Assembly (NCBI RefSeq): GCF_900112765.1 | Contig: NZ_FOMZ01000006.1 | Location: forward strand, 1 to 64,000 | Origin: Actinopolyspora alba | Lineage (GTDB): Bacteria > Actinomycetota > Actinomycetes > Mycobacteriales > Pseudonocardiaceae | Direction: 5' to 3' | Length of the DNA: 64,000 nt | Shown: one piece after another, positions 1 to 64,000 of the stretch | Numbering within the stretch: position 1 is the first letter of the stretch | Layout: each line of letters begins with the position of its first letter | Position numbers and translations under genes: made by a program | Notes under the pieces: generated by a model | The model's database searches: none | Told to the model about the DNA's origin: nothing | What the model saw: only the letters and a program-made list of their open reading frames with translations

Positions 1-242
1 CATTTTGGGTCCAGCGCATCGAACCCCCGCTCATTGAACGCGTGGATCACATCCCGCACATAGTCATCGCTGACCTGCATCAACGACGTGATGTCGGGTA
101 CTGATTGGCCCTGAGCCGACATCAGCACCACGATCGCCCGGCGCAGCTTGACCGGGTCCTTCGCCGTACGGCTGATCCGCTGGACCTTGCGGCCTTCCTC
201 CATCGACAACGACCGGACAAACACCTCCGGACGACGAGCCAT
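1..242 (-). CDS. IS630-family transposase, N-terminal part (cut by window edge)
   Basis: Reading leftward from the ATG at 242 gives 80 residues beginning MARRPEVFVRSLSMEEGRK and ending at the window edge. The segment has the layout of the IS630 N-terminal region: a basic start, a helix carrying KLRRAIVVLMSAQG, then a helix-turn-helix read as VPDITSLMQVSDDYVRDVI and the phrase FNERGFDALDPK. That phrase is typical of IS630 transposases just before the second HTH. The DDE catalytic domain would follow outside the window, so it cannot be said whether the copy is intact. The family call rests on pattern recognition of this N-terminus. Confidence 0.75.
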   Translation of the reverse strand, partial: MARRPEVFVRSLSMEEGRKVQRISRTAKDPVKLRRAIVVLMSAQGQSVPDITSLMQVSDDYVRDVIHAFNERGFDALDPK

Positions 243-331
243 CGCCACCTCCCACACACGACACGTGAGAACCAGCCTGCCCCATCACCACAAAGAACAA
301 TTACCCGGCCAACGATCTTGGACGAGCCACT
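1..331 (-). mobile_element. Upstream end of an IS630-type insertion sequence
   Basis: The element holds the 5' part of an IS630-type transposase read leftward and about 90 bp of upstream sequence. Members of this family insert at TA, often within CTAG. A CTAG lies at 330-333, exactly where the transposase leader meets the stop codon of the next gene, so the junction is placed there. The other end and the inverted-repeat partner lie outside the window, so the boundary is inferred. Confidence 0.55.
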
Positions 332-1478
332 AGCGCAGTTCGCGAGCGAAGAGCCCGGCAACGGCCTTCGGGTCGAACCAGGTCGATTTCGGTGGCATCA
401 CCGATCCCGAGTCGGATACCGCCATGACCTGTTCCACCGTTGGTGGGTGTGGCACCAGGCAGATCGCGTTCCGGGAGGAGCACCAGCACTTTCCCCCGCC
501 GTCGGAACTCTCACCGTGGTGTCCGTTCGGATCGACGATACGGGAGACGGCGGGCAACAACTGCTCGTCGAGCAGCACCGCGTCCAGCCCCGCCCGCACC
601 TGGTTCGGCCCGATGGATGAGCGCAGCCAAAGCCGGAAGCACCGGTCGTTGAGGCGGAGCAACACCACTCCCGGTGCCGGATTGGTCGTTGCGGTCGAGG
701 TGCATTCCTCGACTCGTGTGACCACCGGCAGCGCCGCCAGTCGTTCGAGCACCCACGCCGTGGACAGCTCACCGTGTGCCGGCAGACAACGGTGGTAACC
801 GAGAATGCGCATCTGGCTGCTGGGAAACAACGCGGCCAACGTGAACGCGCGCGGATCCTCCTCCGTGGAGTGCCGGTGTGATCGGCCGTTCCGCTCGGCG
901 ACCGCCATCCGGTGGTGGCCGTCCGCGATGTAGACCGCCGGAACACTCGCCAGCTCCTCCCGCACTGTCCTGGCCAGCACGGTGTCCTGCCGCAGCCACA
1001 CGCTGTGCCGAACCCCGCCGGTGGCGTCCGCCTGGAGATCGGGCTCCCGTTCGGTCACTCCGTCGAGGAGCTCGCTCAGATACGGCCGGTCCGGATGCGT
1101 GAGCGTCACCGGCATCTGTTCGACGCCGCTTGCCTCGGTGAGCTGTTCGATGCGGTGTTCCCGCTCGGGCCTGGTGGCCTCGTGGCGGCGGATCCTGCCC
1201 GCCCGGTAGTCGTCGAGCGAGACCTCGACGACCACGCCGGTCTGTTGGTGCCTGCCCGCCCGCAGCCGGTAGACCACCACGGCGGGCCGTGGTGGGCGGG
1301 TGTAGCCGCCACCGTCGAGCAGTCGCCTCACCCGTTCGGGCTCGATGGAGCCGTCCAGTGGTGCGGCACCTCGCTGGTCGAGCACCAGCAGCCGCGGGTG
1401 GCGTACCGTGATTCCACCGGGATGGTGATCGCTGTTTCGGGAGACGGTAGGGGTGTGCTGGATGCGCGGGGCGTTCAT
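330..1478 (-). CDS. DUF1015-family protein (possible free-serine kinase-like)
   Basis: A 382-residue protein with the DUF1015 hallmark YIADGHHRMAVAERN in its middle and a long N-terminal beta-rich half. Its start overlaps the stop of the upstream phosphoglycerate-dehydrogenase-like gene by 4 bp (ATGA), so the two are almost certainly translationally coupled. The DUF1015 fold is related to the ParB/sulfiredoxin-like proteins that include free-serine kinases. With a serine-pathway dehydrogenase as partner, a role in serine or phosphoserine metabolism is a reasonable inference but not shown. The stop codon sits on the CTAG where an IS630-type element begins. The usual C-terminal phrase (AGLFARELR) is complete, so the insertion does not seem to have truncated the protein. 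Confidence 0.8.
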   Translation of the reverse strand: MNAPRIQHTPTVSRNSDHHPGGITVRHPRLLVLDQRGAAPLDGSIEPERVRRLLDGGGYTRPPRPAVVVYRLRAGRHQQTGVVVEVSLDDYRAGRIRRHEATRPEREHRIEQLTEASGVEQMPVTLTHPDRPYLSELLDGVTEREPDLQADATGGVRHSVWLRQDTVLARTVREELASVPAVYIADGHHRMAVAERNGRSHRHSTEEDPRAFTLAALFPSSQMRILGYHRCLPAHGELSTAWVLERLAALPVVTRVEECTSTATTNPAPGVVLLRLNDRCFRLWLRSSIGPNQVRAGLDAVLLDEQLLPAVSRIVDPNGHHGESSDGGGKCWCSSRNAICLVPHPPTVEQVMAVSDSGSVMPPKSTWFDPKAVAGLFARELR

Positions 1479-2500
1479 GAGACACCACCGGAACGTGCCG
1501 ACACCGCCGCGGCTCCGGCCCGCTCGGGCGGTGAGTGCTGTTCGTTGACACAGTGCAGTGCGGTTCCCGCCCGGAAAGCCCCGATCATGTGTACCACTTC
1601 GTCGGCCACGGCTTGCTGCGCCTGCTCGGTGGAGGCCCCGATGTGATGGGTGCCGTACACGTTGGGGTGAGCTGCCAGCCGCGACGTGATGTTTCCCGTT
1701 CCGCCCTCAGGCTCGTCGCGGAACACGTCGATGCCCGCCCGGATTCCTCGGCTTTCCATGGCCTCGATCAACGCGTCCTCGTCGACCAGCTCGCCACGGG
1801 AGGTGTTCAACAGGATCGCGTCCGATCGCATTCGGGCGAGCAGATCGCGATCGACGATGTGGTGGGTCGCCTCCGTCAACGGCAGGTGCAGGGACAGCAC
1901 GTCACAGGTCTGCGCGAGTTCGTGCGGGTCGGCGACGAGTTCGATCCCGAGCTCCTCGACACGCTCCCTCGTCTGCCGGTCCCGTTCCGGGTTGTCCAGG
2001 GCGTACACCTGGGTACCGAACGCCACGGCCCGCTCCGCGAACCGCAGACCGATGCGCCCGAGCCCCAGCACGCCCACGCGGCGTCCGTGGATTCCCCGCG
2101 CACGCGAGTAGCGTCGTTTGTCCCAGTGACCGGCGCGCAGATCGGCGACGTTGTCGGCGATGTTGCGGTCCAGCGCCAGCAGCAGGCCGAATGCCAGCTC
2201 GGCGACCGCCACCGCGTTGCGTCCCGGGACGTTGCAGACGTGAATCCCCAGTCCCGCGGCGGCCGCGCTGTCGATCGTGTTGGTGCCGGAGCCGGCCCGG
2301 ATCACCATTCGGAGCGCGTCGCCCGCTTCCAGGGTTTCGGCGGTGACCGGAGTGCTGCGCACGACGAGGACCTCGGCGCCGCCCAACGTCTCACGCAGCT
2401 GTTCGGAGTCGAGATCGGGCTGGTACACGCACTCGTGCCCGAGTCGTGAGAGCTCGGCCAGGGAGGTTTCCGGGAAGGTGTCTGCGACGAGAATCCGCAT
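1475..2500 (-). CDS. D-3-phosphoglycerate dehydrogenase-like 2-hydroxyacid dehydrogenase
   Basis: A 341-residue NAD-dependent D-2-hydroxyacid dehydrogenase. The Rossmann motif GVLGLGRIGLRFAERAVAFG lies near residues 143-162. The catalytic Arg sits in NTSRGELVD (about R235), the Glu in DVFRDEPEGG (about E264) and the His in GTHHIGAST (about H286). Family members of the SerA type oxidise 3-phosphoglycerate, the first step of serine synthesis. This protein ends soon after the catalytic core and has no ACT regulatory domain, so serine feedback through ACT is not expected. The ATG at 2500 is preferred over an in-frame one at 2575 because MRILVADTF is the family start and GGGAG lies just upstream. 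The next gene (DUF1015) overlaps its stop by 4 bp. Substrate is inferred; other 2-hydroxyacids remain possible. Confidence 0.8.
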   Translation of the reverse strand: MRILVADTFPETSLAELSRLGHECVYQPDLDSEQLRETLGGAEVLVVRSTPVTAETLEAGDALRMVIRAGSGTNTIDSAAAAGLGIHVCNVPGRNAVAVAELAFGLLLALDRNIADNVADLRAGHWDKRRYSRARGIHGRRVGVLGLGRIGLRFAERAVAFGTQVYALDNPERDRQTRERVEELGIELVADPHELAQTCDVLSLHLPLTEATHHIVDRDLLARMRSDAILLNTSRGELVDEDALIEAMESRGIRAGIDVFRDEPEGGTGNITSRLAAHPNVYGTHHIGASTEQAQQAVADEVVHMIGAFRAGTALHCVNEQHSPPERAGAAAVSARSGGVS

Positions 2501-2610
2501 CGATGGCTCCCTTGCGATCGGTGGACCGCCCCGGTGGTTCCCCGGTTTCACCGAGGGCAACCGCACCAGTGGCACCTCAACAGCGCAGTGTCACGAACGA
2601 TAGCACCTTG

Positions 2611-2644
2611 TTGCTTATTGCGCACCGAATTGCTTATAACGCAA
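2611..2644. promoter_or_regulatory. Paired TTGC-N7-GCAa palindromes upstream of the dehydrogenase gene
   Basis: Two copies of a short palindrome lie head to tail: TTGCTTATTGCGCAC at 2611-2625 and TTGCTTATAACGCAA at 2630-2644, 19 bp start to start. Both fit TTGC-N7-GCAM in an otherwise GC-rich stretch. They sit about 110-145 bp upstream of the dehydrogenase start and 235 bp upstream of the divergent SRPBCC gene. Site size and spacing suit a dimeric GntR, MarR or similar repressor, whose identity is unknown. Confidence 0.45.
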
Positions 2645-2878
2645 TGTTGGCCTTTCGGGGGGTTACCGTCAACACCTGTCCGCCGGGCTGTGCGCACAAC
2701 TCGCTCGACAGCGTGAAGATCACGTGCCGCTCGCGGTCCCGGAATGTCCCGGCGATCGCCCTGTGCGGCTCCCGGAGCGGCGGCCGCGATTCACTCCCAT
2801 CACGCAGTGCGATCATGTCGCCGATCGGGCATTCCGGGGGTGAGGAGATTAGAACCAGGCCGTGCGAGGAGATCGACC

Positions 2879-3370
2879 ATGTCGGATACCGAGATCACCG
2901 TGATGCCGGGCAGGCAGGACATCGTGCTGAGCAGGGTGTTCGATGCGCCGCGCGACATCGTCTTCCGCGCTTGCACCGAGCCGACGTTGGTGCCCCGCTG
3001 GTGGGGACCCCGGCACTACAACACCACGGTGGAGCGTGACGACGTCACCACCGGTGGAAGCTGGTACTACATCAGTCGTGATGAGGAGGGGGTCGAGTAC
3101 CGCTTCCACGGCGTGTACCACGACATCACCCCACCGCATCGGATAGTGGCCACCTTCGAGTACGAGGGGATGCCCGGACACGTGTCACTCGAGACCGTCA
3201 CCCTCTGGGAGGACGGCGCGGGAACGACCCGTTACGTGGGGACCTCGGTGTTTCAGTCCGTGGCCGACCGCGACGGGATGGTGCAGAGCGGTATGGAAGA
3301 GGGCGCCAGGGAAGGGATGAGCCGGTTGGCGGAGGTGATCAGGGTGTTGCGGGAGCGTGCCGAGTGGTGA
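2879..3370 (+). CDS. SRPBCC (AHSA1-like) family protein
   Basis: A 163-residue START/Bet v1-like fold protein of the AHSA1 subfamily. It opens with a strand reading IVLSRVFDAPRDIVFRACTEP and the typical PRWWGPRHYNTTV, then GGSWYYISRDEEG and HGVYHDITPPHRIVATFEYEG, and ends in the long C-terminal helix (GMEEGAREGMSRLAEVIRVL). Such proteins bind hydrophobic small molecules in a central cavity. In actinomycetes they are often paired with ArsR-type regulators, but none is adjacent here. The GAGGAG just upstream supports the ATG at 2879. Ligand and function are unknown. Confidence 0.8.
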   Translation: MSDTEITVMPGRQDIVLSRVFDAPRDIVFRACTEPTLVPRWWGPRHYNTTVERDDVTTGGSWYYISRDEEGVEYRFHGVYHDITPPHRIVATFEYEGMPGHVSLETVTLWEDGAGTTRYVGTSVFQSVADRDGMVQSGMEEGAREGMSRLAEVIRVLRERAEW

Positions 3371-3515
3371 CTCGTCCCTGTTCCGGGAAAACCGCCCACG
3401 CCACGTTGCCCGGTCGATCAAGCGGAGCGCTCCGTGAGTCGTCGCCGTCACCTCTCGGTGTTCCGGAGCACGGTCCGCACGAGGTCTCGCGGCACGGTCC
3501 CTCGCTCAACTCGCC

Positions 3516-4148
3516 TCACTCGGACGTGACGATGAGCTGGTAACTGGCTTCGGTCCGGAACTCACCGCTGCTGCCGCGCAGCGTCAGCGTATGCTCTCCC
3601 GGGGACAGCGGCGGCACGCGCAACCACAGGCCGCAGCCGTATCTCGCGACCGGGCCCGACGGCGACTCGTAGGCGATTCGGGTCGGTTCGATCCGCCGCA
3701 ACGACTGTTCGGCGCCGTCCACCGTTGCCGTGCCCTCGGACTTGGCCAGGAATTTCTCGCAAGCCGACGCGGTACTGGTCACCCGGTTGACAGCCGGTCC
3801 CACGATCGGTGTGTTCCCGGGAACACGGCAGGAGCGCCGTACCTCGCCGCCGTAGGTGCCCGCCACGAACCAGGTCCGCTCCGGCTGATTCACGGCACAG
3901 AACCGGCCGGTCGTGTCCCGCACCGGATCCTGACCGGCCGGGGCCGAACTCACCCAGCCCCACCAACGTGACTGCAGTTCGGTCCCGCTCACGGGGGAGT
4001 CCGCCGAACGCTGTGTGGCGGAACGCGGTGTGGAGGTGTTCGCGGATGACTCGGCTCCGGCTGATTCGCCCGTCTGGGCCGATGGTGCCGAACACCCCGT
4101 CATAGTCAGGACGAGCAGCAACAGCGGCAGCAGGCGAGAGCGCGACAT
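3516..4148 (-). CDS. Putative secreted lipoprotein, unknown function
   Basis: A 210-residue protein starting with a lipoprotein signal peptide: MSRSRLLPLLLLVLTMTGCS, with lipobox LTMTGC and acylated Cys near residue 19. A Ser/Thr/Ala-rich linker (about 20-55) follows, then a globular part with four further cysteines that could form two disulfides (FCAVNQPER, RRSCRVPG, ASACEKFLA, RYGCGLWLR). The C-terminal stretch SPGEHTLTLRGSSGEF resembles an immunoglobulin-like strand pair. It should be anchored to the outer face of the membrane. No family is recognised. It is convergent with the SRPBCC gene and has no evident operon partner. Confidence 0.65.
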   Translation of the reverse strand: MSRSRLLPLLLLVLTMTGCSAPSAQTGESAGAESSANTSTPRSATQRSADSPVSGTELQSRWWGWVSSAPAGQDPVRDTTGRFCAVNQPERTWFVAGTYGGEVRRSCRVPGNTPIVGPAVNRVTSTASACEKFLAKSEGTATVDGAEQSLRRIEPTRIAYESPSGPVARYGCGLWLRVPPLSPGEHTLTLRGSSGEFRTEASYQLIVTSE

Positions 4149-4265
4149 CTCGGGAAAGATAGTCCAGCGTCGATCTCCTCCGGAAGCGTGCGAGCGGCGG
4201 TGTTATCCGATCGTGCCTCCCGCGGGACGCGCCGAACTCACTCCGCTGTAGCAGCGGGACGTTCT

Positions 4266-5015
4266 TCAGGCAGGCAGCGGTTCCCCCACGATCTCTGAGC
4301 AGGCCAGCCCGTCACCAACGGCCGGTGAGCCGCTGAGGCCGAGTGCCTGTCGTTGTTCGAGCTCCTCGCAGCGCACGACGGAGCCGTTCACCAGCAGCGG
4401 AGCCATCTCTCGTGCGGCAGCCGTGTAAGCGAGCACACGCTCGGGGCTTCGACCGTTCTCCAGCTCGATCGAGGTGGAGTCGTGTAGTCGTACCAGGCGG
4501 TAACGCTTGCCGCGTCCTTCGCACCGGTCGAGCACTCGGCGCTGTTCCGCGGTGGCGTACCAGATCGTGTGCTGCTCGGTGACCCCCGAGGCCGCGGCGA
4601 GTACGGCGGGCCGTTGGCCGTCGCGGGGACGCAGTCCCGAGGACCAGACCGCTGCCATCCCGTCGCACTCCGCGCGCAGCACGACCGCCGGGCCGGTCAG
4701 TGACAGATTCCGGCGCAGCCACCCGATCTTCTCCGGGCAGGCGTTGGATCCGTAGGCGAGTACCGGTCGCCGTTGCCGCAGTGGTTCGGCACCGTGCTCG
4801 GCCAGCCACCGGTCCAGGCAGGGTTCCGTCCGCGCTCCGGTGCGTACTCGCCATCCAGAATCGGCGGTGGAATCGGGCAGCAGCGGGTATCCCACCCCGT
4901 CGAGATGAACGAAGGAACAGTCGGGGCGCGTTCCGGGGTAGGGATGCTCGGGGTAGTCGCTCTCGGCGAACGGTTCGACCGCTGCGGATCGGGGAAGCAG
5001 GTGGGGAACGGTCAT
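4266..5015 (-). CDS. Hypothetical protein with gamma-glutamylcyclotransferase-like motif
   Basis: About 249 residues. The central phrase VLAYGSNACPEKIGWLRRNL resembles the YGSN loop that opens the gamma-glutamylcyclotransferase/AIG2 fold. The later LDRCEGRGKRYRLVRL resembles the strand-loop that often follows it. The N-terminal quarter (EHPYPGTRPDCSFVHLDG, LLPDS) is extra to that fold. The ATG at 5015 is used; an ATG at 5048 in frame would add 11 residues without a better ribosome site. The gene stands alone. Assignment to the fold is tentative and no substrate can be proposed. Confidence 0.5.
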   Translation of the reverse strand: MTVPHLLPRSAAVEPFAESDYPEHPYPGTRPDCSFVHLDGVGYPLLPDSTADSGWRVRTGARTEPCLDRWLAEHGAEPLRQRRPVLAYGSNACPEKIGWLRRNLSLTGPAVVLRAECDGMAAVWSSGLRPRDGQRPAVLAAASGVTEQHTIWYATAEQRRVLDRCEGRGKRYRLVRLHDSTSIELENGRSPERVLAYTAAAREMAPLLVNGSVVRCEELEQRQALGLSGSPAVGDGLACSEIVGEPLPA

Positions 5016-5254
5016 CGGCCGTCCACCCTGGCAGCCGAGCACCCGCACACGCTGCGATCGCCGTCACATTCAGTGGGGTTCAGAGCCTGAGATGTGACGA
5101 GCTTTTCAGATACTGGGAGCGGTTCACGGTGAGCTGCACCGAATGACGGCATCCGCTCTCGGCCGAGCGAAGGCACCGGCACCGACTCTCACGTTTCGTG
5201 AGTCAGCTCCGGGCGGTCGGCGTTGCACCGCCCCGTGCCGAGGTCGAAAACGAA

Positions 5255-5288
5255 CGGTGCCCGCTCACCTCCGGGGGAGCGGGCACCG
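5255..5288 (-). terminator. Rho-independent terminator of the cold-shock gene
   Basis: A 12-bp perfect stem (CGGTGCCCGCTC at 5255-5266 with its complement at 5277-5288) closes a 10-nt loop. Read in the minus direction it is followed by CGTTCGTTTTCG. It lies 36 bp past the cold-shock stop codon. Confidence 0.8.
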
Positions 5289-5323
5289 TCGTATGTATTA
5301 TTCGCGGGCTCGAAAGCTCGAGA

Positions 5324-5527
5324 TCAGAGCGCGCGGACGGTATCGGCCTGCGGGCCCTTGGCGCCCTGGCTGACCGTGTACTCCACCTGCTGCGCCTCGT
5401 CCAACGTGCGGAAGCCCGGTGCGTCGATCGCGGAGTAGTGCACGAAGACGTCCGGCCCGCCGTCGTCGGGAGCGATGAAGCCGAAGCCCTTTTCCGAGCT
5501 GAACCACTTGACGGTTCCCTGTGGCAT
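5324..5527 (-). CDS. Cold-shock domain protein (CspA family)
   Basis: A 67-residue single cold-shock domain. Both RNA-binding motifs are present: KGFGFI (RNP1, about 14-19) and VFVHYSA (RNP2, about 27-33), after the usual opening GTVKWFSSE. It binds single-stranded RNA or DNA and acts as an RNA chaperone in the cytoplasm. GAAAGGAG precedes the ATG. A long gene-free stretch lies upstream, as expected for Csp genes with a structured 5' leader, and a strong hairpin terminator follows. Monocistronic. Confidence 0.95.
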
Positions 5528-5937
5528 GGCTGTCTCCTTTCGGGAGCTGATTAGGTCACCGGTGACCGTCCCGTACGGTCACCAATGGTCGTGGATCTCA
5601 GACGGCGCCTACTCCAGCTACACCAAAGACAGCTGCTCGCCCGCACCAACTATCTGCGAACGTGCTCTAACACGACTCCAGAAAAACGACCGAGGCTCAT
5701 CATACACGCCTAGGCCGCGGGGTGCAGCACTCACGTGGCAACTGATCGAAAAGCCCGTGTGGTCGACTCGGGTGCGGCGATGAGCCCGGATCGCGGGGCC
5801 TGCAGCCGGTGTCGTGGTCGGGCGGACCGATCGACGCTGCCAGGGTTCCCGACGGTTTCGTCCTCATTGGCCATCCCGGGACGGCCTCCGCGCCCACCTC
5901 GCCGGGACGGCGTGGTTCCGCTCGTCTCGTCCAGGGC
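5528..5937. other. Gene-free stretch upstream of the cold-shock gene
   Basis: About 410 bp between the metallo-hydrolase stop and the cold-shock start. No convincing coding frame on either strand. It should hold the cold-shock promoter and a 5' untranslated leader. No specific promoter element or riboswitch could be recognised by eye. Confidence 0.5.
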
Positions 5938-6963
5938 TCAGTTCGCGGTGTAGTGGGCCACGCCTTCCACCAGCTCGACATCGAGTCGTCCCCACTCCGT
6001 GAGCAGCTTCAGGTGCGCAGCCGTTTCGAGTATCGCCAACGTGCGGTTGAACGTGTCGAGCTCGTCCAACGCGTACCCGTGCCGGGTCCAGGTCAGCGTC
6101 CGCGCCGCCTGATACGCGGTTTCGGCCCCCTCGGCTACCGCGGTGGTCATGGTCGTCAGCCGCCGTTCGTGGTGCCGCAGCAGCTCGTCGACCCGGGAGT
6201 GCACGCTCGACCCCGCGGGGCCGTGAGCGGGCAGCATCCGCGTGTCCGGCAATGAGCGGGTCAACCGCAGTGAGTCGAGGAAGTCCCGCAGCGGCACCGG
6301 CCCGGGGGCCTGCTCCAACGCGACGGAAGGGGTGATGTGTGGCAGCACGTGATCGCCGGTGAACATCAGCCCCTCGGCCTCGTCGAGGAACATCACGTGA
6401 CCGCGGGTGTGGCCGGGGGTCGGCACCACGCGTAGCGTTCGCCGCTCCAGATCGATCGGGATCGACTCGTCGAGCCACTCGTCCGGTTCCTGCCAGGTTC
6501 CTTCCGGCGGAAGGGCGTCCGGCGTGCCGAACTCGGCTTCCAGCGCGTCGACGACGTTCTTGGCCCCGCACTCCAACAGCTGTTCCCGCTGTCTGTGCAT
6601 CGGGACGTGATCGGGAGCCATCAGGCATCGCAGGTTGGGTCGTTCGGCTGCTCCGAGAGCGACTCGACAGCCGGTCTCGTCCCGCAGCGTCACCGCCTGG
6701 GTGTAGTGGTCCCGATGGACGTGGGTGACGAGAACGCGGGTTATGTCGCTGAGTTCCGCCCCCAACGTGCCGAGCGCTTCGGCGAGTTGGTTCCGGGACT
6801 CGTCCAGTGCCCAACCACCGTCGATCAGGGTGACGGCGGAGGTGTCACGAATCGCGTAGACGTTGACCGCGCGCAGCCCGTCGCCGGGCATCGGCAGGGG
6901 AATCCGGTGTACTCCCGGGGCGACTTCGTGTGCCCCCGGCTCCGTCCAATCCGCACTCGACAT
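5938..6963 (-). CDS. MBL-fold metallo-hydrolase
   Basis: A 341-residue metallo-beta-lactamase-fold hydrolase. The zinc-binding signature THVHRDHYTQ lies near residues 82-91. Further ligands are in PTPGHTRGHVMFL (about 181-193) and FTGDHVLPH (about 201-209), and the last histidine in LPAHGP (about 249-254). The C-terminal helical part (HHERRLTTMTTAVAEGA, HLKLLTEWGRLDVELVEG) is the usual BLACT-type winged-helix cap of two-domain hydrolases acting on thioesters or lactones. GGAGGTGAGC directly precedes the ATG at 6963; an upstream in-frame ATG at 7080 has no such signal. Substrate unknown. A P450 gene lies 207 bp upstream on the same strand. Confidence 0.85.
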   Translation of the reverse strand: MSSADWTEPGAHEVAPGVHRIPLPMPGDGLRAVNVYAIRDTSAVTLIDGGWALDESRNQLAEALGTLGAELSDITRVLVTHVHRDHYTQAVTLRDETGCRVALGAAERPNLRCLMAPDHVPMHRQREQLLECGAKNVVDALEAEFGTPDALPPEGTWQEPDEWLDESIPIDLERRTLRVVPTPGHTRGHVMFLDEAEGLMFTGDHVLPHITPSVALEQAPGPVPLRDFLDSLRLTRSLPDTRMLPAHGPAGSSVHSRVDELLRHHERRLTTMTTAVAEGAETAYQAARTLTWTRHGYALDELDTFNRTLAILETAAHLKLLTEWGRLDVELVEGVAHYTAN

Positions 6964-7170
6964 GCTCACCTCCACGACGCCAACCTGTGATCGGGCAGGC
7001 ATACCACGCGGTCGGTAATCGATCGAGTGGGTGCGACACAGCTCACCAACTCGTGAGGTGGGCGAGTGGGCCGACGACACGACTGCCGTGGCGGCGAACG
7101 CCAGTCGGACTCGGTGGCTGGCCGGCTTGTTCCCGGCACGTCCACGACTCGGCGTCGGCCCGAAGCGGTA

Positions 7171-8388
7171 TCAGGTCGTTGTCCACCGCACGGGGAGGTT
7201 CCGCAGGGAACGGATGAAACTACCCGTGTTCCATTCCGGGGTCGTGCCGTCCAGCGCCGTTTCCAGCTGGGGGAAGTGGCGCACCAGTCCTTCCAGGGCG
7301 ACCTCCAGTTCGATCTTGGCCAGTTGCGCTCCCAGGCAACGGTGCACTCCGCTGCCGAACGCCAGGTGGTGGTTGTCCACACGTTCGATGTCCAGAGTGC
7401 CCGGAGCGTCGAACGTATCGCCGTCCCGGTTCGCCGAGGTGAGCGCCACCAGTACCGTCTCGCCCGCTCCGACGGTCACCCCGTTGACGGTGACCTCCTC
7501 GAGCGCCACCCGTGGGAAGGTGACGTCGAAACCGAACAACGGCACGTAGCGCAGTAGCTCCTCCACAGCGCCGGGTATCAACTCGGTGTCCGCGCACAGT
7601 CGCCGCCACTGTTCCGGATAGTCACGCAGCAGCACGAGAACGGAATTGGTGATCTGGTTCTTGGTCGTCTCGTGACCGGCGGCGAGCAACGTTATTCCGA
7701 ACTGCACCAGCTCCCGCTCGCTCAACTTGTCGTCCTCGTCCCGAGCCGACACCAGTACGCTGAGCAGATCGTCGGTGGGATCGTGACGTTTTTCGTTCAC
7801 CAGGCCGGCTATGTAGTCTTCCATGCTTCGCCAACCGGCTTGTACCTCTTCGGCGGGTGTGCCGCTCACGCTGGCTATTTTCTCGGTCCACTCGCGGAAC
7901 AGCGGTTGATCCGTCTCGGGAACGCCGAGGATGTGGCATATTACTCTGATCGGTAGCGGAGCGGTGAAATTCTCGATCAGATCCACGGGGCTGTCGTGGT
8001 GTCGTGCTAACCGCTCCAGGAGTTCCTCCGAAGTCCGCCGCACGTACGGACGCAGCTGTTCGATTCGGCGGACCGTGAACGCCTTGGCCGCCAACTTGCG
8101 GAGTCGGGTGTGTTCCGGCGGGTCGGAAGCCAGCAGTGAACCGGGCTGCGGCGCGAACGTGCCGAGGCGCGGGACTCCCTCGTCGATACTGTGGGCCAGG
8201 CTGAAGCGGTTGTCCGTGAGGACGAATCGCACATCCTCGTTCCGCGTGACCAACCATACCGGTACGCCTGAGAGGGCGACCCTGCTCACCGGATTCTCTG
8301 TCCGCAGTCGAGCGTAGACGTCGTCGATGTCGTTCGTCGATGAATCGTCGAACGGAAAGTCCGGTATCTCTGTTCGTGCTGACTGCAC
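7171..8388 (-). CDS. Cytochrome P450
   Basis: A 405-residue soluble bacterial P450. Oxygen-binding I-helix motif AGHETT at about 237-242, K-helix ExxR as EELLR at about 277-280, heme loop FGSGVHRCLG with the axial Cys near 351. All key residues are present and the length is normal for actinobacterial class I enzymes, which need a separate ferredoxin and reductase. None is encoded next to it. The start is GTG at 8388, just after GGGAGGAAGCC. The sequence is closest in style to macrolide or polyketide hydroxylases (CYP105/107-like), a family impression only. The substrate cannot be inferred. Confidence 0.93.
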   Translation of the reverse strand: MQSARTEIPDFPFDDSSTNDIDDVYARLRTENPVSRVALSGVPVWLVTRNEDVRFVLTDNRFSLAHSIDEGVPRLGTFAPQPGSLLASDPPEHTRLRKLAAKAFTVRRIEQLRPYVRRTSEELLERLARHHDSPVDLIENFTAPLPIRVICHILGVPETDQPLFREWTEKIASVSGTPAEEVQAGWRSMEDYIAGLVNEKRHDPTDDLLSVLVSARDEDDKLSERELVQFGITLLAAGHETTKNQITNSVLVLLRDYPEQWRRLCADTELIPGAVEELLRYVPLFGFDVTFPRVALEEVTVNGVTVGAGETVLVALTSANRDGDTFDAPGTLDIERVDNHHLAFGSGVHRCLGAQLAKIELEVALEGLVRHFPQLETALDGTTPEWNTGSFIRSLRNLPVRWTTT

Positions 8389-8798
8389 GGCTTCCTCCCG
8401 GCAGGACCGTCAAGTCGGGGGCATTCCCGCCCACCCGGAAATAATTGATTACCCGAGTGTAATTGTTTTCAGTCTATTTCCGGGGTTCGAGACGATACAA
8501 CATTATGCTGCTGGGATTTTCGGGTGAGTTTGCGGTTTCGGCGTGTCGTCGTGTTCCGATCGTTCGATCGCGTTGCGCCAAGATGAGTCCGCCCGCTTCC
8601 CCCGGAAGGAGTTTCCGGCGGGCGGGGTCCACGAGGCGGGCGACGGCGGAGCGCGGGGCTTCGGCGGAGGAGGCACCGCGAGCGGAGGTTGGCCGCGAAC
8701 CGGTGAACGGTCCGGGCGACAGTCGGCGGTCCGCGGCGATTCCGAAGTCGGTGGCACTTCCACCGTGGCGGGTTTCGCCGCGGACCTTCGTGGTCGGC
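8389..8798. other. Gene-free stretch with AT-rich promoter region for the P450 gene
   Basis: About 410 bp without a credible gene. The part nearest the P450 start (about 8436-8520) is clearly AT-richer than its surroundings and contains ATAATTGATTAC and TGTAATTGTTTTC. It is a likely promoter or operator region read toward the P450. A loose -35/-10 pair (TTGTAT, then TAGACT about 17 nt on, minus strand) can be drawn there. Confidence 0.4.
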
Positions 8799-10295
8799 TC
8801 AGTGCTCGCCACCCAGTCTGCCCGCCAGTGCGGCGTGCCGTCGCTCGCTGGATTCGTTCATACCGGTGATCGATACCGTGCTGCCGCGTTGCCGGTACTT
8901 CGTTTCGACGGCGTCGAGCGCGGCCACGGTGGAGGCGTCCCAGATGTTGGCTCCGGAGAGGTCGATGATCACATTGCCGGGATCACCCGCGTAGTCGAAC
9001 TGGAACACGAGGTCGTTGCTGGAGGCGAAGAACAGCTGTCCGGTGACCCGGTAGATCTTGGTACCGCCCTCCGGATCGAGCACGCTGTCGATGTTGACCA
9101 GATGCGCCACGCGCCGTGCGAACAACACCGTGGCCACGACGACCCCCACCACGACGCCGATCGCGAGGTTGTGGGTGGCGACCGTGACGGCCACGGTCGC
9201 CAGCATCACGGTCGTCTCGCTCTTGGGCATAATGCGCAGTGTTCTCGGGTGAACGCTGTGCCAGTCGAACGTGCCCACCGAAACCATGATCATGACCCCG
9301 ACCAGAGCCGCCATGGGGATCATGGCCACCACCGGTCCCAGTGCCACGATCAGGATCAGCAGGAACACTCCGGCCAGGAAGGTGGACAACCGGGTCCTCG
9401 CGCCGCTGGATTTCACGTTGATCATGGTTTGGCCGATCATCGCGCAGCCGCCCATGCCACCGAAGAAACCGGTGACGACGTTGGCGATCCCCTGTCCCCA
9501 GGACTCGCGGGTCTTGTCCGAGTGCTCGTCGGTGATGTCGTCGACCAGCTTGGCGGTCATCAACGACTCCATCAGCCCGACCAGAGCCATGGCGATCGCG
9601 TACGGTGCGATGATTCGTAGCGTCTCGAGAGTGGCGGGCACCGACGGCAGTCCGGGCACGGGCAGACTGCTGGGGAGTTCACCCTGGTCACCGACGGTGG
9701 GTACGGCGATCCCCGCCGCCACGGTGAACACGGTCAGCGCGACGATGGCCACCAGCGGTGCGGGAATCGCGGTGGTCAGCCTCGGTAGGCCGATCATGAC
9801 TGCCAGTCCCACCGCCACGAGCGCGTAAACGCTCCAGGGAACACCGGTCAGGTACGGCAATTGGGCGGTGAAGATCAGAATCGCCAACGCGTTGACGAAA
9901 CCGACCATCACGCTTCGGGGCAGGAACCGCATCAGCCGCGCCACCCCGAGCATCCCCAGCAGAGCCTGGAACACGCCGCCCAGGATCACGGTGGCCACCA
10001 GGTAATCCACTCCGTACTGCTGTGCCACCGGTGCCAACACCAGCGCGATAGCCCCGGTCGCCGCCGAGATCATGGCGCGCCGTCCGCCGGTCAGCGAGAT
10101 CGTCACCGCCATGGTGAACGAGGCGAACAGCCCGACCCGAGGATCGACGCCGGCGATGATGGAGAACGAGATGGCCTCCGGAATCAGTGCCAACGCCACC
10201 ACGAGACCGGCCAACACCTCGGTCCGCAGCACCCGTGGGGACAACCAGTCCGGGCGAGACATCCGGTCACTTAACACAGCAGGAAACGACATCAT
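8799..10295 (-). CDS. SulP-family anion permease with STAS domain
   Basis: A 498-residue SulP/SLC26 transporter. The N-terminal transmembrane part contains the family phrase VALALIPEAISFSIIAGVDP (about 33-52) and about ten to twelve hydrophobic segments, e.g. GGFFGGMGGCAMIGQTMINV-like sequence near 280-300. The C-terminal cytoplasmic STAS domain (about 400-498) has the expected core IIDLSGANIWDASTVAALDAV. Family members move sulfate, bicarbonate or other small anions; the substrate is not predictable. Two adjacent ATG codons at 10295 and 10292 follow GAAAGAAG. A perfect 14-bp palindrome lies about 90 bp upstream. Confidence 0.9.
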   Translation of the reverse strand: MMSFPAVLSDRMSRPDWLSPRVLRTEVLAGLVVALALIPEAISFSIIAGVDPRVGLFASFTMAVTISLTGGRRAMISAATGAIALVLAPVAQQYGVDYLVATVILGGVFQALLGMLGVARLMRFLPRSVMVGFVNALAILIFTAQLPYLTGVPWSVYALVAVGLAVMIGLPRLTTAIPAPLVAIVALTVFTVAAGIAVPTVGDQGELPSSLPVPGLPSVPATLETLRIIAPYAIAMALVGLMESLMTAKLVDDITDEHSDKTRESWGQGIANVVTGFFGGMGGCAMIGQTMINVKSSGARTRLSTFLAGVFLLILIVALGPVVAMIPMAALVGVMIMVSVGTFDWHSVHPRTLRIMPKSETTVMLATVAVTVATHNLAIGVVVGVVVATVLFARRVAHLVNIDSVLDPEGGTKIYRVTGQLFFASSNDLVFQFDYAGDPGNVIIDLSGANIWDASTVAALDAVETKYRQRGSTVSITGMNESSERRHAALAGRLGGEH

Positions 10296-10382
10296 CTTCT
10301 TTCGTACGAGGAGAACCGCGGGTGGAAGACCGATCGGAGCGGAGCCACACCTGTGGGGCTCACGCGATCACAACGAACTCTA

Positions 10383-10396
10383 CCGTTACGTAACGG
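10383..10396. promoter_or_regulatory. 14-bp perfect palindrome upstream of the SulP gene
   Basis: CCGTTACGTAACGG reads identically on both strands and lies 88-101 bp before the SulP start. Position and form suit a TetR- or GntR-type operator. A 14-bp palindrome is expected by chance a few times in 64 kb, so the call depends on location. Confidence 0.35.
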
Positions 10397-10579
10397 CAAT
10401 GATGGCCGGAGTGTGACATATGTCGGCGTGTGATCCACGGAAATCCTCGTCGTCCCGGGAATCCGAAGACTCCCGGGCGAAACCACTCGACACGGCTGCT
10501 CGGAGGTGTCGGCGACACCTGGCTGAAAACGTTGATCCCGCCTCGGGGCGTCGCTTCCGGCGACGCGTCACCGTGTCGG

Positions 10580-11092
10580 TCAGTGTTGGCCGAGCTCGGT
10601 TGCGAAGGTCCGGTAGGTCTGTTCGTCGAAAAGTACGAACCGCACGAGTTCCACACCGGTGTCGGCCTCGCGCACGGCCCGGATCGCCACGCGTGCCGCC
10701 TGCTCGACCGGGTAGCGGTACACCCCCGTGGATATGGCGGGAAAGGCGATGCTGGCAGCGGGCAGCGAATCGGCGGTCCGCAACGATTCCAGGTAGCACG
10801 AGGCCAGCAGGTCCGAGCGGTCCCGCGAGGCCGAGTAGGTCGGGCCGACGGTGTGTATCACCCACCGGGCGGGGAGTTCGCCCGCCGTGGTGGCCACGGC
10901 GTGCCCCACCGGCAGCCCGTCGGTGTGCTCGGAGGCACGCAGCTGCTTACACGCCTCCAGTATTTCCCGGCCGCCGCGTCGATGGATCGCACCGTCGACA
11001 CCGCCTCCGCCCAGGAGCGAGGAGTTGGCCGCGTTGACCACGGCGTCCACCCGCTGTTCGGTGATGTCGCCCTGTATCGCCGTGATGTGCAT
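10580..11092 (-). CDS. Macrodomain protein (ADP-ribose / O-acetyl-ADP-ribose binding)
   Basis: A 170-residue single macrodomain of the MacroD/YmdB type. The ligand-binding residues are visible: IQGDIT at about 5-10, VVNAANSSLLGGGGVDGAIHRRGG at about 17-40 and the phosphate loop FPAISTGVYRYP at about 117-128. Such enzymes remove ADP-ribose from acidic residues or deacetylate O-acetyl-ADP-ribose in the cytoplasm. The gene is followed after about 69 bp by a TSUP permease gene read from the other side of the gap, with no overlap, so co-transcription is unclear. Confidence 0.92.
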   Translation of the reverse strand: MHITAIQGDITEQRVDAVVNAANSSLLGGGGVDGAIHRRGGREILEACKQLRASEHTDGLPVGHAVATTAGELPARWVIHTVGPTYSASRDRSDLLASCYLESLRTADSLPAASIAFPAISTGVYRYPVEQAARVAIRAVREADTGVELVRFVLFDEQTYRTFATELGQH

Positions 11093-11161
11093 GGTCGTAT
11101 TCTCGGGCTCGTACCGGCTGTTCCACCAGCGGGCGTGTTCGACGATCCGCGTGTGACGGAC

Positions 11162-11878
11162 TCAGAGCAGTGCCTTGCCGAGCAGCACGGCCGCGCTCAG
11201 ACTCGCCACCGCGAGCAGCACCGGACGCGTGCGCCCGTTGTCGAGTACCCGGCGCAACGGGCCCGAAAGCACGAACCCCAGCAGCGCGAACGGAAACAGC
11301 ACGCCGGCCGCCAGCAGCTGTTCACCGTGTACCTGTCCGGAGGCGACCAGCGCGACCAGGGACAGCGCCGAGCCCAGCGCGAAGTAGGCGCTGAGCGTGG
11401 TGCGTACCGTCGGTCCCGCGTTGTGCTGGTACACCAGTGCGATCGGTGGGCCACCGATCGCGGCGGCGGTTCCGAAGACGCCGCTGAACATTCCGGCGGT
11501 GAAGAGCGTCCCCGGCACCGGTCTGGGGCGCCACGCGACCAGGGACAGCACCACGGAGACCAGCACCACCAGGCCGATCAGTACCGCCAGCCACCGATTC
11601 GGCAGCAGCGCCAGCGCGGTGACCCCGAGCACGGTTCCGGGCACTCGGCCGAGCAGCCCCCACCGGACCCCGCGCCAGTCGGCCCGGCCTCTTTCGCGGA
11701 GCAGGGGGAGGATCGCGAAGGCGGAGGCGGTCAGCAACAACGGGACCGGCACCAGCGCCGGGTGGGCGATGGCCAGCAGCGGTGCGGCGATCAGGTTCAT
11801 GCCGAACCCCACCGCTCCCTGCACGACCGCTCCGCCAAGCACGATCGTCCCCGCCAGTAGCAGCATCCAGATGCTCAA
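11162..11878 (-). CDS. TSUP-family (TauE/SafE) permease
   Basis: About 238 residues with seven or eight hydrophobic segments and the TSUP opening LLAGTIVLGGAVVQGAVGFG, followed by AAPLLAIAHPALVPVPLLLT. A second repeat-like half begins near FSGVFGTAAAIGGPPIALVY, the duplicated pattern of this family. Members export sulfite, sulfoacetate or related organic anions; no substrate is implied. The start is taken as TTG at 11878 because GAGGGA sits five bases upstream. ATG at 11866 in frame is the alternative. Confidence 0.85.
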   Translation of the reverse strand: MSIWMLLLAGTIVLGGAVVQGAVGFGMNLIAAPLLAIAHPALVPVPLLLTASAFAILPLLRERGRADWRGVRWGLLGRVPGTVLGVTALALLPNRWLAVLIGLVVLVSVVLSLVAWRPRPVPGTLFTAGMFSGVFGTAAAIGGPPIALVYQHNAGPTVRTTLSAYFALGSALSLVALVASGQVHGEQLLAAGVLFPFALLGFVLSGPLRRVLDNGRTRPVLLAVASLSAAVLLGKALL

Positions 11879-12380
11879 GTGTTCCCTCGATCGTTTCGGG
11901 CATGCTCGGTGCACCGAGTCAACCCCCGCGGCGGAAGTGGCACGAGTGCGGGGACCCGTCGATGTGTTCGACTTCATAGCCCGGCGTCGAAAGCGGCTGT
12001 CGGATGGGTCTCAGGGATGTGCCCGCGATCGCTCCGGTGGTGTTTCCGCCTGTCCGGTCGGTGCTGTTTCCCCTCGCGAAGTGGCGAATCGGAGACCGTG
12101 GCCGTTTCGCGTGCCCCGCTCGAGCCGGGAAACCTCCCGGCACGGGGTTGAGCTCGCCCGCGAGGCGGTCTCTGTTCGGGGAAGTAGCAGTTCACGGGCT
12201 TGATCGTCGATGTCGTCCGTTCGGTTTCGGGTGCTCGACCTCCGGTCGTCCGGCACACCTAGTGCCGCGATCGGTGCGACAGATGTCACCGGGATGGCGC
12301 AACCCCGGTGGTAGCCGACCTCCGCTATGCCGGTTGACCTGCTGATTCGGTGAATATGCCCGTTCCCGGAACACCCTTCA
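11879..12380. other. Gene-free stretch between permease and MTHFR genes
   Basis: About 500 bp of ordinary GC-rich sequence between divergent genes. Open frames here show no recognisable protein and run across each other on both strands. Nothing specific is seen except the operator pair that follows at 12381-12421. Confidence 0.4.
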
Positions 12381-12421
12381 CTACTCCGTTCGGAGTAGCG
12401 GCACTACTCTGTCCGGAGGTA
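12381..12421. promoter_or_regulatory. Tandem palindromic operators upstream of the MTHFR gene
   Basis: The first site, CTACTCCG-TT-CGGAGTAG (12381-12398), has perfect 8-bp arms. The second, CTACTCTG-TC-CGGAGGTA (12404-12421), matches it at 14 of 18 positions. Start-to-start spacing is 23 bp, about two helical turns, as for cooperative binding of a dimeric repressor. They lie 133-173 bp upstream of the MTHFR start. No TetR or PadR gene is adjacent. Confidence 0.55.
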
Positions 12422-12553
12422 TTTACCGATGATTGACGGCCGTACGTTGTTCGCTCGTGGCACGAATCGTGCTCGCGGTGGTGCGGGCTTGCCGCCATCG
12501 GCAGCCGCGATCCGCCGTGACCGACGTCGACAGAAGGAAAACCTGAGGCCGAC

Positions 12554-13441
12554 ATGGAAACGATCGCACTCGAACTGGTGCCGCCCGATCAGGACGGCGG
12601 TGTGGAGAGCGCAGTTGAGGAAGGCCGCAAGGTGGCCGAGAGCTGCCGCACGTCCGGGCTCGGGGACCGCATCCAGCACCTGATGATCCCCGGCTTGATC
12701 GCCGAGGACGACGATCGTCCGGTCGAGATCAAGCAGAAGATGGACACGCTCGATTTCTGGCATGCCGTTCGTCCCGAGATCGGCGATGTGAAGGGGCTGT
12801 GTACCCAGGTCACGGCATTCCACGACAAGCAGCAACTGACCGACCGTATCGGTGATCTTCGCAGCGCCGGTATGGAAGGCATCGCCTTCGTCGGTGTGCC
12901 GCGAAACATGAGCGACGGTGAGGGGCCGGGGATGGCTCCTACCGATGCGTTGGCCGAGTTCAAGGGAACCGTCCCCAACCGGGGCGTCATTCTCATTCCC
13001 ACCCGTGAGGGGGAGCACGGCCGGTTCAACTTCAAGTGCGAGCGGGGCGCCACCTACGGCATGACCCAGCTGCTGTACTCGGATGCCATCGTCGGCTTCC
13101 TCAAGGAGTTCGCGCAGCAGACACCCCACCGTCCGGAAATCCTGCTCTCGTTCGGTTTCGTGCCGGGCGCCGAGAGCAAGGCCAAGCTCATCGACTGGCT
13201 CATCCAGGATCCGGGCAATCCGGTTGTGGAACAGGAACAGGAGTTCGTCGCCAGACTGGCGGAGAAGTCCTTCGAGGAACGCAAGCGTCAACTCGTGGAC
13301 CTGTACAAGCGGGTCGTGGACGGGGTGCGTGACCTCGGCTTCCCGCTGAGCATTCACCTGGAGGCGCCCTACGGTAACTCCAAGCCCGCTTTCGAGACCT
13401 TCGCGGAGATGCTGGACTACTGGTCGCCCCGCCAGAGCTGA
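12554..13441 (+). CDS. Mycobacterial-type (non-canonical) methylenetetrahydrofolate reductase
   Basis: A 295-residue protein resembling the short actinobacterial MTHFRs described in mycobacteria, which are unlike E. coli MetF in sequence and do not rely on bound flavin. Recognised stretches include DTLDFWHAVRPEIGDVKG (about 63-80), GMEGIAFVGVPRNMSDGEGP (about 105-124), RFNFKCERGATYGMTQLL (about 157-174) and LLSFGFVPGAESKAKLIDWL (about 195-214), typical of a TIM-barrel enzyme. The expected reaction is 5,10-methylene-THF to 5-methyl-THF for methionine synthesis. GAGG lies shortly before the ATG. Two palindromes lie upstream and a long hairpin downstream. A 20-bp tandem duplication covers the stop codon. 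The family call is from memory of the mycobacterial proteins. Confidence 0.65.
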   Translation: METIALELVPPDQDGGVESAVEEGRKVAESCRTSGLGDRIQHLMIPGLIAEDDDRPVEIKQKMDTLDFWHAVRPEIGDVKGLCTQVTAFHDKQQLTDRIGDLRSAGMEGIAFVGVPRNMSDGEGPGMAPTDALAEFKGTVPNRGVILIPTREGEHGRFNFKCERGATYGMTQLLYSDAIVGFLKEFAQQTPHRPEILLSFGFVPGAESKAKLIDWLIQDPGNPVVEQEQEFVARLAEKSFEERKRQLVDLYKRVVDGVRDLGFPLSIHLEAPYGNSKPAFETFAEMLDYWSPRQS

Positions 13442-13470
13442 CGGAGCGGAGCCAGAGCTGACGGAGCGGA
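13431..13470. repeat. Perfect 20-bp tandem duplication at the MTHFR stop codon
   Basis: GCCAGAGCTGACGGAGCGGA occurs at 13431-13450 and again immediately at 13451-13470 without mismatch. The stop codon TGA lies in the first copy, so the second is untranslated. The absence of differences suggests a recent slippage or unequal-exchange event. Confidence 0.9.
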
Positions 13471-13509
13471 TGCGGGCGGCGAAACCGGTTGTCGTTTCGC
13501 CGCCCGCAT
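13470..13509 (+). terminator. Long hairpin terminator after the MTHFR gene
   Basis: A 16-bp perfect stem (13470-13485 with 13494-13509; inner part GGCGGCGAAAC) around an 8-nt loop, followed by GTGCTTTCC. It lies between convergent MTHFR and FNT genes and may act in both directions. Confidence 0.8.
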
Positions 13510-13581
13510 GTGCTTTCCGACCGCCGGTTTCGGAAACGTTCGCCCGGACGGCCGATCACCCCCCGCTCGGGGACGGACCTG

Positions 13582-14412
13582 TCACGCGTGTCGCCACTCC
13601 CGGATTCGGGCATAGCCCCGGATCAGGCGCAGCGCCGTTGTGATGCCGACTCCACCGATGATGTTGCCCAGCAGGGTCCAGCTGAACCACGTGATCCATT
13701 CCAGGTAACCGTAGTCGGCCCCGGCGTGGATTCCGCCGAATATCAGCAGCGAATCCAGTATCGAGTGGTGCATACCTGTTCCGACGATCAGGAATCCGGT
13801 GACGGCGCTGGCGGTGAGCTTCGCCATGTCGTTGTCGGTGCCGTTGTGCATCCTGGTCATCAGCGTGATCGCACTACCGGCCAGCACCGCCAGACACAGG
13901 TTCTGCGGTGACAGCGCGGCGTTGGCGAACTTGCCTCCCATTTCCACGGCCGTGGTGTGCAGACCGGGAAACGCGGTGATCACCACGAACATCAGCGCCC
14001 ATCCGCCGAGCAGATTTCCGGCCAGGGTGCCGCCCCAGAAGCGTGCCAGTCGTCGCCAGGTGGCCTGGCGAGCCGCCACCACCACGATGGGTACGAGAAA
14101 GCCCTCGGTGAACAGTTCGGCGTGGCCGAGCAGCAGCGCGATCAGCGCGACCGAGAACGCCATGCCCGCCAGCAGCGGACTCCCGGTGGTCTGGTACACG
14201 GTCAGCAGAGCGAGCACGCCCAGTGCCACTTCCACACCGGCGACCAGAGCGGTCGCCAACAATTGCGGCCACGTTCGGTAGAGACGGGGACGCCCCTTCT
14301 CGATGATCCGATCGATGGCACGGTCCACCTCGTTCTCGCGCGGTCGTTGTCGACTTTCCGGCGCGTGGGGGGTGACTACGTGACTAGGCTGCTCAATCTG
14401 CTTGGTAACCAC
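13582..14412 (-). CDS. Formate/nitrite transporter (FNT) family membrane protein
   Basis: A 276-residue FNT-family channel-like protein. After a charged cytoplasmic N-terminus (RENEVDRAIDRIIEKGRPRL) come about six transmembrane helices. Family phrases are LLGHAELFTEGFLVPI (about 92-107), FWGGTLAGNLLGGWALM (about 124-140) and a second-repeat stretch TGFLIVGTGMHHSILDS (about 208-224). FNT proteins form pentameric pores for formate, nitrite or hydrosulfide; this branch is often only called FNT or YfdC-like, so the substrate is open. The start is GTG at 14412; AGGT lies just before it. Confidence 0.85.
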   Translation of the reverse strand: MVTKQIEQPSHVVTPHAPESRQRPRENEVDRAIDRIIEKGRPRLYRTWPQLLATALVAGVEVALGVLALLTVYQTTGSPLLAGMAFSVALIALLLGHAELFTEGFLVPIVVVAARQATWRRLARFWGGTLAGNLLGGWALMFVVITAFPGLHTTAVEMGGKFANAALSPQNLCLAVLAGSAITLMTRMHNGTDNDMAKLTASAVTGFLIVGTGMHHSILDSLLIFGGIHAGADYGYLEWITWFSWTLLGNIIGGVGITTALRLIRGYARIREWRHA

Positions 14413-14771
14413 GACCTACCTGTGTTCGTATTCGAAGGTGTAAGGGCCAATTTCCGGGTGTATCGGCCTCGGCCGCCGCGCGTTCCCGAACGTCATGTGT
14501 TGCCCGCCAGCGGAAGAGACGCTTGCTGTCCGGGGAAGAAGTCCGTTGTTCGAGCCGCGACCCGCAAGTGTCGCAAAGCCGATATTCCGGGCGTAACCCC
14601 GGTGGGAAAACCCATGCCGAGGGGCGGTGTTAGGGAGCCGCGACCCCGGTGGATCCGTGCGGGCAGGTGTCGTTCCACCCGTCTGGACGCCGCCGGTATC
14701 CGCCGAGCGGGTACTGCCCCGCGGCTTTCAGGCCCACGAACGAGCACTGCCGCGTTGGAGGTGTGGCGGAA
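14413..14771. other. Gene-free stretch between FNT and small membrane-protein genes
   Basis: About 360 bp. Short frames exist on both strands but none shows a recognisable product or a good ribosome site. It presumably contains the FNT promoter near 14413-14480, where the sequence is slightly AT-richer. No defined motif seen. Confidence 0.4.
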
Positions 14772-15008
14772 TCAGTCGTTCGATCCGGTGCGGCGGTTTT
14801 CCGTCCGCTCGGCCGGTGAGCTCCCCGCCGCCCGTTCGGTGCGGCGCAGCCACACTACGCCGCCGAGCTGTACCGCCATCGCCGCGGCGATCAGAACCAC
14901 AGCGGTAGCCGCGAAGGGTGACCAACCGATGACGGTGAACAGCACCAGCCCGGCGACCAGGAAGACTCCGGTACGCACGAGCACGAAGGTCAACCTTCGG
15001 GAATTCAT
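14772..15008 (-). CDS. Small two-helix membrane protein (DUF4229-like)
   Basis: A 78-residue protein beginning MNSRRLTFVLVRTGVFLVAG. Two hydrophobic helices (about 8-28 and 31-53) are separated by a short turn at GWSPFA and followed by a charged, Arg/Glu-rich cytoplasmic tail. Size, the basic start and the helix pair resemble actinobacterial DUF4229 proteins of unknown function. GAGCGAGGTTCG precedes the ATG. It is divergent from the flavoenzyme gene, with a perfect palindrome in the shared promoter region. A much longer open frame running through it toward 16781 is antisense to the flavoenzyme gene and is not the gene. Confidence 0.6.
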   Translation of the reverse strand: MNSRRLTFVLVRTGVFLVAGLVLFTVIGWSPFAATAVVLIAAAMAVQLGGVVWLRRTERAAGSSPAERTENRRTGSND

Positions 15009-15031
15009 CGAACCTCGCTCGGACGGCGGTT

Positions 15032-15045
15032 GCAATCGCGATTGC
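15032..15045. promoter_or_regulatory. 14-bp perfect palindrome in a divergent promoter region
   Basis: GCAATCGCGATTGC lies 24 bp upstream of the small membrane-protein start, where a repressor would cover its promoter. The rest of the 318-bp divergent region up to 15326 shows nothing else distinctive. Palindromes of this size also arise by chance. Confidence 0.3.
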
Positions 15046-15326
15046 GCAGCATACGTGAGGTCGGGGCCGCTGAGGAGCCCACCCAGCGCGGCGAGACGCC
15101 GTCGCACATGCCTCCCTCGGGGAGACGAGCGGGCCGTTCGGCGATGACTCCCGAGTGTCATTCGTCCGTATCGGCCGTACCGGCGGTGAGCGCAGACTGG
15201 CGACGGCAGGACGCGGCGCACGCGCGCGGCGGAGTCGGAGTACGACCGGATCGAGGACCGCCAAGCGGTCGTGGCTTCGCGCGGGCAGTCGTGGAAATCG
15301 ATTCCTCGGGATCCTCGGAGAAAATC

Positions 15327-16757
15327 ATGTCCACACAACTGCGAACACTCACACCGGAACCGACCACCCTCTCGGACGAGACGTTGCGTGACTTCCGGGC
15401 CGATTTCCGTGGCTCGGTGATCGGTCCCCTGGACAGTGAGTACGAGCAGGCCTGCGTGGTGCAGAACGGTGCGTTTCGTCGCGAGCCCGGCCTCGTGCTG
15501 CGCTGTCACGGAACGGCCGACGTCGTCGACGCCGTGGAGCTGGCCCGCCGGAGTCGGTTGTTGGTCGCGGTTCGGGGAGGTGGGCACAGTGTGGCCGGTC
15601 ACAGCAGTTGTGCGGGAGGTCTGCTGATCGATCTCTCCGGGATGCGTGCCGTGTCGGTGGACCCACGGCGCGGAGTGGTGCGTGCCCAGGGGGGTGCCAC
15701 CTGGGGCGACGTCGACCGGGAATCGCAGCTGTTCGGGCTGGCGGTGCCCGGTGGAATCGTGTCCACCACCGGGGTGGGAGGACTCACCCTCGGTGGCGGG
15801 ATCGGTTGGCTGCACCGCGCGTACGGCCTCACCTGCGACAACCTTCGGGCGGTCGAACTCGTCACCGCCGACGGCCGAGTGGTGCACGCCGACGACGAGC
15901 ATTACCCCGAGCTGATGTGGGGGCTGCGCGGTGGTGGGGGCAATTTCGGGATCGTCACCGCCTTCGAGTTCGACGCTCACCCGCTGGGCCCCACGGTGAT
16001 GGACTCCACCGTGATCTACGACGCGGGCGATGCCGATGCGCTGTTCCGGCGATGGCGGGACTGGGCGGATACGGTTCCGGACGAGGTGACGACGAGAGCG
16101 CTGTTCTGGACCATGCCCGCCGACCCGACGTTGCCTCCGGAGCTGCACGACAGGGACGTGCTCATCCTCGCGGCGTTGTACGCGGGCGATGTGGAGAGCG
16201 GGCAGCGGGTACTCGACCCGATCGCGCGGTTCGGTACACCGGTGGCCGATCTCAGCGGCCCCACACCGTACCGGCTCGCGCAGTCCTCGTTCGACGTGTT
16301 CTTCCCCAGGGGGGAGTTGCTCAGCTACTGGAAGTCGATATACCTCGACGAACTGACCGACGACGCCGTCGAACTGGTACTGCGTCGTGCGATGCGACGG
16401 CCGCATCCGTGGACGATGGTGCACCTTCCGCTGCTCGGTGGTGCCATGAAGCGTGTCGATGCCGAGGACACTGCCTTCGGGGACCGGCATGCTGACTACA
16501 TGCTCAGCGTGGACGGGAACTGGTTCGATCCGTCGGACAGTGAGCGGGTTACCGAATGGGTGAGGGACACCGTCGCCGAAGCGGCCGCACTGCCCGCGGC
16601 GGCGGGAACCTATCTGAACTTCAGCGGTGACACGGAGGTCGACGACTCGATGCGCCGGGCCGCGTTCGGGACGAATCTGCGTCGGTTGACCCGGCTCAAG
16701 ACCGAATACGATCCCGACAACCTGTTCCGCTCGAATTCCAACATTCCACCGGAATGA
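15327..16757 (+). CDS. FAD-binding oxidoreductase, berberine-bridge-enzyme type
   Basis: A 476-residue flavoenzyme of the VAO/PCMH fold. The FAD loop VRGGGHSVAGHS (about 82-93) carries the histidine used for covalent flavin attachment (about H87). GVGGLTLGGGIGWLHR follows (about 148-163), and the C-terminal BBE segment reads YLNFSGDTE and ends in LKTEYDPDNLFRSNSNIPP. The cysteine that gives bicovalent attachment in many relatives is missing (STTG where family members have a Cys-containing phrase), so single attachment is expected. Relatives oxidise sugars, alcohols or secondary metabolites; no signal peptide is seen. GGAG precedes the ATG at 15327; longer in-frame starts lack a ribosome site. 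Confidence 0.88.
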   Translation: MSTQLRTLTPEPTTLSDETLRDFRADFRGSVIGPLDSEYEQACVVQNGAFRREPGLVLRCHGTADVVDAVELARRSRLLVAVRGGGHSVAGHSSCAGGLLIDLSGMRAVSVDPRRGVVRAQGGATWGDVDRESQLFGLAVPGGIVSTTGVGGLTLGGGIGWLHRAYGLTCDNLRAVELVTADGRVVHADDEHYPELMWGLRGGGGNFGIVTAFEFDAHPLGPTVMDSTVIYDAGDADALFRRWRDWADTVPDEVTTRALFWTMPADPTLPPELHDRDVLILAALYAGDVESGQRVLDPIARFGTPVADLSGPTPYRLAQSSFDVFFPRGELLSYWKSIYLDELTDDAVELVLRRAMRRPHPWTMVHLPLLGGAMKRVDAEDTAFGDRHADYMLSVDGNWFDPSDSERVTEWVRDTVAEAAALPAAAGTYLNFSGDTEVDDSMRRAAFGTNLRRLTRLKTEYDPDNLFRSNSNIPPE

Positions 16758-16783
16758 CCGGGAGCCCGCAGGCGAGTTCACCC

Positions 16784-16838
16784 GAGGTCGGGCCTCCCCG
16801 CGGCCGGTGGCGGGCGGGAGGTTCCGTCGGGCGAGTGC
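16784..16838. repeat. Dispersed intergenic repeat, copy A
   Basis: A 55-bp stretch between convergent genes that opens with GAGGTCGGGCCTCCC and closes with GGTTCCGTCGGGCGAGTGC. A second copy at 45996-46049 shares the first 15 bases exactly and most of the last 28 at nearly the same spacing. It could be a small dispersed element or a conserved 3'-end structure. Confidence 0.45.
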
Positions 16839-16893
16839 GGTCCGGAAGCGGGTCGACAGGAACCGTTGACCACCCGAACCGGATCCGCACTCG
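16832..16893. terminator. Bidirectional hairpin between convergent genes
   Basis: CGAGTGCGG-TCCGG (16832-16845) pairs with CCGGA-TCCGCACTCG (16879-16893), with one bulged base, around a 33-nt loop. It lies between the ends of the flavoenzyme and ABC-F genes. There is no T-tract, which is common for actinobacterial terminators. Confidence 0.45.
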
Positions 16894-16905
16894 GTGCGCT
16901 CGGCG

Positions 16906-18525
16906 TCACAGCAGGTCGGGATCCTTATCCGTCAGTTCGCCCGCCAACCACAACCACCTGGTGATACCTAGCTCACGCAGGAATGCCGAGTCGTGGCTGG
17001 CCACCACGAGCGCGCCCTCGTAGCCCGCGAGCGACTCGGCCAATTCGCGGGTACTGGTCATGTCGAGGTTGTTGGTCGGTTCGTCCAGCAACAGCAGTTG
17101 CGGAGCCGGTTGCGCCAGCAGCAGTGCGGCCAGTGCGGCACGGACCCGTTCCCCGCCGGAAAGAGTGCGTACCGGTTGATCCGCCCGCTGTTGCTTGAAC
17201 AGGAAACGTGCCAGCCGGGCCCGGATCTCGTTGTCCGTCGCTTCGGGAGCCAGCCGTGCGACGTTGGCCGCTGCCGAAAGCGATTCGTCGAGCACCTCGT
17301 GGCGCTGCGGCAGGTAGCGCAGCGGCACGCCGACCTCGACAGCACCGTGCTCCACCGGCAACAGCTCGGCCACGGTGTGCAACAGGGTGGATTTACCCGC
17401 GCCGTTCGGCCCGGTCAGCGCCACCCGCTCCGGGCCACGCAGCTCCAGTTCCGGAATCGAGACCCCGTTGCGCAGCTCGGCCTGCCGGACCGAGAGCACT
17501 CGACGGCCGTTGGGTACGGCGGTGGCGGGGAGATCCACCCGAATGTTCTCCTCCTCGCGGACCTGTTCCCGAGCATCCGCCAGCTGTCGCCGAGCCTGTT
17601 CGAGCCGTTGTTCGTGCAGGATCCGATGCCTCCCCGCCGATACCTGCGCGTCCCGTTTTCGTTGCCCCGCCACGATCCGGGGCATGCGGTTCTCGGCGGC
17701 GCTCCGTTCACCCCGCGAACGTCGTTTGTCCGTTTTCTCGCGTGCCTCGACCAGTTCGCGCTTTTGCCGTTTCACGTCGGCCTCGGCCGAGCGCACCGAG
17801 CGTTCGACCGCTTCCCGCTCGGCGGCTACCGCTGCCTCGTAGTCGGCCAGGTTCCCGTTGTAACTGTGCACGGTCGCGTCACGCAGTTCCACGATTCGAT
17901 CCATCAGCCCGAGCAACTCACGGTCGTGACTGACCACGACCAGCGCACCCTCGTAGTAGCGAACCGCTTCGTAGAGCAGGTGCCGTGCCTTTCGGTCGAG
18001 ATCGTTGGTCGGTTCGTCCAGCAGCAGTACTTCCGGCCGTCGCAACAACAGGGCCGCCAAGTGCAGCAGGACGAGCTCCCCGCCGGACAGTTCGCCGAGC
18101 ACGCTGCCGAGCCGGAGATGCCCGAGACCGAATCCGTCCAGCATTCCCAGACAGCGTTCCTCGATGTCCCACTCCTCACCGAGCGCGGTGAAATGCTCCT
18201 CCCGGGCTTCCCCGGACTCGATGGCTCGCAGTGCCGCCAGGCGGGCGGTGACGCCGAGAGCGTCCGCCACACGTGCCGTTTCGTCGAAAGTGAATCGTTG
18301 CGGCAGATAGCCGAGCTCACCGGACGTTCGTACGGTTCCGGATCGAGGGGACAACCCGCCGGTGATCAGTTCCAGCAGGGTGGACTTGCCGGTTCCGTTC
18401 GAACCGACGACTCCGGTTCGTCCCGCTGCCACAGCCCAGTCGAGATCGCGCAGTACTACTGTGCCGTCCGGCCACTCGAAGGAAACGGCGGCGCATCTGA
18501 CGAGAGTCCGGTCGCGTGTGGACAT
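16906..18525 (-). CDS. ABC-F family ATPase (ribosome-associated; possible antibiotic resistance)
   Basis: A 539-residue protein with two ATP-binding cassettes and no transmembrane segments, the ABC-F layout. Walker A motifs are GSNGTGKST (about 42-50) and GPNGAGKST (about 369-377). Signatures are LSGGE in both halves and Walker B motifs read LLLDEPTND and LLLDEPTNN. A charged linker of about 90 residues between the cassettes (VKRQKRELVEAREKTDKRRS) should reach into the ribosomal E/P site. ABC-F proteins either regulate translation or dislodge macrolides, lincosamides or streptogramins; the subclass cannot be fixed by eye. GGAGG precedes the ATG. The divergent neighbour is a macrolide-type glycosyltransferase. 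Confidence 0.9.
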   Translation of the reverse strand: MSTRDRTLVRCAAVSFEWPDGTVVLRDLDWAVAAGRTGVVGSNGTGKSTLLELITGGLSPRSGTVRTSGELGYLPQRFTFDETARVADALGVTARLAALRAIESGEAREEHFTALGEEWDIEERCLGMLDGFGLGHLRLGSVLGELSGGELVLLHLAALLLRRPEVLLLDEPTNDLDRKARHLLYEAVRYYEGALVVVSHDRELLGLMDRIVELRDATVHSYNGNLADYEAAVAAEREAVERSVRSAEADVKRQKRELVEAREKTDKRRSRGERSAAENRMPRIVAGQRKRDAQVSAGRHRILHEQRLEQARRQLADAREQVREEENIRVDLPATAVPNGRRVLSVRQAELRNGVSIPELELRGPERVALTGPNGAGKSTLLHTVAELLPVEHGAVEVGVPLRYLPQRHEVLDESLSAAANVARLAPEATDNEIRARLARFLFKQQRADQPVRTLSGGERVRAALAALLLAQPAPQLLLLDEPTNNLDMTSTRELAESLAGYEGALVVASHDSAFLRELGITRWLWLAGELTDKDPDLL

Positions 18526-18957
18526 GGTTCTGCCTCCAGAGAGATTTCGACTCGATCAGCCGGCGCTTGGAGACACCGCGCCACCACACAACGGGACGGC
18601 CGGAAAGAGGACCGCAACTGGATTCGGGATGGCACACGATCAGAGGTCACGTCACTGCGTACCCGAGGGGAACGCGATGTCTCGAGACCTCAGCGGCGCA
18701 CTTTCCCTCCCCGCGACGGCAGCAGAACCGCCCGGATCATACGTCGTCGCTCGCCGTGTGGACAACCCGATCCGGCACTTCGATCGACTCGGGTGTGGCG
18801 CACGGCCGTGCTGACGCGGAATCCGCGAGGAAACACGCTTCTGGCTGTCCTGTCGTGCTTCGCGGCCCCCGCATCCGAGTGTTGGTTCTCCACTCGAAAA
18901 GTCCATTCTCGTGTGAAAAGATGGCGACATCGTTCTTCGGCTACTAGTTTTGGCAGT
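18526..18957. other. Divergent control region between ABC-F and glycosyltransferase genes
   Basis: About 430 bp. A possible 45-codon frame on the plus strand starts at the ATG near 18677 after GAGGGGAACGCG and ends near 18814. It has no known counterpart and could be a leader peptide or chance. The glycosyltransferase GTG at 18958 has TACTAGT 10-16 bp upstream and no ribosome site, suggesting a leaderless transcript. No classic attenuator was identified on the ABC-F side. Confidence 0.35.
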
Positions 18958-20154
18958 GTGCGCATCCTGTTTTCCGCCATAGCGGCGCACGGGCATTGTT
19001 TTCCGTTGTTGCCTCTCGCCGCGGCGGCACGCGAGGCAGAACACGAAGTGGTCGTGGCCACCGGCGTCGAGCTACGAGCAGCCGTTCACGCGGCGGGTGC
19101 CGAGTTCGTCGAGGCCGGTTTACCCGTCTTCGACGCTCTCGAGTCGGTCGTGGCCAGTGACGACCGCGTCGCGACCGATGACCCAGCCATCCTCGGCGAC
19201 TCAGCCACCCCCGGCGCTCTCCCGGAACAGCAACGTGATCGGGTCGTGGGACAGCTGTTCGGCAGTGTGCTGCCGCGTCGTTTCGTCTCGGACATCCGCA
19301 CTCTGCTGCGCTCCCGTCGATTCGACCTCGTCGTTTACGAAACCGGTAACCCGGGGGCCGCGCTGGCCGCGGAGCTCGAGGGGGTACCGGCTGTTTGCCA
19401 CGGATTCGGTAGGGAACTGGCGGGGGGCTTCGCGGCCACGTTCGGGGGCCCGTTGCTGGAGCTGGCCGATGAACTGGGGGTTTCCGTTCCCGCCGACGAC
19501 CTCGGAACCCTCGGGAACACTTATCTGGACGTTTTCCCACCGTCCCTGCAGGATCCGGCGGTTCTCGCGCTTCCCCAACGTGTCGGTGTACGAGCGAACC
19601 CCTTCGCCGAACCCGGTGAACTACCCGAAGCGGTAACCGCACGACCGCGTGATCGTCCGCTCGTCTATCTGACGCTGGGAACCGCTTTCGGCAGTGCCGA
19701 CGTGTTGCGCACGACCGCGCGAGCGATCGCCGAGTTCGACGTGGACCTGCTCGTCTCCACAGGCCCCAGGGTGCGTACCGAGACGCTCCAAGGTCTGCCG
19801 GACAACGTCACGGTCGGTTCCTGGTTCCCGCAGGCCCATCTGATTCCTTGGCTGGATCTGGCGGTGCATCACGGTGGCGCGGGCACCACACTGACCGCGT
19901 TCGCCGCCGCGGTTCCGCAGTTGCTGCTGCCGCAGGGTGCTGATCAGTTCGACAACGCCGCGAGCGTCGTAACCGCTGGTGCGGGACGCAGCATAATGCC
20001 CGAGGACAACCGTGGGCGGACGGTGGTCACGGCGGTGGAGGAGCTGCTCGGCGATTCGACCGCGGTGAGGGCGGCGCGTTACCTGGCGGCCGAAATGGCC
20101 GCGGCGCCGGATTCCGCCGCTGTGGTGGAACGACTTTCCGAGACGTACGGCTGA
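18958..20154 (+). CDS. GT1-family glycosyltransferase (macrolide glycosyltransferase-like)
   Basis: A 398-residue GT-B fold glycosyltransferase starting VRILFSAIAAHGHCFPLLPLA, the usual acceptor-domain opening of this family. The donor-domain signature is intact near the C-terminus: VGSWFPQAHLIPWLDLAVHHGGAGTTLTA (in two parts, about 305-334), followed by PQLLLPQGADQFDNA. Relatives attach sugars to macrolides, glycopeptide aglycones or polyketides, either to build or to inactivate them. The start is GTG at 18958 because the family N-terminus begins there; an open frame extending far upstream is antisense to the ABC-F gene. Paired divergently with ABC-F, a resistance role like the oleandomycin glycosyltransferases is possible but inferred. 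Confidence 0.85.
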   Translation: MRILFSAIAAHGHCFPLLPLAAAAREAEHEVVVATGVELRAAVHAAGAEFVEAGLPVFDALESVVASDDRVATDDPAILGDSATPGALPEQQRDRVVGQLFGSVLPRRFVSDIRTLLRSRRFDLVVYETGNPGAALAAELEGVPAVCHGFGRELAGGFAATFGGPLLELADELGVSVPADDLGTLGNTYLDVFPPSLQDPAVLALPQRVGVRANPFAEPGELPEAVTARPRDRPLVYLTLGTAFGSADVLRTTARAIAEFDVDLLVSTGPRVRTETLQGLPDNVTVGSWFPQAHLIPWLDLAVHHGGAGTTLTAFAAAVPQLLLPQGADQFDNAASVVTAGAGRSIMPEDNRGRTVVTAVEELLGDSTAVRAARYLAAEMAAAPDSAAVVERLSETYG

Positions 20155-20378
20155 GGCGAGCGGGGACCTCGCGGTTCGGTTCAGTACGGACTCGAAGGCG
20201 GGACGAACCCGTGTGATGAAACTCATCGCACGTTTTCGCTCGTTGTCAGTCGGTGTCGTGGCCCACCTCGTGGGCGCGTTCTGCCCGTATCACGCGCGGA
20301 CACGGAGAGTGTTCACCTCGCCTGTGCCTGTTCGGCCGTTGGTTCTTCCTATCCGTCGGCAGTACAGTGAAAATATTT

Positions 20379-20396
20379 AAACCGCTTAGTTGGTTT
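20379..20396. promoter_or_regulatory. ARE-like gamma-butyrolactone receptor site
   Basis: An 18-bp inverted repeat, AAACC-N8-GGTTT centred on TA, lies 28-45 bp upstream of the first receptor-type regulator. It matches the site in the afsA promoter at most positions (common pattern AAACCG..TA...GGTyT). Receptors of this family typically repress their own gene from such autoregulatory elements. Confidence 0.6.
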
Positions 20397-20423
20397 TATT
20401 AGAGACGAGACAGGGAGCATGTC

Positions 20424-21113
20424 GTGATGGCGATGAGGCAGGAGCGGGCCGAGCAGACCCGCTGTCGGGTGGTGCACGCCGCTGCCGAGGTGGTCGAACG
20501 CGACGGTGTGCGGGACGCGACACTGACTCGCATCGTGGCGGTTGCCGGCGTCTCGAAGGGGGCACTGTACTTCCATTTCGACACCAAGGAGCAGCTCGCG
20601 GACGCCGTTTACGAGGCCGGGATCGCGAGACTCGGGAAAGTGGTGGCCGAGAACTATCGCTGGTACCACTCGGCGCTGGACACGCTGGCTCTGTTGTGTG
20701 GCGCCCTCGTGCGTACTCTCCGCCGTGACGTCGTTGCCCGTGCGATGATCAGACTGGCGCGGGAGACGGATGTCAGTAGCCGGTTGTCGGGTGATCCGTA
20801 CCACCACTGGTGGCTGGTCGTGTATCGCTTGTTGGTGCGAGCTCGTAACCAGCGCGAGGTGCCCAGCGGTATGGACCTCGAGGCGGGGGCCGGTCTGTTG
20901 GTCTCGGCCACGGTGGGCCTGGAGATCCTGGCGCGAAACAATCCCGCATGGTGGAACGAGGGGAGTGTGGACCGCATCTGGCACATGCTGTTGCATGTGC
21001 GCGAGCAGGCGGTCGCGGTCACTGACTCTTCGGAGGAAGTGCTGTCCCAGTGGTGGCTCGGTTCCGAGGCGCACAGTGGCTCAGCACTGAAAAGTACCGC
21101 CCGGTTGGATTGA
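20424..21113 (+). CDS. TetR-family regulator, gamma-butyrolactone receptor type
   Basis: A 229-residue TetR-family protein. The N-terminal HTH has the receptor-type sequence RQERAEQTRCRVVHAAAEVV, then IVAVAGVSKGALYFHFDTKEQLADAV, very close to ArpA/ScbR. The ligand domain carries tryptophans at about 129-130 (HHWWLVVY), where ArpA has the Trp that closes over the signal. A C-terminal tail of about 30 residues follows. The start is GTG at 20424, six bases after GGGAG; ATG codons at 20427 and 20433 are alternatives. An ARE-like palindrome covers its promoter. A second receptor-type gene follows 83 bp downstream, so one of the pair may be a pseudo-receptor that does not bind the signal. Confidence 0.85.
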   Translation: MMAMRQERAEQTRCRVVHAAAEVVERDGVRDATLTRIVAVAGVSKGALYFHFDTKEQLADAVYEAGIARLGKVVAENYRWYHSALDTLALLCGALVRTLRRDVVARAMIRLARETDVSSRLSGDPYHHWWLVVYRLLVRARNQREVPSGMDLEAGAGLLVSATVGLEILARNNPAWWNEGSVDRIWHMLLHVREQAVAVTDSSEEVLSQWWLGSEAHSGSALKSTARLD

Positions 21114-21196
21114 TATGTTGACCGAAACAGTGAATCCGACGTGTCCCGGTCGTTGACACGGGATGTCGGTGGTCCGGCAACGTACTGGAGGAGAGC

Positions 21197-21859
21197 TTGG
21201 TTAAGCAGGAACGCGCGGTGCGGACGAGGGCCCTGGTGCTGCGGGCCGGGGCCGAGGTGATCGCCGCACGTGGTTACGAAGGGGCTACGATCGCGGAGAT
21301 CCTCGATCACGCCGGGGTGACCAAGGGGGCGATGTATTTCCACTTCCCGTCCAAGCAGGCGTTGGCCGAGGCCGTGATCGAGGAGCAGACCAACATATCG
21401 ACCGTGCCGGTGACGAGTTCGCGGTTGCAGGACGCGGTCGATCTCTCGCAGCGCGTGGCCCGGGCGTTGCAGTCCGATCCGTTGCTGCAGGCGGGTACGC
21501 GAATCGCCGTGGAGACGGGGTTCGCCGAGGAACCGATCGTTCCGTACCAGCAGTGGACCAGTGTGTTCCGTTCGATGTTCTCCTCCGCCAAGGAGATCGG
21601 GGAAGTGCTGCCCTCCGTCGACCCGGTGGAGACCGCGGAGATGTTCGTCGCCTCCTACTTGGGCGTTCAGCTGTTCTCACAGGCCGCCACCAACCGCGAG
21701 GACGTGTGTGAACGGGTCGCCACGTTGTGGCGTCATCTGCTGCCCGGAATCGCGACCCCGGGGGTGCTGGCACGAATCGAACCGGACGGTGTCGGTGATC
21801 TCGACGACTTCGGTGGTATTCCCCAGCAGCACGAGGCCACCGACATCGCGTCCTCGTGA
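21197..21859 (+). CDS. TetR-family gamma-butyrolactone receptor (ScbR/ArpA type)
   Basis: A 220-residue ScbR/ArpA-type receptor. The DNA-binding region reads KQERAVRTRALVLRAGAEVI, then ILDHAGVTKGAMYFHFPSKQALAEAV. A single Trp near residue 120 (PYQQWTSVF) fits the position of the ligand-contacting Trp119 of ArpA. The start is TTG at 21197, directly after GGAGGAGAGC, a nearly ideal ribosome site; no ATG or GTG lies near. It follows the first receptor-type gene in the same direction and faces the MDR reductase gene, with only 37 bp between the two stops. Of the two regulators this one has the cleaner receptor signature, so it is the better candidate for the true signal sensor. Confidence 0.88.
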   Translation: MVKQERAVRTRALVLRAGAEVIAARGYEGATIAEILDHAGVTKGAMYFHFPSKQALAEAVIEEQTNISTVPVTSSRLQDAVDLSQRVARALQSDPLLQAGTRIAVETGFAEEPIVPYQQWTSVFRSMFSSAKEIGEVLPSVDPVETAEMFVASYLGVQLFSQAATNREDVCERVATLWRHLLPGIATPGVLARIEPDGVGDLDDFGGIPQQHEATDIASS

Positions 21860-21896
21860 TCCCTCTGTTCCTGAGCGCCTTCCCGCGGCGGAGTTC

Positions 21897-22943
21897 TCAG
21901 AGCTCCACCAGTACGGTCCCCATGTGTTCGCCGGCTACGAGTTCACGAAGTGCTTCGGGGGCTCGTTCGAGTCCGTGCAGTCTGGTGTGCGGAAAGCTGA
22001 AAACCCCTTCGGCGAGACCGTCCACGAACACGCGGGTCCACTCCCGTTCCGCGTCCTCGTGATCCCGTAGCGAGACACCCCGGATTTCCATCCTCCGCCT
22101 GATCAGCAGCGCGGAGTCCAAGCGGGTCGGTGCGCTGAGTCCGTCCCCACCGAGTTGGCCCGACAGTGCTCCCAGCAATGCCACACGTGCCCCGGTGTTG
22201 GCGTTTTCCACCGCGGCTTCGAGCTGTTCGCCGCCCACGGTGTCGCAGACGACATCCAGACCCTCCGGTGCGGCCAGTCGCAGTTGATCCGTGACAGTGG
22301 CCTCGTTCCGCATTACGAGTTCGTCGTAACCGAGTTCTCGACGCAGTCGGTCGGCCTTCTCCGGTGAGCCGGTGCTTCCCAGTACTCGTTTCGCGCCGAG
22401 GTGTCGCGCGATCTGTCCGGCCAGAGTTCCGAGGCCACCGGCCGCCCCGCTCACGAAGACCGTGTCCCCGCTTCCGACCCGCGCGACCCTGCGCAACGCG
22501 GCCCAGGCGGGAGCACCGTGCGAGAGCAGCGCGCCCGGGTCGTGTGCGTCGGTGAGTTCGATCGACTCGACCGCCGTCGTTTCCAGCAGTGCGTAGTCGC
22601 GCCAACCCAGTCCGTGCTTTACCAGGGCACCGGGCTCGATACCGCTCGCCGGTCCCGCGGTCACGACCTCGCCGATGGCGGCACCCCACAGTGGACTCCC
22701 CCGCCGATAGGAAGGTACCGGGAGTTCCTCGGCGACCATCATGGTGCACATCGCCGCCGTCACCGCCATGAGCCTGTTGCGCACCAGAACTTCGCCGGGC
22801 CCGGGGCGAGGCACCGCCGTGGTGATCACGCGGAAATGCTCCGAGGTGAGTGGCATTCCCGTCGCATCGCCGAGATGTACTTCCCGGTTCGGTTCCGCGG
22901 GCACGAGCGTTGGTTCGGAAGTCACCGCAACACCACCAATCAT
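21897..22943 (-). CDS. MDR-family NADP-dependent oxidoreductase
   Basis: A 348-residue medium-chain dehydrogenase/reductase of the leukotriene-B4/quinone-reductase branch. The GroES-like N-terminal part (EVLVRNRLMAVTA) precedes a Rossmann region with VFVSGAAGGLGTLAGQIARHLGAKRVLGSTGS-type sequence (about 165-195), followed by DVVCDTVGGEQLEAAV. There are no structural zinc cysteines, so it is a zinc-independent enoyl or quinone reductase. It is divergent from the AfsA-family gene and shares its promoter with two ARE-like sites. Gamma-butyrolactone synthesis needs a butenolide reduction (BprA in S. griseus), and this enzyme could supply it, although that is inferred. Start: ATG at 22943; a GTG at about 22922 is possible. 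Confidence 0.8.
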   Translation of the reverse strand: MIGGVAVTSEPTLVPAEPNREVHLGDATGMPLTSEHFRVITTAVPRPGPGEVLVRNRLMAVTAAMCTMMVAEELPVPSYRRGSPLWGAAIGEVVTAGPASGIEPGALVKHGLGWRDYALLETTAVESIELTDAHDPGALLSHGAPAWAALRRVARVGSGDTVFVSGAAGGLGTLAGQIARHLGAKRVLGSTGSPEKADRLRRELGYDELVMRNEATVTDQLRLAAPEGLDVVCDTVGGEQLEAAVENANTGARVALLGALSGQLGGDGLSAPTRLDSALLIRRRMEIRGVSLRDHEDAEREWTRVFVDGLAEGVFSFPHTRLHGLERAPEALRELVAGEHMGTVLVEL

Positions 22944-23016
22944 AGTCGAACCGGCGAGTCCGAACGGCGAGCCGGCTGACCGAAGTTTCCCTCCAAGACT
23001 ACTCACTACACTCTTG

Positions 23017-23038
23017 AAAAACCGACTAACCGGTCTCT
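23017..23038. promoter_or_regulatory. ARE-like site 1 in the reductase/afsA divergent promoter
   Basis: The core ACCG-N6-CGGT is centred on TA at 23027-23028 and flanked by A-rich and pyrimidine-rich arms. Over 18 bp it aligns with the site upstream of the first receptor gene (both begin AAACCG and share TA at the centre and GGT.T at the end). It lies 62-83 bp before the AfsA-family start. Confidence 0.6.
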
Positions 23039-23055
23039 ATGCTCAGCAAGGGGGA

Positions 23056-23077
23056 TTTCAAACCGCACGGTAGGTAT
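23056..23077. promoter_or_regulatory. ARE-like site 2 close to the afsA start
   Basis: Two imperfect 10-bp arms, TTTCAAACCG and CGGTAGGTAT, surround a 2-bp centre. On the minus strand it reads ATACCTACCG..., which looks like half-sites of Streptomyces autoregulatory elements. Centre-to-centre distance from site 1 is 39 bp. It ends 23 bp before the AfsA-family ATG, where a bound receptor would block transcription. Confidence 0.5.
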
Positions 23078-23099
23078 CTTTAATGCTGTGGAGGGCCTT

Positions 23100-24059
23100 A
23101 TGACCAGCAGTATCGTCGCCGACACCGTCACCGAAGAGTCCCGTGAGCAACCAACCGTCTCGTTCGAGCAGAGTCTGCCACGTCGCTGGGTCCATCGTGC
23201 CGCGAACACCGAGGTTCTGGTTACCAGTTTCGGTGAACGCGGCGAGAACGATTTCGTGCTGGGGGCACAGTTACCTCGTGCACACGCCCTTTACGGGCCG
23301 GTCGCGGGTGGTCACGATCCTCTCCTGTTCGCGGAGGCGGCGCGGCAGGCAGGGTTGGTCGTGGGACACGTCGGCTTCGGTGTTCCCTACGGGCACCAGT
23401 TCATAATGGACACATTGGATTACGAGGTGGAGCCGGAAGCGCTTCGTCTCGCCGATACTCCCGCCCAGATCGTACTGGAAATTCACTGCGAAAACGTCAA
23501 ACGGCGTGGTAAGACATTCGCCGGGGCGAATATGCACGTGCACGGATATCGTGACGGGGTGTTCGTCGGGAGGGTCACGCTGCCGTACAGTTGCATATCC
23601 CCCGCGGCTTACGCGCGAATTCGGGCAGGCTGTGACGACTTCACCGATACGGCGGATCAGGCGGAACTTCCGGAGCCCGTTCCGCCGTGGCGGGTGGGTC
23701 GTGATTGTCCTTCCGACGTGCTGCTGGCGCCGACGTCTCACGAACGTACCTGGTTGCTGCGGGACGGACGTACGCATCCGGTGCTGTTCGATCACCCGGT
23801 CGATCATGTTCCGGGAATGACCGCTCTGGAAGCGGCGCGCCAAGCCGTACGTTCCGAATTCTGCCCGGACACGGTGCTGCCGGTGGGTATGCGAACCCGC
23901 TTCCACAATTACATCGAGTTGGGACGGTCGTGTTTCGTGCGGGTCCACGACGAGCCGATCGCGGGGGACACCGTGCGGGTGACTCTGGAACAGGAAGGGC
24001 GGGTCGCGGTGGACTCGACCGTACTGGTCCGGCGATTGTCCGACGAAACGAGGCGATGA
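23100..24059 (+). CDS. AfsA-family gamma-butyrolactone (A-factor) biosynthesis protein
   Basis: A 319-residue AfsA/ScbA homologue with the two tandem hotdog-like domains of this family. The first (about 20-170) contains HRAANTEVLVTSF, PRAHALYGPVAGGHDPLLFAEAARQ (in two parts) and GVPYGHQFIMDTLDYE. The second (about 200-315) contains LLRDGRTHPVLFDHPVDHVPGM and ALEAARQA. AfsA joins a beta-keto acyl chain to dihydroxyacetone phosphate, the key step in making gamma-butyrolactone autoregulators. GGAGG lies just before the ATG at 23100; the in-frame GTG at 23088 is less likely. The promoter region holds two ARE-like palindromes shared with the divergent reductase. Receptor, synthase and a possible reductase within 4 kb make a complete signalling cassette. 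Confidence 0.93.
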   Translation: MTSSIVADTVTEESREQPTVSFEQSLPRRWVHRAANTEVLVTSFGERGENDFVLGAQLPRAHALYGPVAGGHDPLLFAEAARQAGLVVGHVGFGVPYGHQFIMDTLDYEVEPEALRLADTPAQIVLEIHCENVKRRGKTFAGANMHVHGYRDGVFVGRVTLPYSCISPAAYARIRAGCDDFTDTADQAELPEPVPPWRVGRDCPSDVLLAPTSHERTWLLRDGRTHPVLFDHPVDHVPGMTALEAARQAVRSEFCPDTVLPVGMRTRFHNYIELGRSCFVRVHDEPIAGDTVRVTLEQEGRVAVDSTVLVRRLSDETRR

Positions 24060-24228
24060 TCGATCGCAAGGCTCCGCGGCAGAGTTCGTTCGGGTGGTCG
24101 GGTGCGCCGCCCACCCCGTCGCGGTCCTGCCTTGTCGCGTCGAGGGCGCGGGAGCGTCCTTCGATGCGGCGGGAAGAACTCACGGGCGCGCTCAGCAGCG
24201 GCCGTGTGGCGGAGTTGTCCGGGAAAGA

Positions 24229-24258
24229 CTTGGCAAACCGCGCAGTCGGTTTGCCAAG
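24229..24258. terminator. Strong hairpin between afsA and the ebo-linked operon
   Basis: CTTGGCAAACCG (24229-24240) and its exact complement (24247-24258) enclose a 6-nt loop, with TCGGTTTTGGGG following on the plus strand. It lies between convergent transcripts and probably stops both. The rest of 24060-24324 has no credible gene. Confidence 0.75.
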
Positions 24259-24324
24259 TCGGTTTTGGGGCTGGTTTTACCGGAAGTGGCGACTGACAGT
24301 TTTCGCCAAGTGAAATCGAGGGCC

Positions 24325-25335
24325 CTACTGCTGCTCGGAACCGAAAGCGGCATCGAAAGACGTCGCAGGCGGAGTGAAGTTCAGGTTCCGCACGAATTCC
24401 AGCGCTTCGGGAGCGCCCCGTAGCCGATCCATGCCCGCGTCCTCCCATTCGATGGAAATCGGACCGTCGTAGCCGATCGCGTTGAGCGTGCGGAAGCAGT
24501 CCTCCCAGGGGACGTGGCCGTGCCCGGTGGACACGAAATCCCAGCCACGCCTGGGGTCTCCCCAGGGGAGGTGTGAGCCGAGCACTCCACTGCGGCCGTC
24601 ATTGCTCCTGACACGGGCCTCCTTGCAGTCGACGTGCAGGATTCGGTCCTGAAAGTCCCACAGAAAAGTCACCGGATCGAAGCCCTGCCAAACGTAATGC
24701 GAGGGGTCGAAGTTCAGTCCGAGTGCGGGCCGGTGGTCCACCGCTTCGAGGGTGCGAACCGTGGTCCAGTAGTCGTAGGCGATCTCGGTGGGATGGACCT
24801 CCAACGCGAACCGGACACCACACTCGTCGAACACGTCGAGAATGGGGTTCCAGCGGTCGGCGAACTCCTGGTAGCCACGCTGCACCATTTCGTCGGGAGT
24901 CGGCGGGAACATCGCCACCGTGTACCAGATCGGAGAGCCGGTGAAACCGACGACTTTGTCCACACCGAACTCGGCCGCGGCTCTCGCCGTGTCCCGCATC
25001 CGTTCCGCGGCACGTTGTCGAACACCTTCGGGGTCACCGTCCCCCCAGATCTCCGGGGGAAGGATGTTGCGGTGTCGTTCGTCGATCGGATAATCGCAGG
25101 TGGCCTGTCCGAGCAGGTGGTTCGACAGCACCCAGCAGTTCAGGTCGTGCTTTTCCAACACCTCTCGTTTCCGCCGCACGTAGTCCTTTTCCGCGAGTGC
25201 CCTGTCCACTTCGAAGTGATCACCCCAGCAGGCGATCTCCAGGCCGTCGTATCCCCATTCCGAGGCGAGCCTGGCCACGTCCTCGAACGGCAGGTCGGCC
25301 CACTGGCCGGTGAACAGTGTGATCGGTCGGGGCAT
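24325..25335 (-). CDS. Sugar phosphate isomerase/epimerase (xylose-isomerase-like TIM barrel)
   Basis: A 336-residue AP-endonuclease-2-type TIM barrel starting [20 protein letters not shown]. Likely metal-binding positions are the Glu in [13 protein letters not shown], the Asp/His in [14 protein letters not shown], the His/Asp in ILHVDCKEA and the Glu in [13 protein letters not shown]. Such enzymes isomerise or epimerise keto-sugars or cyclitols such as inosose. The second of two close ATG codons (25335) is chosen because GGAAAGG is then at proper spacing. It is the last gene of the long minus-strand block, 24 bp after the EboF-like gene. There is no signal peptide, so it is cytoplasmic. The substrate is unknown. 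Confidence 0.85.
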
Positions 25336-25359
25336 GATCATCCTTTCCCGTGGTGGTGT

Positions 25360-26772
25360 TCAACGCGTTGTCCGTCGCGGTTCGCGAAGTCCGGAGAGTT
25401 CGAGCAACAGGTCCTTGACTTCCGTGGCGTGGTAACTCTCCCGACCGAAGCGTTCATCGGAGCACAACAGCACCGGTCCGTGGGAGGGGCTGTCCGCGAG
25501 CCTGCCGTGACTGCCGCGAACCGGGGTCGGATCGAGCGGTACCACGTTCATCCGGTACCGCAGTCCCAGTTTCTTCCGGGCCACCGCTGTCGCCGCGCGC
25601 AACCTGACCAGCCGGTCCCGGGGATCCATGAACAGTTCCGCCGGGTCGTAGCCGGGCTTGCGGTGGATCTCCACGTGCGTGGCGAAATCGGGGGCCCGTG
25701 CGTCGTCCAACCAGTAGTAGTAGGTGAACCACGAGTCGGGCTCGGCTACCGCCACCAGGTCACCGGCCCGTTCGTGATCGATGCCGTACCGTTTCTTGCC
25801 CGGGGTGTCGAGAACTTCGTCGACACCGGGCAGCGCGCCGACGACGTCACGTACCCTGGCGAGATCATCAGCGTCCCGAACGTATATGTGCGCCGCCTGA
25901 TGATCAGCGACGGCGAAGGCACGGGAAGTCCACGGATCGAGGTACTCCATGCCCGCCTGGGTGTGTACGTGCAGCAGTCGTTCTCGCCGCAGTGCGCGAT
26001 TGATGTCGATCGGTCGGCTCACCTCTGTCATGCCGTACTCCGACAGGGCCAACACCGTGACTCCTCGCGCTTCCGCACGGTTCAGCAACGGAGCCAACGC
26101 CCTGTCCACCTCCCGTGCCGCCGCCGCGGCTCGGGGACTGTCCGGGCCGTAGCGTTGCAGGTCGTAATCGAGGTGTGGGATGTAGGCCATCGTCAGGTCC
26201 GAGCCGCGGGTGGACAGCAGGTGGCCGGTCGCCTCGGCGATCCAACGGCTGGACTCGATCGAAGCGGTCGGTCCCCAGTAGTTGAACAGCGGAAAGGTCC
26301 CGAACTTGTCGGTGAGCTCGTCACGCAGCGCCGTTGGATAGGTGTAGCAGTCCGGCGACTTGCGTCCGTCCGCATGGTAAACGGGACGAGGGGTCACGGT
26401 CTCGTCGACGTCCATCCCCATCGCGTACCACCAGCAGACGTTGCTGACCCGGTAGCCGGGATCTCGCTCGCGTGCCGCTTGCCAGATCTTTTCGCCGCGC
26501 ACCAGCCCGTTGTACTGGCGCCAGAAGAAGACCTCACCGATGTCACGGAAGAACCAGCCGTTACCGACTATGCCGTGGTCACCGGGATGTCGTCCGGTGA
26601 GCAGACTGGACTGCACCGGACAGGTGACGGCGGGGAACACGGTTTTCAACTCGGCTCGAAAACCACGGCGCGCTATTCGGTCCAGGTTGGGCATGTGTTC
26701 GAGAAGTCGGGGGGTCAAACCCACCACGTCCAGCAGCAGTACCGGAGTACGTGCTTCGGCTGTGTGATTCAT
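25360..26772 (-). CDS. eboF: EboF-like alkaline phosphatase / nucleotide pyrophosphatase superfamily protein
   Basis: A 470-residue protein of the type I phosphodiesterase/alkaline phosphatase superfamily. The first metal site is read in PVLLLDVVGLTPRLLEHMPN with the nucleophile threonine in FPAVTCPVQSSLLTG (about 47). Further metal ligands are in GRHPGDHGIVGNGWF, AYIPHLDYDLQRYG and the late HVEIHRKPGYDP. There is no signal peptide, so it is expected in the cytoplasm. The ATG at 26772 overlaps the EboE stop by 4 bp after GGAGGAAGG. In cyanobacterial ebo clusters EboF is this type of enzyme, and synteny with EboE, EboB, EboA and EboC supports the name. It probably removes a phosphate or nucleotide from the cluster's product. 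Confidence 0.82.
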   Translation of the reverse strand: MNHTAEARTPVLLLDVVGLTPRLLEHMPNLDRIARRGFRAELKTVFPAVTCPVQSSLLTGRHPGDHGIVGNGWFFRDIGEVFFWRQYNGLVRGEKIWQAARERDPGYRVSNVCWWYAMGMDVDETVTPRPVYHADGRKSPDCYTYPTALRDELTDKFGTFPLFNYWGPTASIESSRWIAEATGHLLSTRGSDLTMAYIPHLDYDLQRYGPDSPRAAAAAREVDRALAPLLNRAEARGVTVLALSEYGMTEVSRPIDINRALRRERLLHVHTQAGMEYLDPWTSRAFAVADHQAAHIYVRDADDLARVRDVVGALPGVDEVLDTPGKKRYGIDHERAGDLVAVAEPDSWFTYYYWLDDARAPDFATHVEIHRKPGYDPAELFMDPRDRLVRLRAATAVARKKLGLRYRMNVVPLDPTPVRGSHGRLADSPSHGPVLLCSDERFGRESYHATEVKDLLLELSGLREPRRTTR

Positions 26773-27938
26773 CGACCTTCCTCCGTGAGTCCGAGTTCGA
26801 GCAGTCGGCGCCGGGCCCAATCGAGTTCGGCCGCGATCCCGGAACCGATGCTCGCGGAGTGATCTCCCGAGCCCGGGAGTACGTCCCAGGTGTAGGTCTC
26901 CACCTCCACGTGTCGGGTGTGTGCCGTGTTGCCGCCGAGCAACGAGCGGAGTGTCTCGCCGAGCACGTCATGCGTCCCGCGCAGCGAGGCACTCGGGTCG
27001 GTGTGCAGCGGAGTGTGGAAGTGCACCCGCCACGGTTGATCCCCCGAGAGTTCGCCTGCCAGCGCCGAATCCAGATCATCGACGGCACGCCGGACCCCGT
27101 CACCGCTCTGCTGGGTCTGATGCAGGAACCTGGGTTCCACGAAGGAGTTCAGCTCCGCACGTTGCGCCGGGTCGCCGGGGTTGTCCACCCGAAGCGCGGA
27201 GGACGCCTGCGCTTTGACCACCGGCAGGCCGGCTTCGCGCAGCCGTCGCAGCGCTCGGTGCGGGTTTTCGAACGCCACGGCCACGTGGCAGGTGTCCAGA
27301 CAGATCCCGAGGTGCTCGGTGTCCGTTCCGGACAGCGCGGAAACGAGCTGATCGGTCGTCTCCAGCACGCATCCCGGCTCGGGCTCCAACCCGACCCGCA
27401 CCGAACGTCCCTCTCGCGCGGCTAGTCGAGCGAGCCCGTCGGTCAGTTCGGTCAGATGCGTCAGGGCTCGGTTGTGGTGGTGTTCCGACCACCACGCGCC
27501 CCATCCCAACGGTAGCGTGGAGACGCTGCCGCTGGTGACGTCTTCGGGTAGCAGTTGGGACAGTAGTTTCGCCAAGTCGAGTGTGTAGTCCAGTCTCGCG
27601 CGCTCGGACCAGTCGGGCCGGTACACCGCGTGTTTGACCACCGCTCGTTGGAACCCCCGATAGGGGAAACCGTTCAGCGTCACCACTTCCAAGCCCCGTG
27701 CCACCAGCTCGGTGCGCAGTCGGGCCAGCGCGGTGTCGTCCTCGACCAACGCGGTGGCCACGTCCCGTGCCAACCACAGTCCCAGACCGAGCCGTTCGAC
27801 GCCCAGCCGTCGGCGTATCGGTACGGCGTAGCGGTCGAACTGAGCGATGATGCCGTCGAGATCTTCCGCTGGATGCACGTTGGTGCAGTAGGCCAGGTGT
27901 ACGGTTGATCCGTCACGATGACGAAATCGCATGATCAC
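26769..27938 (-). CDS. eboE: EboE-like metabolite traffic protein (TIM-barrel)
   Basis: A 389-residue xylose-isomerase-like TIM-barrel of the EboE group. Group features visible are LAYCTNVHPAEDLDGIIAQF at the start, LNGFPYRGFQRAVVKHAVY (about 88-106), STLPLGWGAWW (about 140-150), GLEPEPGCVLETT and GICLDTCHVAVAFE. The extended Asn/His-rich opening separates EboE from ordinary sugar isomerases. GTG at 27938 overlaps the EboB stop by 4 bp; ATG at 27932 is possible. Studies in Nostoc punctiforme tied the ebo cluster to getting a scytonemin precursor to the periplasm; the chemical role of EboE itself is not known. Here it lies centrally in an eight-gene chain of overlapping frames. Confidence 0.85.
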   Translation of the reverse strand: MIMRFRHRDGSTVHLAYCTNVHPAEDLDGIIAQFDRYAVPIRRRLGVERLGLGLWLARDVATALVEDDTALARLRTELVARGLEVVTLNGFPYRGFQRAVVKHAVYRPDWSERARLDYTLDLAKLLSQLLPEDVTSGSVSTLPLGWGAWWSEHHHNRALTHLTELTDGLARLAAREGRSVRVGLEPEPGCVLETTDQLVSALSGTDTEHLGICLDTCHVAVAFENPHRALRRLREAGLPVVKAQASSALRVDNPGDPAQRAELNSFVEPRFLHQTQQSGDGVRRAVDDLDSALAGELSGDQPWRVHFHTPLHTDPSASLRGTHDVLGETLRSLLGGNTAHTRHVEVETYTWDVLPGSGDHSASIGSGIAAELDWARRRLLELGLTEEGR

Positions 27939-28795
27939 CGTTTCCCGCGTTCGATGGAGTTTCCCGCGAAAGTGGTGCCGTCACCGTCCCCGAGCGCGGA
28001 TGTCTCCGTGCGCAGTCGACCACTCTGCCCGTAGAATCCGACCGGGTTCGACCAGAAAACAGTGTCAACCGCGGCCGGTTCGAAACCGGCGGCCAGCATC
28101 GCGTGCGCGGTTTTGCTCGTTTTCAGCGGATCGCTCTTGCCCCAGTCGGCCGCCGAATTGACCAGCATCCGTTCCACGCCGTACCCGCGCATTATCCGAA
28201 CCATCCGGTCCTCGTCCATCTTGGTGTCCGGATAGATCGAAAACCCCATCCAGCAGCCCGATTCCGCCACGGCTTCGACGGTTACCTCGTTGAGGTGATC
28301 GACGACGACACGTTCGACGGGGATGCCGGACTCCCGGATCACATCGAGGCTGCGCCGCGTCCCGGCCTCCTTGTCCCGGTGCGGGGTGTGTACGAGCACC
28401 GGTAACTCGTGCTCGGCTGCCAGTTCCAGCTGAGCGGCGAAGGCGTCGTCCTCCTCGGTGGTCATGGCGTCGTAACCGAGCTCGCCCACCGCCACCACGC
28501 CGTCCTTGGCCAGGTAACGGGGCAGTACCTCCAGTACGTCACGGCATCTGGGGTCGTTGGCCTCCTTCGGATTGAGACCGATGGTGCAGTGATGCGCGAT
28601 ACCGTACTGCGAAGCTCGGAACGGTTCCCATCCGATCAGACCGTCGAAGTAGTCCACGAAGGTTCCCACCGAGGTGCGTGGCTGCCCCACCCAGAAGGAA
28701 GGCTCGACCAGGGCCCTCACTCCTGCCCGGTACATCGCGTCATAGTCGTTCGTGGTCCGCGAGCTCATGTGGATGTGCGGATCGAAAATGCGCAT
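27935..28795 (-). CDS. eboB: EboB-like TatD-family metal-dependent hydrolase
   Basis: A 286-residue TatD-type amidohydrolase-fold protein. The metal motif is FDPHIHMSSRTT (about 4-15). Other likely ligands are the Glu in VAVGELGYDAM, the His in LPVLVHTPHRDKE, the His in VVVDHLNEVT and the Asp in LVNSAADWGKSDPL. Unlike DNA-acting TatD nucleases, this branch occurs next to EboA and EboC in ebo clusters, so a small-molecule substrate is likely. Two consecutive ATG codons overlap the EboA stop; the second (28795) has GGAGG at good spacing. A longer open frame up to 29320 runs through EboA in another reading frame and is not used. Confidence 0.85.
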   Translation of the reverse strand: MRIFDPHIHMSSRTTNDYDAMYRAGVRALVEPSFWVGQPRTSVGTFVDYFDGLIGWEPFRASQYGIAHHCTIGLNPKEANDPRCRDVLEVLPRYLAKDGVVAVGELGYDAMTTEEDDAFAAQLELAAEHELPVLVHTPHRDKEAGTRRSLDVIRESGIPVERVVVDHLNEVTVEAVAESGCWMGFSIYPDTKMDEDRMVRIMRGYGVERMLVNSAADWGKSDPLKTSKTAHAMLAAGFEPAAVDTVFWSNPVGFYGQSGRLRTETSALGDGDGTTFAGNSIERGKR

Positions 28796-29466
28796 CATGC
28801 CTCCTCGGCGGGGTGGAGTTGTGCCGGGTCCACGACCAGCCACACGTCGTTGGGGATCTCCCGTCCGGCCGCGCTGCGCTCCCTGGCGTAGTCGGTGAGC
28901 ATGCGTGCCAGCTCGGCGTCGGCACGTTCCGGCACTCCGGAGACGTCCCGTAGTGGAATTCCGAGGAACACGCACTTGAGCACGCCCTGCCGGTAAGCGG
29001 GTGCGTCGAGATGACGGGCGCCGAACTCGGCCATTCCCGCTGCGATCAAACCGGTGTCGTTGCTGCGCAACGCGTCCCGTACCAACGGCAGTCCGGCATC
29101 CACCAGCTCCGCTTCCTCCCGGAGCACACCCGCACCTCGCAGTACGCCGCGTTTCTCCGCGGCATCGCCGTACCGGTACAGCGCGCTGATCTCCGTTCCC
29201 AGCTCGGAACCAGTCGACGGCAGCGCCGTCAGCAGCAACGCACGCACCGCGTCCTCGCTGCTCCAGGTCCGCAGTGTTCCGGACTCGGCCGCATCGTCGA
29301 CGAGCGGGCCACGACCGCATTTCCTGCCGGCCGCGGGAAAGAGAGTGCCGATCGCACGCGCCCCCGTGGCGATGTCCGTCAGTGCCTCGTCCAACCAGCG
29401 TCCCGCGGTCTCGTCGATCCGCTCGTCGAGCGCGGCACGCAGTTCGGCCGGATTCGGAGCGGTCAT
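28795..29466 (-). CDS. eboA: EboA domain protein
   Basis: A 223-residue alpha-helical protein matching the EboA type: RWLDEALTDIATGARAIGTLFPAAGRKCGR (about 22-52 in parts), TWSSEDAVRALLLTALP, ISALYRYGDAAEKRGVLRGAGVL and NDTGLIAAGMAEFGARHLD, then CVFLGIPL. The helical-repeat look suggests a scaffold or binding protein rather than an enzyme. ACGGAGGTGACAGC precedes the ATG at 29466, which overlaps the upstream isomerase stop by 4 bp; its own stop overlaps EboB. Function is unknown in any organism. The name rests on both sequence pattern and gene neighbours. Confidence 0.8.
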   Translation of the reverse strand: MTAPNPAELRAALDERIDETAGRWLDEALTDIATGARAIGTLFPAAGRKCGRGPLVDDAAESGTLRTWSSEDAVRALLLTALPSTGSELGTEISALYRYGDAAEKRGVLRGAGVLREEAELVDAGLPLVRDALRSNDTGLIAAGMAEFGARHLDAPAYRQGVLKCVFLGIPLRDVSGVPERADAELARMLTDYARERSAAGREIPNDVWLVVDPAQLHPAEEA

Positions 29467-30371
29467 GCTGTCACCTCCGTGGCTGCCTGTCGAAGAAAAC
29501 GCAGCGAGCGCTGTGCCACGGCGGGCGCGGCGTGGCTGTGTCTGGGTAGTTCCACGGAGACCAGACCGCGGTAGCCCACCTCGCGCAGCGCGGCCATCAC
29601 CGGTGGGAAATCGATGTCGCCCTCGCCGAACTCCAGGTGTTCGTGCACGCCACGTCGCATGTCGTCGATCTGGACGTTGACCAGGTCCGGGCCGGCACGG
29701 CGTACGCACGCCGGTACGTCCACGGGTTCCAGACAGCGGCAGTGCCCGATGTCCAGCGTCACCCCGAACAGCTCGGGGTGGTTCAACTTCGCCGCCAGCT
29801 GTTCGAAACCGTCCAGGTCCTGGACGAACATGCCGGGCTCCGGCTCGAAACCCAGCTTCACGCCGTACTCGGCGGCGGTGTCGAGAACCTCCGAACAACC
29901 TTCGACCAGCAGCGACCACGCCGTTTCGTCGTCGAGGTGGTCGGGCTTCGTGCCGCTCCAGAACGAGACGACCCCGGCTCGCAGTTGTGCCGCGATGTGT
30001 ACCGCGCGGTGCAGCAGGTCGAGACGCAGTGCTCGGCCGGGTTCCGACAGCAGCGTCGGATGGTGCTTGTGTCGCGGATCGAGCAGATAGCGTGCGCCCG
30101 TTTCCACCACCGCGTCGAGTTCCAGTCGTTCCAGATCTCGTCTTAACCGTGCGGTGTGTTCGGCCACGTCCGGGTGAAACGGATCGAGATGGTCGTGATC
30201 GAGCGTTACCGCGACTCCGTCGTATCCCTGCTCGGCCAGGATCTCCAGCGAATCCGTCAGCCGGTGGTTGTCGAATCCGTTCGTGCCGTATCCGAAACGC
30301 AGTGTCCGATCGGAGCCGGAGCGCTTCGGCAGCGCCGTCGCGTTTGTGGGGAAGGAACCGATTTCGCTCAT
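29463..30371 (-). CDS. Sugar phosphate isomerase/epimerase within the ebo operon
   Basis: A 302-residue TIM-barrel of the xylose-isomerase-like superfamily. After a 25-residue variable start it reads RFGYGTNGFDNHRLTDSLEI. Candidate metal ligands are the Glu in VKLGFEPEPGMFV, the Asp/His in GVTLDIGHCRCLE, the Asp in VNVQIDDMRRG and the Glu in LVSVELPRHSH. It overlaps EboC upstream and EboA downstream by 4 bp each, so it is an integral member of the operon. Cyanobacterial ebo clusters have only EboE of this fold, so a second barrel is a distinctive part of this version. A cyclitol or keto-sugar substrate would suit the neighbouring inositol-phosphate-synthase-like gene, but this is inference. 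Confidence 0.83.
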   Translation of the reverse strand: MSEIGSFPTNATALPKRSGSDRTLRFGYGTNGFDNHRLTDSLEILAEQGYDGVAVTLDHDHLDPFHPDVAEHTARLRRDLERLELDAVVETGARYLLDPRHKHHPTLLSEPGRALRLDLLHRAVHIAAQLRAGVVSFWSGTKPDHLDDETAWSLLVEGCSEVLDTAAEYGVKLGFEPEPGMFVQDLDGFEQLAAKLNHPELFGVTLDIGHCRCLEPVDVPACVRRAGPDLVNVQIDDMRRGVHEHLEFGEGDIDFPPVMAALREVGYRGLVSVELPRHSHAAPAVAQRSLRFLRQAATEVTA

Positions 30372-31258
30372 GTCGGTGACACCCGTCCGAAGAGTCGTCG
30401 CGCGATCGGGAAAAGCGTCAGGACGGTGGCCGCCCGCCGTGGAGCTCCTCTCCCCGCGGTCAGCGTCGCTTGCAGCGGGATCATCCCGAGAATTCCGGCG
30501 CTGGTGGCTTGTCGCAGTCGTGCCGGGCTCGGGTCGCGGAGAGCTTGCAGCTGAGCGGTTCCGGTCGTACTCGCGTAGACGGCCAGCGCCGCCGACATCG
30601 TGGCCCCGGCGAGGTCGTGCCGCGATTCCGGACTCCCTACCGCGGTCATCCGGATCGCTCGCGGGAGAAGCGCTGCGACGATCGTGCTCGTCACCGTCAG
30701 CGCGACCCCGGGAACCCGTCGAGACGCTCCGCTGACCTCCGCACGCCCCACCGTGCTGACGCCGAAGGTGTGCGCACCGATGGCGGCGGCCGCCGGTGCC
30801 GCGTCGCGGAAACCACCGGGTCCGGCGCCGTGCAGCACGTCGAGTGCGCGCGCGGCGGCCATCGTGGCGGGACCGGCCGGAGTCCGCTTCAATCCCAGGT
30901 TGTAGCCCCAGACCGTGCCCGCCAGCGGTACGGTGACGCGCAGGGTCCGCCTGCCGCAGGAGAGCGCGGCGATCGTCGTGGCCAAGCCCGTGAACGAGAT
31001 CGCCAGGCCCAGCGCGAGCCCGGGCGGAACCCGGCCGGACGGGATCGGCCTCGCCGGTCGCTCAGCCGCGTCGACCTCCCGGTCGGCGTAGTCGTTGAGC
31101 GCCATGCCCGCCCAGTACAACAAGCACGAGGACAACATCAGCATCGTCGTCTGCCGGGACGGGTGTCGTGCGGCGGATCCGGCCGCTACGTCACCGGGCA
31201 CGGACAGCGCGGCCGGAGCGCGTACGAGTTCCACCAGTGTCCGAATTCGCACTGTCAT
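30368..31258 (-). CDS. eboC: EboC-like UbiA-family prenyltransferase
   Basis: A 296-residue integral membrane protein of the UbiA superfamily. The first Asp-rich motif is NDYADREVDAAERPARPIPSG (about residues 54-73, Mg-diphosphate binding), and seven to nine hydrophobic helices follow. The second Asp-rich motif normally seen in UbiA is weak here: GSPESRHDLAGATMSAALAV, with only one Asp, at about 216. UbiA enzymes transfer a polyprenyl chain to a ring acceptor at the membrane. In ebo clusters EboC is thought to prenylate or help export the pathway product. It overlaps the inositol-phosphate-synthase-like gene upstream and the isomerase downstream by 4 bp each. Confidence 0.85.
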   Translation of the reverse strand: MTVRIRTLVELVRAPAALSVPGDVAAGSAARHPSRQTTMLMLSSCLLYWAGMALNDYADREVDAAERPARPIPSGRVPPGLALGLAISFTGLATTIAALSCGRRTLRVTVPLAGTVWGYNLGLKRTPAGPATMAAARALDVLHGAGPGGFRDAAPAAAAIGAHTFGVSTVGRAEVSGASRRVPGVALTVTSTIVAALLPRAIRMTAVGSPESRHDLAGATMSAALAVYASTTGTAQLQALRDPSPARLRQATSAGILGMIPLQATLTAGRGAPRRAATVLTLFPIARRLFGRVSPT

Positions 31259-32439
31259 CCCTCCTTGAGCCGTTCGACGAAGGAACGCAGCGCTTCGAAC
31301 TGGGCCACCAACCGATGCTCTTCAGAGGACACCGGATCCTTGAAGAAGAAGCCGAGCTGGGGAAGCGGACCGGAGTGCCCGCGTTCGTGTGCCCGTGCCA
31401 GCAGCCTGGCCAGGTCGAGTACCAGTGGTGCTGCCAGGGCGGAGTCGCGGCCCTGCCAGGTGAACTGCATGCTCATGCCGTTACCCAGAAACCCCTCGAA
31501 GGAGATGTGGTCCCAGGCGGTTTTCCATTCTCCGAGGGCGGGGACGTAGTCGATGTGCACGTCCCCGTCGACCGAATGCCCCAGCGACTCGTCGATGGCA
31601 CGTTGCTTCGAGGTGGTTTTGCTGGTCACGTTGTTCGGGTCGGCGAGGTTGCGTCCGTCACCACCGCCGAGCAGATTGGTGCCGGACCAGGACCGGACGT
31701 GTAGCGCGCGGCTGGAGAACATCGGCAGCAGCGCGCTTTTGACCAGCGTCTCGCCGGTTTTGCCGTCGCTGCCCGCGTATGGCACCCGTTGTTCCGTGGC
31801 CAGTTGGTCCAGCGCTGGTAACCGAGCTCCGACGGAGGGCGTGAAGTCGGCGTACGGACAACCCGCTCGCAGGGCCGCGTAGGCGTAGAGCGAGCTCGGT
31901 GGAAGTGGTCCTCCTTCGGACGGATCGGGATGCCGCAGCCCGTTCTCCAGCTCTTCGAGGTCGGCGTGTTCACGCCGGGGCGGTGGGTGTGCTTCGGTGG
32001 CTGCCACATTGATCACCACGACGCGGGACAGCCCGTACAACTCCCGGAAGGAACACAGCTGTTGGGTCAGCTGTTCGGCCGCTTCCAGCTGGTCGTGGCG
32101 TTCGTCCGCGGTGCCGATACCGGGCCGGATCCGGTTGTCCGCGGCCGTGAGATCGGTGTGAACCAGTTCGCGCAGTCCGCGCGGCAGTACGCCCCCCGCC
32201 TCGAGCTGCTCGGCCCGCTTCGGTAGTGGCGTGTCGGTGATGTCGTGCCCGGCGAACACCAGTCGGTCGAATCCGGGCATCCCGGGGTCCATGAGTTCCG
32301 GTGATTCGGTGACGCAGCCGGTGGGGGGAATCAGCCGGTCGCGCAGTGCCGCCGCGCCCGTGATCGCCGTGGTCGCGACCGATCCCCGGGCGCCGATGAG
32401 CCAGACTCCGGTACGTCCGTCGCTGTCGGGACTCGTCAA
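31255..32439 (-). CDS. myo-Inositol-1-phosphate synthase family protein
   Basis: A 394-residue member of the inositol-3-phosphate synthase family. The NAD-binding start is VWLIGARGSVATTAITGAAAL (about 11-30). A catalytic-domain phrase SWSGTNLLGGGDGRNLADP (about 264-282) is followed by NNVTSKTTSKQRAID, which aligns with the NNDGxNL...SK segment of Ino1. The late lysine region reads GFFFKDPVS. Ino1 enzymes cyclise glucose 6-phosphate to inositol phosphate using bound NAD. The start is TTG at 32439, seven bases after GAGGAGGG; upstream in-frame codons have no signal. It is the first gene of the ebo-type chain and overlaps EboC by 4 bp. Divergence from textbook Ino1 suggests a dedicated cyclase for this pathway rather than the housekeeping enzyme. 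Confidence 0.8.
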   Translation of the reverse strand: MTSPDSDGRTGVWLIGARGSVATTAITGAAALRDRLIPPTGCVTESPELMDPGMPGFDRLVFAGHDITDTPLPKRAEQLEAGGVLPRGLRELVHTDLTAADNRIRPGIGTADERHDQLEAAEQLTQQLCSFRELYGLSRVVVINVAATEAHPPPRREHADLEELENGLRHPDPSEGGPLPPSSLYAYAALRAGCPYADFTPSVGARLPALDQLATEQRVPYAGSDGKTGETLVKSALLPMFSSRALHVRSWSGTNLLGGGDGRNLADPNNVTSKTTSKQRAIDESLGHSVDGDVHIDYVPALGEWKTAWDHISFEGFLGNGMSMQFTWQGRDSALAAPLVLDLARLLARAHERGHSGPLPQLGFFFKDPVSSEEHRLVAQFEALRSFVERLKEG

Positions 32440-32576
32440 TGGACGGCCCTCCTCGTTCGCCTCGATCCGTTCGGCACGCCCCGACCGCCGGACGGGTGCG
32501 GCAACATCCGTCCGGCGGCGGAACTCGCCAGGTGGCACGGTCCCGGTCCCGCGCGGTGCGAAACCGGGACCGGGAC

Positions 32577-35500
32577 TCACTTGCCGATGTCGGAACGCCC
32601 GGCGGCGCTCATGATCCGACCCTTGTCACGTCCGGAGATGACATCGTCCGCCAGCAGATCGTTCGTCACCCGATCCACGTGGGACACGAACTTCCCGTGG
32701 TCGCCGTAACCGGCCTGCTCGTCGATCAGGTCGTTGATCGTGCAACCGTTCCCGGAATCACGGTTGGTGACGCCGGTGTCGTCGGAGCCGATCATCACGG
32801 TTTTCCGCAGGTCCGAACCAGGACAGGAGTCGGGCTTGATCTCGAAGGCGAACGTGCCCACCTTCGAGGTGTTGCCCGCCTCGTCCGTGGCCCGGTACCG
32901 CACGGTGTGCTCGCCCGCGCCCCGCACGGTCACCGGTTCCGCGTAGTCGGTCCAGCCCTTCTCGTCCACGCGGTACTCCACGCCGGCCACTCCGGACCCG
33001 CTGTCCGAGGACTCCAGGGTGACGCTCACGGGAGTGTTGTAGGTTCCCGCGTACTCGCCGTGCGGATCACCGTTGGGCTCGGCGGGGGAGGGGACGGCCG
33101 AGACCTTCGGCGCGGTCACGTCGATGCTCTCGTCGACACGGACGTTGCGGAAGGCGACCGTGTCCTCGTCACCGTGGTTCTGCAGCCCGATGTGGCCGTT
33201 GCTCAGGTCGACGTTCTGGTCGTCGTCGACCCAGTGGGTGATCCGCGCACCGTTGAGGTGGACCGTGATCGACTGTTCGGTCACGACGATCTCGTAGGTG
33301 TTCCACTCACCGGCAGGGTTCAACGCGGCGTCGCGTTTCGCCTGGTCGGGAGCCTGTTCGTCGTAGATCGCCCCGGTCTGGTTCGCCGGGTCGTCGGTGG
33401 GGTCTATCTGGATCTCCTCACCGTTGTTGACAGCCGACCAGGGATCGTTTCCCGGGTCGGGGAAGCCGACGAACACCCCGGAGTTGTCCTGGTCGGACAG
33501 CTTCCAGTCGAGCTTCAACGAGTAGGGTGCCGTGAACTGCCGGTCGCCCAACCAGTACAGCCCCATGCCGCCGGTCGAACGCAGCGTGCATTCCTGGGTG
33601 TGCTCGAATCCGCCGGGACCGGCCTGGTTCCAACCGTTCATGCTGGCCGCGGTGCCGTCGAACAGGCTGGTGTAGCCCTGTTCGGGTCGCACCGGTTCGC
33701 AGTTCGGCGCGGCTTCGGAGCTGCTCAGGTGCATCGAGTCCACGTCGAACAGGCCACCCGAACCGCTGCCCGTGAACACCAGGAACAGCTCGTCCGAGCC
33801 ACCCGGATCGGTCACCGGCACGGGGCCGACCTCGGTGTAGGTGCCCCAACCGCCGGTGTTGGGCACATCGGCGGTGGCCACCACCGGGCCGTCCGGCGCA
33901 CCGGAGCGCACCTCGATCGTACCGCCCGGACCACCCGAGGAGACTCGGAACGTGGCCGATCGGATCCCATCGAGGTTGTACGGAGTGAACGAGATCCAGT
34001 CACCCGACTGGATGTGCCCGACCCTGGCACCGGCCTCGGCACCCGCACTGTCCTCCACGAGCTGCACGCCGTTGCTGTCGTCGAAGAACTCCGCCTGCTT
34101 GCTCGCCGGCTGCATGATGATCTCGGCGGAGCCGGTCAGAGCGGGCGCCTGCTCGGTGGGCGAGGTGTCGGTGTAGCTGGCGTTGAGCACACCGTAGATG
34201 TCGGCGCCCTGGTGACCGTCCGTGTTGGAGGTTTCGATGGTCCCGCTGCAGCCGTCGGCCTCGCTCAACGGGTGCCCGTGCGAGTCGTTGCCGGTGGAGT
34301 GTCCCAGGATGTACTCCACGTGCACCTTCGAGCAGTCGACCGCCGTGCCGTCCGGGTCGGTGACCGAGATCTCGTAGTTGATCGTGTCCCCGAACTCGAA
34401 CACCTTGCCCGCCGCGGGCCGTTGGAACGTCACGCTGGGAGCGGTGTTGCCCACCACCACGGTTTCACTGGCCGAACCGGTTTTGCCGGTCTGGTCGGTG
34501 ACGGTCAGCGTGGCGGTGTGCTCGCCGTCCGAGGTGTAGGTGTGCGTGGGGGCGGATTCGGTGCTGTCGGTCTGCCCGTCCCCGTCGAAGTCCCACGCGT
34601 AGCTCAGCGAGTCACCCTGATCCGGATCCGAGGATCCCTTCGACGAGAAGTCGACCTCCAACGGTGCCTGACCGTTCGTCGGTTCGGCCGAGATCTGCGC
34701 GGTGGGGGCTCGTCCGTCACGGGTGTAGTCGATCCGGTACACGGCCGAGTCCTCGGCGCCGCCGAAGTAACCACTGCCGTAGTCGAGTACGTACAGCGAA
34801 CCGTTCGGGCCGAACTCGATGTCCATCGGACGGGTCAACGTCATCGAGGGGAAGAAGTCCTCGATCCGCGACGGCTGACCGTTCGAGTCCGGAGTGATCG
34901 TCTTGATCCAGCCGCGCCCCCACTCGTAGGCGAAGAACTTCCCGTCGTAGGAGGACGGCAGCTTCGTTGCGGAGGGATTGTCGGCGTCGTAGTGGTAGAC
35001 CGGTCCACCCATGGGCGACTCGCTGCCCGAGCCGAGCTCGGGAACCGAGCCGTCGTTGTAGGGCAACCACGCGGGCTTCGCGGTGGGCAGCTGCGTGAGC
35101 CCGTCGTTGTTGGGGGACTCGTTGACCGGATTGGCGCAGTCGAACTCGCCGTTGGAGTTACCGGTGGCGAAGTCGTAGTCGTGGTAGGCCTTGTTGTCGC
35201 CCACGCAGTAGGGCCAACCGTGGAAGCCGGGCTCGGTGACCCGTTCGTACTCCACGATGCCGGCCGGGCCGCGCTGCGGATCGGCGGTCGCGGCGTCGGG
35301 ACCGTAGTTGCCCACGTAGACCGTGCCGGTCCGCTGATCGACCGAGATCCGGTAGGGGTTGCGGAAACCCATCGCGTAGATCTCGTCGCGGGTCTTGTCA
35401 CTGTTGTCCCCGGCGAACAGGTTGTCCTGCGGGACGCTGTAGGAACCGTCCGAGGCGACATCGATCCGCAGTACCTTGCCGCGCAGGTCATTGGTGTTGC

Positions 35501-36920
35501 CCGCGGTGCGCTGCGCGTCGAAGGCCGGGTTGCGGTTGCCGCGTTCGTCGATCGGGGTGTACCCGCTCGACTGGAAGGGGTTCGAGTCGTCCCCGGTGGA
35601 CAGATACAGCGAGCCCTCGGGGCCGAAGGCGATGTCCCCACCCACGTGGCAGCACATGCCGCGGGTGGCGTCCACCCGCATGATCCGCTGCTCGCTGCTC
35701 ATGTCGAGGGTGCCGTCCTGGGCGAGCTTGAAGCGCGAGAGCTGGTTGTAGCCCTGCCACTCCTCGAACGTCGCCGGATCGTCGGCAGTGGCGGGGGCAT
35801 CTCCCGAGGGAGTGTTCAACGGGGGCGCGTAGTAGAGGTAGACCCACCGGTTCTGCTCGAAGTTCGGATCGATCTCCAGCGACTGCAGACCTTCCTCGTC
35901 GTGGGTGTAGACGGGGATGTCGGCAGCCACTGAGGTGTTGCCGGACGAGGTCGTGTAGTACAGCGTGCCCTGGCGCTCGCTGTGCAGCACATCGCCGTTC
36001 GGCAGTACCGCCATGCCCATGGGCTCGCCGACCTCGTCGGCCGTTTTCGCCAGTGTCACCTGGTTGAGAGTCCCCTCCGCCGCGGCCTCGCCGCAGTCGG
36101 CCGAGACAGCGCCCGCCGCGGTTCGAATGCCGCCCGCGAGATGGTTCAGGAAGTTCTGGTTCGAGAAGGACGCGGTGGTGTGTCCCATTCCCGTGTACCA
36201 GGAACGGCCACCCTGATAGGGCTGGCACCAGCTGATCGGGTGGTCCTCGCCCATCGAGCCGCCGTCGTAGGTGGACTCGTCCAGCGTGCTCAACACGTGC
36301 ACGTCCTCGCGCGGATTGGGCGAGTAGTTGTACCACTCGTCGGTGCGAGTCCACTCCTTCGGCAGCGAGGACGTCGAGGGGTGCTCGGAGTCGGTGACGT
36401 TGACGGTGGCTTCCTGAACGGCCGGGTGCGAGTCGAAGTAGGCCCCGACGAGGTCGCCGTAGAACGACCAGTCGTACTCGGTGTCCGCCGCCGCGTGCAC
36501 ACCGGCGTAACCGCCGCCGTTGTTGATGTATTTCTCGAAGGCCGCCTGTTGCGCCGTGTTGAGCACGTCACCGGTGGTGGACAACCACACGACCGCCTCG
36601 TACTGCTTGAGGTTGTCGTAGGTGAAGGCCGATGCGTCCTCGGTAGCGGTCACTCCGAAGTGGTGCTCGTCGCCGAGCTGTTTCACCGCCTCGATGCCGG
36701 CCGGGATGGAACCGTGTCGGTAACCGGCGGTCTTCGAGAAGACCAGTACGTCGAACTCCTGGTGCTTCGGGGTGACATCCGCCGCGGAGTCGGTGTTGTT
36801 CGTGGCGGTCGTGGAATCGTCGGACCTGGCGGCGGCGGGCGCGCCGAACGCGATCATGGTTCCGACGAGAAGTATGGTGCTGAATGTCGCCGCTAACGCT
36901 CTACGTAATAACGGTGGCAC
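32577..36920 (-). CDS. Giant secreted ThuA / sugar dehydrogenase / PKD / CBM6 / DUF1080 protein
   Basis: A 1447-residue exported protein. Visible modules: signal peptide (about 1-32, ending APAAA); ThuA-like domain (about 55-265; VLVFSKTAGYRHGSI, GGGYAGVHAAADTEYDW); PQQ-type glucose/sorbosone dehydrogenase propeller (about 285-735; GMAVLPNGDVLHSER, GCCHVGG-like MCCHVGGDIAFGP, RNPYRISVD); PKD domain (about 738-825; SYAWDFDGDG); an Ig-like stretch; CBM6 (about 935-1065); DUF1080 3-keto-disaccharide hydrolase-like domain (about 1080-1265); a bacterial Ig/OmpL47-like repeat (about 1268-1362); and a helical C-terminal tail. ThuA and DUF1080 both belong to 3-keto-glycoside metabolism. GTG at 36920 follows AGGGAG; ATG at 36944 is the alternative. 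It lies 137 bp before the ebo-type chain and is probably co-transcribed with the sugar genes. Confidence 0.88.
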   Translation of the reverse strand: MPPLLRRALAATFSTILLVGTMIAFGAPAAARSDDSTTATNNTDSAADVTPKHQEFDVLVFSKTAGYRHGSIPAGIEAVKQLGDEHHFGVTATEDASAFTYDNLKQYEAVVWLSTTGDVLNTAQQAAFEKYINNGGGYAGVHAAADTEYDWSFYGDLVGAYFDSHPAVQEATVNVTDSEHPSTSSLPKEWTRTDEWYNYSPNPREDVHVLSTLDESTYDGGSMGEDHPISWCQPYQGGRSWYTGMGHTTASFSNQNFLNHLAGGIRTAAGAVSADCGEAAAEGTLNQVTLAKTADEVGEPMGMAVLPNGDVLHSERQGTLYYTTSSGNTSVAADIPVYTHDEEGLQSLEIDPNFEQNRWVYLYYAPPLNTPSGDAPATADDPATFEEWQGYNQLSRFKLAQDGTLDMSSEQRIMRVDATRGMCCHVGGDIAFGPEGSLYLSTGDDSNPFQSSGYTPIDERGNRNPAFDAQRTAGNTNDLRGKVLRIDVASDGSYSVPQDNLFAGDNSDKTRDEIYAMGFRNPYRISVDQRTGTVYVGNYGPDAATADPQRGPAGIVEYERVTEPGFHGWPYCVGDNKAYHDYDFATGNSNGEFDCANPVNESPNNDGLTQLPTAKPAWLPYNDGSVPELGSGSESPMGGPVYHYDADNPSATKLPSSYDGKFFAYEWGRGWIKTITPDSNGQPSRIEDFFPSMTLTRPMDIEFGPNGSLYVLDYGSGYFGGAEDSAVYRIDYTRDGRAPTAQISAEPTNGQAPLEVDFSSKGSSDPDQGDSLSYAWDFDGDGQTDSTESAPTHTYTSDGEHTATLTVTDQTGKTGSASETVVVGNTAPSVTFQRPAAGKVFEFGDTINYEISVTDPDGTAVDCSKVHVEYILGHSTGNDSHGHPLSEADGCSGTIETSNTDGHQGADIYGVLNASYTDTSPTEQAPALTGSAEIIMQPASKQAEFFDDSNGVQLVEDSAGAEAGARVGHIQSGDWISFTPYNLDGIRSATFRVSSGGPGGTIEVRSGAPDGPVVATADVPNTGGWGTYTEVGPVPVTDPGGSDELFLVFTGSGSGGLFDVDSMHLSSSEAAPNCEPVRPEQGYTSLFDGTAASMNGWNQAGPGGFEHTQECTLRSTGGMGLYWLGDRQFTAPYSLKLDWKLSDQDNSGVFVGFPDPGNDPWSAVNNGEEIQIDPTDDPANQTGAIYDEQAPDQAKRDAALNPAGEWNTYEIVVTEQSITVHLNGARITHWVDDDQNVDLSNGHIGLQNHGDEDTVAFRNVRVDESIDVTAPKVSAVPSPAEPNGDPHGEYAGTYNTPVSVTLESSDSGSGVAGVEYRVDEKGWTDYAEPVTVRGAGEHTVRYRATDEAGNTSKVGTFAFEIKPDSCPGSDLRKTVMIGSDDTGVTNRDSGNGCTINDLIDEQAGYGDHGKFVSHVDRVTNDLLADDVISGRDKGRIMSAAGRSDIGK

Positions 36921-37147
36921 GGTGTCTCCCTCTGTAGACAGCATGCTGCTTCGGTTTCGAATACTGGTTGCGCGACAGGTTTTCTTTCCCGGACTCGGCA
37001 TCTCCGATACGGCCGGTTTCCGATTCCCGTTCCGGGGCGGTTCCGGGCCGCCGCGGGAAGCGGGGAATCCGGCTGACCGGCTTCACGGGTATGACGGGTC
37101 CGACGGAACAACTCGATCGAGAGATCGATCGGAATCCCGGACCGTGC

Positions 37148-38017
37148 TCAGCATCCGAGACGTCGAAGGTAGTGGTATCCCTCCCTCGCGGTTTCCCTCG
37201 GGTGCGGCTGGTCGTCACGTTCCACGAAGAAGTGACGAATTCCGGCACGTGTACGTTCCGCCAGGATGCGTTCGTAGTCGATGACACCCTCGCCCAGATC
37301 GGCGAACGAACCGTCCTGGGCCATTCCCTTGATGTGTGCGAGTGGAAATCTGCGAGGGGCCCGCTCGAACAGTTCCAGTGGGTCGACGCCCGCCTTGATC
37401 ACCCAGTAGAGGTCCACTTCGAAGTCGACCAGATGCCGGTCGGTCTCCTCCAGCAGGACGTCGTACGGACGTCTGCCCTCCAACTTCTCGAACTCGTGGG
37501 CGTGGTTGTGGTATCCGATCCGGACGCCGTGCCTGCGTGCCAGATCACCGGCCCAGTTCAGCCGTTCGGCCAGCCGGTGGTACGAGGCCAGGTCATCGGC
37601 GGAGAACCAGGGAAGTACTATCCAGCGCTGTCCCAGCATCCTGGCCCGATCCAGTAGTCGTTCCAGCTCGTCCCGTTCGGTGGGGATGTCCTCGTGGGCG
37701 GCGGGACTCCGGAGTCGCAGCTCTCGCAACAGATCGCGCGCTTGTTCCGGTGTGTAGTCGTACAGTCCGGCGAACTCCACCTCCGAGTAGCCGACCTCGG
37801 CCAGGAACGAGAGCGTGTCGGACACCGACTCGCTCATCATGTCGCGCAGGGTGTAGAGCTGGATTCCGATCCTGCTCCGCGGTATGTGCGGCCCGTGGCC
37901 CCACTCCGCTCTCGCGAGCGCCGTTCGCGCTCCCACGGTCGAGGCTCCCACCGCCAGTGCCGCCGCACCCGCACCGCGGAGAAAAGCACGTCTGCCGTTG
38001 TTCGTGAACTCCCGCAT
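37148..38017 (-). CDS. Tat-exported sugar phosphate isomerase/epimerase
   Basis: A 289-residue TIM barrel with a twin-arginine signal (NGRRAFLRGAGAAALAVGAS, about 7-26), so it is probably exported folded. The barrel starts at RIGIQLYTLRDMMSES. Likely metal-site segments are the Glu in EVEFAGLYDYTP, the His/Asn in RIGYHNHAHEFEK, the Asp in VDFEVDLYWVIKAG, the His in FPLAHIKGM and the Glu in HFFVERDDQP. AAAGGATCGGTC precedes the ATG. Extracytoplasmic members of this family accompany ThuA and Gfo/Idh proteins in loci for keto-sugar breakdown, as here. The Gfo/Idh gene ends 28 bp upstream. Confidence 0.85.
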   Translation of the reverse strand: MREFTNNGRRAFLRGAGAAALAVGASTVGARTALARAEWGHGPHIPRSRIGIQLYTLRDMMSESVSDTLSFLAEVGYSEVEFAGLYDYTPEQARDLLRELRLRSPAAHEDIPTERDELERLLDRARMLGQRWIVLPWFSADDLASYHRLAERLNWAGDLARRHGVRIGYHNHAHEFEKLEGRRPYDVLLEETDRHLVDFEVDLYWVIKAGVDPLELFERAPRRFPLAHIKGMAQDGSFADLGEGVIDYERILAERTRAGIRHFFVERDDQPHPRETAREGYHYLRRLGC

Positions 38018-38045
38018 GACCGATCCTTTCGTGCTCGAAGGTGAT

Positions 38046-39209
38046 TCACAACTCGTTCTGCCGGGGGACCTCCGTCCACACGCTCTGATTGCTCGAGCTG
38101 TGCTCGACGGCCGCCAGCACGTGTTGCACCGCGAGGCCGTCGGCGAACGAAGGCTCGGGATCGCCGTCGGTGCCGACGGCTTCGAGCAGGTCCCGCATCT
38201 GATGCGTGAAGGTGTGCTCGTACCCGAGTCCGTGACCCGGTGGCCACCACGCTTGCATGTAGGGGTGGTCCGGTTCGGTGGCCAGTATCCTGCGGAATCC
38301 GGCTGTGGACTCGTCCTCGGTGTGATCGTGGAACAGCAGCTCGTTCATCGACTCGAAGTCGAAGGCCAGACTGCCCGCGGAACCGTTGAGTTCCAGCCGC
38401 ATGGCGTTCTTGCGCCCGGTCGCGAACCGGGTGGCCTCGAAGGTGGCCATTCCGCCGCCGTCCAGCCGTGCGATGAACGCCGCCGCGTCGTCCACGGTGA
38501 CCTCTCCGTAGGACCCGCTGCCGTCGTCGAGCGGACGTTCGGGCACGAAGGTCTGCGTCATTCCGGAGACGCCAGTGATGTTCTGCCCCGTGACGAACCG
38601 GGTCAGGTCGACAATGTGGGCACCGATGTCACCCAGCGCACCCGAGCCGGCCCGCTCCCGGTCGAGGCGCCACATCATGGGAGATTCCGGGTCCACGATG
38701 AAGTCCTGCAGATACTGGGCGCGTACATGCCGAATCGTGCCGATTCGGCCGTCGGCCACCATCCGCCGAGCCAGGGCCAGCGCCGGAACCCTGCGGTAGT
38801 TGAACCCCACCATGCTGCGTACACCGCGTTCCCGCGCCCTTCGGGCGGCATCGGTCATCGCGCTCGCTTCCGCGACGGAGTTCGCCAGCGGTTTCTCGCA
38901 GAGTACGTGTTTGCCCGCTTCCAACGCGGCGATCGCTATCTCGGGGTGGGTGTCACCAGGGGTGCAGATGTCGACCAGTGCCACGTCCCGACGTTCGATC
39001 AGTTTCTCCCAGTCGGTTTCGACCGCGGCCCATCCGAGGCGTTCGGCGGCCGCTGCCGTGTTGTCCGCTCGACGGCCGCACAACGCGGCCATCACGGGCT
39101 GTACGCGCGTGTCGAAGACCCGGCCGACGGTACGCCAGGCCTGTGAGTGGGCCGCTCCCATGAACGAGTACCCCACCATCCCGACGCCCAGTCGGTCGTT
39201 TTCCGTCAT
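38046..39209 (-). CDS. Gfo/Idh/MocA-family oxidoreductase
   Basis: A 387-residue NAD(P)-dependent sugar or cyclitol dehydrogenase. The N-terminal Rossmann motif is GVGMVGYSFMGAAHSQAW (about 8-25). The family signature EKPLANSVAEA with the cofactor-contacting Lys lies at about 103-113. The catalytic pair sits in GDIGAHIVDLTRF (about 197-209; Asp and His). Relatives oxidise the 3-OH of glucosides or inositol. There is no signal peptide, so it acts in the cytoplasm, next to a ribose-type importer whose binding-protein gene lies 109 bp upstream. It is the probable first oxidation step of the imported sugar; the substrate is not predictable. Confidence 0.88.
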   Translation of the reverse strand: MTENDRLGVGMVGYSFMGAAHSQAWRTVGRVFDTRVQPVMAALCGRRADNTAAAAERLGWAAVETDWEKLIERRDVALVDICTPGDTHPEIAIAALEAGKHVLCEKPLANSVAEASAMTDAARRARERGVRSMVGFNYRRVPALALARRMVADGRIGTIRHVRAQYLQDFIVDPESPMMWRLDRERAGSGALGDIGAHIVDLTRFVTGQNITGVSGMTQTFVPERPLDDGSGSYGEVTVDDAAAFIARLDGGGMATFEATRFATGRKNAMRLELNGSAGSLAFDFESMNELLFHDHTEDESTAGFRRILATEPDHPYMQAWWPPGHGLGYEHTFTHQMRDLLEAVGTDGDPEPSFADGLAVQHVLAAVEHSSSNQSVWTEVPRQNEL

Positions 39210-39318
39210 CGGTCACGGTCACCTTTCTGTGTAGTGGCTCGTCCCGCTTCACGGGGAACACCTCCTCGCTCGGTGCCCCGGAAGGTGCGTCCGCTGCTCG
39301 AGGCTGTTCTCGGCTCGC

Positions 39319-40383
39319 TCAGAACGCCGTTTTCAGGTATTCGTCGACGTTGTCCTTGGTGACGGTCGCCGAGTGCAGCGTGATCTCACTGGGCACGGCG
39401 CTTTCCACGAGACCCGACACGCTGCGCTGCTGTGCGATGAGCCTGGCCATGTTGACGGCCGAGGCGGACATGGTCGGTGGGTACGACACGGTGGCGGCCA
39501 TGGGGCCGTCACCTGCCTTGATGTGTTCCATCATCACCTTCGAACCGGCGCCGCCCACCATGAAGAACTCGTCGCCCCGGTTGGCCTGCTCGATCGCGGC
39601 CAGTACCCCGACCCCCTGGTTGTCGTCGTGGTTCCAGACCGCGTCTATGTTGTTCCTGGCCTGCAGCACGTTTCCCATGACCTGGCGACCGGACTGCGGG
39701 GTGAACTCGGCGCTCTGACTCATCGTCACGCTCAGCCCCCGTGACTTGAGCGCTTCCGCGAACCCCCTGCTGCGCTCGCGGGTCAGCTCCAGGTTGTCGA
39801 TGCCCGCGATCTCGACGATCACCGGGTTCTCGACTCCCTGCTGCTCGAGACGATCGGCGATGAAGTTGGCCGCGTTGACCCCCATGCCGTAGTTGTCCCC
39901 GCCGATCCAGGTGCGATAGGCCAGCTTCGACGCGAAGACGCGGTCGATGTTGACCACCGGGATGTTCGCCCGCATCGCCTGTTCCGCCACCTGGGTCAGC
40001 GATTCACCGTTGAACGGCAGGATCGCCAGTACATCGACCTTTTTGTTGATCAGCGTCTTGACCTGGGATATCTGACGGTTCACATCGTTGGTGCCTTCCG
40101 TGGCCTCCAGCTTGACGTCCTCGAAGCTCTCGGCCTGGGCGGTGGCGTTCTCGCCGATGGCACCCATCCAACCGTGATCGTCGGAGGGAATGGACAGTCC
40201 GATCGTGACGGTTTTGCCGGGTTGCGAGTTGTCGCCCTGTTGCTGGCCGACGAGCTGGTTGGCGCCGTCGGACTCGCCGCTGCCGCTTCCGGTGCAGGCG
40301 GTGAGCAGCGCGCCCGCTCCCACGGCGGCTCCTCCCATCAGGAAACGGCGGCGTTGCGTCGCTGAACTGTCCCACTTCGACAT
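39319..40383 (-). CDS. Sugar ABC transporter substrate-binding lipoprotein (RbsB-like)
   Basis: A 354-residue periplasmic-binding-type protein of the ribose/inositol class (peripla_BP_4). The N-terminus has a twin-arginine motif and a lipobox in tandem: QRRRFLMGGAAVGAGALLTAC, acylated Cys near 30, so it is a Tat-exported lipoprotein. The binding-protein core shows VTIGLSIPSDDHGWM (about 59-73), VDVLAILPFNGESL and PVVNIDRVF, then AVWNHDDNQGVGVLAAIEQA. It delivers the sugar to the permease and ATPase encoded just upstream. Ligands of this class include ribose, xylose, myo-inositol and galactose; an inositol or keto-sugar would suit the neighbours, but that is a guess. Confidence 0.9.
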   Translation of the reverse strand: MSKWDSSATQRRRFLMGGAAVGAGALLTACTGSGSGESDGANQLVGQQQGDNSQPGKTVTIGLSIPSDDHGWMGAIGENATAQAESFEDVKLEATEGTNDVNRQISQVKTLINKKVDVLAILPFNGESLTQVAEQAMRANIPVVNIDRVFASKLAYRTWIGGDNYGMGVNAANFIADRLEQQGVENPVIVEIAGIDNLELTRERSRGFAEALKSRGLSVTMSQSAEFTPQSGRQVMGNVLQARNNIDAVWNHDDNQGVGVLAAIEQANRGDEFFMVGGAGSKVMMEHIKAGDGPMAATVSYPPTMSASAVNMARLIAQQRSVSGLVESAVPSEITLHSATVTKDNVDEYLKTAF

Positions 40384-40440
40384 GTCGATACTCCTTCGAC
40401 GACGGGGTACTGCACGGTCTGGTCAGGAATCGCTCCGGTT

Positions 40441-41472
40441 TCAGCCGGTCGATTCCTTGTTGGCACGGCGTTGCAGCAGCACGGCGATCACGATGATCAC
40501 GCCCTTGGCTATCTGCTGGATCGGAGTGGACAGGTTGTTCAGCACGAAGATGTTGTTGACGGTGGTGAACACGACCACCCCCAGAATCGAACCGATCAGT
40601 GTGCCGCGGCCGCCGGAAAGCAGCGTGCCGCCGAGAATCACCGCCGCGATGGCGTCGAGTTCGTATAGATTGCCGTGGGTGCTGGCTCCGGTGGCGGTGC
40701 GGGCCGTGAGCATGATCGCCGCGACGGCGCAGCACAGCCCGGACAGTACGAACACGATCGTGCGAGTTCGACGCACATCGATACCGGCGAGCCTGGCCGC
40801 CTCGGCGTTACCACCGACGGCGAACACGTGCCTCCCGAACGTCGTCCGGTTCAGCAGTAACCATCCGACGACCACGGTGGCGGCGAACATGTAGACGAGC
40901 AGCGGGATGCCCAGGAACTCCGTCGTGGCGATGGCACCGAATCCGTCCACTCGCACGACCTGCGGCTGTCCTCCCGAGATGAGGGTGGCCATGCCGCGGT
41001 AGCTGGCCAGGCCCGCGATCGTCACGATCAGCGACACGAGACCGCCGTAGGCGATCAGCACACCGTTGATGAGACCGCACACCCCGGCCACGACGAGCGC
41101 GGTGAACAGCATCCCCCACAGCCCGAACTCCTGGGTGGCTCCCGTCGTGGCCCACACCGAGGCCAGGGCGATGATCGCGCCCACCGACAGGTCGATACCA
41201 CCGCTGATGATCACGAAGGTCATCCCGATCGACAGCACGCCGATGATCGACGCCTGACTCAGCAGCAGCACCAGATTGGACACCTCGAAGAAGTTGTCCG
41301 TGGTGAAACTGCCCACCGCGATCAGAATCACCAGTACGCCCAACAGCCCGAGAATCTGCCGCTGATTACCGTCCGAGAATCTCGCGCGAGCGCTTCTCGT
41401 TCTCGGCGCCGCGGCTGTGGCGGACCGTGATTCCGACGCCGGCACCGTGTCGGCCTGCGATTGCTCCGTCAC
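40441..41472 (-). CDS. Sugar ABC transporter permease (RbsC-like)
   Basis: A 343-residue membrane protein with about eight to ten hydrophobic segments and the RbsC family phrases GMTFVIISGGIDLSVGAIIA (about 102-121), GLINGVLIAYGGLVSLIVTI (about 152-171) and GRHVFAVGGNAEAARLAGI (about 233-251), ending ATGAS and LDAIAAVILGGTLLSGGRGT. A 30-residue charged cytoplasmic N-terminus precedes the first helix. Start is GTG at 41472, overlapping the ATPase stop by 4 bp (GTGA). It forms the channel of the ribose-type importer. Confidence 0.92.
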   Translation of the reverse strand: MTEQSQADTVPASESRSATAAAPRTRSARARFSDGNQRQILGLLGVLVILIAVGSFTTDNFFEVSNLVLLLSQASIIGVLSIGMTFVIISGGIDLSVGAIIALASVWATTGATQEFGLWGMLFTALVVAGVCGLINGVLIAYGGLVSLIVTIAGLASYRGMATLISGGQPQVVRVDGFGAIATTEFLGIPLLVYMFAATVVVGWLLLNRTTFGRHVFAVGGNAEAARLAGIDVRRTRTIVFVLSGLCCAVAAIMLTARTATGASTHGNLYELDAIAAVILGGTLLSGGRGTLIGSILGVVVFTTVNNIFVLNNLSTPIQQIAKGVIIVIAVLLQRRANKESTG

Positions 41473-42980
41473 GCGGCACTCCCTTCGATGAACAGATCGA
41501 GCACTTCGGCCTCGTCGACCTCGTGGGCGGGGGATTCCCGAACGATTCGTCCCTCGCGAAGGACCAGGACGCGATCCGAAAGACCGAGAACCTCGGGTAT
41601 CTCACTGGAAACCAGCAGCACCCCGACTCCGGAGTCGGCCAGCTCACGCACCAACGCGTAGATCTCGGCCTTGGCACCCACGTCGACACCTCGGGTGGGT
41701 TCGTCCAGCAACAGCACCCTGCAGTCGGTCAGCAACCATCGAGCCACGACGGCTTTTTGCTGGTTTCCCCCCGACAACACCCGCACCGGTTGTTTCGTGT
41801 CCGATGGCTGGAGGCGCAGCGCGGTGGTTACTTCCTCGGCAGCGGCCTGTTCCCCGGTTCTGTCCACCCAGCCCAGCCGGGTGTAACGCCCCAGGGCGGC
41901 AAGTGAGACGTTGTGCGCGATCGACTCGTACGGAACCAGGGCCTGACTCTTGCGTTCTTCCGGAGCAAGCCCCATCCCGGCACGTACGGCGGCTCGCACG
42001 TTGCCCGGTGGGAGACGTCCACCGTCGAGTTCCACCCCTCCGTCACGGGGTTTGCGCGCCCCGTAGACGGTCTGCAGGATTTCCGAACGGCCCGAGCCCA
42101 CGAGTCCGGCTATTCCCACGATCTCGCCACCGCGCACCGTGAACGAGATGTCCTCGAACTCGCCGGTGCGGCTCAGCTCCGCCACCCGGAGCAGTTCGCT
42201 CTGCCGGTCGGGAGCGCTCACGGGATTACGTTCCGGGAAGGCGGAGACCATGCTCCGCCCCGTCATCAGCGACACGACCCGCTCCGTGGGTGTGCCGGCG
42301 GCGGGAAGGTCCTCGGCCACCGTCCGGCCGTCCTTGAGCACGGTGATGCGGTCGCCGATCTCGCGGATCTCGTCCAGCCGGTGTGAGATGTAGACGATCG
42401 CGATTCCCTGCCTGGTGAGTTCCTCGATCACCCGGAACAGGCCCGAGATCTCGTCGTGGGCGAGCACGGCCGACGGCTCGTCCATGACGATCAACCTCGC
42501 GTCGAGGGAGAGCGCGCGTGCCATGCTGACGAGTTGTTTGCTGGCCGACGACAGCTCACCGACCTCTCGTGCCGGGTCGATCTCGCCGTGACCCAGTCTT
42601 TCGAGCAGCCGCCGAGCGTTTCGCCGCATCTCGGCGCGTCGTGCGAAGCCGACAGTGGTCGGCTCGTGACCGAGGAAGATGTTCTCGGCGACCGACAGGC
42701 CGTCGACCAGGTCCAGTTCCTGGTAGATCGTGGCGATACCGAGTTTCATCGCCGCGGCGGGACTCCGGAGCGAGACCGTGTTGCCACCCCACTCGATGGT
42801 TCCCTCGTCGGGCCGTTGCGCTCCCGCGAGCACTTTGATCAAGGTCGATTTACCGGCGCCGTTCTGTCCGAGCAGGCAGTGCACCTCGCCGGTTCGCACC
42901 TCGAGGTCCACCCCGTCCAGCGCACGCACGCCGGGAAAAGTTTTCACGATTCCGCGCATTTGAAGCAGGGTCGTACTCAT
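41469..42980 (-). CDS. Sugar ABC transporter ATP-binding protein (RbsA-like, two cassettes)
   Basis: A 503-residue double-cassette ATPase of the RbsA/MglA type. The first cassette has LLGQNGAGKSTLIKVLAGAQ (Walker A, about 33-41), the signature LSSASKQLVSMARAL (family variant) and LIVMDEPSAVL. The second has GIAGLVGSGRSEILQTVYG (degenerate Walker A), VLSGGNQQKAVVARWL and VLLLDEPTRGVDVG. The degenerate second site is normal for this family. GAGGAG precedes the ATG at 42980; longer in-frame starts up to 43070 lack a site. It is the first transporter gene after the ROK regulator. Confidence 0.93.
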   Translation of the reverse strand: MSTTLLQMRGIVKTFPGVRALDGVDLEVRTGEVHCLLGQNGAGKSTLIKVLAGAQRPDEGTIEWGGNTVSLRSPAAAMKLGIATIYQELDLVDGLSVAENIFLGHEPTTVGFARRAEMRRNARRLLERLGHGEIDPAREVGELSSASKQLVSMARALSLDARLIVMDEPSAVLAHDEISGLFRVIEELTRQGIAIVYISHRLDEIREIGDRITVLKDGRTVAEDLPAAGTPTERVVSLMTGRSMVSAFPERNPVSAPDRQSELLRVAELSRTGEFEDISFTVRGGEIVGIAGLVGSGRSEILQTVYGARKPRDGGVELDGGRLPPGNVRAAVRAGMGLAPEERKSQALVPYESIAHNVSLAALGRYTRLGWVDRTGEQAAAEEVTTALRLQPSDTKQPVRVLSGGNQQKAVVARWLLTDCRVLLLDEPTRGVDVGAKAEIYALVRELADSGVGVLLVSSEIPEVLGLSDRVLVLREGRIVRESPAHEVDEAEVLDLFIEGSAA

Positions 42981-43100
42981 TCGCTGTACTCCTCGAACCG
43001 TCGCGCGTCGGGGAGACGCGAGGTGATGCCGAACCGAGTGACGGCTCCGGCGGGAGGTGGTGCACAACACCCGGTGAAGCTGATCATCGTCACAGTGCCC

Positions 43101-44309
43101 CTAACGTTCCTCGATGCCACGCGGTACGGACAGGACCTGGTCGCTGATCAACCTCGCACCGCCGACCACTCCGGCTGCCGCGGCCAGTTCGGACAACACG
43201 ATCGGCAGGTTGCCCGTGGCCAGTGGTAACGACCTGCGATAGACAGCGCTGCGCATCTCGGCCAGCAGGGAGTGGCCCGCACCCGCCACACCGCCGGCCA
43301 CGACCACCAGCCCGGGATTGAAGAAGCTGACCAGGCTGGCCAGCACCTGTCCCACGCGGTGCCCACCACTGCGCAGCAGCTGTACCGCTGCGGGATCGCC
43401 CACCGAGACGGCGTCGGTGACGTCGGCGGCCGAGAGTGCCCCCGACTTCTCGAACAGCTCGGCCAGCCGTGGGGACTTACCGGCCCGTGCGGCGGCCATC
43501 GCGTCCCGGGCCAGCGCCGCTCCGCTCGCGTAGGCCTCCAGACAGCCGCTGTTCCCGCAGGCGCAGGGTGGCCCGTTCTCCTCGATCTGGATATGACCGA
43601 TGTCGCCCGCGCTGCCCGAGACACCCCGATGCAGCTCACCACCGACGACGATGCCGCATCCGATGCCGGTTCCTATCTTGACCAGCAGGAAGTCGTCGAC
43701 GGAGCGGGCCACGCCCGCGTGCAGCTCACCGAGAGCCATCAGGTTGACGTCGTTGTCCACCTGTACCGGCACGCCGAGAGCCTGGCTCATCGTCTCGCGC
43801 ACCGGGTACTGGTCCCAGCCCGGCATGATCGGTGGGGCCACCGGAGCTCCGTCGCGAAAACTCACCGGTCCGGGGATACCGACACCGGCACCGTGGATGT
43901 CCGGGGCGGTGCCGTCGGCACGTAGCTTGCTCAGCAGGTCGAGCGCGGTGTCCAACACGGTGTCGGGGCCGTTGTGGACTCCGATCTCGGCATTGCCGTG
44001 CCCGAGAACATCGAGCTGCCCGTCGGTGATGGCGACATCGACGGAGGTCGCGCCGATGTCCACACCGACGAATCGCAGATGTTTCGACAGCCGGACGATC
44101 GAGGAACGGCGTCCGCCTCGGGACGCGGCGAATCCGCCGCTCTCCACGAATTCCAGTTCCGTGAGCCGGTCGACCTCGTGGGCCAGTTTCGACCGGGAGA
44201 GCTTGAGTGCCTCGCCCAGTTCCGCTCGGGAGTGCGGCCCGCTGTCCCGCAGCAGCCGCAGCAGTCGTCCCTGCTGGGGGGTTTCCGGGCGTGATGCGAT
44301 ACGCGGCAC
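43101..44309 (-). CDS. ROK-family transcriptional repressor
   Basis: A 402-residue ROK repressor. The N-terminal winged helix (about 10-75) reads RLLRLLRDSGPHSRAELGEALKLSRSKLAHEV. The sugar-kinase-like part begins FVGVDIGATSVDVAITD (about 85-101) and contains GVGIPGPVS, VDNDVNLMALGE and the zinc motif CACGNSGCLEAYAS (about 265-278; three cysteines with the preceding His in GDIGHIQIEENG). GTG at 44309 directly follows GGGAGGAGAAAC and is preferred to an ATG at 44363. It probably senses the sugar (or its phosphate) carried by the adjacent importer and represses the block from the direct repeats at 44399-44430. Confidence 0.9.
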   Translation of the reverse strand: MPRIASRPETPQQGRLLRLLRDSGPHSRAELGEALKLSRSKLAHEVDRLTELEFVESGGFAASRGGRRSSIVRLSKHLRFVGVDIGATSVDVAITDGQLDVLGHGNAEIGVHNGPDTVLDTALDLLSKLRADGTAPDIHGAGVGIPGPVSFRDGAPVAPPIMPGWDQYPVRETMSQALGVPVQVDNDVNLMALGELHAGVARSVDDFLLVKIGTGIGCGIVVGGELHRGVSGSAGDIGHIQIEENGPPCACGNSGCLEAYASGAALARDAMAAARAGKSPRLAELFEKSGALSAADVTDAVSVGDPAAVQLLRSGGHRVGQVLASLVSFFNPGLVVVAGGVAGAGHSLLAEMRSAVYRRSLPLATGNLPIVLSELAAAAGVVGGARLISDQVLSVPRGIEER

Positions 44310-44398
44310 CGTTTCTCCTCCCGTGTCCGGATTGCTCTCCAGGTGAGGTGAGACGTTAATCACGTTTCACGGGATGTGGCAATACTAGTGCCGATGTT

Positions 44399-44430
44399 GA
44401 ACAAACTTTTGCTGTGTTGAGAACAAAGTT
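44399..44430. promoter_or_regulatory. Direct repeats GAACAAA(C/G)TT upstream of the ROK gene
   Basis: GAACAAACTT (44399-44408) and GAACAAAGTT (44421-44430) are 22 bp apart, two helical turns. The second is also a small palindrome (GAAC-AAA-GTTC). The patch is AT-rich within GC-rich DNA and lies 90-121 bp upstream of the ROK start, so an operator for autoregulation is likely. No other feature is seen in the rest of 44310-44615. Confidence 0.5.
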
Positions 44431-44615
44431 CGCCCGCTTTTCGGGGGTATGGATTGCTCCGTTCGCAGTAATGAACGGGTCGATCGATCGGAGTGATCTC
44501 CGTTCCCGTATCTACTGTGGCGTTCCGAGTCCCAGGCGCGACGAGCCGGTCTGCCTCACTCCCGGGCGGTGAGGGGTGTTCCCCATGGAGCAGGTGGTGC
44601 GTCGTGATACCCGCT

Positions 44616-45773
44616 TCAGGACGGCGGGCGTGCCCCGAGCATCTCCGAGCTGTCCATCCCGAGCCGGTAGCCCCGTTTGACCACGGTCTGCACCAATCGC
44701 CTCGCCCCCAGCGCGGTTCTCAACCTGCCGATCGCTGTCTCGACTGCGTGCTCCTCACCCCCGTTGGGCAACGCCGCCACCAGCTCCTCGCGAGACACCA
44801 CTCTTCCGGGGCGCTCGGCGAGTTTGCGCAGCAGCGCCATCGGGACCGGGGAGACGGGGCGCAGCTCGCCGTCGACGAGCACCCCCTGTCCGCGCAGCTC
44901 TACTTCCCGGCCGCCGATTCGCAGGTACTCGCCCCGCTGTGGCAGGGAATGCGAAAGCGAACGCACCAATGATCCGAGCCTGGCCCGTTCCGGGAACGTC
45001 ACCGTCACGTCGATCTCTCGCAACGGTTGTGCGCAGACCGGTCCCACACAGGCCGCCACAACGTGTTCCCGGAACGCCGTGAGCAGTCCCTCCCACCGGC
45101 CGGTGTGCCTGGCCAGCTCCAACATGCTGGTCACGGCGGGGGCGCTGGTGAAGGCGAGCGCATCGATACGCCGGTTCACCGCGGCGTCCACCAGTCCGTC
45201 GAGCGGGCCGATGTCCAGCGGTGCCGCCCACCGGTACACCGGTATCTCGATGACCTCCGCCCCGGCCGCACGCAACTCTTCGGTGAACTCCGGCATCCGC
45301 CGACCGTGCAGCTGTACCGCGATCCGTTGCCCGCGGACCCCTTCCTCCAGTAGTCCGTGCAGTATTTCCGAGTTGCTCTCCGAATCGGGACACCAGGTCT
45401 CGTGAAAACCAGCGGCCCGCAGTGCTCCGGTGGACTTAGGCCCTCTGGTGAGCAACCTGGCTTCGCTCAGGTGTCGGGCCAGTTCCGCTGCCAGGCCCCA
45501 ACCCTCCGCCGCTTCCAGCCAGCCTCGGAATCCGATACCCGTGGTGACCACGACCTTGTCCACCGGCCGATCCGCCAGATTCCGACTGGCCTCGAACAGT
45601 TCCCGGTCATCGGCGAGCGGAAGGATGCGGATGGCTGGGCCGTGCTGCACCTCCGCGCCTCGACGGCGCAGCATGGTCGCCAGTTCCTCGGCCCGTCGTG
45701 CCGCGGTCACCCCCACGGTGAAACCGGTGAGTGGTCCTGTCTGCCGTAGTGTTTCCTGTCGTTGTGCTGTCAT
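44616..45773 (-). CDS. nnaR: NnaR-type regulator: HemD-like domain fused to OmpR-type winged helix
   Basis: A 385-residue protein. Residues about 15-265 form a uroporphyrinogen-III-synthase-like domain (GFTVGVTAARRAEELATMLRR, VVTTGIGFRGWL, VQLHGRRMPEFTEEL, DALAFTSAPAVTSML). Residues about 285-375 form an OmpR/PhoB-type winged helix (LLRKLAERPGRVVSREELVAAL, HAVETAIGRLRTALG, QTVVKRGYRLG). This fusion defines NnaR, which works with GlnR on nitrate/nitrite assimilation genes in Streptomyces and mycobacteria. The neighbouring NarK-type transporter, 301 bp upstream on the same strand, supports the call. It may bind a tetrapyrrole or be a catalytically silent HemD fold; which is not visible. Confidence 0.8.
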   Translation of the reverse strand: MTAQRQETLRQTGPLTGFTVGVTAARRAEELATMLRRRGAEVQHGPAIRILPLADDRELFEASRNLADRPVDKVVVTTGIGFRGWLEAAEGWGLAAELARHLSEARLLTRGPKSTGALRAAGFHETWCPDSESNSEILHGLLEEGVRGQRIAVQLHGRRMPEFTEELRAAGAEVIEIPVYRWAAPLDIGPLDGLVDAAVNRRIDALAFTSAPAVTSMLELARHTGRWEGLLTAFREHVVAACVGPVCAQPLREIDVTVTFPERARLGSLVRSLSHSLPQRGEYLRIGGREVELRGQGVLVDGELRPVSPVPMALLRKLAERPGRVVSREELVAALPNGGEEHAVETAIGRLRTALGARRLVQTVVKRGYRLGMDSSEMLGARPPS

Positions 45774-45995
45774 CCCGCGCTCGGTTCGCGCTCACGTGGC
45801 TGTCGGAGGGGAGGAACCGCGCGGCGCTGTCGGCAGTGCGCGGCACGTGCACCTCCTCGATCGGGTGCTGTCCTGGCATGCTCGTAGTCGTTGATGTCAC
45901 TCCTGGTTCGAAGTGGTTTCCCGGCTGTTACGGAGTTCTCGCCGTGGTGCGTGGTGTGCTGTGAGCCCTGCTCCGGGGCGCGCTGGTCGCTGAGC

Positions 45996-46049
45996 GAGGT
46001 CGGGCCTCCCGGAGCGAGAGGCCGGCGGGTGGTTCCGCCAAGCGAGCGC
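45996..46049. repeat. Dispersed intergenic repeat, copy B
   Basis: This 54-bp stretch in the 301-bp gap between narK and nnaR begins GAGGTCGGGCCTCCC and ends GGTTCCGCCAAGCGAGCGC; copy A is at 16784-16838. Local folding is possible: GGTCGGG pairs with a CCCGACC shortly after (about 46053-46059) and GGCGG with CCGCC inside it. The structure may terminate narK transcription. The rest of the gap shows nothing distinct. Confidence 0.45.
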
Positions 46050-46074
46050 CCCCGACCCGACACGAAAACTCCGA

Positions 46075-47469
46075 TCAAATGCGGGCGTAGGAGAGGTTGG
46101 GGGCACGCTCGATGGCGAAAGTGCTCCGCACGTAGAACCACCAGGTGACGAGGACACAGGCCAGGAAGAGCACGAGGATAGCGAGCAGTGCCGGGATCAG
46201 CGTTCCGCCGGCCTGCAACGAGAACTTGAAAGCCAGGTTGATGACCACACCGCCGAAAGCTCCGACGGAGCCGACGACCCCCACGACGGCGCCGGCCTGG
46301 CGCTTGGCCGCCTTCTGTGCGGCGTCCATGTCCTCGCCGGTTCTCGCCACCCGTGCACTCGTCTCGGTCCGGAATATCAACGGAATCATACGATAGGTGG
46401 AACCATTCCCTATCCCGGTGAAAACGAACAGGAGAACGAACGAGCCGAAGAACAGCGCGAAGTTGTCCGCTCGTACGCCGAGAAGTACGCCCACCGTTCC
46501 CAAGGCCAGTCCCACGAAGTTCCACAACGTTATTCGAGCCCCGCCCAGGCGATCGGAGAGCCAACCACCGATCGGCCGTGCGACCGATCCGATCAGTGCT
46601 CCGATGAACGCGATTCCGGCGAATCGCGAGAAATCGCTGAAAGCGATCCCGATAAGCGAGGGAAAAGCGAACGAGAAACCGATGAAAGATCCGAACGTCC
46701 CGACGTAGAGCAGCGCCATCACCGGAGTGTGTTTGCTGGTCAGCGCTTCGCGATAGGAGGTGTTGTCCGGCTTGGCCGCCGTCAGGCTGTTCATGAAGAA
46801 CCACGAACAGGCCGATGATACGACGATCACGGGCATCCACATCAGGGCGGCATAGGAGAGGTTGACTCCGGTGCCCAGATGTATCGCGAACGGCACGAGC
46901 AACTGGCTCACGGCCACGCCGATGTTGCCGCCCGCCGCGTTGATCCCCAGTGCCAGTCCCTTGCGGTGTTCCGGGAAGAAGAAGGAGATATTGGTCATCG
47001 AGGACGAGAAATTCCCACCACCCACGCCCATGATCGCGGCGGTGAGGAGGAAGAACCAGTAGGGAGTTCCCTCCGCGGTAACGGCGCCGGCGAGCATCGC
47101 GCACGGAACGAGCAACAGCGAAGCGCTCGTGGTGGTCCAGCCCCTGCCGCCGAATCGTGGTATGGCGAAGGTGTAAGGAATGCGCAGCGCCGCTCCGACC
47201 AGATTCGGCAGAATCAACAGCCAGAAGGTCTGCCCCACGGTGAACGTGTAACCGACGTCGTCCAGGCTGACCACGACTATGCTCATCAACGTCCAGACGT
47301 TGAATCCCAGGTGTTCGGCCAGTACCGACAACCACAGATTGCGCCAGGCCACCCGCTTCCCGGTCCGGTGCCAGAATCCGGCGTCCTCCGGTTCCCAGTG
47401 GTCGATCCAACGAGCTGTCGCCGTTTGTTCCGCTCCGGTCGTATTTCTCTCGACATTCTCGATTGTCAT
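46075..47469 (-). CDS. narK: NarK-type nitrate/nitrite MFS transporter
   Basis: A 464-residue major facilitator with twelve predicted helices. The nitrate/nitrite porter signatures are present: GVGGGNFSSSMTNISFFFPEHRKG (in two parts, about 158-181) and GFSFAFPSLIGIAF. The second nitrate-signature half is GNGSTYRMIPLIFR (about 374-387). The N-terminal helix carries RNLWLSVLAEHLGFNVWTL, as in NarK/NasA of actinomycetes. GGGAGG lies upstream of the ATG at 47469; an upstream in-frame ATG at 47670 is not supported. It imports nitrate and/or exports nitrite at the membrane. The next gene downstream is the NnaR-type regulator. Confidence 0.9.
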   Translation of the reverse strand: MTIENVERNTTGAEQTATARWIDHWEPEDAGFWHRTGKRVAWRNLWLSVLAEHLGFNVWTLMSIVVVSLDDVGYTFTVGQTFWLLILPNLVGAALRIPYTFAIPRFGGRGWTTTSASLLLVPCAMLAGAVTAEGTPYWFFLLTAAIMGVGGGNFSSSMTNISFFFPEHRKGLALGINAAGGNIGVAVSQLLVPFAIHLGTGVNLSYAALMWMPVIVVSSACSWFFMNSLTAAKPDNTSYREALTSKHTPVMALLYVGTFGSFIGFSFAFPSLIGIAFSDFSRFAGIAFIGALIGSVARPIGGWLSDRLGGARITLWNFVGLALGTVGVLLGVRADNFALFFGSFVLLFVFTGIGNGSTYRMIPLIFRTETSARVARTGEDMDAAQKAAKRQAGAVVGVVGSVGAFGGVVINLAFKFSLQAGGTLIPALLAILVLFLACVLVTWWFYVRSTFAIERAPNLSYARI

Positions 47470-47719
47470 CCGCGCGCCTCCCGATGGTCGATCATGCTGA
47501 AAGCATTCGAACATGCCGTGATTTCCGATCGTCAACGTGTAATAAACGGTGGGCGAAATTTCGCGCACGCCCGACGTCGGTCGCTGTGCGTCCCACCCGT
47601 CACCGGCGCTTAACCCTCCGGTCGGTGTGCGTCGTCCGGATGCCACACGATCGTGATAATCAAACGTCACTGTTCAGACGCGCTGTGTAATACCATCAGG
47701 TCAGCGTAGGCGTTTCTTG

Positions 47720-47733
47720 CGTGAGCGTTCCCA
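47720..47733. promoter_or_regulatory. Imperfect CebR-type operator before the LacI-family gene
   Basis: CGTGAGCGTTCCCA matches the 14-bp consensus TGGGAGCGCTCCCA at 11 positions. It lies 48-61 bp upstream of the LacI-family start, suggesting weak autoregulation. The remainder of the 311-bp divergent gap (47470-47780) should hold the narK promoter; no GlnR box with proper spacing could be drawn with confidence. Confidence 0.45.
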
Positions 47734-47780
47734 GTATTATGGCTGGGGTACGGGGATATGTGGGGCGAGCTGGAGGCCGT

Positions 47781-48812
47781 ATGACGAGTCTTGGGCGTGT
47801 GCGGACGACGGGGCGGCCGACGCTCGAACAGGTGGCCGCGGAGGCGGGTGTGTCGCGAGGCACCGTGTCGCGAGTGGTCAACGGCTCGCTCGAAGTCAGT
47901 ACCACCACGTTGCGCGCGGTGCAGGACGCCATCGACAAGCTCGGTTACGTGCCCAACCACGCGGCACGCAGCCTGGTGACCAGGCGAACCGACACCGTGC
48001 TGCTCGTGGTTTCCGAATCCGAGGCACGAGTTTTCGACGAGCCCTTCTTCGCGGGAGTCGTGCGTGGGCTCGGGCAGGAGCTGGCGAAGACGAATTTGCA
48101 GCTCAACCTGATGATGGCCAGTGGTGCCCGGCAACGGGACAGAGTGGAGCAGCTGGTCGGTAACGGCCACGTCGACGGTGCGGTGCTGATTTCACTGCAC
48201 GGCGACGATCCCCTGCCGCGCAAGCTCGTGGAGGTGGGAGCGCCGGTCGCGTTGAACGGGCGCCCGTTCTCCTCGGAGGTCGCGGTACCGTTCGTCGACG
48301 CCGACAACCTGGCGGGCGCGAAGAGCGCCACCGAGTACCTCTACCAATCAGGCAGACGTCGTATCGCCGCCCTGGCGGGTCCGCAGGACATGGCCGCCGG
48401 TATAGACCGGCTGGCGGGGTACCGGAGTGCTCTCAAGTCGCGGCGCGGCGTGACACGAGTCGTCGCGCAGGGCGACTTCGGACAGGTCAGTGGTGAGCAG
48501 GCCATGCGTGACGTGCTCGAACGTGACAGCGAAGTGGATGCCGTCTTCGCGGCCAGTGACCTCATGGCGGCGGGCGCGATGCGGGTGCTGCGCGAAGCGG
48601 GCAAACGCGTTCCCGAGGACGTCGCCGTGATCGGTTTCGACGATTCCGACGTCGCTCGCAACACCGAACCGGCCATGACCAGTGTCGCGCAGCCGGTGCA
48701 GCGGATGGGAACCGAATTGGCGAAATTGCTGATCACGCAGTTGGAGGAGCCGGGGCGCAGCCTGGATCCGGTGATCCTGCCGACCGAGCTGGTCCGCCGC
48801 GGTTCGGCCTGA
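47781..48812 (+). CDS. cebR: LacI-family repressor, CebR-like
   Basis: A 343-residue LacI/GalR regulator. The HTH and hinge read RPTLEQVAAEAGVSRGTVSRVV and NGSLEVSTTTLRAVQDAI, then LGYVPNHAARSLVTRRT, very close to Streptomyces CebR. The ligand domain has FFAGVVRGLGQEL, DGAVLISLHGDD and VIGFDDSDVARNTEPAMTSV. GGAGG precedes the ATG at 47781; upstream in-frame codons are unsupported. CebR binds TGGGAGCGCTCCCA and is released by cellobiose or cellotriose. That sequence or close variants occur before several genes of this locus, and secreted cellulases follow directly, so the regulator is assigned to the cellulose genes. Confidence 0.85.
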   Translation: MTSLGRVRTTGRPTLEQVAAEAGVSRGTVSRVVNGSLEVSTTTLRAVQDAIDKLGYVPNHAARSLVTRRTDTVLLVVSESEARVFDEPFFAGVVRGLGQELAKTNLQLNLMMASGARQRDRVEQLVGNGHVDGAVLISLHGDDPLPRKLVEVGAPVALNGRPFSSEVAVPFVDADNLAGAKSATEYLYQSGRRRIAALAGPQDMAAGIDRLAGYRSALKSRRGVTRVVAQGDFGQVSGEQAMRDVLERDSEVDAVFAASDLMAAGAMRVLREAGKRVPEDVAVIGFDDSDVARNTEPAMTSVAQPVQRMGTELAKLLITQLEEPGRSLDPVILPTELVRRGSA

Positions 48813-48893
48813 CGTAGCGAGACTCGCCGCGGCGTTCTTCGGCTCGTGGTGCGATCCCTCCCGTTCGCATCGGTCGTTCACGCGGCAGCGGAG

Positions 48894-48921
48894 CGGGCGG
48901 GCACGAGTTCGTGCCCGCCCG
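48894..48921. terminator. GC-rich hairpin between convergent cebR and GH12 genes
   Basis: CGGGCGGGCACGA (48894-48906) and its exact complement (48909-48921) form a stem that, with a realistic loop, is about 11 bp. There is no T-tract, as often in actinomycetes. It probably serves both transcripts. Confidence 0.65.
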
Positions 48922-48936
48922 CCCGGCAGTGACGGA

Positions 48937-49704
48937 TCAACCGACGTTGACCGAGAAGTCGTTCGTCGCGAGACCGGTGCCGTTGATCCACGGTTCGAAT
49001 CCCGCCTGCACGCTGTTGAGGTACCAACTCGGTTCGACCGAACCCCGTTCGACCGCGTCGGCGCTGAAGGCGGTCAGGTCCAGGTCCACGGAATCGGTCG
49101 TTTCCGTCCGGACGTAACTGATCACGTTCCAGCCGGCGTTACCGGTCCAGACCTCCCACTGGGCGCCGTCTATCGTCACGGTGCCCACCGGTGAACCGAT
49201 CGGTTGGATGTCACCCCGGTGATCGACCCAGATCATCAGTTCCGCGGCGTTCTGACCCGACTTGCTCGGCTGCGGATCGAACCACAGGTCATAGGCGGCG
49301 TTGTACGTTCCGGTATCCGGAGTGGTGATGTCCCAACTGGTGGTCGCCTCGGTCATCCGGTCGGCCCGCACGGGCAGCCCGGTGTTCGTCGTGCAGTTGT
49401 CGTAGTGGCATCCCGCGTAGATGGAGGGGTAGCTCGCCGGTGAGCCGTTGGTGGCCTTGTCGTGGTTGGCCGTGGTCACCGTGAACGAGCTGCCGTTGAC
49501 GCTGATGCACTGCTGGGTGTCGGCGCCCCACACGTTGTTCTGCACGATGTAGCGTCCACCTTCGACCTGGGTGGAGGCGTACTTGCCGCACATGGTGGTG
49601 GCGGGTTGTGCCGCGGCCGCACCCGTGCTCAACGAGCTCAGTGCCAGTCCGGACACGGCGAGCGCGAGCACGGCGCGTCGTCCGCGGTTGTTTCCGTTGA
49701 ACAT
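48937..49704 (-). CDS. Secreted GH12 endo-beta-1,4-glucanase
   Basis: A 255-residue exported protein. The signal peptide (about 1-32: NRGRRAVLALAVSGLALSS, then AAAA) is followed by a single GH12 beta-jelly-roll. The nucleophile Glu lies in NAAELMIWVDH (about 152) and the acid/base Glu in NSVQAGFEPWING (about 240). YIVQNNVWGAD and AAYDLWFDP are other family phrases. There is no cellulose-binding module or linker, and the protein ends right after the catalytic fold. It cuts amorphous cellulose or beta-glucan outside the cell. It runs opposite to cebR and is preceded by the LPMO gene on the same strand, separated by a hairpin. No CebR-like site was found directly before it. Confidence 0.92.
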   Translation of the reverse strand: MFNGNNRGRRAVLALAVSGLALSSLSTGAAAAQPATTMCGKYASTQVEGGRYIVQNNVWGADTQQCISVNGSSFTVTTANHDKATNGSPASYPSIYAGCHYDNCTTNTGLPVRADRMTEATTSWDITTPDTGTYNAAYDLWFDPQPSKSGQNAAELMIWVDHRGDIQPIGSPVGTVTIDGAQWEVWTGNAGWNVISYVRTETTDSVDLDLTAFSADAVERGSVEPSWYLNSVQAGFEPWINGTGLATNDFSVNVG

Positions 49705-49810
49705 CGAGACGTAGTCCTATCCGATCCGGTGGGTGCTGCGGATTCCGTCCTCGGGCTCCACCGCCGCCTCACGGCGGTCCGCCGAGCCGCGAAACGGGTC
49801 CGTTGTCAAA

Positions 49811-49861
49811 GTGGTGATGGGAGCACCACACGGGACCACAGTCGTCGTGTCCCATCACCAC
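49811..49861 (-). terminator. Long inverted repeat between LPMO and GH12 genes
   Basis: GTGGTGATGGGA (49811-49822) and TCCCATCACCAC (49850-49861) are perfect complements across a 27-nt loop. Read on the minus strand, TTTGACAACGG follows. It begins 28 bp past the LPMO stop and probably ends that transcript, making GH12 a separate unit. Confidence 0.6.
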
Positions 49862-49889
49862 AGCCGATTGGCCAGTCACCGTGTGACGA

Positions 49890-50561
49890 TCACTCGAAGA
49901 TCACGTCGGAGCAGTTGTAGAAGGCCTCCGGGCTGTCCGAGCGCTGCCAGATCGAGTAGATGAGGTGCCTGCCGTCCTTGTCCGGCAGTTCGGCCTGCCA
50001 GGTGTACTCGTCACCGTGCGGTCCGCTGCCGTTGATCGGCGGATTGGTGACCGTGTTGAAGGGCTCGGGTTCCAGGTCGGACCAGGCGAGTGGTTCGCTG
50101 GGATCCCAGCTGTCCTTCGTCACGTACTGGTACCAGGTGCCGGGGTGCGCGGCCCAGGCGTTGTACCGCAGAGTGACCGTCTCGCCGGCGGGCATCGTGG
50201 TGGTCGGCCAGTCCGTGCGGGCCATGTTGTAGGCGTCGAACGTCTCCGTGGGCCCGCACAGCTTCCCGTCGGGGATCCTCTCACGATGGTTGTCGCCCAC
50301 ATCGCTGATCAGGTTGCCGAACCAGTTCCACAGCGCGGTCTTGCCGCCGCGCTCGATAGCCTCTGCGCAGGCCGGGTTGGTGGGGGCGAGGTCACCGCCC
50401 TGGCCACCTTCCAGCCCGTTGACGTAGCAGGCGTAGGTTCTGGTCTTCGGGTACGTGAATCCGCCGTGCGCCTGTGCCACGCCGGGATTCATCGTCGAGG
50501 TGAACAGTGCGACCGCCGCGCCCAGGGCGCCGAGGGCGATCATTTTTCCTCGTAATCGCAT
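49890..50561 (-). CDS. AA10 lytic polysaccharide monooxygenase (secreted)
   Basis: A 223-residue copper monooxygenase. The signal peptide ends at VAQA, leaving the N-terminal histidine of HGGFTYPKTRTYACYVNG (about residue 32), the first half of the histidine brace. The second copper histidine is in YNAWAAHPGTWYQYVT (about 139). The aromatic axial position region YSIWQRSDSPEAFYNCSDVIF is at the C-terminus. The protein is a bare catalytic domain without CBM2 or CBM5. Sequence style (NHRERIPDGKLCGP) and context point to cellulose oxidation, although AA10 also includes chitin-active enzymes. GGGAGCAGAA precedes the ATG. A CebR-like operator lies 42-55 bp upstream. Confidence 0.93.
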   Translation of the reverse strand: MRLRGKMIALGALGAAVALFTSTMNPGVAQAHGGFTYPKTRTYACYVNGLEGGQGGDLAPTNPACAEAIERGGKTALWNWFGNLISDVGDNHRERIPDGKLCGPTETFDAYNMARTDWPTTTMPAGETVTLRYNAWAAHPGTWYQYVTKDSWDPSEPLAWSDLEPEPFNTVTNPPINGSGPHGDEYTWQAELPDKDGRHLIYSIWQRSDSPEAFYNCSDVIFE

Positions 50562-50602
50562 TTCTGCTCCCGTTCGGTTTTTCGTGGTCCGACGCTGATT
50601 TT

Positions 50603-50616
50603 AGTGAGCGCTCCCG
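50603..50616. promoter_or_regulatory. CebR-type operator before the LPMO gene
   Basis: AGTGAGCGCTCCCG has the central GAGCGCTC intact and matches the consensus at 11 of 14 positions. It lies 42-55 bp upstream of the LPMO start. Confidence 0.55.
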
Positions 50617-50784
50617 GGGAACGAATGGTGCGATCGGGTGATTTTGTGTGCTGTGGCGATATTATTCGGTGTTCCCCGGCGCGATTCGCTTTCTCGGGGA
50701 GGTTTTGGAATGTTTTTCTGTGTCTTGCCGGGATGTGAAACTTGGATCGTCAGGTGCTTCAGGTGGTCGTTCGGTACGCGAAGA

Positions 50785-50818
50785 ACCGTCCCGCCCGAAT
50801 TCGTCCGGGCGGGACGGT
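50785..50818 (-). terminator. Hairpin terminator after the GH6 gene
   Basis: ACCGTCCCGCCCG (50785-50797) pairs exactly with CGGGCGGGACGGT (50806-50818) over an 8-nt loop, followed on the minus strand by TCTTCGCG. It begins about 70 bp after the GH6 stop. Confidence 0.75.
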
Positions 50819-50888
50819 CCTGGTTCCGGCCGATCTACATGGCGCGGTGTGTCAATCGAGCCGGATCAAACTGTCGGGGGCGTTCCCT

Positions 50889-52340
50889 TCAGTTCGTTCC
50901 CCGCCGGGAGGCGGCTGTGTTGATTTCCGGGTGGGCGTTCTGCACCAGCATCTTGAACTGCTCGTGGAACCAGTGCCCCGCCAGTGGCGAGTTCGGCAGC
51001 GCTCCGGTGGGGTTGTTGCCCGCCTCGGGTGCGACGTAGTCGGGGTCGCACATCGGGTCGGCCTGCTTGCCTTCGTCGTTCGGGATCTCCTCGCTGGAGC
51101 CGTCGGATTCGCCCGGTGGCTTCGTCCACACGAACGCGTCGATATTCGCGTTCGGGTGGCCGGAGGGGGACGCCTGCGGTGGTACGCCGATTCCGGCACC
51201 GCTTACGTTGCACCACAGACCGCGGTGGACACGCCGGTCCACCTTAGATTCCTCGATGTAGGTGTTCAGATCGGTGCTGGAACTCTCCTGGGTGGGTCGT
51301 TCCGAACCGCCCCAACCGTTACGCCCGGTGTCGATGATCGTACCGATGTCGCTGGGCCAACCCCGATTGACGAACTCGTCGTGCAGAGCGGCCGCGAAAT
51401 CGGACTCGTCGAAGTTCGGATTCCACTCGTAGAACTGTCCGGACCTGACCTGGCCCCCGCCGACTCGGGCGTTGGGATCGGTCAGGAACGGTTCTTCCGT
51501 AGGCGTGTAGTTCGACGTGTTGGTCGCGAAACCGTCGACGCTCTGTAGCCCGTCCTCGGTTCCCCGCACGACATCGGTGTAGAACTGCGCCGTCTGGGTC
51601 AGATTGTTGTTCCATCCCAGCCAGCCGGAATGCGCGAAATCCATGTACGTGTAGACGTTCGAAATGTCGTGCAGCTGGTTGAGGGCGTACTGCATGGCAT
51701 CCACCTGGATACCGCTGGACTTCGCCTCGGCGCATTCCGGATCGTCCAGATTGGTGACCAGGTTGGGCAGCCCGTCGGGCTCGACCACCGTGGTGATCCG
51801 GATGTCGTTGTACTTGGGATCGTCCATCACGTCGGTGATGGGGTCGATGTAGTCGTTCTTGTAGCGCTGCAGGCCCTGCTGCGTCAGCGGCAGCTCACCG
51901 CTCGACGCCAGCGCGGCGCAGTCCCTCCCGGGCAGGTCGTAGATGACGAACGAGGCCGTGATCGGCCCGGAGCCCTGCTGCGCCAGCGCCTCGTCGAGGT
52001 GCTCGCGCAGACTCAGCCGACCACTGTTGGCCTCGCCGCCCTCGATCGCCGCGATGCGGTCGAGCCACACCGCGGTGGGGTACGACTTGACCCGCTGCAT
52101 CTTGGCTTTGAGGTCGGAGTCCTGTGTTTGGTCGATGGACGACTGGACGTTCTCGGCATAGTCGGGATTCACGTAGGAGGTGGCTCCCTCGAAGGGATTG
52201 TCCACATGGGCGGGAGCTGCCTCCGACGAGGCCGGGGCCAGCATGGGAACCGCCGCCGTCATCGCCAACGCGACGAATCCCGGCACGACGCGACGCCAAG
52301 CTGGTCTGCGCCCCTGCTCGGGTAATGAGTTGGATGGCAT
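50889..52340 (-). CDS. Secreted GH6 cellulase (probably cellobiohydrolase)
   Basis: A 483-residue exported protein. Signal peptide about 1-42 (RRVVPGFVALAMTAAVPML, then APASSEAAPA). The GH6 active site is clear: FVIYDLPGRDCAALASSGEL (about 131-150, proton-network Asp near 140), TVVEPDGLPNLVTN (about 184-197) and YMDFAHSGWLGWNNN. The late catalytic region is AFVWTKPPGESDGSS. The mature length of about 440 is that of exo-acting GH6 such as Thermobifida Cel6B (the endo form is near 290), so cellobiose release from the non-reducing end is likely. No carbohydrate-binding module is attached. AAGGAG precedes the ATG at 52340. A perfect CebR palindrome lies 135 bp upstream. Confidence 0.92.
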   Translation of the reverse strand: MPSNSLPEQGRRPAWRRVVPGFVALAMTAAVPMLAPASSEAAPAHVDNPFEGATSYVNPDYAENVQSSIDQTQDSDLKAKMQRVKSYPTAVWLDRIAAIEGGEANSGRLSLREHLDEALAQQGSGPITASFVIYDLPGRDCAALASSGELPLTQQGLQRYKNDYIDPITDVMDDPKYNDIRITTVVEPDGLPNLVTNLDDPECAEAKSSGIQVDAMQYALNQLHDISNVYTYMDFAHSGWLGWNNNLTQTAQFYTDVVRGTEDGLQSVDGFATNTSNYTPTEEPFLTDPNARVGGGQVRSGQFYEWNPNFDESDFAAALHDEFVNRGWPSDIGTIIDTGRNGWGGSERPTQESSSTDLNTYIEESKVDRRVHRGLWCNVSGAGIGVPPQASPSGHPNANIDAFVWTKPPGESDGSSEEIPNDEGKQADPMCDPDYVAPEAGNNPTGALPNSPLAGHWFHEQFKMLVQNAHPEINTAASRRGTN

Positions 52341-52474
52341 GCGAGATGCTCCTTGCCGTTTTCGGTTCCGCCGGTGACCGGTTGGCGGCCCGGCCACCGT
52401 CGACTGAGCGCAGCGGAGGAAGCTACGCCGAATCATTCCTCCCGAACCCGGAACCACTCGGTGATTCAGATCAC

Positions 52475-52488
52475 TGGGAGCGCTCCCA
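52475..52488. promoter_or_regulatory. Perfect CebR operator (GH6 promoter region)
   Basis: TGGGAGCGCTCCCA is identical to the Streptomyces CebR consensus and fully palindromic. It lies between the divergent GH6 and transporter genes, 135-148 bp before the GH6 start. Confidence 0.8.
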
Positions 52489-52673
52489 AGCTAGCGATTC
52501 GTACGCGTTGCGTAAACCCCTGAATTTGAACCTCCCAGTGGTGTCGGTTCGGTCGCGGACGCAGTTGATCACGTTGTGTTGTCCGATTTGGCTGCTGTGT
52601 CAGCCTGCTGTCCTCGTCTTTCGTGTGACTTACTTGACAATCCACGGGTCCGCGAGCAGTCTTTCACGACTAG

Positions 52674-52687
52674 TGAGAGCGCTCCCA
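52674..52687. promoter_or_regulatory. CebR operator before the cellobiose transporter genes
   Basis: TGAGAGCGCTCCCA differs from the consensus at one position. It lies 101-114 bp upstream of the substrate-binding-protein start. Just upstream TTGACA (52634-52639) suggests a -35 box, so bound repressor would sit downstream of or over the promoter. Confidence 0.75.
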
Positions 52688-52787
52688 GCAAGACGAACGA
52701 GTGAGCCGGTGGGGAAGATGTCCGGGCGTGCGCTTCGCGGTCCGGGCACCGCTGTCGGCTCCATCGACGCCGCGACAAGGAGTGGTA

Positions 52788-54113
52788 ATGCGGCACAGAA
52801 GGTTATCCGGGGTGATCGTGCTCATCCTGGTGCTGGCGTCGAGCCTGTTGTCGGGGTGCGCCCGGGAACAGGACGACGAGCGGACCCTGACCTACTGGGC
52901 GAGCAATCAGGGCAACAGTCCGCAACAGGACCGCAGGATTCTGAACGAGGAGTTCGAGAAGTTCACCGCCCGTACGGGTATCGAGGTGAACGTCGAGGTG
53001 ATCGGCTGGGGGGATCTACTGAACAAGATTCTGGGGTCGGCTGTTTCCGGAGTGGGACCGGACGTGGTCAATCTCGGAAACACATGGGCGGCTTCGTTGC
53101 AGGCCACGGGTGCCTTCGTGCCGTTCACCGAGGAACGGATGCAGCGGTTGGGTGGACGCGACCGTTTCCTGGAAACCAGCATGAGCTCCACCGGCATGTC
53201 CGGTAGGCCACCGTCCTCGGTTCCGTTGTACGGACTTTCCTACGGGGTCTTCTACAACAAGGCGATGTTCCGCGAGGCGGGAATCGAACAACCGCCGGAG
53301 AACTGGTCGGAGTTCGTCGACGTCGCCCGTGACCTCACTCGGCCGAGCCAGGACCAATGGGGGATGACGCTGGCAGGCGCCAGCTACACCGAGAACGCGC
53401 ACTTCGCCTTCATGCTCGGGAACCAGGAGGGGGCCCAGCTGTTCGACTCGAACGGCAGGGCGACGTTCGCCTCACCGCGGATGGCCTCCGGCGTGCAGCG
53501 CTACGTGGAGCTGATGAGCGAACACCGGGTGGTCAACCCCGATGATGCCGAGATCGGCTCGGCCACCGAGGCCGTGGGCAATTTCGCCACCGGTGAGGCC
53601 GGGATGCTGGTGGCGCAGAACAGCTCGATCGCCGCGATCCGGGCCGCCGGTATGTCGGACAGCGAGTGGGGGGTGTTCCCGCTCCCGACTCCGGATCCGC
53701 TGCCCGAGGGCGGGGAGGCGGTCCGCAGTCACGTCGCCGGAACCAACATCGCGGTGTACCGCAACAGCGAGAACAAGGACGCCGCGATCGAGTTGGTCAA
53801 GTTTCTGACCAGTGCTGAAGAGCAGAGCATTCTCAACGAGAAGTACGGCAGCCTGCCCGTGGTCTCGGATGCCTACGACAATCCCGCCTTCAACACCGAC
53901 GCGTTGCGTACTTTCTCCCGAATACTCGCCGAGTCATCGAAGCAGGTTCCGATGATTCCCAACGAGAACCGGTTCGAGACCACGGTCGGAGCCGCGGTGC
54001 GTGACCTGTTCGCCAGAGCTGGTACCAACCGCTCGGTGCGCCGCGAGGACATCGCGGAGGCACTGGACCAGGCCCAGCAGAAGATGCGGAGCGGTGGAGG
54101 TTCGACACGATGA
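52788..54113 (+). CDS. cebE: Cello-oligosaccharide ABC transporter substrate-binding lipoprotein
   Basis: A 441-residue family-1 extracellular solute-binding lipoprotein. The signal ends in the lipobox LLSGC (acylated Cys near 22). Core phrases include LTYWASNQGNSPQQDRRIL, GPDVVNLGNTWAASLQATG, YGVFYNKAMFREAGI, FVDVARDLTRP and the late GTNIAVYRNSENKDAAIELVKFL. Two permeases, a GH1 beta-glucosidase and an MsiK-like ATPase follow, and a CebR operator precedes it. That arrangement is the Streptomyces cebEFG-bglC locus, so cellobiose and cellotriose are the likely ligands. AAGGAG precedes the ATG at 52788. The name is based on context more than on sequence. Confidence 0.82.
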   Translation: MRHRRLSGVIVLILVLASSLLSGCAREQDDERTLTYWASNQGNSPQQDRRILNEEFEKFTARTGIEVNVEVIGWGDLLNKILGSAVSGVGPDVVNLGNTWAASLQATGAFVPFTEERMQRLGGRDRFLETSMSSTGMSGRPPSSVPLYGLSYGVFYNKAMFREAGIEQPPENWSEFVDVARDLTRPSQDQWGMTLAGASYTENAHFAFMLGNQEGAQLFDSNGRATFASPRMASGVQRYVELMSEHRVVNPDDAEIGSATEAVGNFATGEAGMLVAQNSSIAAIRAAGMSDSEWGVFPLPTPDPLPEGGEAVRSHVAGTNIAVYRNSENKDAAIELVKFLTSAEEQSILNEKYGSLPVVSDAYDNPAFNTDALRTFSRILAESSKQVPMIPNENRFETTVGAAVRDLFARAGTNRSVRREDIAEALDQAQQKMRSGGGSTR

Positions 54114-55081
54114 CGGTGACCAGCACCGCTTCGACGGCACCACCTTCCGGCACCGAGCCGAACGGTTCCCGAACCAGACGTCCCAGGATCAGCAAACGCA
54201 GCGTGCCCTACCTGCTGCTGGCGCCCGCGCTCTTCTTCGAGTTGCTGGTGCACATCGTGCCGATGCTCGGTGGGCTCTGGATGAGCTTTCTACGGCTCAA
54301 CCAGTTCTTCCTGCGTGAGTGGATGAGCGCTCCGTTCACCGGGCTGCAGAACTACCGCTTCGCGCTGGATTTCGACGGCGCCGCCGGGGTCGAGCTGTTC
54401 CAGTCCTTCGCAGTGACCATCGCCTTCGCGGTCATCACCGTGGGGGTGTCCTGGGTGATGGGACTGGCCGCGGCGCTGTTCCTGCAGCGGTCCTTCCCCG
54501 GCAGGACTCTGTTGCGCGGGCTGTTCCTGGTGCCCTACGCACTGCCGATCTACACCTCGGTGATGATCTGGAAGTTCATGCTCGACCGCAGTGACGGCAT
54601 GGTCAACGCGACGTTGTCCGACCTGGGGCTGGGCGGTGAACGTTTCTGGCTGCTCGGCAACAACGCGTTCCTGAGTCTGACGGTGACCGCGATATGGCGG
54701 TTGTGGCCGTTCGCCTTCCTGGCTCTGATGGCGGGGTTGCAGTCCATTCCGACCGACATCTACGACGCCGCCGCGGTGGACGGCGCCGGGCTCTGGCAGC
54801 AGATACGCACGATCACCGTGCCGATGTTGCAGCCGGTCAGTCAGGTGCTGATCCTGGTGCTGTTCCTGTGGACGTTCAACGACTTCAACGTTCCCTATCT
54901 GCTGTTCAACCAGGCGGTTCCCTCCTCGGCGAATCTCATATCGATCCACATCTATCAGAACTCGTTCTTGACCTGGAACTTCGGACTCGGATCGGCCATG
55001 TCGACCCTGTTGCTGCTGTTCCTGCTCGTCATCACCGCCGGGTACCTGATGCTGACTTCGAGGAGGAGCCGCAATGCGTGA
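54110..55081 (+). CDS. cebF: Cello-oligosaccharide ABC transporter permease
   Basis: A 323-residue MalF-type permease. A 30-residue polar N-terminus is followed by six hydrophobic segments, starting YLLLAPALFFELLVHIVPML. The ATPase-contact EAA loop reads DIYDAAAVDGAGLWQQIRTI (about 218-237). The ATG at 54110 overlaps the binding-protein stop by 4 bp, and the gene overlaps the next permease by 8 bp. The pair forms the channel of the importer and should use the MsiK-like ATPase encoded 1.6 kb downstream. Confidence 0.88.
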   Translation: MTVTSTASTAPPSGTEPNGSRTRRPRISKRSVPYLLLAPALFFELLVHIVPMLGGLWMSFLRLNQFFLREWMSAPFTGLQNYRFALDFDGAAGVELFQSFAVTIAFAVITVGVSWVMGLAAALFLQRSFPGRTLLRGLFLVPYALPIYTSVMIWKFMLDRSDGMVNATLSDLGLGGERFWLLGNNAFLSLTVTAIWRLWPFAFLALMAGLQSIPTDIYDAAAVDGAGLWQQIRTITVPMLQPVSQVLILVLFLWTFNDFNVPYLLFNQAVPSSANLISIHIYQNSFLTWNFGLGSAMSTLLLLFLLVITAGYLMLTSRRSRNA

Positions 55082-55913
55082 GCCACGCTGGTTCCAGTGG
55101 GTTCGCGGTGTAGGACTGTGCCTGCTGACGCTGTTCACCGTCATACCGCTTTACGTCATGGTGACGACCTCGGTGAAGCCCCTGTCCGACGTGCAGGACA
55201 CGTTTCAGTGGTTGCCCTCGGCACTGACGCTGGAGCCCTACGTCGACATGTGGTCGACCGTGCGGCTGGCCGACTACTTCGTCAACAGTGCCGTGGTCTC
55301 GCTGGGGGCGGCAGCCTTCTCGGTGTTGATAGCGCTGTTCGCCGCCTACGCGATCAGCCGTTATCGCTTTCGGGGGCGTGACGCCTTCAGGTTCACCGTG
55401 CTGTCCACCCAGATGTTTCCGGGCATTCTGTTCCTGCTGCCGCTGTACCTGATCTACGCCACTGTCGGACAGGCAACGGGAATCGTTCTCCAGGGCAGCC
55501 ACATCGGCCTGATCATCACGTACCTGACCTTCTCGCTCCCCTTCTCGATCTGGATGCTGGTCAGTTACTTCGACTCGATCCCGGTCGATCTCGACGAAGC
55601 GGCCTACATCGACGGAGCCGGCCCGGTCCAGACGTTGTGGCGGGTCGTGATCCCGGCCGCGAAACCGGGCATAGCCGCGGTGTCGATCTACGCGTTCATG
55701 ACGGCCTGGGGCGAGACCCTGTTCGCCTCCATCATGACCGATTCCGATTCCACGACCCTCGCGATCGGGCTGCGTGATTACTCCACACAGTCCACGGTCT
55801 ACTGGAACGAGGTGATGTCGGCCTCGTTGGTGGTCAGCATTCCGGTCGTGCTGGGTTTCCTGGCCCTGCAGCGTTACCTCGTGCAGGGGCTGACGGCTGG
55901 AGCCGTCAAGTGA
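55074..55913 (+). CDS. cebG: Cello-oligosaccharide ABC transporter permease
   Basis: A 279-residue MalG-type permease with six hydrophobic segments, opening GLCLLTLFTVIPLYVMVTTS. The EAA loop is VDLDEAAYIDGAGPVQTLWRV (in part, about 170-189). The C-terminus ends LALQRYLVQGLTAGAVK, the usual end of MalG-type permeases that contacts the ATPase. It overlaps the preceding permease by 8 bp and lies 88 bp before the beta-glucosidase gene. Confidence 0.88.
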   Translation: MREPRWFQWVRGVGLCLLTLFTVIPLYVMVTTSVKPLSDVQDTFQWLPSALTLEPYVDMWSTVRLADYFVNSAVVSLGAAAFSVLIALFAAYAISRYRFRGRDAFRFTVLSTQMFPGILFLLPLYLIYATVGQATGIVLQGSHIGLIITYLTFSLPFSIWMLVSYFDSIPVDLDEAAYIDGAGPVQTLWRVVIPAAKPGIAAVSIYAFMTAWGETLFASIMTDSDSTTLAIGLRDYSTQSTVYWNEVMSASLVVSIPVVLGFLALQRYLVQGLTAGAVK

Positions 55914-56001
55914 GCCGGGGGAGTGGAGCCGTCCCCGGCCGTTTCGTTCGGCGCCTTACGGCGGGTCCGGACTTCGCAACAGCGGAAATGGAGCCAACGA
56001 G

Positions 56002-57411
56002 TTGACTGGCGAATCTACTTTTCCCACCTTCCCCGACGGTTTCAGGTGGGGAGTGGCGACCTCGGCCTATCAGATCGAAGGGGCGGTGGACGTCAACGGG
56101 CGCGGGGCGTCCATCTGGGACACCTTCTCGCACCGAGCCGGTGCGGTGGACAACGGTGACACCGGCGATGTGGCCTGCGACCACTACCACCGTTACGGGG
56201 AGGACATCGCGCTGATGCGCGAGCTGGGGGTCGACAGCTATCGGTTCTCGGTGGCCTGGCCCCGGATACAGCCGCAGGGCAGCGGTACGCCGAGCAGTGC
56301 GGGGCTCGACTTCTACTCGCGGTTGGTCGACGAACTGCTCGCGGCGGGCATCGAACCGTGCCTGACGCTGTACCACTGGGATCTGCCCCAGCGGCTCGAG
56401 GAAGCGGGCGGATGGTGTGAACGCGACACGGCAGGCCGGTTCGCCGACTACGCGGCGATCGTGCACCGCGAGCTCGGTGACCGGGTGCGGTTGTGGACGA
56501 CGCTCAACGAACCGTTCTGCGCCGCGTTCCTCGGCTACGCCGAGGGCAGGCACGCGCCCGGTGCCAGGGAAGGCCACGAGGCGCTCGCCGCCGCCCACCA
56601 CCTCCTGCTGGGCCACGGCGCCGCGACAGCCGCGATGCGTGCGCAGCGTTACGGTGACGAGTCGTTCGGGATCACGCTCAACCTGAATCCGGTGACACCG
56701 GTCAGCGACTCCCCCGAGGACGTGGCCGCGGCCAGGCGCTACGAGTGCTACCAGAATCTCGCGTTCTCCGATCCGGTGCTGGCCGGGAGCTATCCGGACG
56801 TCGAAAGCACGGTGTGGGGTGAGATCAGTGACTTCTCCTTCCGGCGCGGTGGTGACCTGGAACTGATCGGCACAGAGCTCGACTTCCTGGGGGTGAACAA
56901 CTACTTCCCGGCGTACGTGCGGGCCGCACCCTTCGAGAGCGTCGATCCGAAGCTGCGCACGGCCGATGACATCGGGATCGAACTCGATCCCCCCGAGTCG
57001 CTGCGACGGACCACGATGAACTGGCCGGTGGAGGCGGCGGGACTGTCCCGACTGCTGCTGTGGCTCGGGGAACGCTACCCCGAGCTCCCACCGATCTACA
57101 TCACCGAGAACGGAACGAGTGGATTCGACGCGCCGGACGGCGAGGGCGAGATCCACGACGGGCACCGCATCGAGTATCTGGACACTCATCTGCGCGAACT
57201 GCGCGGCGCGATGCGCGCCGGGGTCGTCGTGCACGGCTACTACTGCTGGTCGTTGTTGGACAACTTCGAGTGGGCCGAGGGGTACAAGCAGCGTTTCGGC
57301 CTGGTGTACGTGGACTTCGAGTCCCAACGACGAGTCCGCAAGGACAGCTTCGACTGGTACCGCCGCGCCGTCGCGCACTCGCGGGAACCCGACGGATCGC
57401 TGACCGGCTGA
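56002..57411 (+). CDS. bglC: GH1 beta-glucosidase
   Basis: A 469-residue GH1 enzyme without signal peptide, so cytoplasmic. The acid/base Glu is in WTTLNEPFCAAFLGYAEG (about E170) and the nucleophile Glu in YITENGTSGFD (about E369). The opening FRWGVATSAYQIEGAV and the late YYCWSLLDNFEWAEGY are GH1 hallmarks. It hydrolyses imported cellobiose to glucose. The start is TTG at 56002, after ATGGAGCC; an ATG nearby at 55987 hits a stop within six codons. It sits between the permeases and the ATPase gene in the same direction, as bglC follows cebEFG in Streptomyces. Confidence 0.93.
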   Translation: MTGESTFPTFPDGFRWGVATSAYQIEGAVDVNGRGASIWDTFSHRAGAVDNGDTGDVACDHYHRYGEDIALMRELGVDSYRFSVAWPRIQPQGSGTPSSAGLDFYSRLVDELLAAGIEPCLTLYHWDLPQRLEEAGGWCERDTAGRFADYAAIVHRELGDRVRLWTTLNEPFCAAFLGYAEGRHAPGAREGHEALAAAHHLLLGHGAATAAMRAQRYGDESFGITLNLNPVTPVSDSPEDVAAARRYECYQNLAFSDPVLAGSYPDVESTVWGEISDFSFRRGGDLELIGTELDFLGVNNYFPAYVRAAPFESVDPKLRTADDIGIELDPPESLRRTTMNWPVEAAGLSRLLLWLGERYPELPPIYITENGTSGFDAPDGEGEIHDGHRIEYLDTHLRELRGAMRAGVVVHGYYCWSLLDNFEWAEGYKQRFGLVYVDFESQRRVRKDSFDWYRRAVAHSREPDGSLTG

Positions 57412-57540
57412 CGCCCTGTTCGATTCCGGCCCCGGTGCGCCCCTCCCGCGGCCGGGGCCGCGGCCCGCGGCTCCGGTGTCGTCCACCGAAGCGCCGCGGG
57501 CGGCTTCCACCCGCACATCCGAACGAATTGGAATACCGCC

Positions 57541-58635
57541 ATGGCAGAAGTCGAATACCGCGCCGCCACGAGAGCTTATCCGAGCACACCGCCGGTCCGG
57601 GCGGTGGACTCACTGGACCTCGAGATCGGTGACGGCGAGTTCCTGGTACTGGTGGGGCCTTCCGGCTCCGGGAAGTCGACGGCGCTGCGCATGCTCGCGG
57701 GGCTGGAGGACGTCGACGAGGGCGGCATCTCGATCGGCAGCGCCGACGTCACCGGCACTCCTCCCAAGGCGCGCGACATAGCGATGGTGTTTCAGTCCTA
57801 CGCGCTGTACCCGCACATGACGGTCGGCGAGAACATGGGGTTCGCCTTGAAACTGCGCAAGACCCCCAAGGACGTGATACGCCGCAAGGTCGCCGAAGCG
57901 GCCGACATGCTGGATCTGCGCGAGTTCCTCGACCGCAAGCCACGTGCCCTGTCCGGTGGGCAACGGCAGCGGGTCGCGATGGGCAGGGCCATCGTCCGGG
58001 ATCCGAGCGTGTTCCTGATGGACGAGCCCCTGTCCAACCTCGATGCCAAACTGCGGGTGGAGACCCGCGCGAACATCGCCGCCCTGCAGCGGAAACTGGG
58101 CACCACCACCATCTACGTCACCCACGATCAGGTCGAGGCCATGACCATGGGAGACCGGGTGGCGGTGTTGGACGGGGGAGTCCTGCAGCAGGTCGCCGCC
58201 CCGCGTGAGCTCTACGACAACCCCGCCAACTCGTTCGTCGCCGGATTCATCGGATCACCCGCGATGAATCTGGAGACCGTCCCGTCGCGGGGAGACAGCG
58301 TGTTGCTCGGCGGTCATCGGGTCGAACTGCCCCGCGCCGCACAGGCCGCGGCGGAGGGGCTCGACGAGGTGATGTTCGGGGTGCGCCCGGAGGCGCTGCG
58401 TCCGGTACCCGCCGAGGAGGAGGGAATCCGGATGGACGTGGAGCTCGTCGAGGAACTGGGGGCCGACGCCCTGGTCATCGGCTCCGTGGACGTCTCGGGT
58501 GCCGCCAAGCGGTTCACGGTTCGTACCGACGGCCGCGGCGTTCCCGGAGCGGGGGAGACGCTGAACCTGGTGCTGCGGGACCACGAGGAGGTGCACCTGT
58601 TCCACCCCAGCACCGGTCAGCGGCTCGTCGCGTGA
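57541..58635 (+). CDS. msiK: MsiK/UgpC-type multi-sugar ABC transporter ATPase
   Basis: A 364-residue ABC ATPase with Walker A GPSGSGKSTALRMLAGLE (about 39-56), Q-loop MVFQSYALYPHMTV, signature ALSGGQRQRVAMGRAIV and Walker B FLMDEPLSNLDAKLR, then THDQVEAMTM. A C-terminal regulatory TOBE/MalK-type domain follows (about 240-364). This subclass energises many CUT1 sugar importers. In Streptomyces MsiK is encoded away from cebEFG; here it stands directly behind the transporter and beta-glucosidase genes, so it is probably dedicated to this importer. The ribosome site is weak. Confidence 0.88.
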   Translation: MAEVEYRAATRAYPSTPPVRAVDSLDLEIGDGEFLVLVGPSGSGKSTALRMLAGLEDVDEGGISIGSADVTGTPPKARDIAMVFQSYALYPHMTVGENMGFALKLRKTPKDVIRRKVAEAADMLDLREFLDRKPRALSGGQRQRVAMGRAIVRDPSVFLMDEPLSNLDAKLRVETRANIAALQRKLGTTTIYVTHDQVEAMTMGDRVAVLDGGVLQQVAAPRELYDNPANSFVAGFIGSPAMNLETVPSRGDSVLLGGHRVELPRAAQAAAEGLDEVMFGVRPEALRPVPAEEEGIRMDVELVEELGADALVIGSVDVSGAAKRFTVRTDGRGVPGAGETLNLVLRDHEEVHLFHPSTGQRLVA

Positions 58636-58658
58636 GTTGGCGGGCGCTGCCACCGGCC

Positions 58659-59867
58659 TCAACGCGGGGCTGGTCGCAGCGCCGTCGCCGCCGAGGGCGC
58701 CAGGGGAAGTGTCGGGAACAGCGCGGCCTGGTACGCGTGATAAGCGTCGGGCTTACCCGCCCACACGGTTGTCGAGGGGCGACCGTCCGGGGTCAGCTCG
58801 TGGTGCCAACTGCCCTGTCCGTAGTCGATGTGCCTCGTCCGCGCGAAGTCCCAGAACGTGGCATACCACCGCTGGTAGTAGGGCTCGGCGGTGCGTCGGT
58901 GCAGCGCGGCAGCGGTCAGGACCGCCTCGGCGGTGACCCAGTGCATTCGCTCGCGAACCTGCGGGCGGTCCTGCCAGTCCAGGGTGTAGACGAACCCGGG
59001 GTGACCGTCCGCGTGCCAACCGTGCTGTATGGCGGCCTCGAACAGATTCCGAGCGTCGGAGATCAGCCAGTTCGGTGACTCCGCCTCCCCGAGGGATGCC
59101 TCCAGCTGCAGCAGCAGTCTGGACCATTCCAGCCAGTGCCCCACAGTGGTGCCGTGCGGGCGGAACGGGTCGTGCGGACGATCGTTGTTGTAATCCGGTT
59201 CGGGCTCCCACTCGGGAGTGAAGTGCTCCGGCAGTCGCCAGCCGTGGGTACGGGCGACCTCGTCGATCAGCGTTCCGGCTATCCGCAGCGCTCGCTGGTG
59301 CCAGATCCGTTCACCGGTGACGTCGCCCGCGGCGAGCATGGCTTCCACGAGGTGCATGTTGCTGTTGGCACCACGGTAGGACTCGGTGGTCGTCCAGGCT
59401 CTGTCCCAGCTCTCCAGCCCCAGCCCCACCTGGTCGTCCCAGAAGCGGGACTCCACGACGCGCAGCGCCTCGGTGAGCAACTCCGCGGCGCCGGGGCGTT
59501 CCGCGGCCGCGGCACTACTGGTCGCCAGTACCACGAAAGCGTGTTCGTAGGCACCCTTGGTGGTGTCGACCGTGCTGGTGAACCAGCCGCCGTGCTCGGA
59601 GTCGCGCAGTTGGTCGACCAGCGCGGCGATGCCGTGGTCGGCGAGTTCCGCGGCCTCGGGTTCACCGAGCAGATGGGCGAGACTGAACACGTGTGTCATC
59701 CGGGCCGTGATCCAGGTTTCCACTGGTCGGCTCGGATTGGGGGTTCCGGCTTCGTCCAGCCATCCGAAACCACCTTCGGAGCCGCGTGCGGCCGAAGCGA
59801 AGTCGAACAGCCTGCGCCGTTCGGCCGTCAGCCACTCGTGGTGTTCCGCGGAGTCGGGATTGGTCAA
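58659..59867 (-). CDS. AGE-family epimerase/isomerase
   Basis: A 402-residue (alpha/alpha)6-barrel protein of the N-acylglucosamine 2-epimerase superfamily. Typical phrases: WITARMTHVFSLAHLLGEPE (about 50-69), GWFTSTVDTTKGAYEHAFVV, YRGANSNMHLVEAMLAAGD, GTTVGHWLEWSRLLLQLEAS and RHIDYGQGSWHHELTPDGRP. The family includes cellobiose 2-epimerase, mannose isomerase and sulfoquinovose isomerase. Position behind a cello-oligosaccharide importer makes cellobiose or glucose/mannose plausible, but sequence by eye does not decide. TTG at 59867 after AGAGGAACGACA is taken as start. It is convergent with the ATPase gene (23 bp apart). Confidence 0.85.
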   Translation of the reverse strand: MTNPDSAEHHEWLTAERRRLFDFASAARGSEGGFGWLDEAGTPNPSRPVETWITARMTHVFSLAHLLGEPEAAELADHGIAALVDQLRDSEHGGWFTSTVDTTKGAYEHAFVVLATSSAAAAERPGAAELLTEALRVVESRFWDDQVGLGLESWDRAWTTTESYRGANSNMHLVEAMLAAGDVTGERIWHQRALRIAGTLIDEVARTHGWRLPEHFTPEWEPEPDYNNDRPHDPFRPHGTTVGHWLEWSRLLLQLEASLGEAESPNWLISDARNLFEAAIQHGWHADGHPGFVYTLDWQDRPQVRERMHWVTAEAVLTAAALHRRTAEPYYQRWYATFWDFARTRHIDYGQGSWHHELTPDGRPSTTVWAGKPDAYHAYQAALFPTLPLAPSAATALRPAPR

Positions 59868-60393
59868 TGTCGTTCCTCTTATCGGGTGGATGCGATGCGT
59901 GGTGGCGAGTGATGACCGCCGCGATGGGTGCGACCCGTGCGGACTGAATCGGTACTTCCTCCCACAGTCGTCGGACGCTATCGGCACCGGTCCCCGACGG
60001 GAAGCACGGGGCGGCGGAGTGCGCTCGGTGAGCGTCCGGACGGCGACGAAGCCTCTCCCGACCGGCCGAATCGATTCCGTCGTGGGGTCGCACGGGTTGT
60101 GCGTACCAATTCTGCTGTCACTCCGGAGTGATGGGTACTTGTCGTAACCGCTGAATTGCTACCGCCGAACGGGTGACCCGTTTTGGGCGATCGATATATC
60201 GCTTTCTGTGATGAATGGTCACCGGCTCGGGTGACGTGCGATACTTTACTGATTCGATTCCGTCCGATCTGATTCGATTCAAGGTGATTGGGTTCGGAAT
60301 ACCGGGCAGGAGTCTGTCAGGCTTGAAGTGAGTCCGGTCCGGCGATCACCGGCCGACAACGACAGGCAGATACGTCCCTAAGGAGAGCGCACC
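59868..60393. other. Divergent control region before the aldolase gene with several repeats
   Basis: About 525 bp without a gene. The aldolase-proximal half is AT-richer and holds AACGGG-TGA-CCCGTT (60168-60182), GTCACC-N6-GGTGAC (60218-60235) and two copies of GATTCGATTC (60251-60260 and 60271-60280, 20 bp apart). TACTTT at about 60242 could be a -10 box. AAGGAG at 60380-60385 is the aldolase ribosome site. Regulator unknown. Confidence 0.45.
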
Positions 60394-61410
60394 GTGTTCA
60401 GCGACGACATGCGGTTGATCGCACAGCAGATGGTTGCACCGGGCAAAGGCATTCTCGCCGCCGACGAGAGCACCGGAACGATGGAGAAGAGGCTGCACGC
60501 CGTCGGCCTCGACTCCAACGAGGAAGTGCGGCGCCAGTACCGCGAGCTGATCGTCTCCACGCCGGAGTTGGGGAGCTCGATCAGCGGTGTGATCCTGTAC
60601 GACGAAACCGTCCGCCAGGACTCCGGCTCCGGGGTGCCGCTGCGCAAGATCGCGGAGCAGAACGGCGTCCTGCCCGGTATCAAGGTGGACAAGGGAGCCA
60701 AGCCGCTCGCCGGGACCGACGGTGAGAAGATCACCGAAGGACTGGACGGACTGCGGGACAGGCTGGCCGAGTACGTCCAGCTCGGCATGAAGTTCACCAA
60801 GTGGCGCGCGGTGCTCGACATCGGGTCCGGCAGGCCCAGTGACTACGCGATCCACACCAACGCCCACGCGCTCGCCCGCTACGCGGCGCTGTCGCAGGAG
60901 GCGGGGCTGGTTCCCATGGTCGAGCCGGAGGTGCTGATGGACGGCGACCACTCGTTGGCCGCCGCCGAGGAGGCGAGCACCCGGGCGCTTCGTCGTGTCT
61001 TCGCCGAACTCGCCGAGCAGCACGTCGATCTCGAGTCGATGGTGCTCAAACCGAACATGGTGGTCGCGGGCAAGGATCACAGCCCGCAACCCGCTTCCGC
61101 CGAGGTCGCCGAGGCCACGGTACGCACGCTCAAGCGAACCGTCCCCGCGGCGGTCCCCGGCATCGCCTTCCTCTCCGGAGGACAGAGCGACGAGGAGGCC
61201 ACGGTCAACCTCAACGCGATCAACCAGCTCGGTCCGTTGCCGTGGCAGGTCACCTTCTCGTTCGGACGCGGCCTGCTGGCCCCTGCCTTGCAGGAGTGGG
61301 TCGGACGTGACGAGAAGTTCGACAGCGCCCAGCAGGTACTGGCGCACCGGGCGAAGTTGAACGGGGCCGCCTGCGAGGGACGTTACGAATCCGCCCTGGA
61401 AAACGCCTGA
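60394..61410 (+). CDS. Class I fructose-bisphosphate aldolase
   Basis: A 338-residue class I (Schiff-base) aldolase of the animal/plant type. Opening GKGILAADESTGTMEKRL (about 18-35), substrate region MKFTKWRAVLDIG (about 131-143), VPMVEPEVLMDGDHS with the catalytic Glu, and the Schiff-base lysine in SMVLKPNMVVAGKDH (about K215). LSGGQSDEEATVNLNAIN follows. It cleaves fructose 1,6-bisphosphate in glycolysis or gluconeogenesis without metal. The start is GTG at 60394, eight bases after AAGGAGA. A hairpin terminator follows. Many actinomycetes rely on the class II enzyme, so this may be an additional or condition-specific aldolase. Confidence 0.93.
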   Translation: MFSDDMRLIAQQMVAPGKGILAADESTGTMEKRLHAVGLDSNEEVRRQYRELIVSTPELGSSISGVILYDETVRQDSGSGVPLRKIAEQNGVLPGIKVDKGAKPLAGTDGEKITEGLDGLRDRLAEYVQLGMKFTKWRAVLDIGSGRPSDYAIHTNAHALARYAALSQEAGLVPMVEPEVLMDGDHSLAAAEEASTRALRRVFAELAEQHVDLESMVLKPNMVVAGKDHSPQPASAEVAEATVRTLKRTVPAAVPGIAFLSGGQSDEEATVNLNAINQLGPLPWQVTFSFGRGLLAPALQEWVGRDEKFDSAQQVLAHRAKLNGAACEGRYESALENA

Positions 61411-61429
61411 TCCGTTTCGGCCGTTCCTG

Positions 61430-61459
61430 CCGGGATCCGGTGCGACGACCGGATCCCGG
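61430..61459 (+). terminator. Hairpin terminator after the aldolase gene
   Basis: CCGGGATCCGG (61430-61440) and CCGGATCCCGG (61449-61459) form a perfect 11-bp stem with an 8-nt loop, 20 bp past the stop codon. Confidence 0.75.
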
Positions 61460-61577
61460 AGTCGGAGAGGCTCGTTGATCACCGGGTTCGGCGGCGCTCG
61501 CCCGCTGCCGAACCCGGCCTCCGAAGCACCGCCCGTCACGGAGAAGCCCGGTGACGACTTCGGAGGACTTAGGTGCC

Positions 61578-62774
61578 TCATCCACTCGCCGAGGGGCGGC
61601 GTGGTCTACCGTTCGCGACCGTCAGGGCCACCTCACCCAGATCATCCAACCGCGTCAGCGGATCACCGCGCACCACCACCAGGTCGGCGGCCAGCCCCGT
61701 CGCCACCCGCCCGGTACGTTCGCCGATGCCGAGCGCGATCGCGGCTTCGGAGGTGGCCATCCGAAGGATCCGTTCGTTGTCGAACCCCAGGTGCTCGTAC
61801 AGCCCCAGTGCTCCGGCGAAATCGTCGAACACCGAGTCCCGCAGCCCCGCGTCGGTTCCGATGATCACATCGACGCCTGCCTCGTCCAGGGTTCGGAGTC
61901 GTCGCTGGAACCGCTGCGCCCGTTCCGCACCGACCTTGTCGGCGAGCCGGTGCCAGTTGCGGGACTGCCCGGCACACACGCTGATGCCGCGCTCCCGCAT
62001 CTCGCGGATCACCGGTTCGCGTTCGTCCAGCCCGTCCGGTCCCAGCCACGTGCAGTGCTCGATCGTGCTCACACCCGCGGAGACCGCGTCCTCGATCGCA
62101 TCGGATCCGTGCGCGTGCGCGGCGACCGGCAGTCCGTGCCGCCGGCTTTCGTCCACGATGACTCTTAGTTCGGCGGCGTCGAACTGTGACTGCCACATGG
62201 CGGGCGAGTTCGGGGTGATCTGCCCACCGGATGCCATCACCTTCACCACGTCCGCACCGAGTTCCGCGCGATGCGCGACCGCTCGGCGCAGCGAGTCCTC
62301 ATCGCGTTCCACCTCGCCGCCGAGGAACCAGCAGTGTCCCTCACGGACGGTCAACGGCGGGCCCGCCGCGAGCACGCGCGGTCCGGCGATCTCGGACCGT
62401 GCGACGGCGTCCCTGATCCGGAGCGCCGCACCGTTCCTGTCGCCGAGGTCGCGAACGGTGGTCGTTCCCGCGTCCAGGGAGTCGCGAGCTCGTTCGGCCA
62501 TGCCTTCCAGCAGCTCGTGGTCCTCGGTGGCCAGCAGCGTGTTGATCGGTTCTTCGCCCGCGTCGAAGGACAGGTGCACGTGTGCGTTGATCAGCCCAGG
62601 AAGCAGCGTGTGTCCTGGGAAATCGTACCTTTCAGCCCCGATCGCCGATTCGGCCAGCTCGGTGCGCGGTCCCACGGCGGTGATCGTGCCCTCGTCCACG
62701 AGCACCGCACCGTCCTCGACGATGTGACCGTCGTTTCCGGTCCATATCCGTTCCGCCGTCACCAGTAGTCGCAT
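61578..62774 (-). CDS. Metal-dependent amidohydrolase (imidazolonepropionase-like)
   Basis: A 398-residue amidohydrolase. Metal ligands are visible in order: the HxH of LINAHVHLSFDAG (about 62-74), the bridging Lys in ADVVKVMASGGQI (about 176-188), His in PVAAHAHGSDAI and VSTIEHCTWLGP, and the last Asp in VIIGTDAGLRDS (about 301-312). The N- and C-terminal beta-sandwich strands (LLVTAERIWTGN; GLAADLVVVRGDPL) complete the fold. The branch includes prolidase-like and Xaa-Pro/imidazolonepropionase-like hydrolases; substrate unknown. No signal peptide. Start at ATG 62774. It is divergent from the SGNH esterase, with a CebR-like site between. Confidence 0.85.
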   Translation of the reverse strand: MRLLVTAERIWTGNDGHIVEDGAVLVDEGTITAVGPRTELAESAIGAERYDFPGHTLLPGLINAHVHLSFDAGEEPINTLLATEDHELLEGMAERARDSLDAGTTTVRDLGDRNGAALRIRDAVARSEIAGPRVLAAGPPLTVREGHCWFLGGEVERDEDSLRRAVAHRAELGADVVKVMASGGQITPNSPAMWQSQFDAAELRVIVDESRRHGLPVAAHAHGSDAIEDAVSAGVSTIEHCTWLGPDGLDEREPVIREMRERGISVCAGQSRNWHRLADKVGAERAQRFQRRLRTLDEAGVDVIIGTDAGLRDSVFDDFAGALGLYEHLGFDNERILRMATSEAAIALGIGERTGRVATGLAADLVVVRGDPLTRLDDLGEVALTVANGRPRRPSASG

Positions 62775-62896
62775 CCCCGCGTGAAACCTCCGATTTCCGC
62801 CTCGTCCCGGTGTGCCGATCCCCCGGTGCTCTCCCGAATTCTCCTGCCGTAACCGGATCGGCGGTAGCGAGTTCGGCGAATCGTGTGTTGAGTTGC

Positions 62897-62910
62897 TGGG
62901 AGCGCTCACA
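62897..62910. promoter_or_regulatory. CebR-type operator before the SGNH esterase gene
   Basis: TGGGAGCGCTCACA matches the consensus at 13 of 14 positions. It lies 50-63 bp upstream of the esterase start and 123 bp from the divergent amidohydrolase start. Confidence 0.7.
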
Positions 62911-62959
62911 GGTGCTGTTGTCGATCGGAGTTCGTCGAGAATCCGAGGAGCGATATCCG

Positions 62960-64000
62960 TTGCGTGGTTTGGTCCTTCGTACGTTGCTGTGCCTGCTCAG
63001 CTGTTTGGCCGCCGTCGCCGCGACCGCGCCGGCCGCCACCGCTCGTTCCGCGCCGGAGCCGCGTGCCCAGGAATGGGTGGCCGCCTGGGCCGCCAGTCCG
63101 GTGCGAGGCAGCGATCTTCCGGGAACCGACTCGTGCCCGGCGGGGGAGGGGGTCGACGACGCCACGGTGCGCGATGCCGTGTTCATCAGCAGCGGTGGTT
63201 CCGAGGTCCGGATCAGACTCAGCAACGTGTACGGGAACGCTCCACTTCGGATCGGCCACGCGACTGTCGCGGTGCGTTCAGCCGGTGCCGCCGCCGTGCC
63301 CGGAACCATGCGCGAACTGAGGTTCGGCGGGAACGCGGCCGCCGTGATCCCGGCGGGCGAGTACCGCTACAGCGATCCGGTCGAGCTGCGGGTCGAGGCG
63401 CTGTCCACGCTGCTGATCAGCGCTCACCTTCCCGAGACCACCGGTGCGCTGACCAATCATCCCTTCGCCAATCAGACCAACTACCTGGCACAGGGTGACA
63501 CCGCTGCCGATCCGGCCGGTTCGGGCTACGGCACCATGCCGTGCTGGGTCGTGGCGGATGCCGTCGATGTGCGCCCGAGCCCACGGGTCGAGGGCACGGT
63601 GGTCGCCTTCGGGGACTCGATCACCGACACCGCCGCCACCACTTACGACGCCAATCAACGTTGGCCCGACCATCTGGCGCGACGGTTGAACGCCAGGAGT
63701 GGCGCCACTCTCTCGGTCGTCAACGCGGGACTCGGCGGTAACCGACTGCTGGCCGAGCGTCCCGGACAGCCCTATTACGGGATCGCCGGGGTGGACCGGT
63801 TCGCCGGGGACGTGTTGAGTCAGTCCGGGGTGCGCAGCGTGATCGTGCTGGAGGGGATAAACGACATCGGCTACAACGCCACCGCCGATGAAGTGATCGC
63901 GGGCTACGAGCGGCTGATCGAGCTGGCCCACGATCGGGGAGTGACCGTGCTGGGCGGCACGATCACGCCGTTCAAGGGATCGAGCGTCTGGACCCAGCAG
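62960..64000 (+). CDS. Secreted SGNH/GDSL-family hydrolase (cut by window edge)
   Basis: At least 347 residues, running off the window. The signal peptide (about 1-29: LVLRTLLCLLSCLAAVAATA) is followed by a beta-sandwich-like N-terminal domain beginning EWVAAWAASPV and containing IRLSNVYGNAPLRIGHATVAV. The SGNH domain starts VVAFGDSITD (nucleophile Ser near 218), with block II Gly in NAGLGGNRLL and block III Asn in VIVLEGINDIGYN; the catalytic Asp/His lie beyond the window. Start is TTG at 62960 after GAGGAG; no ATG or GTG gives the signal peptide. Similar proteins are esterases on acetylated polysaccharides or lipids. The CebR-like operator suggests deacetylation of plant polysaccharide (inference). 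Confidence 0.82.
   Translation, partial: MRGLVLRTLLCLLSCLAAVAATAPAATARSAPEPRAQEWVAAWAASPVRGSDLPGTDSCPAGEGVDDATVRDAVFISSGGSEVRIRLSNVYGNAPLRIGHATVAVRSAGAAAVPGTMRELRFGGNAAAVIPAGEYRYSDPVELRVEALSTLLISAHLPETTGALTNHPFANQTNYLAQGDTAADPAGSGYGTMPCWVVADAVDVRPSPRVEGTVVAFGDSITDTAATTYDANQRWPDHLARRLNARSGATLSVVNAGLGGNRLLAERPGQPYYGIAGVDRFAGDVLSQSGVRSVIVLEGINDIGYNATADEVIAGYERLIELAHDRGVTVLGGTITPFKGSSVWTQQ

Follow-up and report, generated by a model that had tools for sequence, protein, structure and literature searches.

An ebo operon of Actinopolyspora alba with a myo-inositol-phosphate-synthase-like protein in the place of EboD

The stretch of DNA analysed here (the window, 64,000 nucleotides from Actinopolyspora alba) carries seven minus-strand genes at 25360-32439. 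The first, Ino1L (31255..32439), encodes a myo-inositol-phosphate-synthase-like (MIPS-like) cyclase of 394 residues. It is followed by EboC (30368..31258), a UbiA-family prenyltransferase (PF01040), TIM3 (29463..30371), a xylose-isomerase-like TIM barrel (PF01261), EboA (28795..29466), EboB (27935..28798), a TatD-like metal-dependent hydrolase (PF01026), the TIM barrel EboE (26769..27938), and EboF (25360..26772), of the type I phosphodiesterase / nucleotide pyrophosphatase family (PF01663). The first-pass annotation had described seven frames overlapping by 1-4 bp; all were recovered at the same positions, with no internal stops and a GC3 of 0.77-0.80, and the overlap is 4 bp at each of the six junctions. 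An ATG lies two codons downstream of the GTG of eboE, and a start there would abolish one overlap. Ino1L starts with a TTG preceded by GAGGAGG, and initiation at an in-frame GTG at position 32580 would lengthen the protein. The operon probably extends beyond these seven genes. Downstream, TIM8 (24325..25341, minus strand), a second TIM barrel (PF01261), starts 18 bp after eboF and probably belongs to the same operon. Upstream, a minus-strand gene at 32577..37001 encodes a protein of 1474 residues with ThuA, GSDH, PKD, CBM6 and 3-keto-disaccharide-hydrolase domains (Pfam); it ends 137 bp before the TTG of Ino1L and is possibly the first gene of the operon. By eye, the N-terminus of this protein resembles a secretion signal.

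Both MIPS domains were detected in Ino1L above the Pfam cut-offs (PF07994, 152.4 bits; PF01658, 114 bits). The protein is a homologue of the archaeal type of MIPS, and its best PDB match, over the full length, is 1u1i (E 2.8e-66), the myo-inositol-1-phosphate synthase of Archaeoglobus fulgidus, which is a stand-alone archaeal enzyme, unlike the Ino1L of the ebo operon. Four lysines (K274, K278, K306 and K367) do not vary across the 20 aligned rows (alignment A1, 20 of the 22 sequences then at hand, L040 and L065 being left out for their long C-terminal tails); all four align with those of 1u1i, and we take them to be the catalytic lysines of MIPS. Ino1L is predicted to form inositol phosphate from glucose 6-phosphate. 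A much more distant MIPS homologue of special metabolism is the five-membered-cyclitol-phosphate synthase of PDB 6k96 (E 3e-12), an enzyme of the aristeromycin pathway. Ino1 had been described in the first-pass annotation as a sugar-phosphate cyclase; this holds for the reaction but not for the family, since Pfam finds the MIPS domains only and no DHQ_synthase domain (PF01761) in Ino1L. It had also been considered that Ino1L could be the sole Ino1 of the strain. This is rejected, because a separate protein on contig 27 matches TIGR03450, the model of the actinobacterial housekeeping Ino1 (cut-off 638), with 650.7 bits. Ino1L itself reaches 36.9 bits against this model.

The remaining genes are those of an ebo operon: EboA, EboB, EboE, EboF and an EboC of the UbiA superfamily are present, and EboD is not. 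EboA and EboE exceed the cut-offs of their family models (NF035938, 157.2 bits, cut-off 50; NF035939, 434.3 bits, cut-off 250), and EboB and EboF are 39-58% and 44-53% identical, respectively, to their counterparts in seven EboD-type loci. EboC scores 339.8 bits against NF045897, the 'SCO3242 family prenyltransferase' (cut-off 260), but fails the stricter NF035940 'EboC' model (105.7 bits, cut-off 250). Its first UbiA aspartate motif is intact in 103 of 103 rows; the second DxxxD motif was not found at the aligned place in either Ino1-type or EboD-type EboC, and therefore the protein is regarded as an EboC-type member of the UbiA superfamily, rather than a canonical UbiA. As the first-pass annotation had claimed, the operon lacks EboD; a search for a hidden copy elsewhere in the 42 contigs of the assembly, which is 99.76% complete, detected none.

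In other ebo operons, EboD has been proposed to form a cyclitol from sedoheptulose 7-phosphate. The operon eboA-F was named in 2016, and the cyclitol idea rests on the position of EboD in its family tree (PMC5133447). That operon clusters EboA, EboB, an EboC-like protein, EboE and EboF, as in the window, where Ino1L and TIM3 stand in the place of EboD (PMC5133447). The same source accepts a few operons without EboD as ebo, and reports that EboA of actinobacteria can be fused to a domain resembling xylose isomerase; the word 'inositol' does not occur in its main text (PMC5133447). The UbiA-type prenyltransferase Ubi-297/EboC likewise lies inside ebo clusters, which are carried by Flavobacteria and by the actinobacterial genus Saccharomonospora; the assayed enzymes come from Bacteroidota and were tried on aromatics, and the passages on the cluster describe it with EboD and leave inositol unmentioned (PMC9235831). 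SCO3242 of Streptomyces coelicolor belongs to the same prenyltransferase family (NF045897) as the EboC of the window. SCO3243 carries the annotation of a myo-inositol phosphate synthase, and the two are assigned to the CDA cluster; they are known by annotation, and the passages that treat them draw no link to ebo (PMC3610822). Our literature search found no description of an ebo operon with Ino1 in the place of EboD. The Ino1-type operon is a variant form of the known ebo operon, and is filed as such for want of EboD.

The exchange is not confined to this strain. Of the phylum's genomes that are EboE-positive (22), 19 carry Ino1L within the operon, two have EboD, one has neither and none has both; the corresponding numbers for 48 EboE-positive plasmid records are 29, 15, 4 and 0. 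These counts, drawn from loci that are related to each other and hence not independent, strongly support the earlier claim that an Ino1-like cyclase occupies the place of EboD, and the neighbourhood comparison of Ino1-like/EboC/EboA with EboD in actinobacteria, proposed at the same time, found Ino1L and EboD never together. The two are mutually exclusive in all loci sampled, and among the sampled actinomycetote genomes the Ino1 type prevails. Both types can occur within one bacterial family (f43: two EboD-type, two Ino1-type and one orphan EboE). Eighty related Ino1L loci contain EboC (72), EboB (72), TIM3 (70), EboE (69), EboF (68), EboA (59) and EboD (0). Since most of them keep the gene order of the window, this order is more than chance; a strain oddity or an assembly artefact is rejected as well, given that the exchange recurs in related genomes and loci. 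Ebo loci with neither cyclase are a second copy in one genome (L042 in G128), four plasmid records, among them L203 and L204 with only EboB, EboE and EboF and L059 with EboE alone, and genome G585, whose EboE likewise stands by itself. Beyond the phylum, ebo-like Ino1-type clusters without EboD were found in Gemmatirosa and in three of five haloarchaeal records.

TIM3 was not seen in any of the EboD-type loci examined, and it lies beside Ino1L in two alphaproteobacterial loci that lack ebo genes. Because TIM3 accompanies Ino1L, the exchange is one of two genes for one: TIM3 comes with Ino1L and EboD drops out. Its residues E176, D207, H210 and E274 are invariant in 22 of 22 rows (alignment A2, 22 of 23 sequences, L040 being left out). 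We lean towards the reading that this is a second form of ebo, in which Ino1L and TIM3 replace EboD and the shared core yields a membrane-anchored prenyl-cyclitol. For replacement we counted the exclusion of EboD, the linkage of TIM3 to Ino1L, the recurrence in other phyla, the archaeal-type MIPS with its invariant lysines, the separate housekeeping Ino1 and the six 4-bp overlaps; against it, the loci with neither cyclase, the Ino1L loci without core ebo genes, the single PF01658 match of genome G268, the missing second motif of EboC, and the finding that flavobacterial relatives of EboC farnesylate quinoline-type aromatics in vitro, and not a cyclitol (PMC9235831). The substrates, the sequence of reactions, the end product and its function are inferred as follows. 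Ino1L would convert glucose 6-phosphate to myo-inositol 1-phosphate or a closely related cyclitol phosphate, and TIM3 would isomerise, epimerise or dehydrate this product or its keto form, the two together being the source of the cyclitol head group, the slot of EboD in other ebo operons. EboC would then add a prenyl chain to the cyclitol, EboB and EboE may modify the head group, and EboA may keep these proteins together. The Ino1 product retains its phosphate, and EboF would cut the phosphate ester. The end product, a membrane-anchored prenyl-cyclitol, would aid the extracytoplasmic processing of metabolites made in the cytoplasm.

An alternative, which seems unlikely, is that Ino1L merely adds to the general inositol supply (for mycothiol, phosphatidylinositol or an osmolyte) and is co-transcribed by convenience, the ebo product holding nothing made by Ino1L. 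Core ebo genes are missing from five of the 80 Ino1L loci, which favours this view, as does genome G268, where the ebo Ino1L is the only PF01658 match and might also serve housekeeping. Nevertheless, another PF01658 match is encoded outside the operon in 17 of the 19 Ino1-type genomes (the exceptions are G268 and G318, the latter 82% complete), and general supply leaves unexplained the exclusion of EboD and the constant position of Ino1L at the head of the operon. It is still less probable that the operon serves to oxidise and break down extracellular sugars via 3-keto intermediates, with the ebo and ino1 genes feeding or supporting this module. The domains of the ThuA/GSDH protein and the presence of TIM8 fit such a function; ThuA (PF06283) occurs once in the whole genome, in this protein, yet a ThuA/GSDH homologue is found near Ino1L in 50 of the 80 loci and TIM8 in 32, neither was seen in seven EboD-type loci or in L217, and a GSDH protein adjoins the Natronococcus cluster. 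On the other side, 30 of the 80 loci have no ThuA/GSDH homologue within the fetched flanks, and numerous actinobacterial ebo loci have different neighbours, as in the CDA cluster (PMC3610822) or in a type II polyketide cluster that holds a lone EboE. That the EEVS-like sugar-phosphate cyclase of contig 17 (best PDB relative 4p53, 395.7 bits) supplies the EboD function in trans, Ino1L being no replacement, is very improbable, as it is 29-34% identical to three EboD proteins, whereas EboD proteins share 43-61% with one another, falls below the cut-off of NF004852 (227.8 bits, cut-off 333) and sits in a cluster of its own beside a ROK kinase and oxidoreductase-like frames. Moreover, eight of 17 Ino1-type genomes contain just one PF01761 match, and another, which is 82% complete, contains none.

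If Ino1L and TIM3 do replace EboD, the question of the ebo product may be approached from a reaction far better understood than that of EboD. The same slot is repeatedly filled by an unrelated cyclitol-forming enzyme, which independently supports the idea of a cyclitol head group, and since the expected precursor, inositol, can be obtained labelled, the question can be put to the test in tractable hosts such as Streptomyces. Across Actinomycetota the variant is widespread, with some copies adjoining antibiotic-type gene clusters; it may thus be relevant to the making and export of natural products. A broader conjecture, to which we give little credence, is that ebo is a modular pathway with interchangeable ring-makers, common to bacteria and archaea, whose Ino1 form makes a prenylated inositol that, bound to the membrane, assists extracellular beta-propeller oxidoreductases or acts as their redox cofactor. 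The clients would then be the ThuA/GSDH protein here and ScyD/ScyE-type proteins elsewhere, and the published 'transport' phenotype of Nostoc could partly reflect a missing cofactor.

For Gemmatirosa, grouping with the actinobacterial Ino1 type is rejected by EboB (p-AU 0.0004), borderline for EboF (p-AU 0.049) and not rejected for EboE (p-AU 0.157); its EboC lies at the split and, in a tree with haloarchaea, joins the actinobacterial branch (97/95). That the cluster is a clean chimera is thus only partly supported. A single origin of all ebo Ino1L was rejected by the AU test (p 0.0003), a result of little weight, as the tested group was without two Halomarina proteins placed inside the haloarchaeal branch; all trees were built on subsets of loci, and L215 gave no row in the Ino1 tree. 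The aspartate of the RxxD site of EboC was tried as a mark of the Ino1 type: among the ungapped rows, it is present in 91 of 95 from the Ino1-type group (those closest to the EboC of the window, including L042) versus none of seven EboD-type rows. This mark was dropped, as Gemmatirosa has S and the three haloarchaeal proteins have N at this site, and the EboD-type EboC of Nostoc is reported to carry Arg142/Asp145 (PMC6282210).

The ebo operon of Actinopolyspora alba is formed by seven consecutive genes on the minus strand, and the initial reading of them as overlapping frames was borne out by a 4-bp overlap at all six junctions. The first gene (32439–31255) encodes Ino1L, a cyclase similar to myo-inositol-phosphate synthase (MIPS), and starts with TTG after GAGGAGG; an alternative start, the in-frame GTG at 32580, would overlap the preceding gene. 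It is followed by the genes for EboC (31258–30368), the xylose-isomerase-like TIM barrel TIM3 (30371–29463), EboA (29466–28795), EboB (28798–27935), EboE (27938–26769) and EboF (26772–25360). Two further genes of the same strand are probably members of the operon, i.e., the one for a second TIM barrel of this kind, TIM8 (25341–24325), that starts 18 bp past eboF, and the one for a ThuA/GSDH/PKD/CBM6/3-keto-disaccharide-hydrolase protein of 1474 residues (37001–32577) that ends 137 bp before the TTG; the ThuA domain of this protein is the sole PF06283 match in the genome. Past TIM8, on the opposite strand, lies an AfsA-type gene of gamma-butyrolactone synthesis (23088–24059, plus strand).

EboD, the DHQS-type cyclase of other ebo operons, had been reported as absent, and none was found in the genome either; its two DHQS-family proteins, encoded outside the window, are an EEVS-like cyclase (contig 17) and a protein taken as AroB (contig 19). 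The former matches 4p53 with 395.7 bits, is 29–34% identical to three EboD proteins, and scores 227.8 bits on NF004852 against a cut-off of 333; this model was chosen as the EboD detector because the EboD proteins of Ketogulonicigenium and of the actinobacterial genome G381 score 544 and 563, respectively. G381 was the only one of 396 genomes of the phylum that passed the cut-off. The EEVS-like cyclase is accompanied by a ROK kinase and other frames (locus L005, 8113–9342), and this cluster is probably a separate C7-cyclitol pathway of the same genome. Nor is Ino1L the only Ino1 of the strain, given that contig 27 carries a housekeeping Ino1 (TIGR03450, 650.7 bits).

The exchange between Ino1L and EboD is systematic. 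EboE exceeded the cut-off at 19 places in 18 of the 396 genomes. The window, together with the loci fetched, showed Ino1L at 17 of these, EboD at one (G381) and neither at one (L042), which is a second ebo copy of G128, a genome that also has an Ino1-type copy. Upstream of this second copy (L042, 10912–13808) there are an amine-oxidase-like frame and, two genes upstream, a frame of the inositol-monophosphatase family, a single case that fits inositol chemistry. A further genome, G279, gave an EboE match below the cut-off and split in two; no Ino1L or TIM3 was seen in its locus (L068, 6681–11637), which may be decayed. In the class of G381, EboE was present in five of 249 genomes, all of one family; the four new ones have EboD (G601), Ino1L (G513 and G591), or EboE alone with no other ebo gene near it (G585). 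Thus, the 22 EboE-positive genomes comprise 19 of the Ino1 type, two of the EboD type, one with neither cyclase and none with both. Of 246 genomes searched with the EboC family model NF045897, 11 gave matches above the cut-off, weak ones aside, and at 10 of the 11 places beyond the window's own copy, all of them fetched, Ino1L is directly upstream of EboC.

The same exclusion was observed in plasmids, where EboE was found in 48 of 72,556 records (47 with a second query). Ino1L (at least 42% identity) lies within about 5 kb of EboE by printed positions in 29 of them, EboD adjoins EboE in 15 (limit 1e-60), none carries both, and four carry neither, i.e., Streptomyces NBC_01562, NBC_01340, NBC_01244 and S. 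fungicidicus (a fragment at the record end); these counts are not independent, many Streptomyces plasmids being near-copies. Some Streptomyces plasmid loci have only eboE, within a type II polyketide cluster (L059, 8995–10173), or only eboB, eboE and eboF (L203, 8149–11531; L204, 8162–11338).

A scan with the Ino1L alignment, using one genome per species, yielded at least 579 confirmed relatives. The best 80, which are Actinomycetota by title as the similarity ranking favours, include some incomplete loci; EboD was detected in none of these 80, and EboC was present in 72, EboB in 72, TIM3 in 70, EboE in 69, EboF in 68 and EboA in 59. For the 72 loci that extend 8 kb or more downstream, the figures were 64, 67, 66, 64, 63 and 55, respectively. 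Five of the 80 (L154, L158, L162, L168 and L186) have no core ebo gene. Genes of the ScyD/ScyE family, known from the scytonemin pathway, adjoin Ino1-type operons in Streptomyces camelliae (L049, 3227–4429) and Thermomonospora echinospora (L127); the latter, with two matches, is the only such case among the 80.

Both MIPS domains are detected in Ino1L by Pfam, and its closest named relative among the matches listed is from Actinopolyspora righensis (97%). The top solved relative is the MIPS of Archaeoglobus fulgidus (1u1i, E 2.8e-66, residues 59–439 of the 441-residue query), with Ino1 of M. tuberculosis (1gr0, E 1.5e-11) far behind. K274, K278, K306 and K367, which we take to be the lysines used for catalysis in A. 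fulgidus MIPS, are invariant in the 20 of 22 available proteins that were aligned, two with long tails being excluded; 3qvw has alanine in one of these columns in the structure-relative alignment. In a tree of 39 rows, a single branch (99/98) contains 16 ebo-linked actinobacterial Ino1L proteins and five without core ebo genes; seven of eight second-copy Ino1 proteins are separated from it by a branch of length 4.12 (100/100), and the eighth (G075) groups with a Bacteroidota protein.

EboD is in fact exchanged for two genes, Ino1L and TIM3. No TIM3 best match fell in seven EboD-type loci or in the fetched locus L217, and the EboD-type locus of Ketogulonicigenium has a different TIM barrel at that place. 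E176, D207, H210 and E274 of TIM3 are invariant in 22 of 22 rows, and its solved relatives are mainly sugar epimerases and isomerases, including IolI and IolE. Loci of Roseomonas and Methylobacterium in which no core ebo gene was found also have Ino1L (37–38%) and TIM3 (45–47%), about 6 kb apart at most. From this linkage, also outside ebo, it follows that the substrate of TIM3 is most likely the product of Ino1L. Ino1 and a TIM barrel were also seen in non-ebo clusters (L205, 6977–14329; L209, 6001–12809; L214, 4545–10723); a YcaO gene is annotated in the Roseomonas locus, a Hymenobacter plasmid has consecutive Ino1, YcaO and sugar-phosphate isomerase genes by annotation, and in both genera YcaO and Gfo/Idh/MocA genes lie between Ino1 and the TIM barrel.

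Judging from these homologies, Ino1L would form inositol 1-phosphate, TIM3 would modify it or a keto form, EboC would attach a prenyl chain, EboF would cleave a phosphate ester, and EboB and EboE would complete the head. The first aspartate motif of EboC is intact in all 103 rows (102 and the window), and a second DxxxD at the aligned place is absent from the Ino1-type and EboD-type proteins in these rows. Its relatives from Flavobacteria were shown to farnesylate aromatics of the quinoline type in vitro (PMC9235831), which need not reflect the natural substrate. An isoprenoid-cyclitol was proposed, in the ebo-naming paper, from the place of EboD in its family (PMC5133447); this proposal is independently supported here, because an unrelated cyclitol-former fills the slot of EboD. 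It is a fair guess that the product is a carrier or helper lipid. Among open-access journal articles, judged mostly by title and opening lines of the abstract, none was found that describes an inositol-phosphate synthase in an ebo operon. The pair SCO3242 (putative transferase) and SCO3243 (myo-inositol phosphate synthase) is known by annotation, both being listed in the CDA cluster (PMC3610822).

Outside Actinomycetota, Gemmatirosa (Gemmatimonadota) has Ino1L, TIM3, EboC, EboB, EboF, EboE and TIM8, without EboD. Among five haloarchaeal records with an Ino1L match, all fetched, three carry plasmid clusters with Ino1 near EboB-, EboC-, EboF- and TIM3-like genes (Halobaculum, L207, 2106–8656; Natronococcus, L210, 3939–10612; Halocatena, L211, 4238–10539), and the two Halomarina records show no such cluster. 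These clusters are an archaeal relative of the operon, with identities of 44% for Ino1L, 43–47% for EboB, 34–39% for EboF and 28–31% for two TIM3-like proteins; all three have an EboC-like prenyltransferase, that of Halobaculum being under both NCBIfam cut-offs, and EboA and EboE were not recognised in them. A GSDH protein 33% identical to the 1474-residue protein adjoins the Natronococcus cluster, and Halocatena has an annotated ThuA-domain protein, with no BLAST match to the 1474-residue protein. In the trees, EboF and EboE of Gemmatirosa group with the EboD type and the haloarchaeal EboC falls outside the actinobacterial branch. The AU tests of the grouping of Gemmatirosa proteins with the actinobacterial Ino1 type were mixed (EboB 0.0004, EboF 0.049, EboE 0.157), so that several separate exchanges are suggested, short of proof. 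Near EboD-type ebo genes, a hypothetical and a ferritin-like protein were seen in Aureibacter (L054, 2043–5103), Mycetohabitans (L056, 3051–6069) and Gloeothece (L216, 10855–14136).
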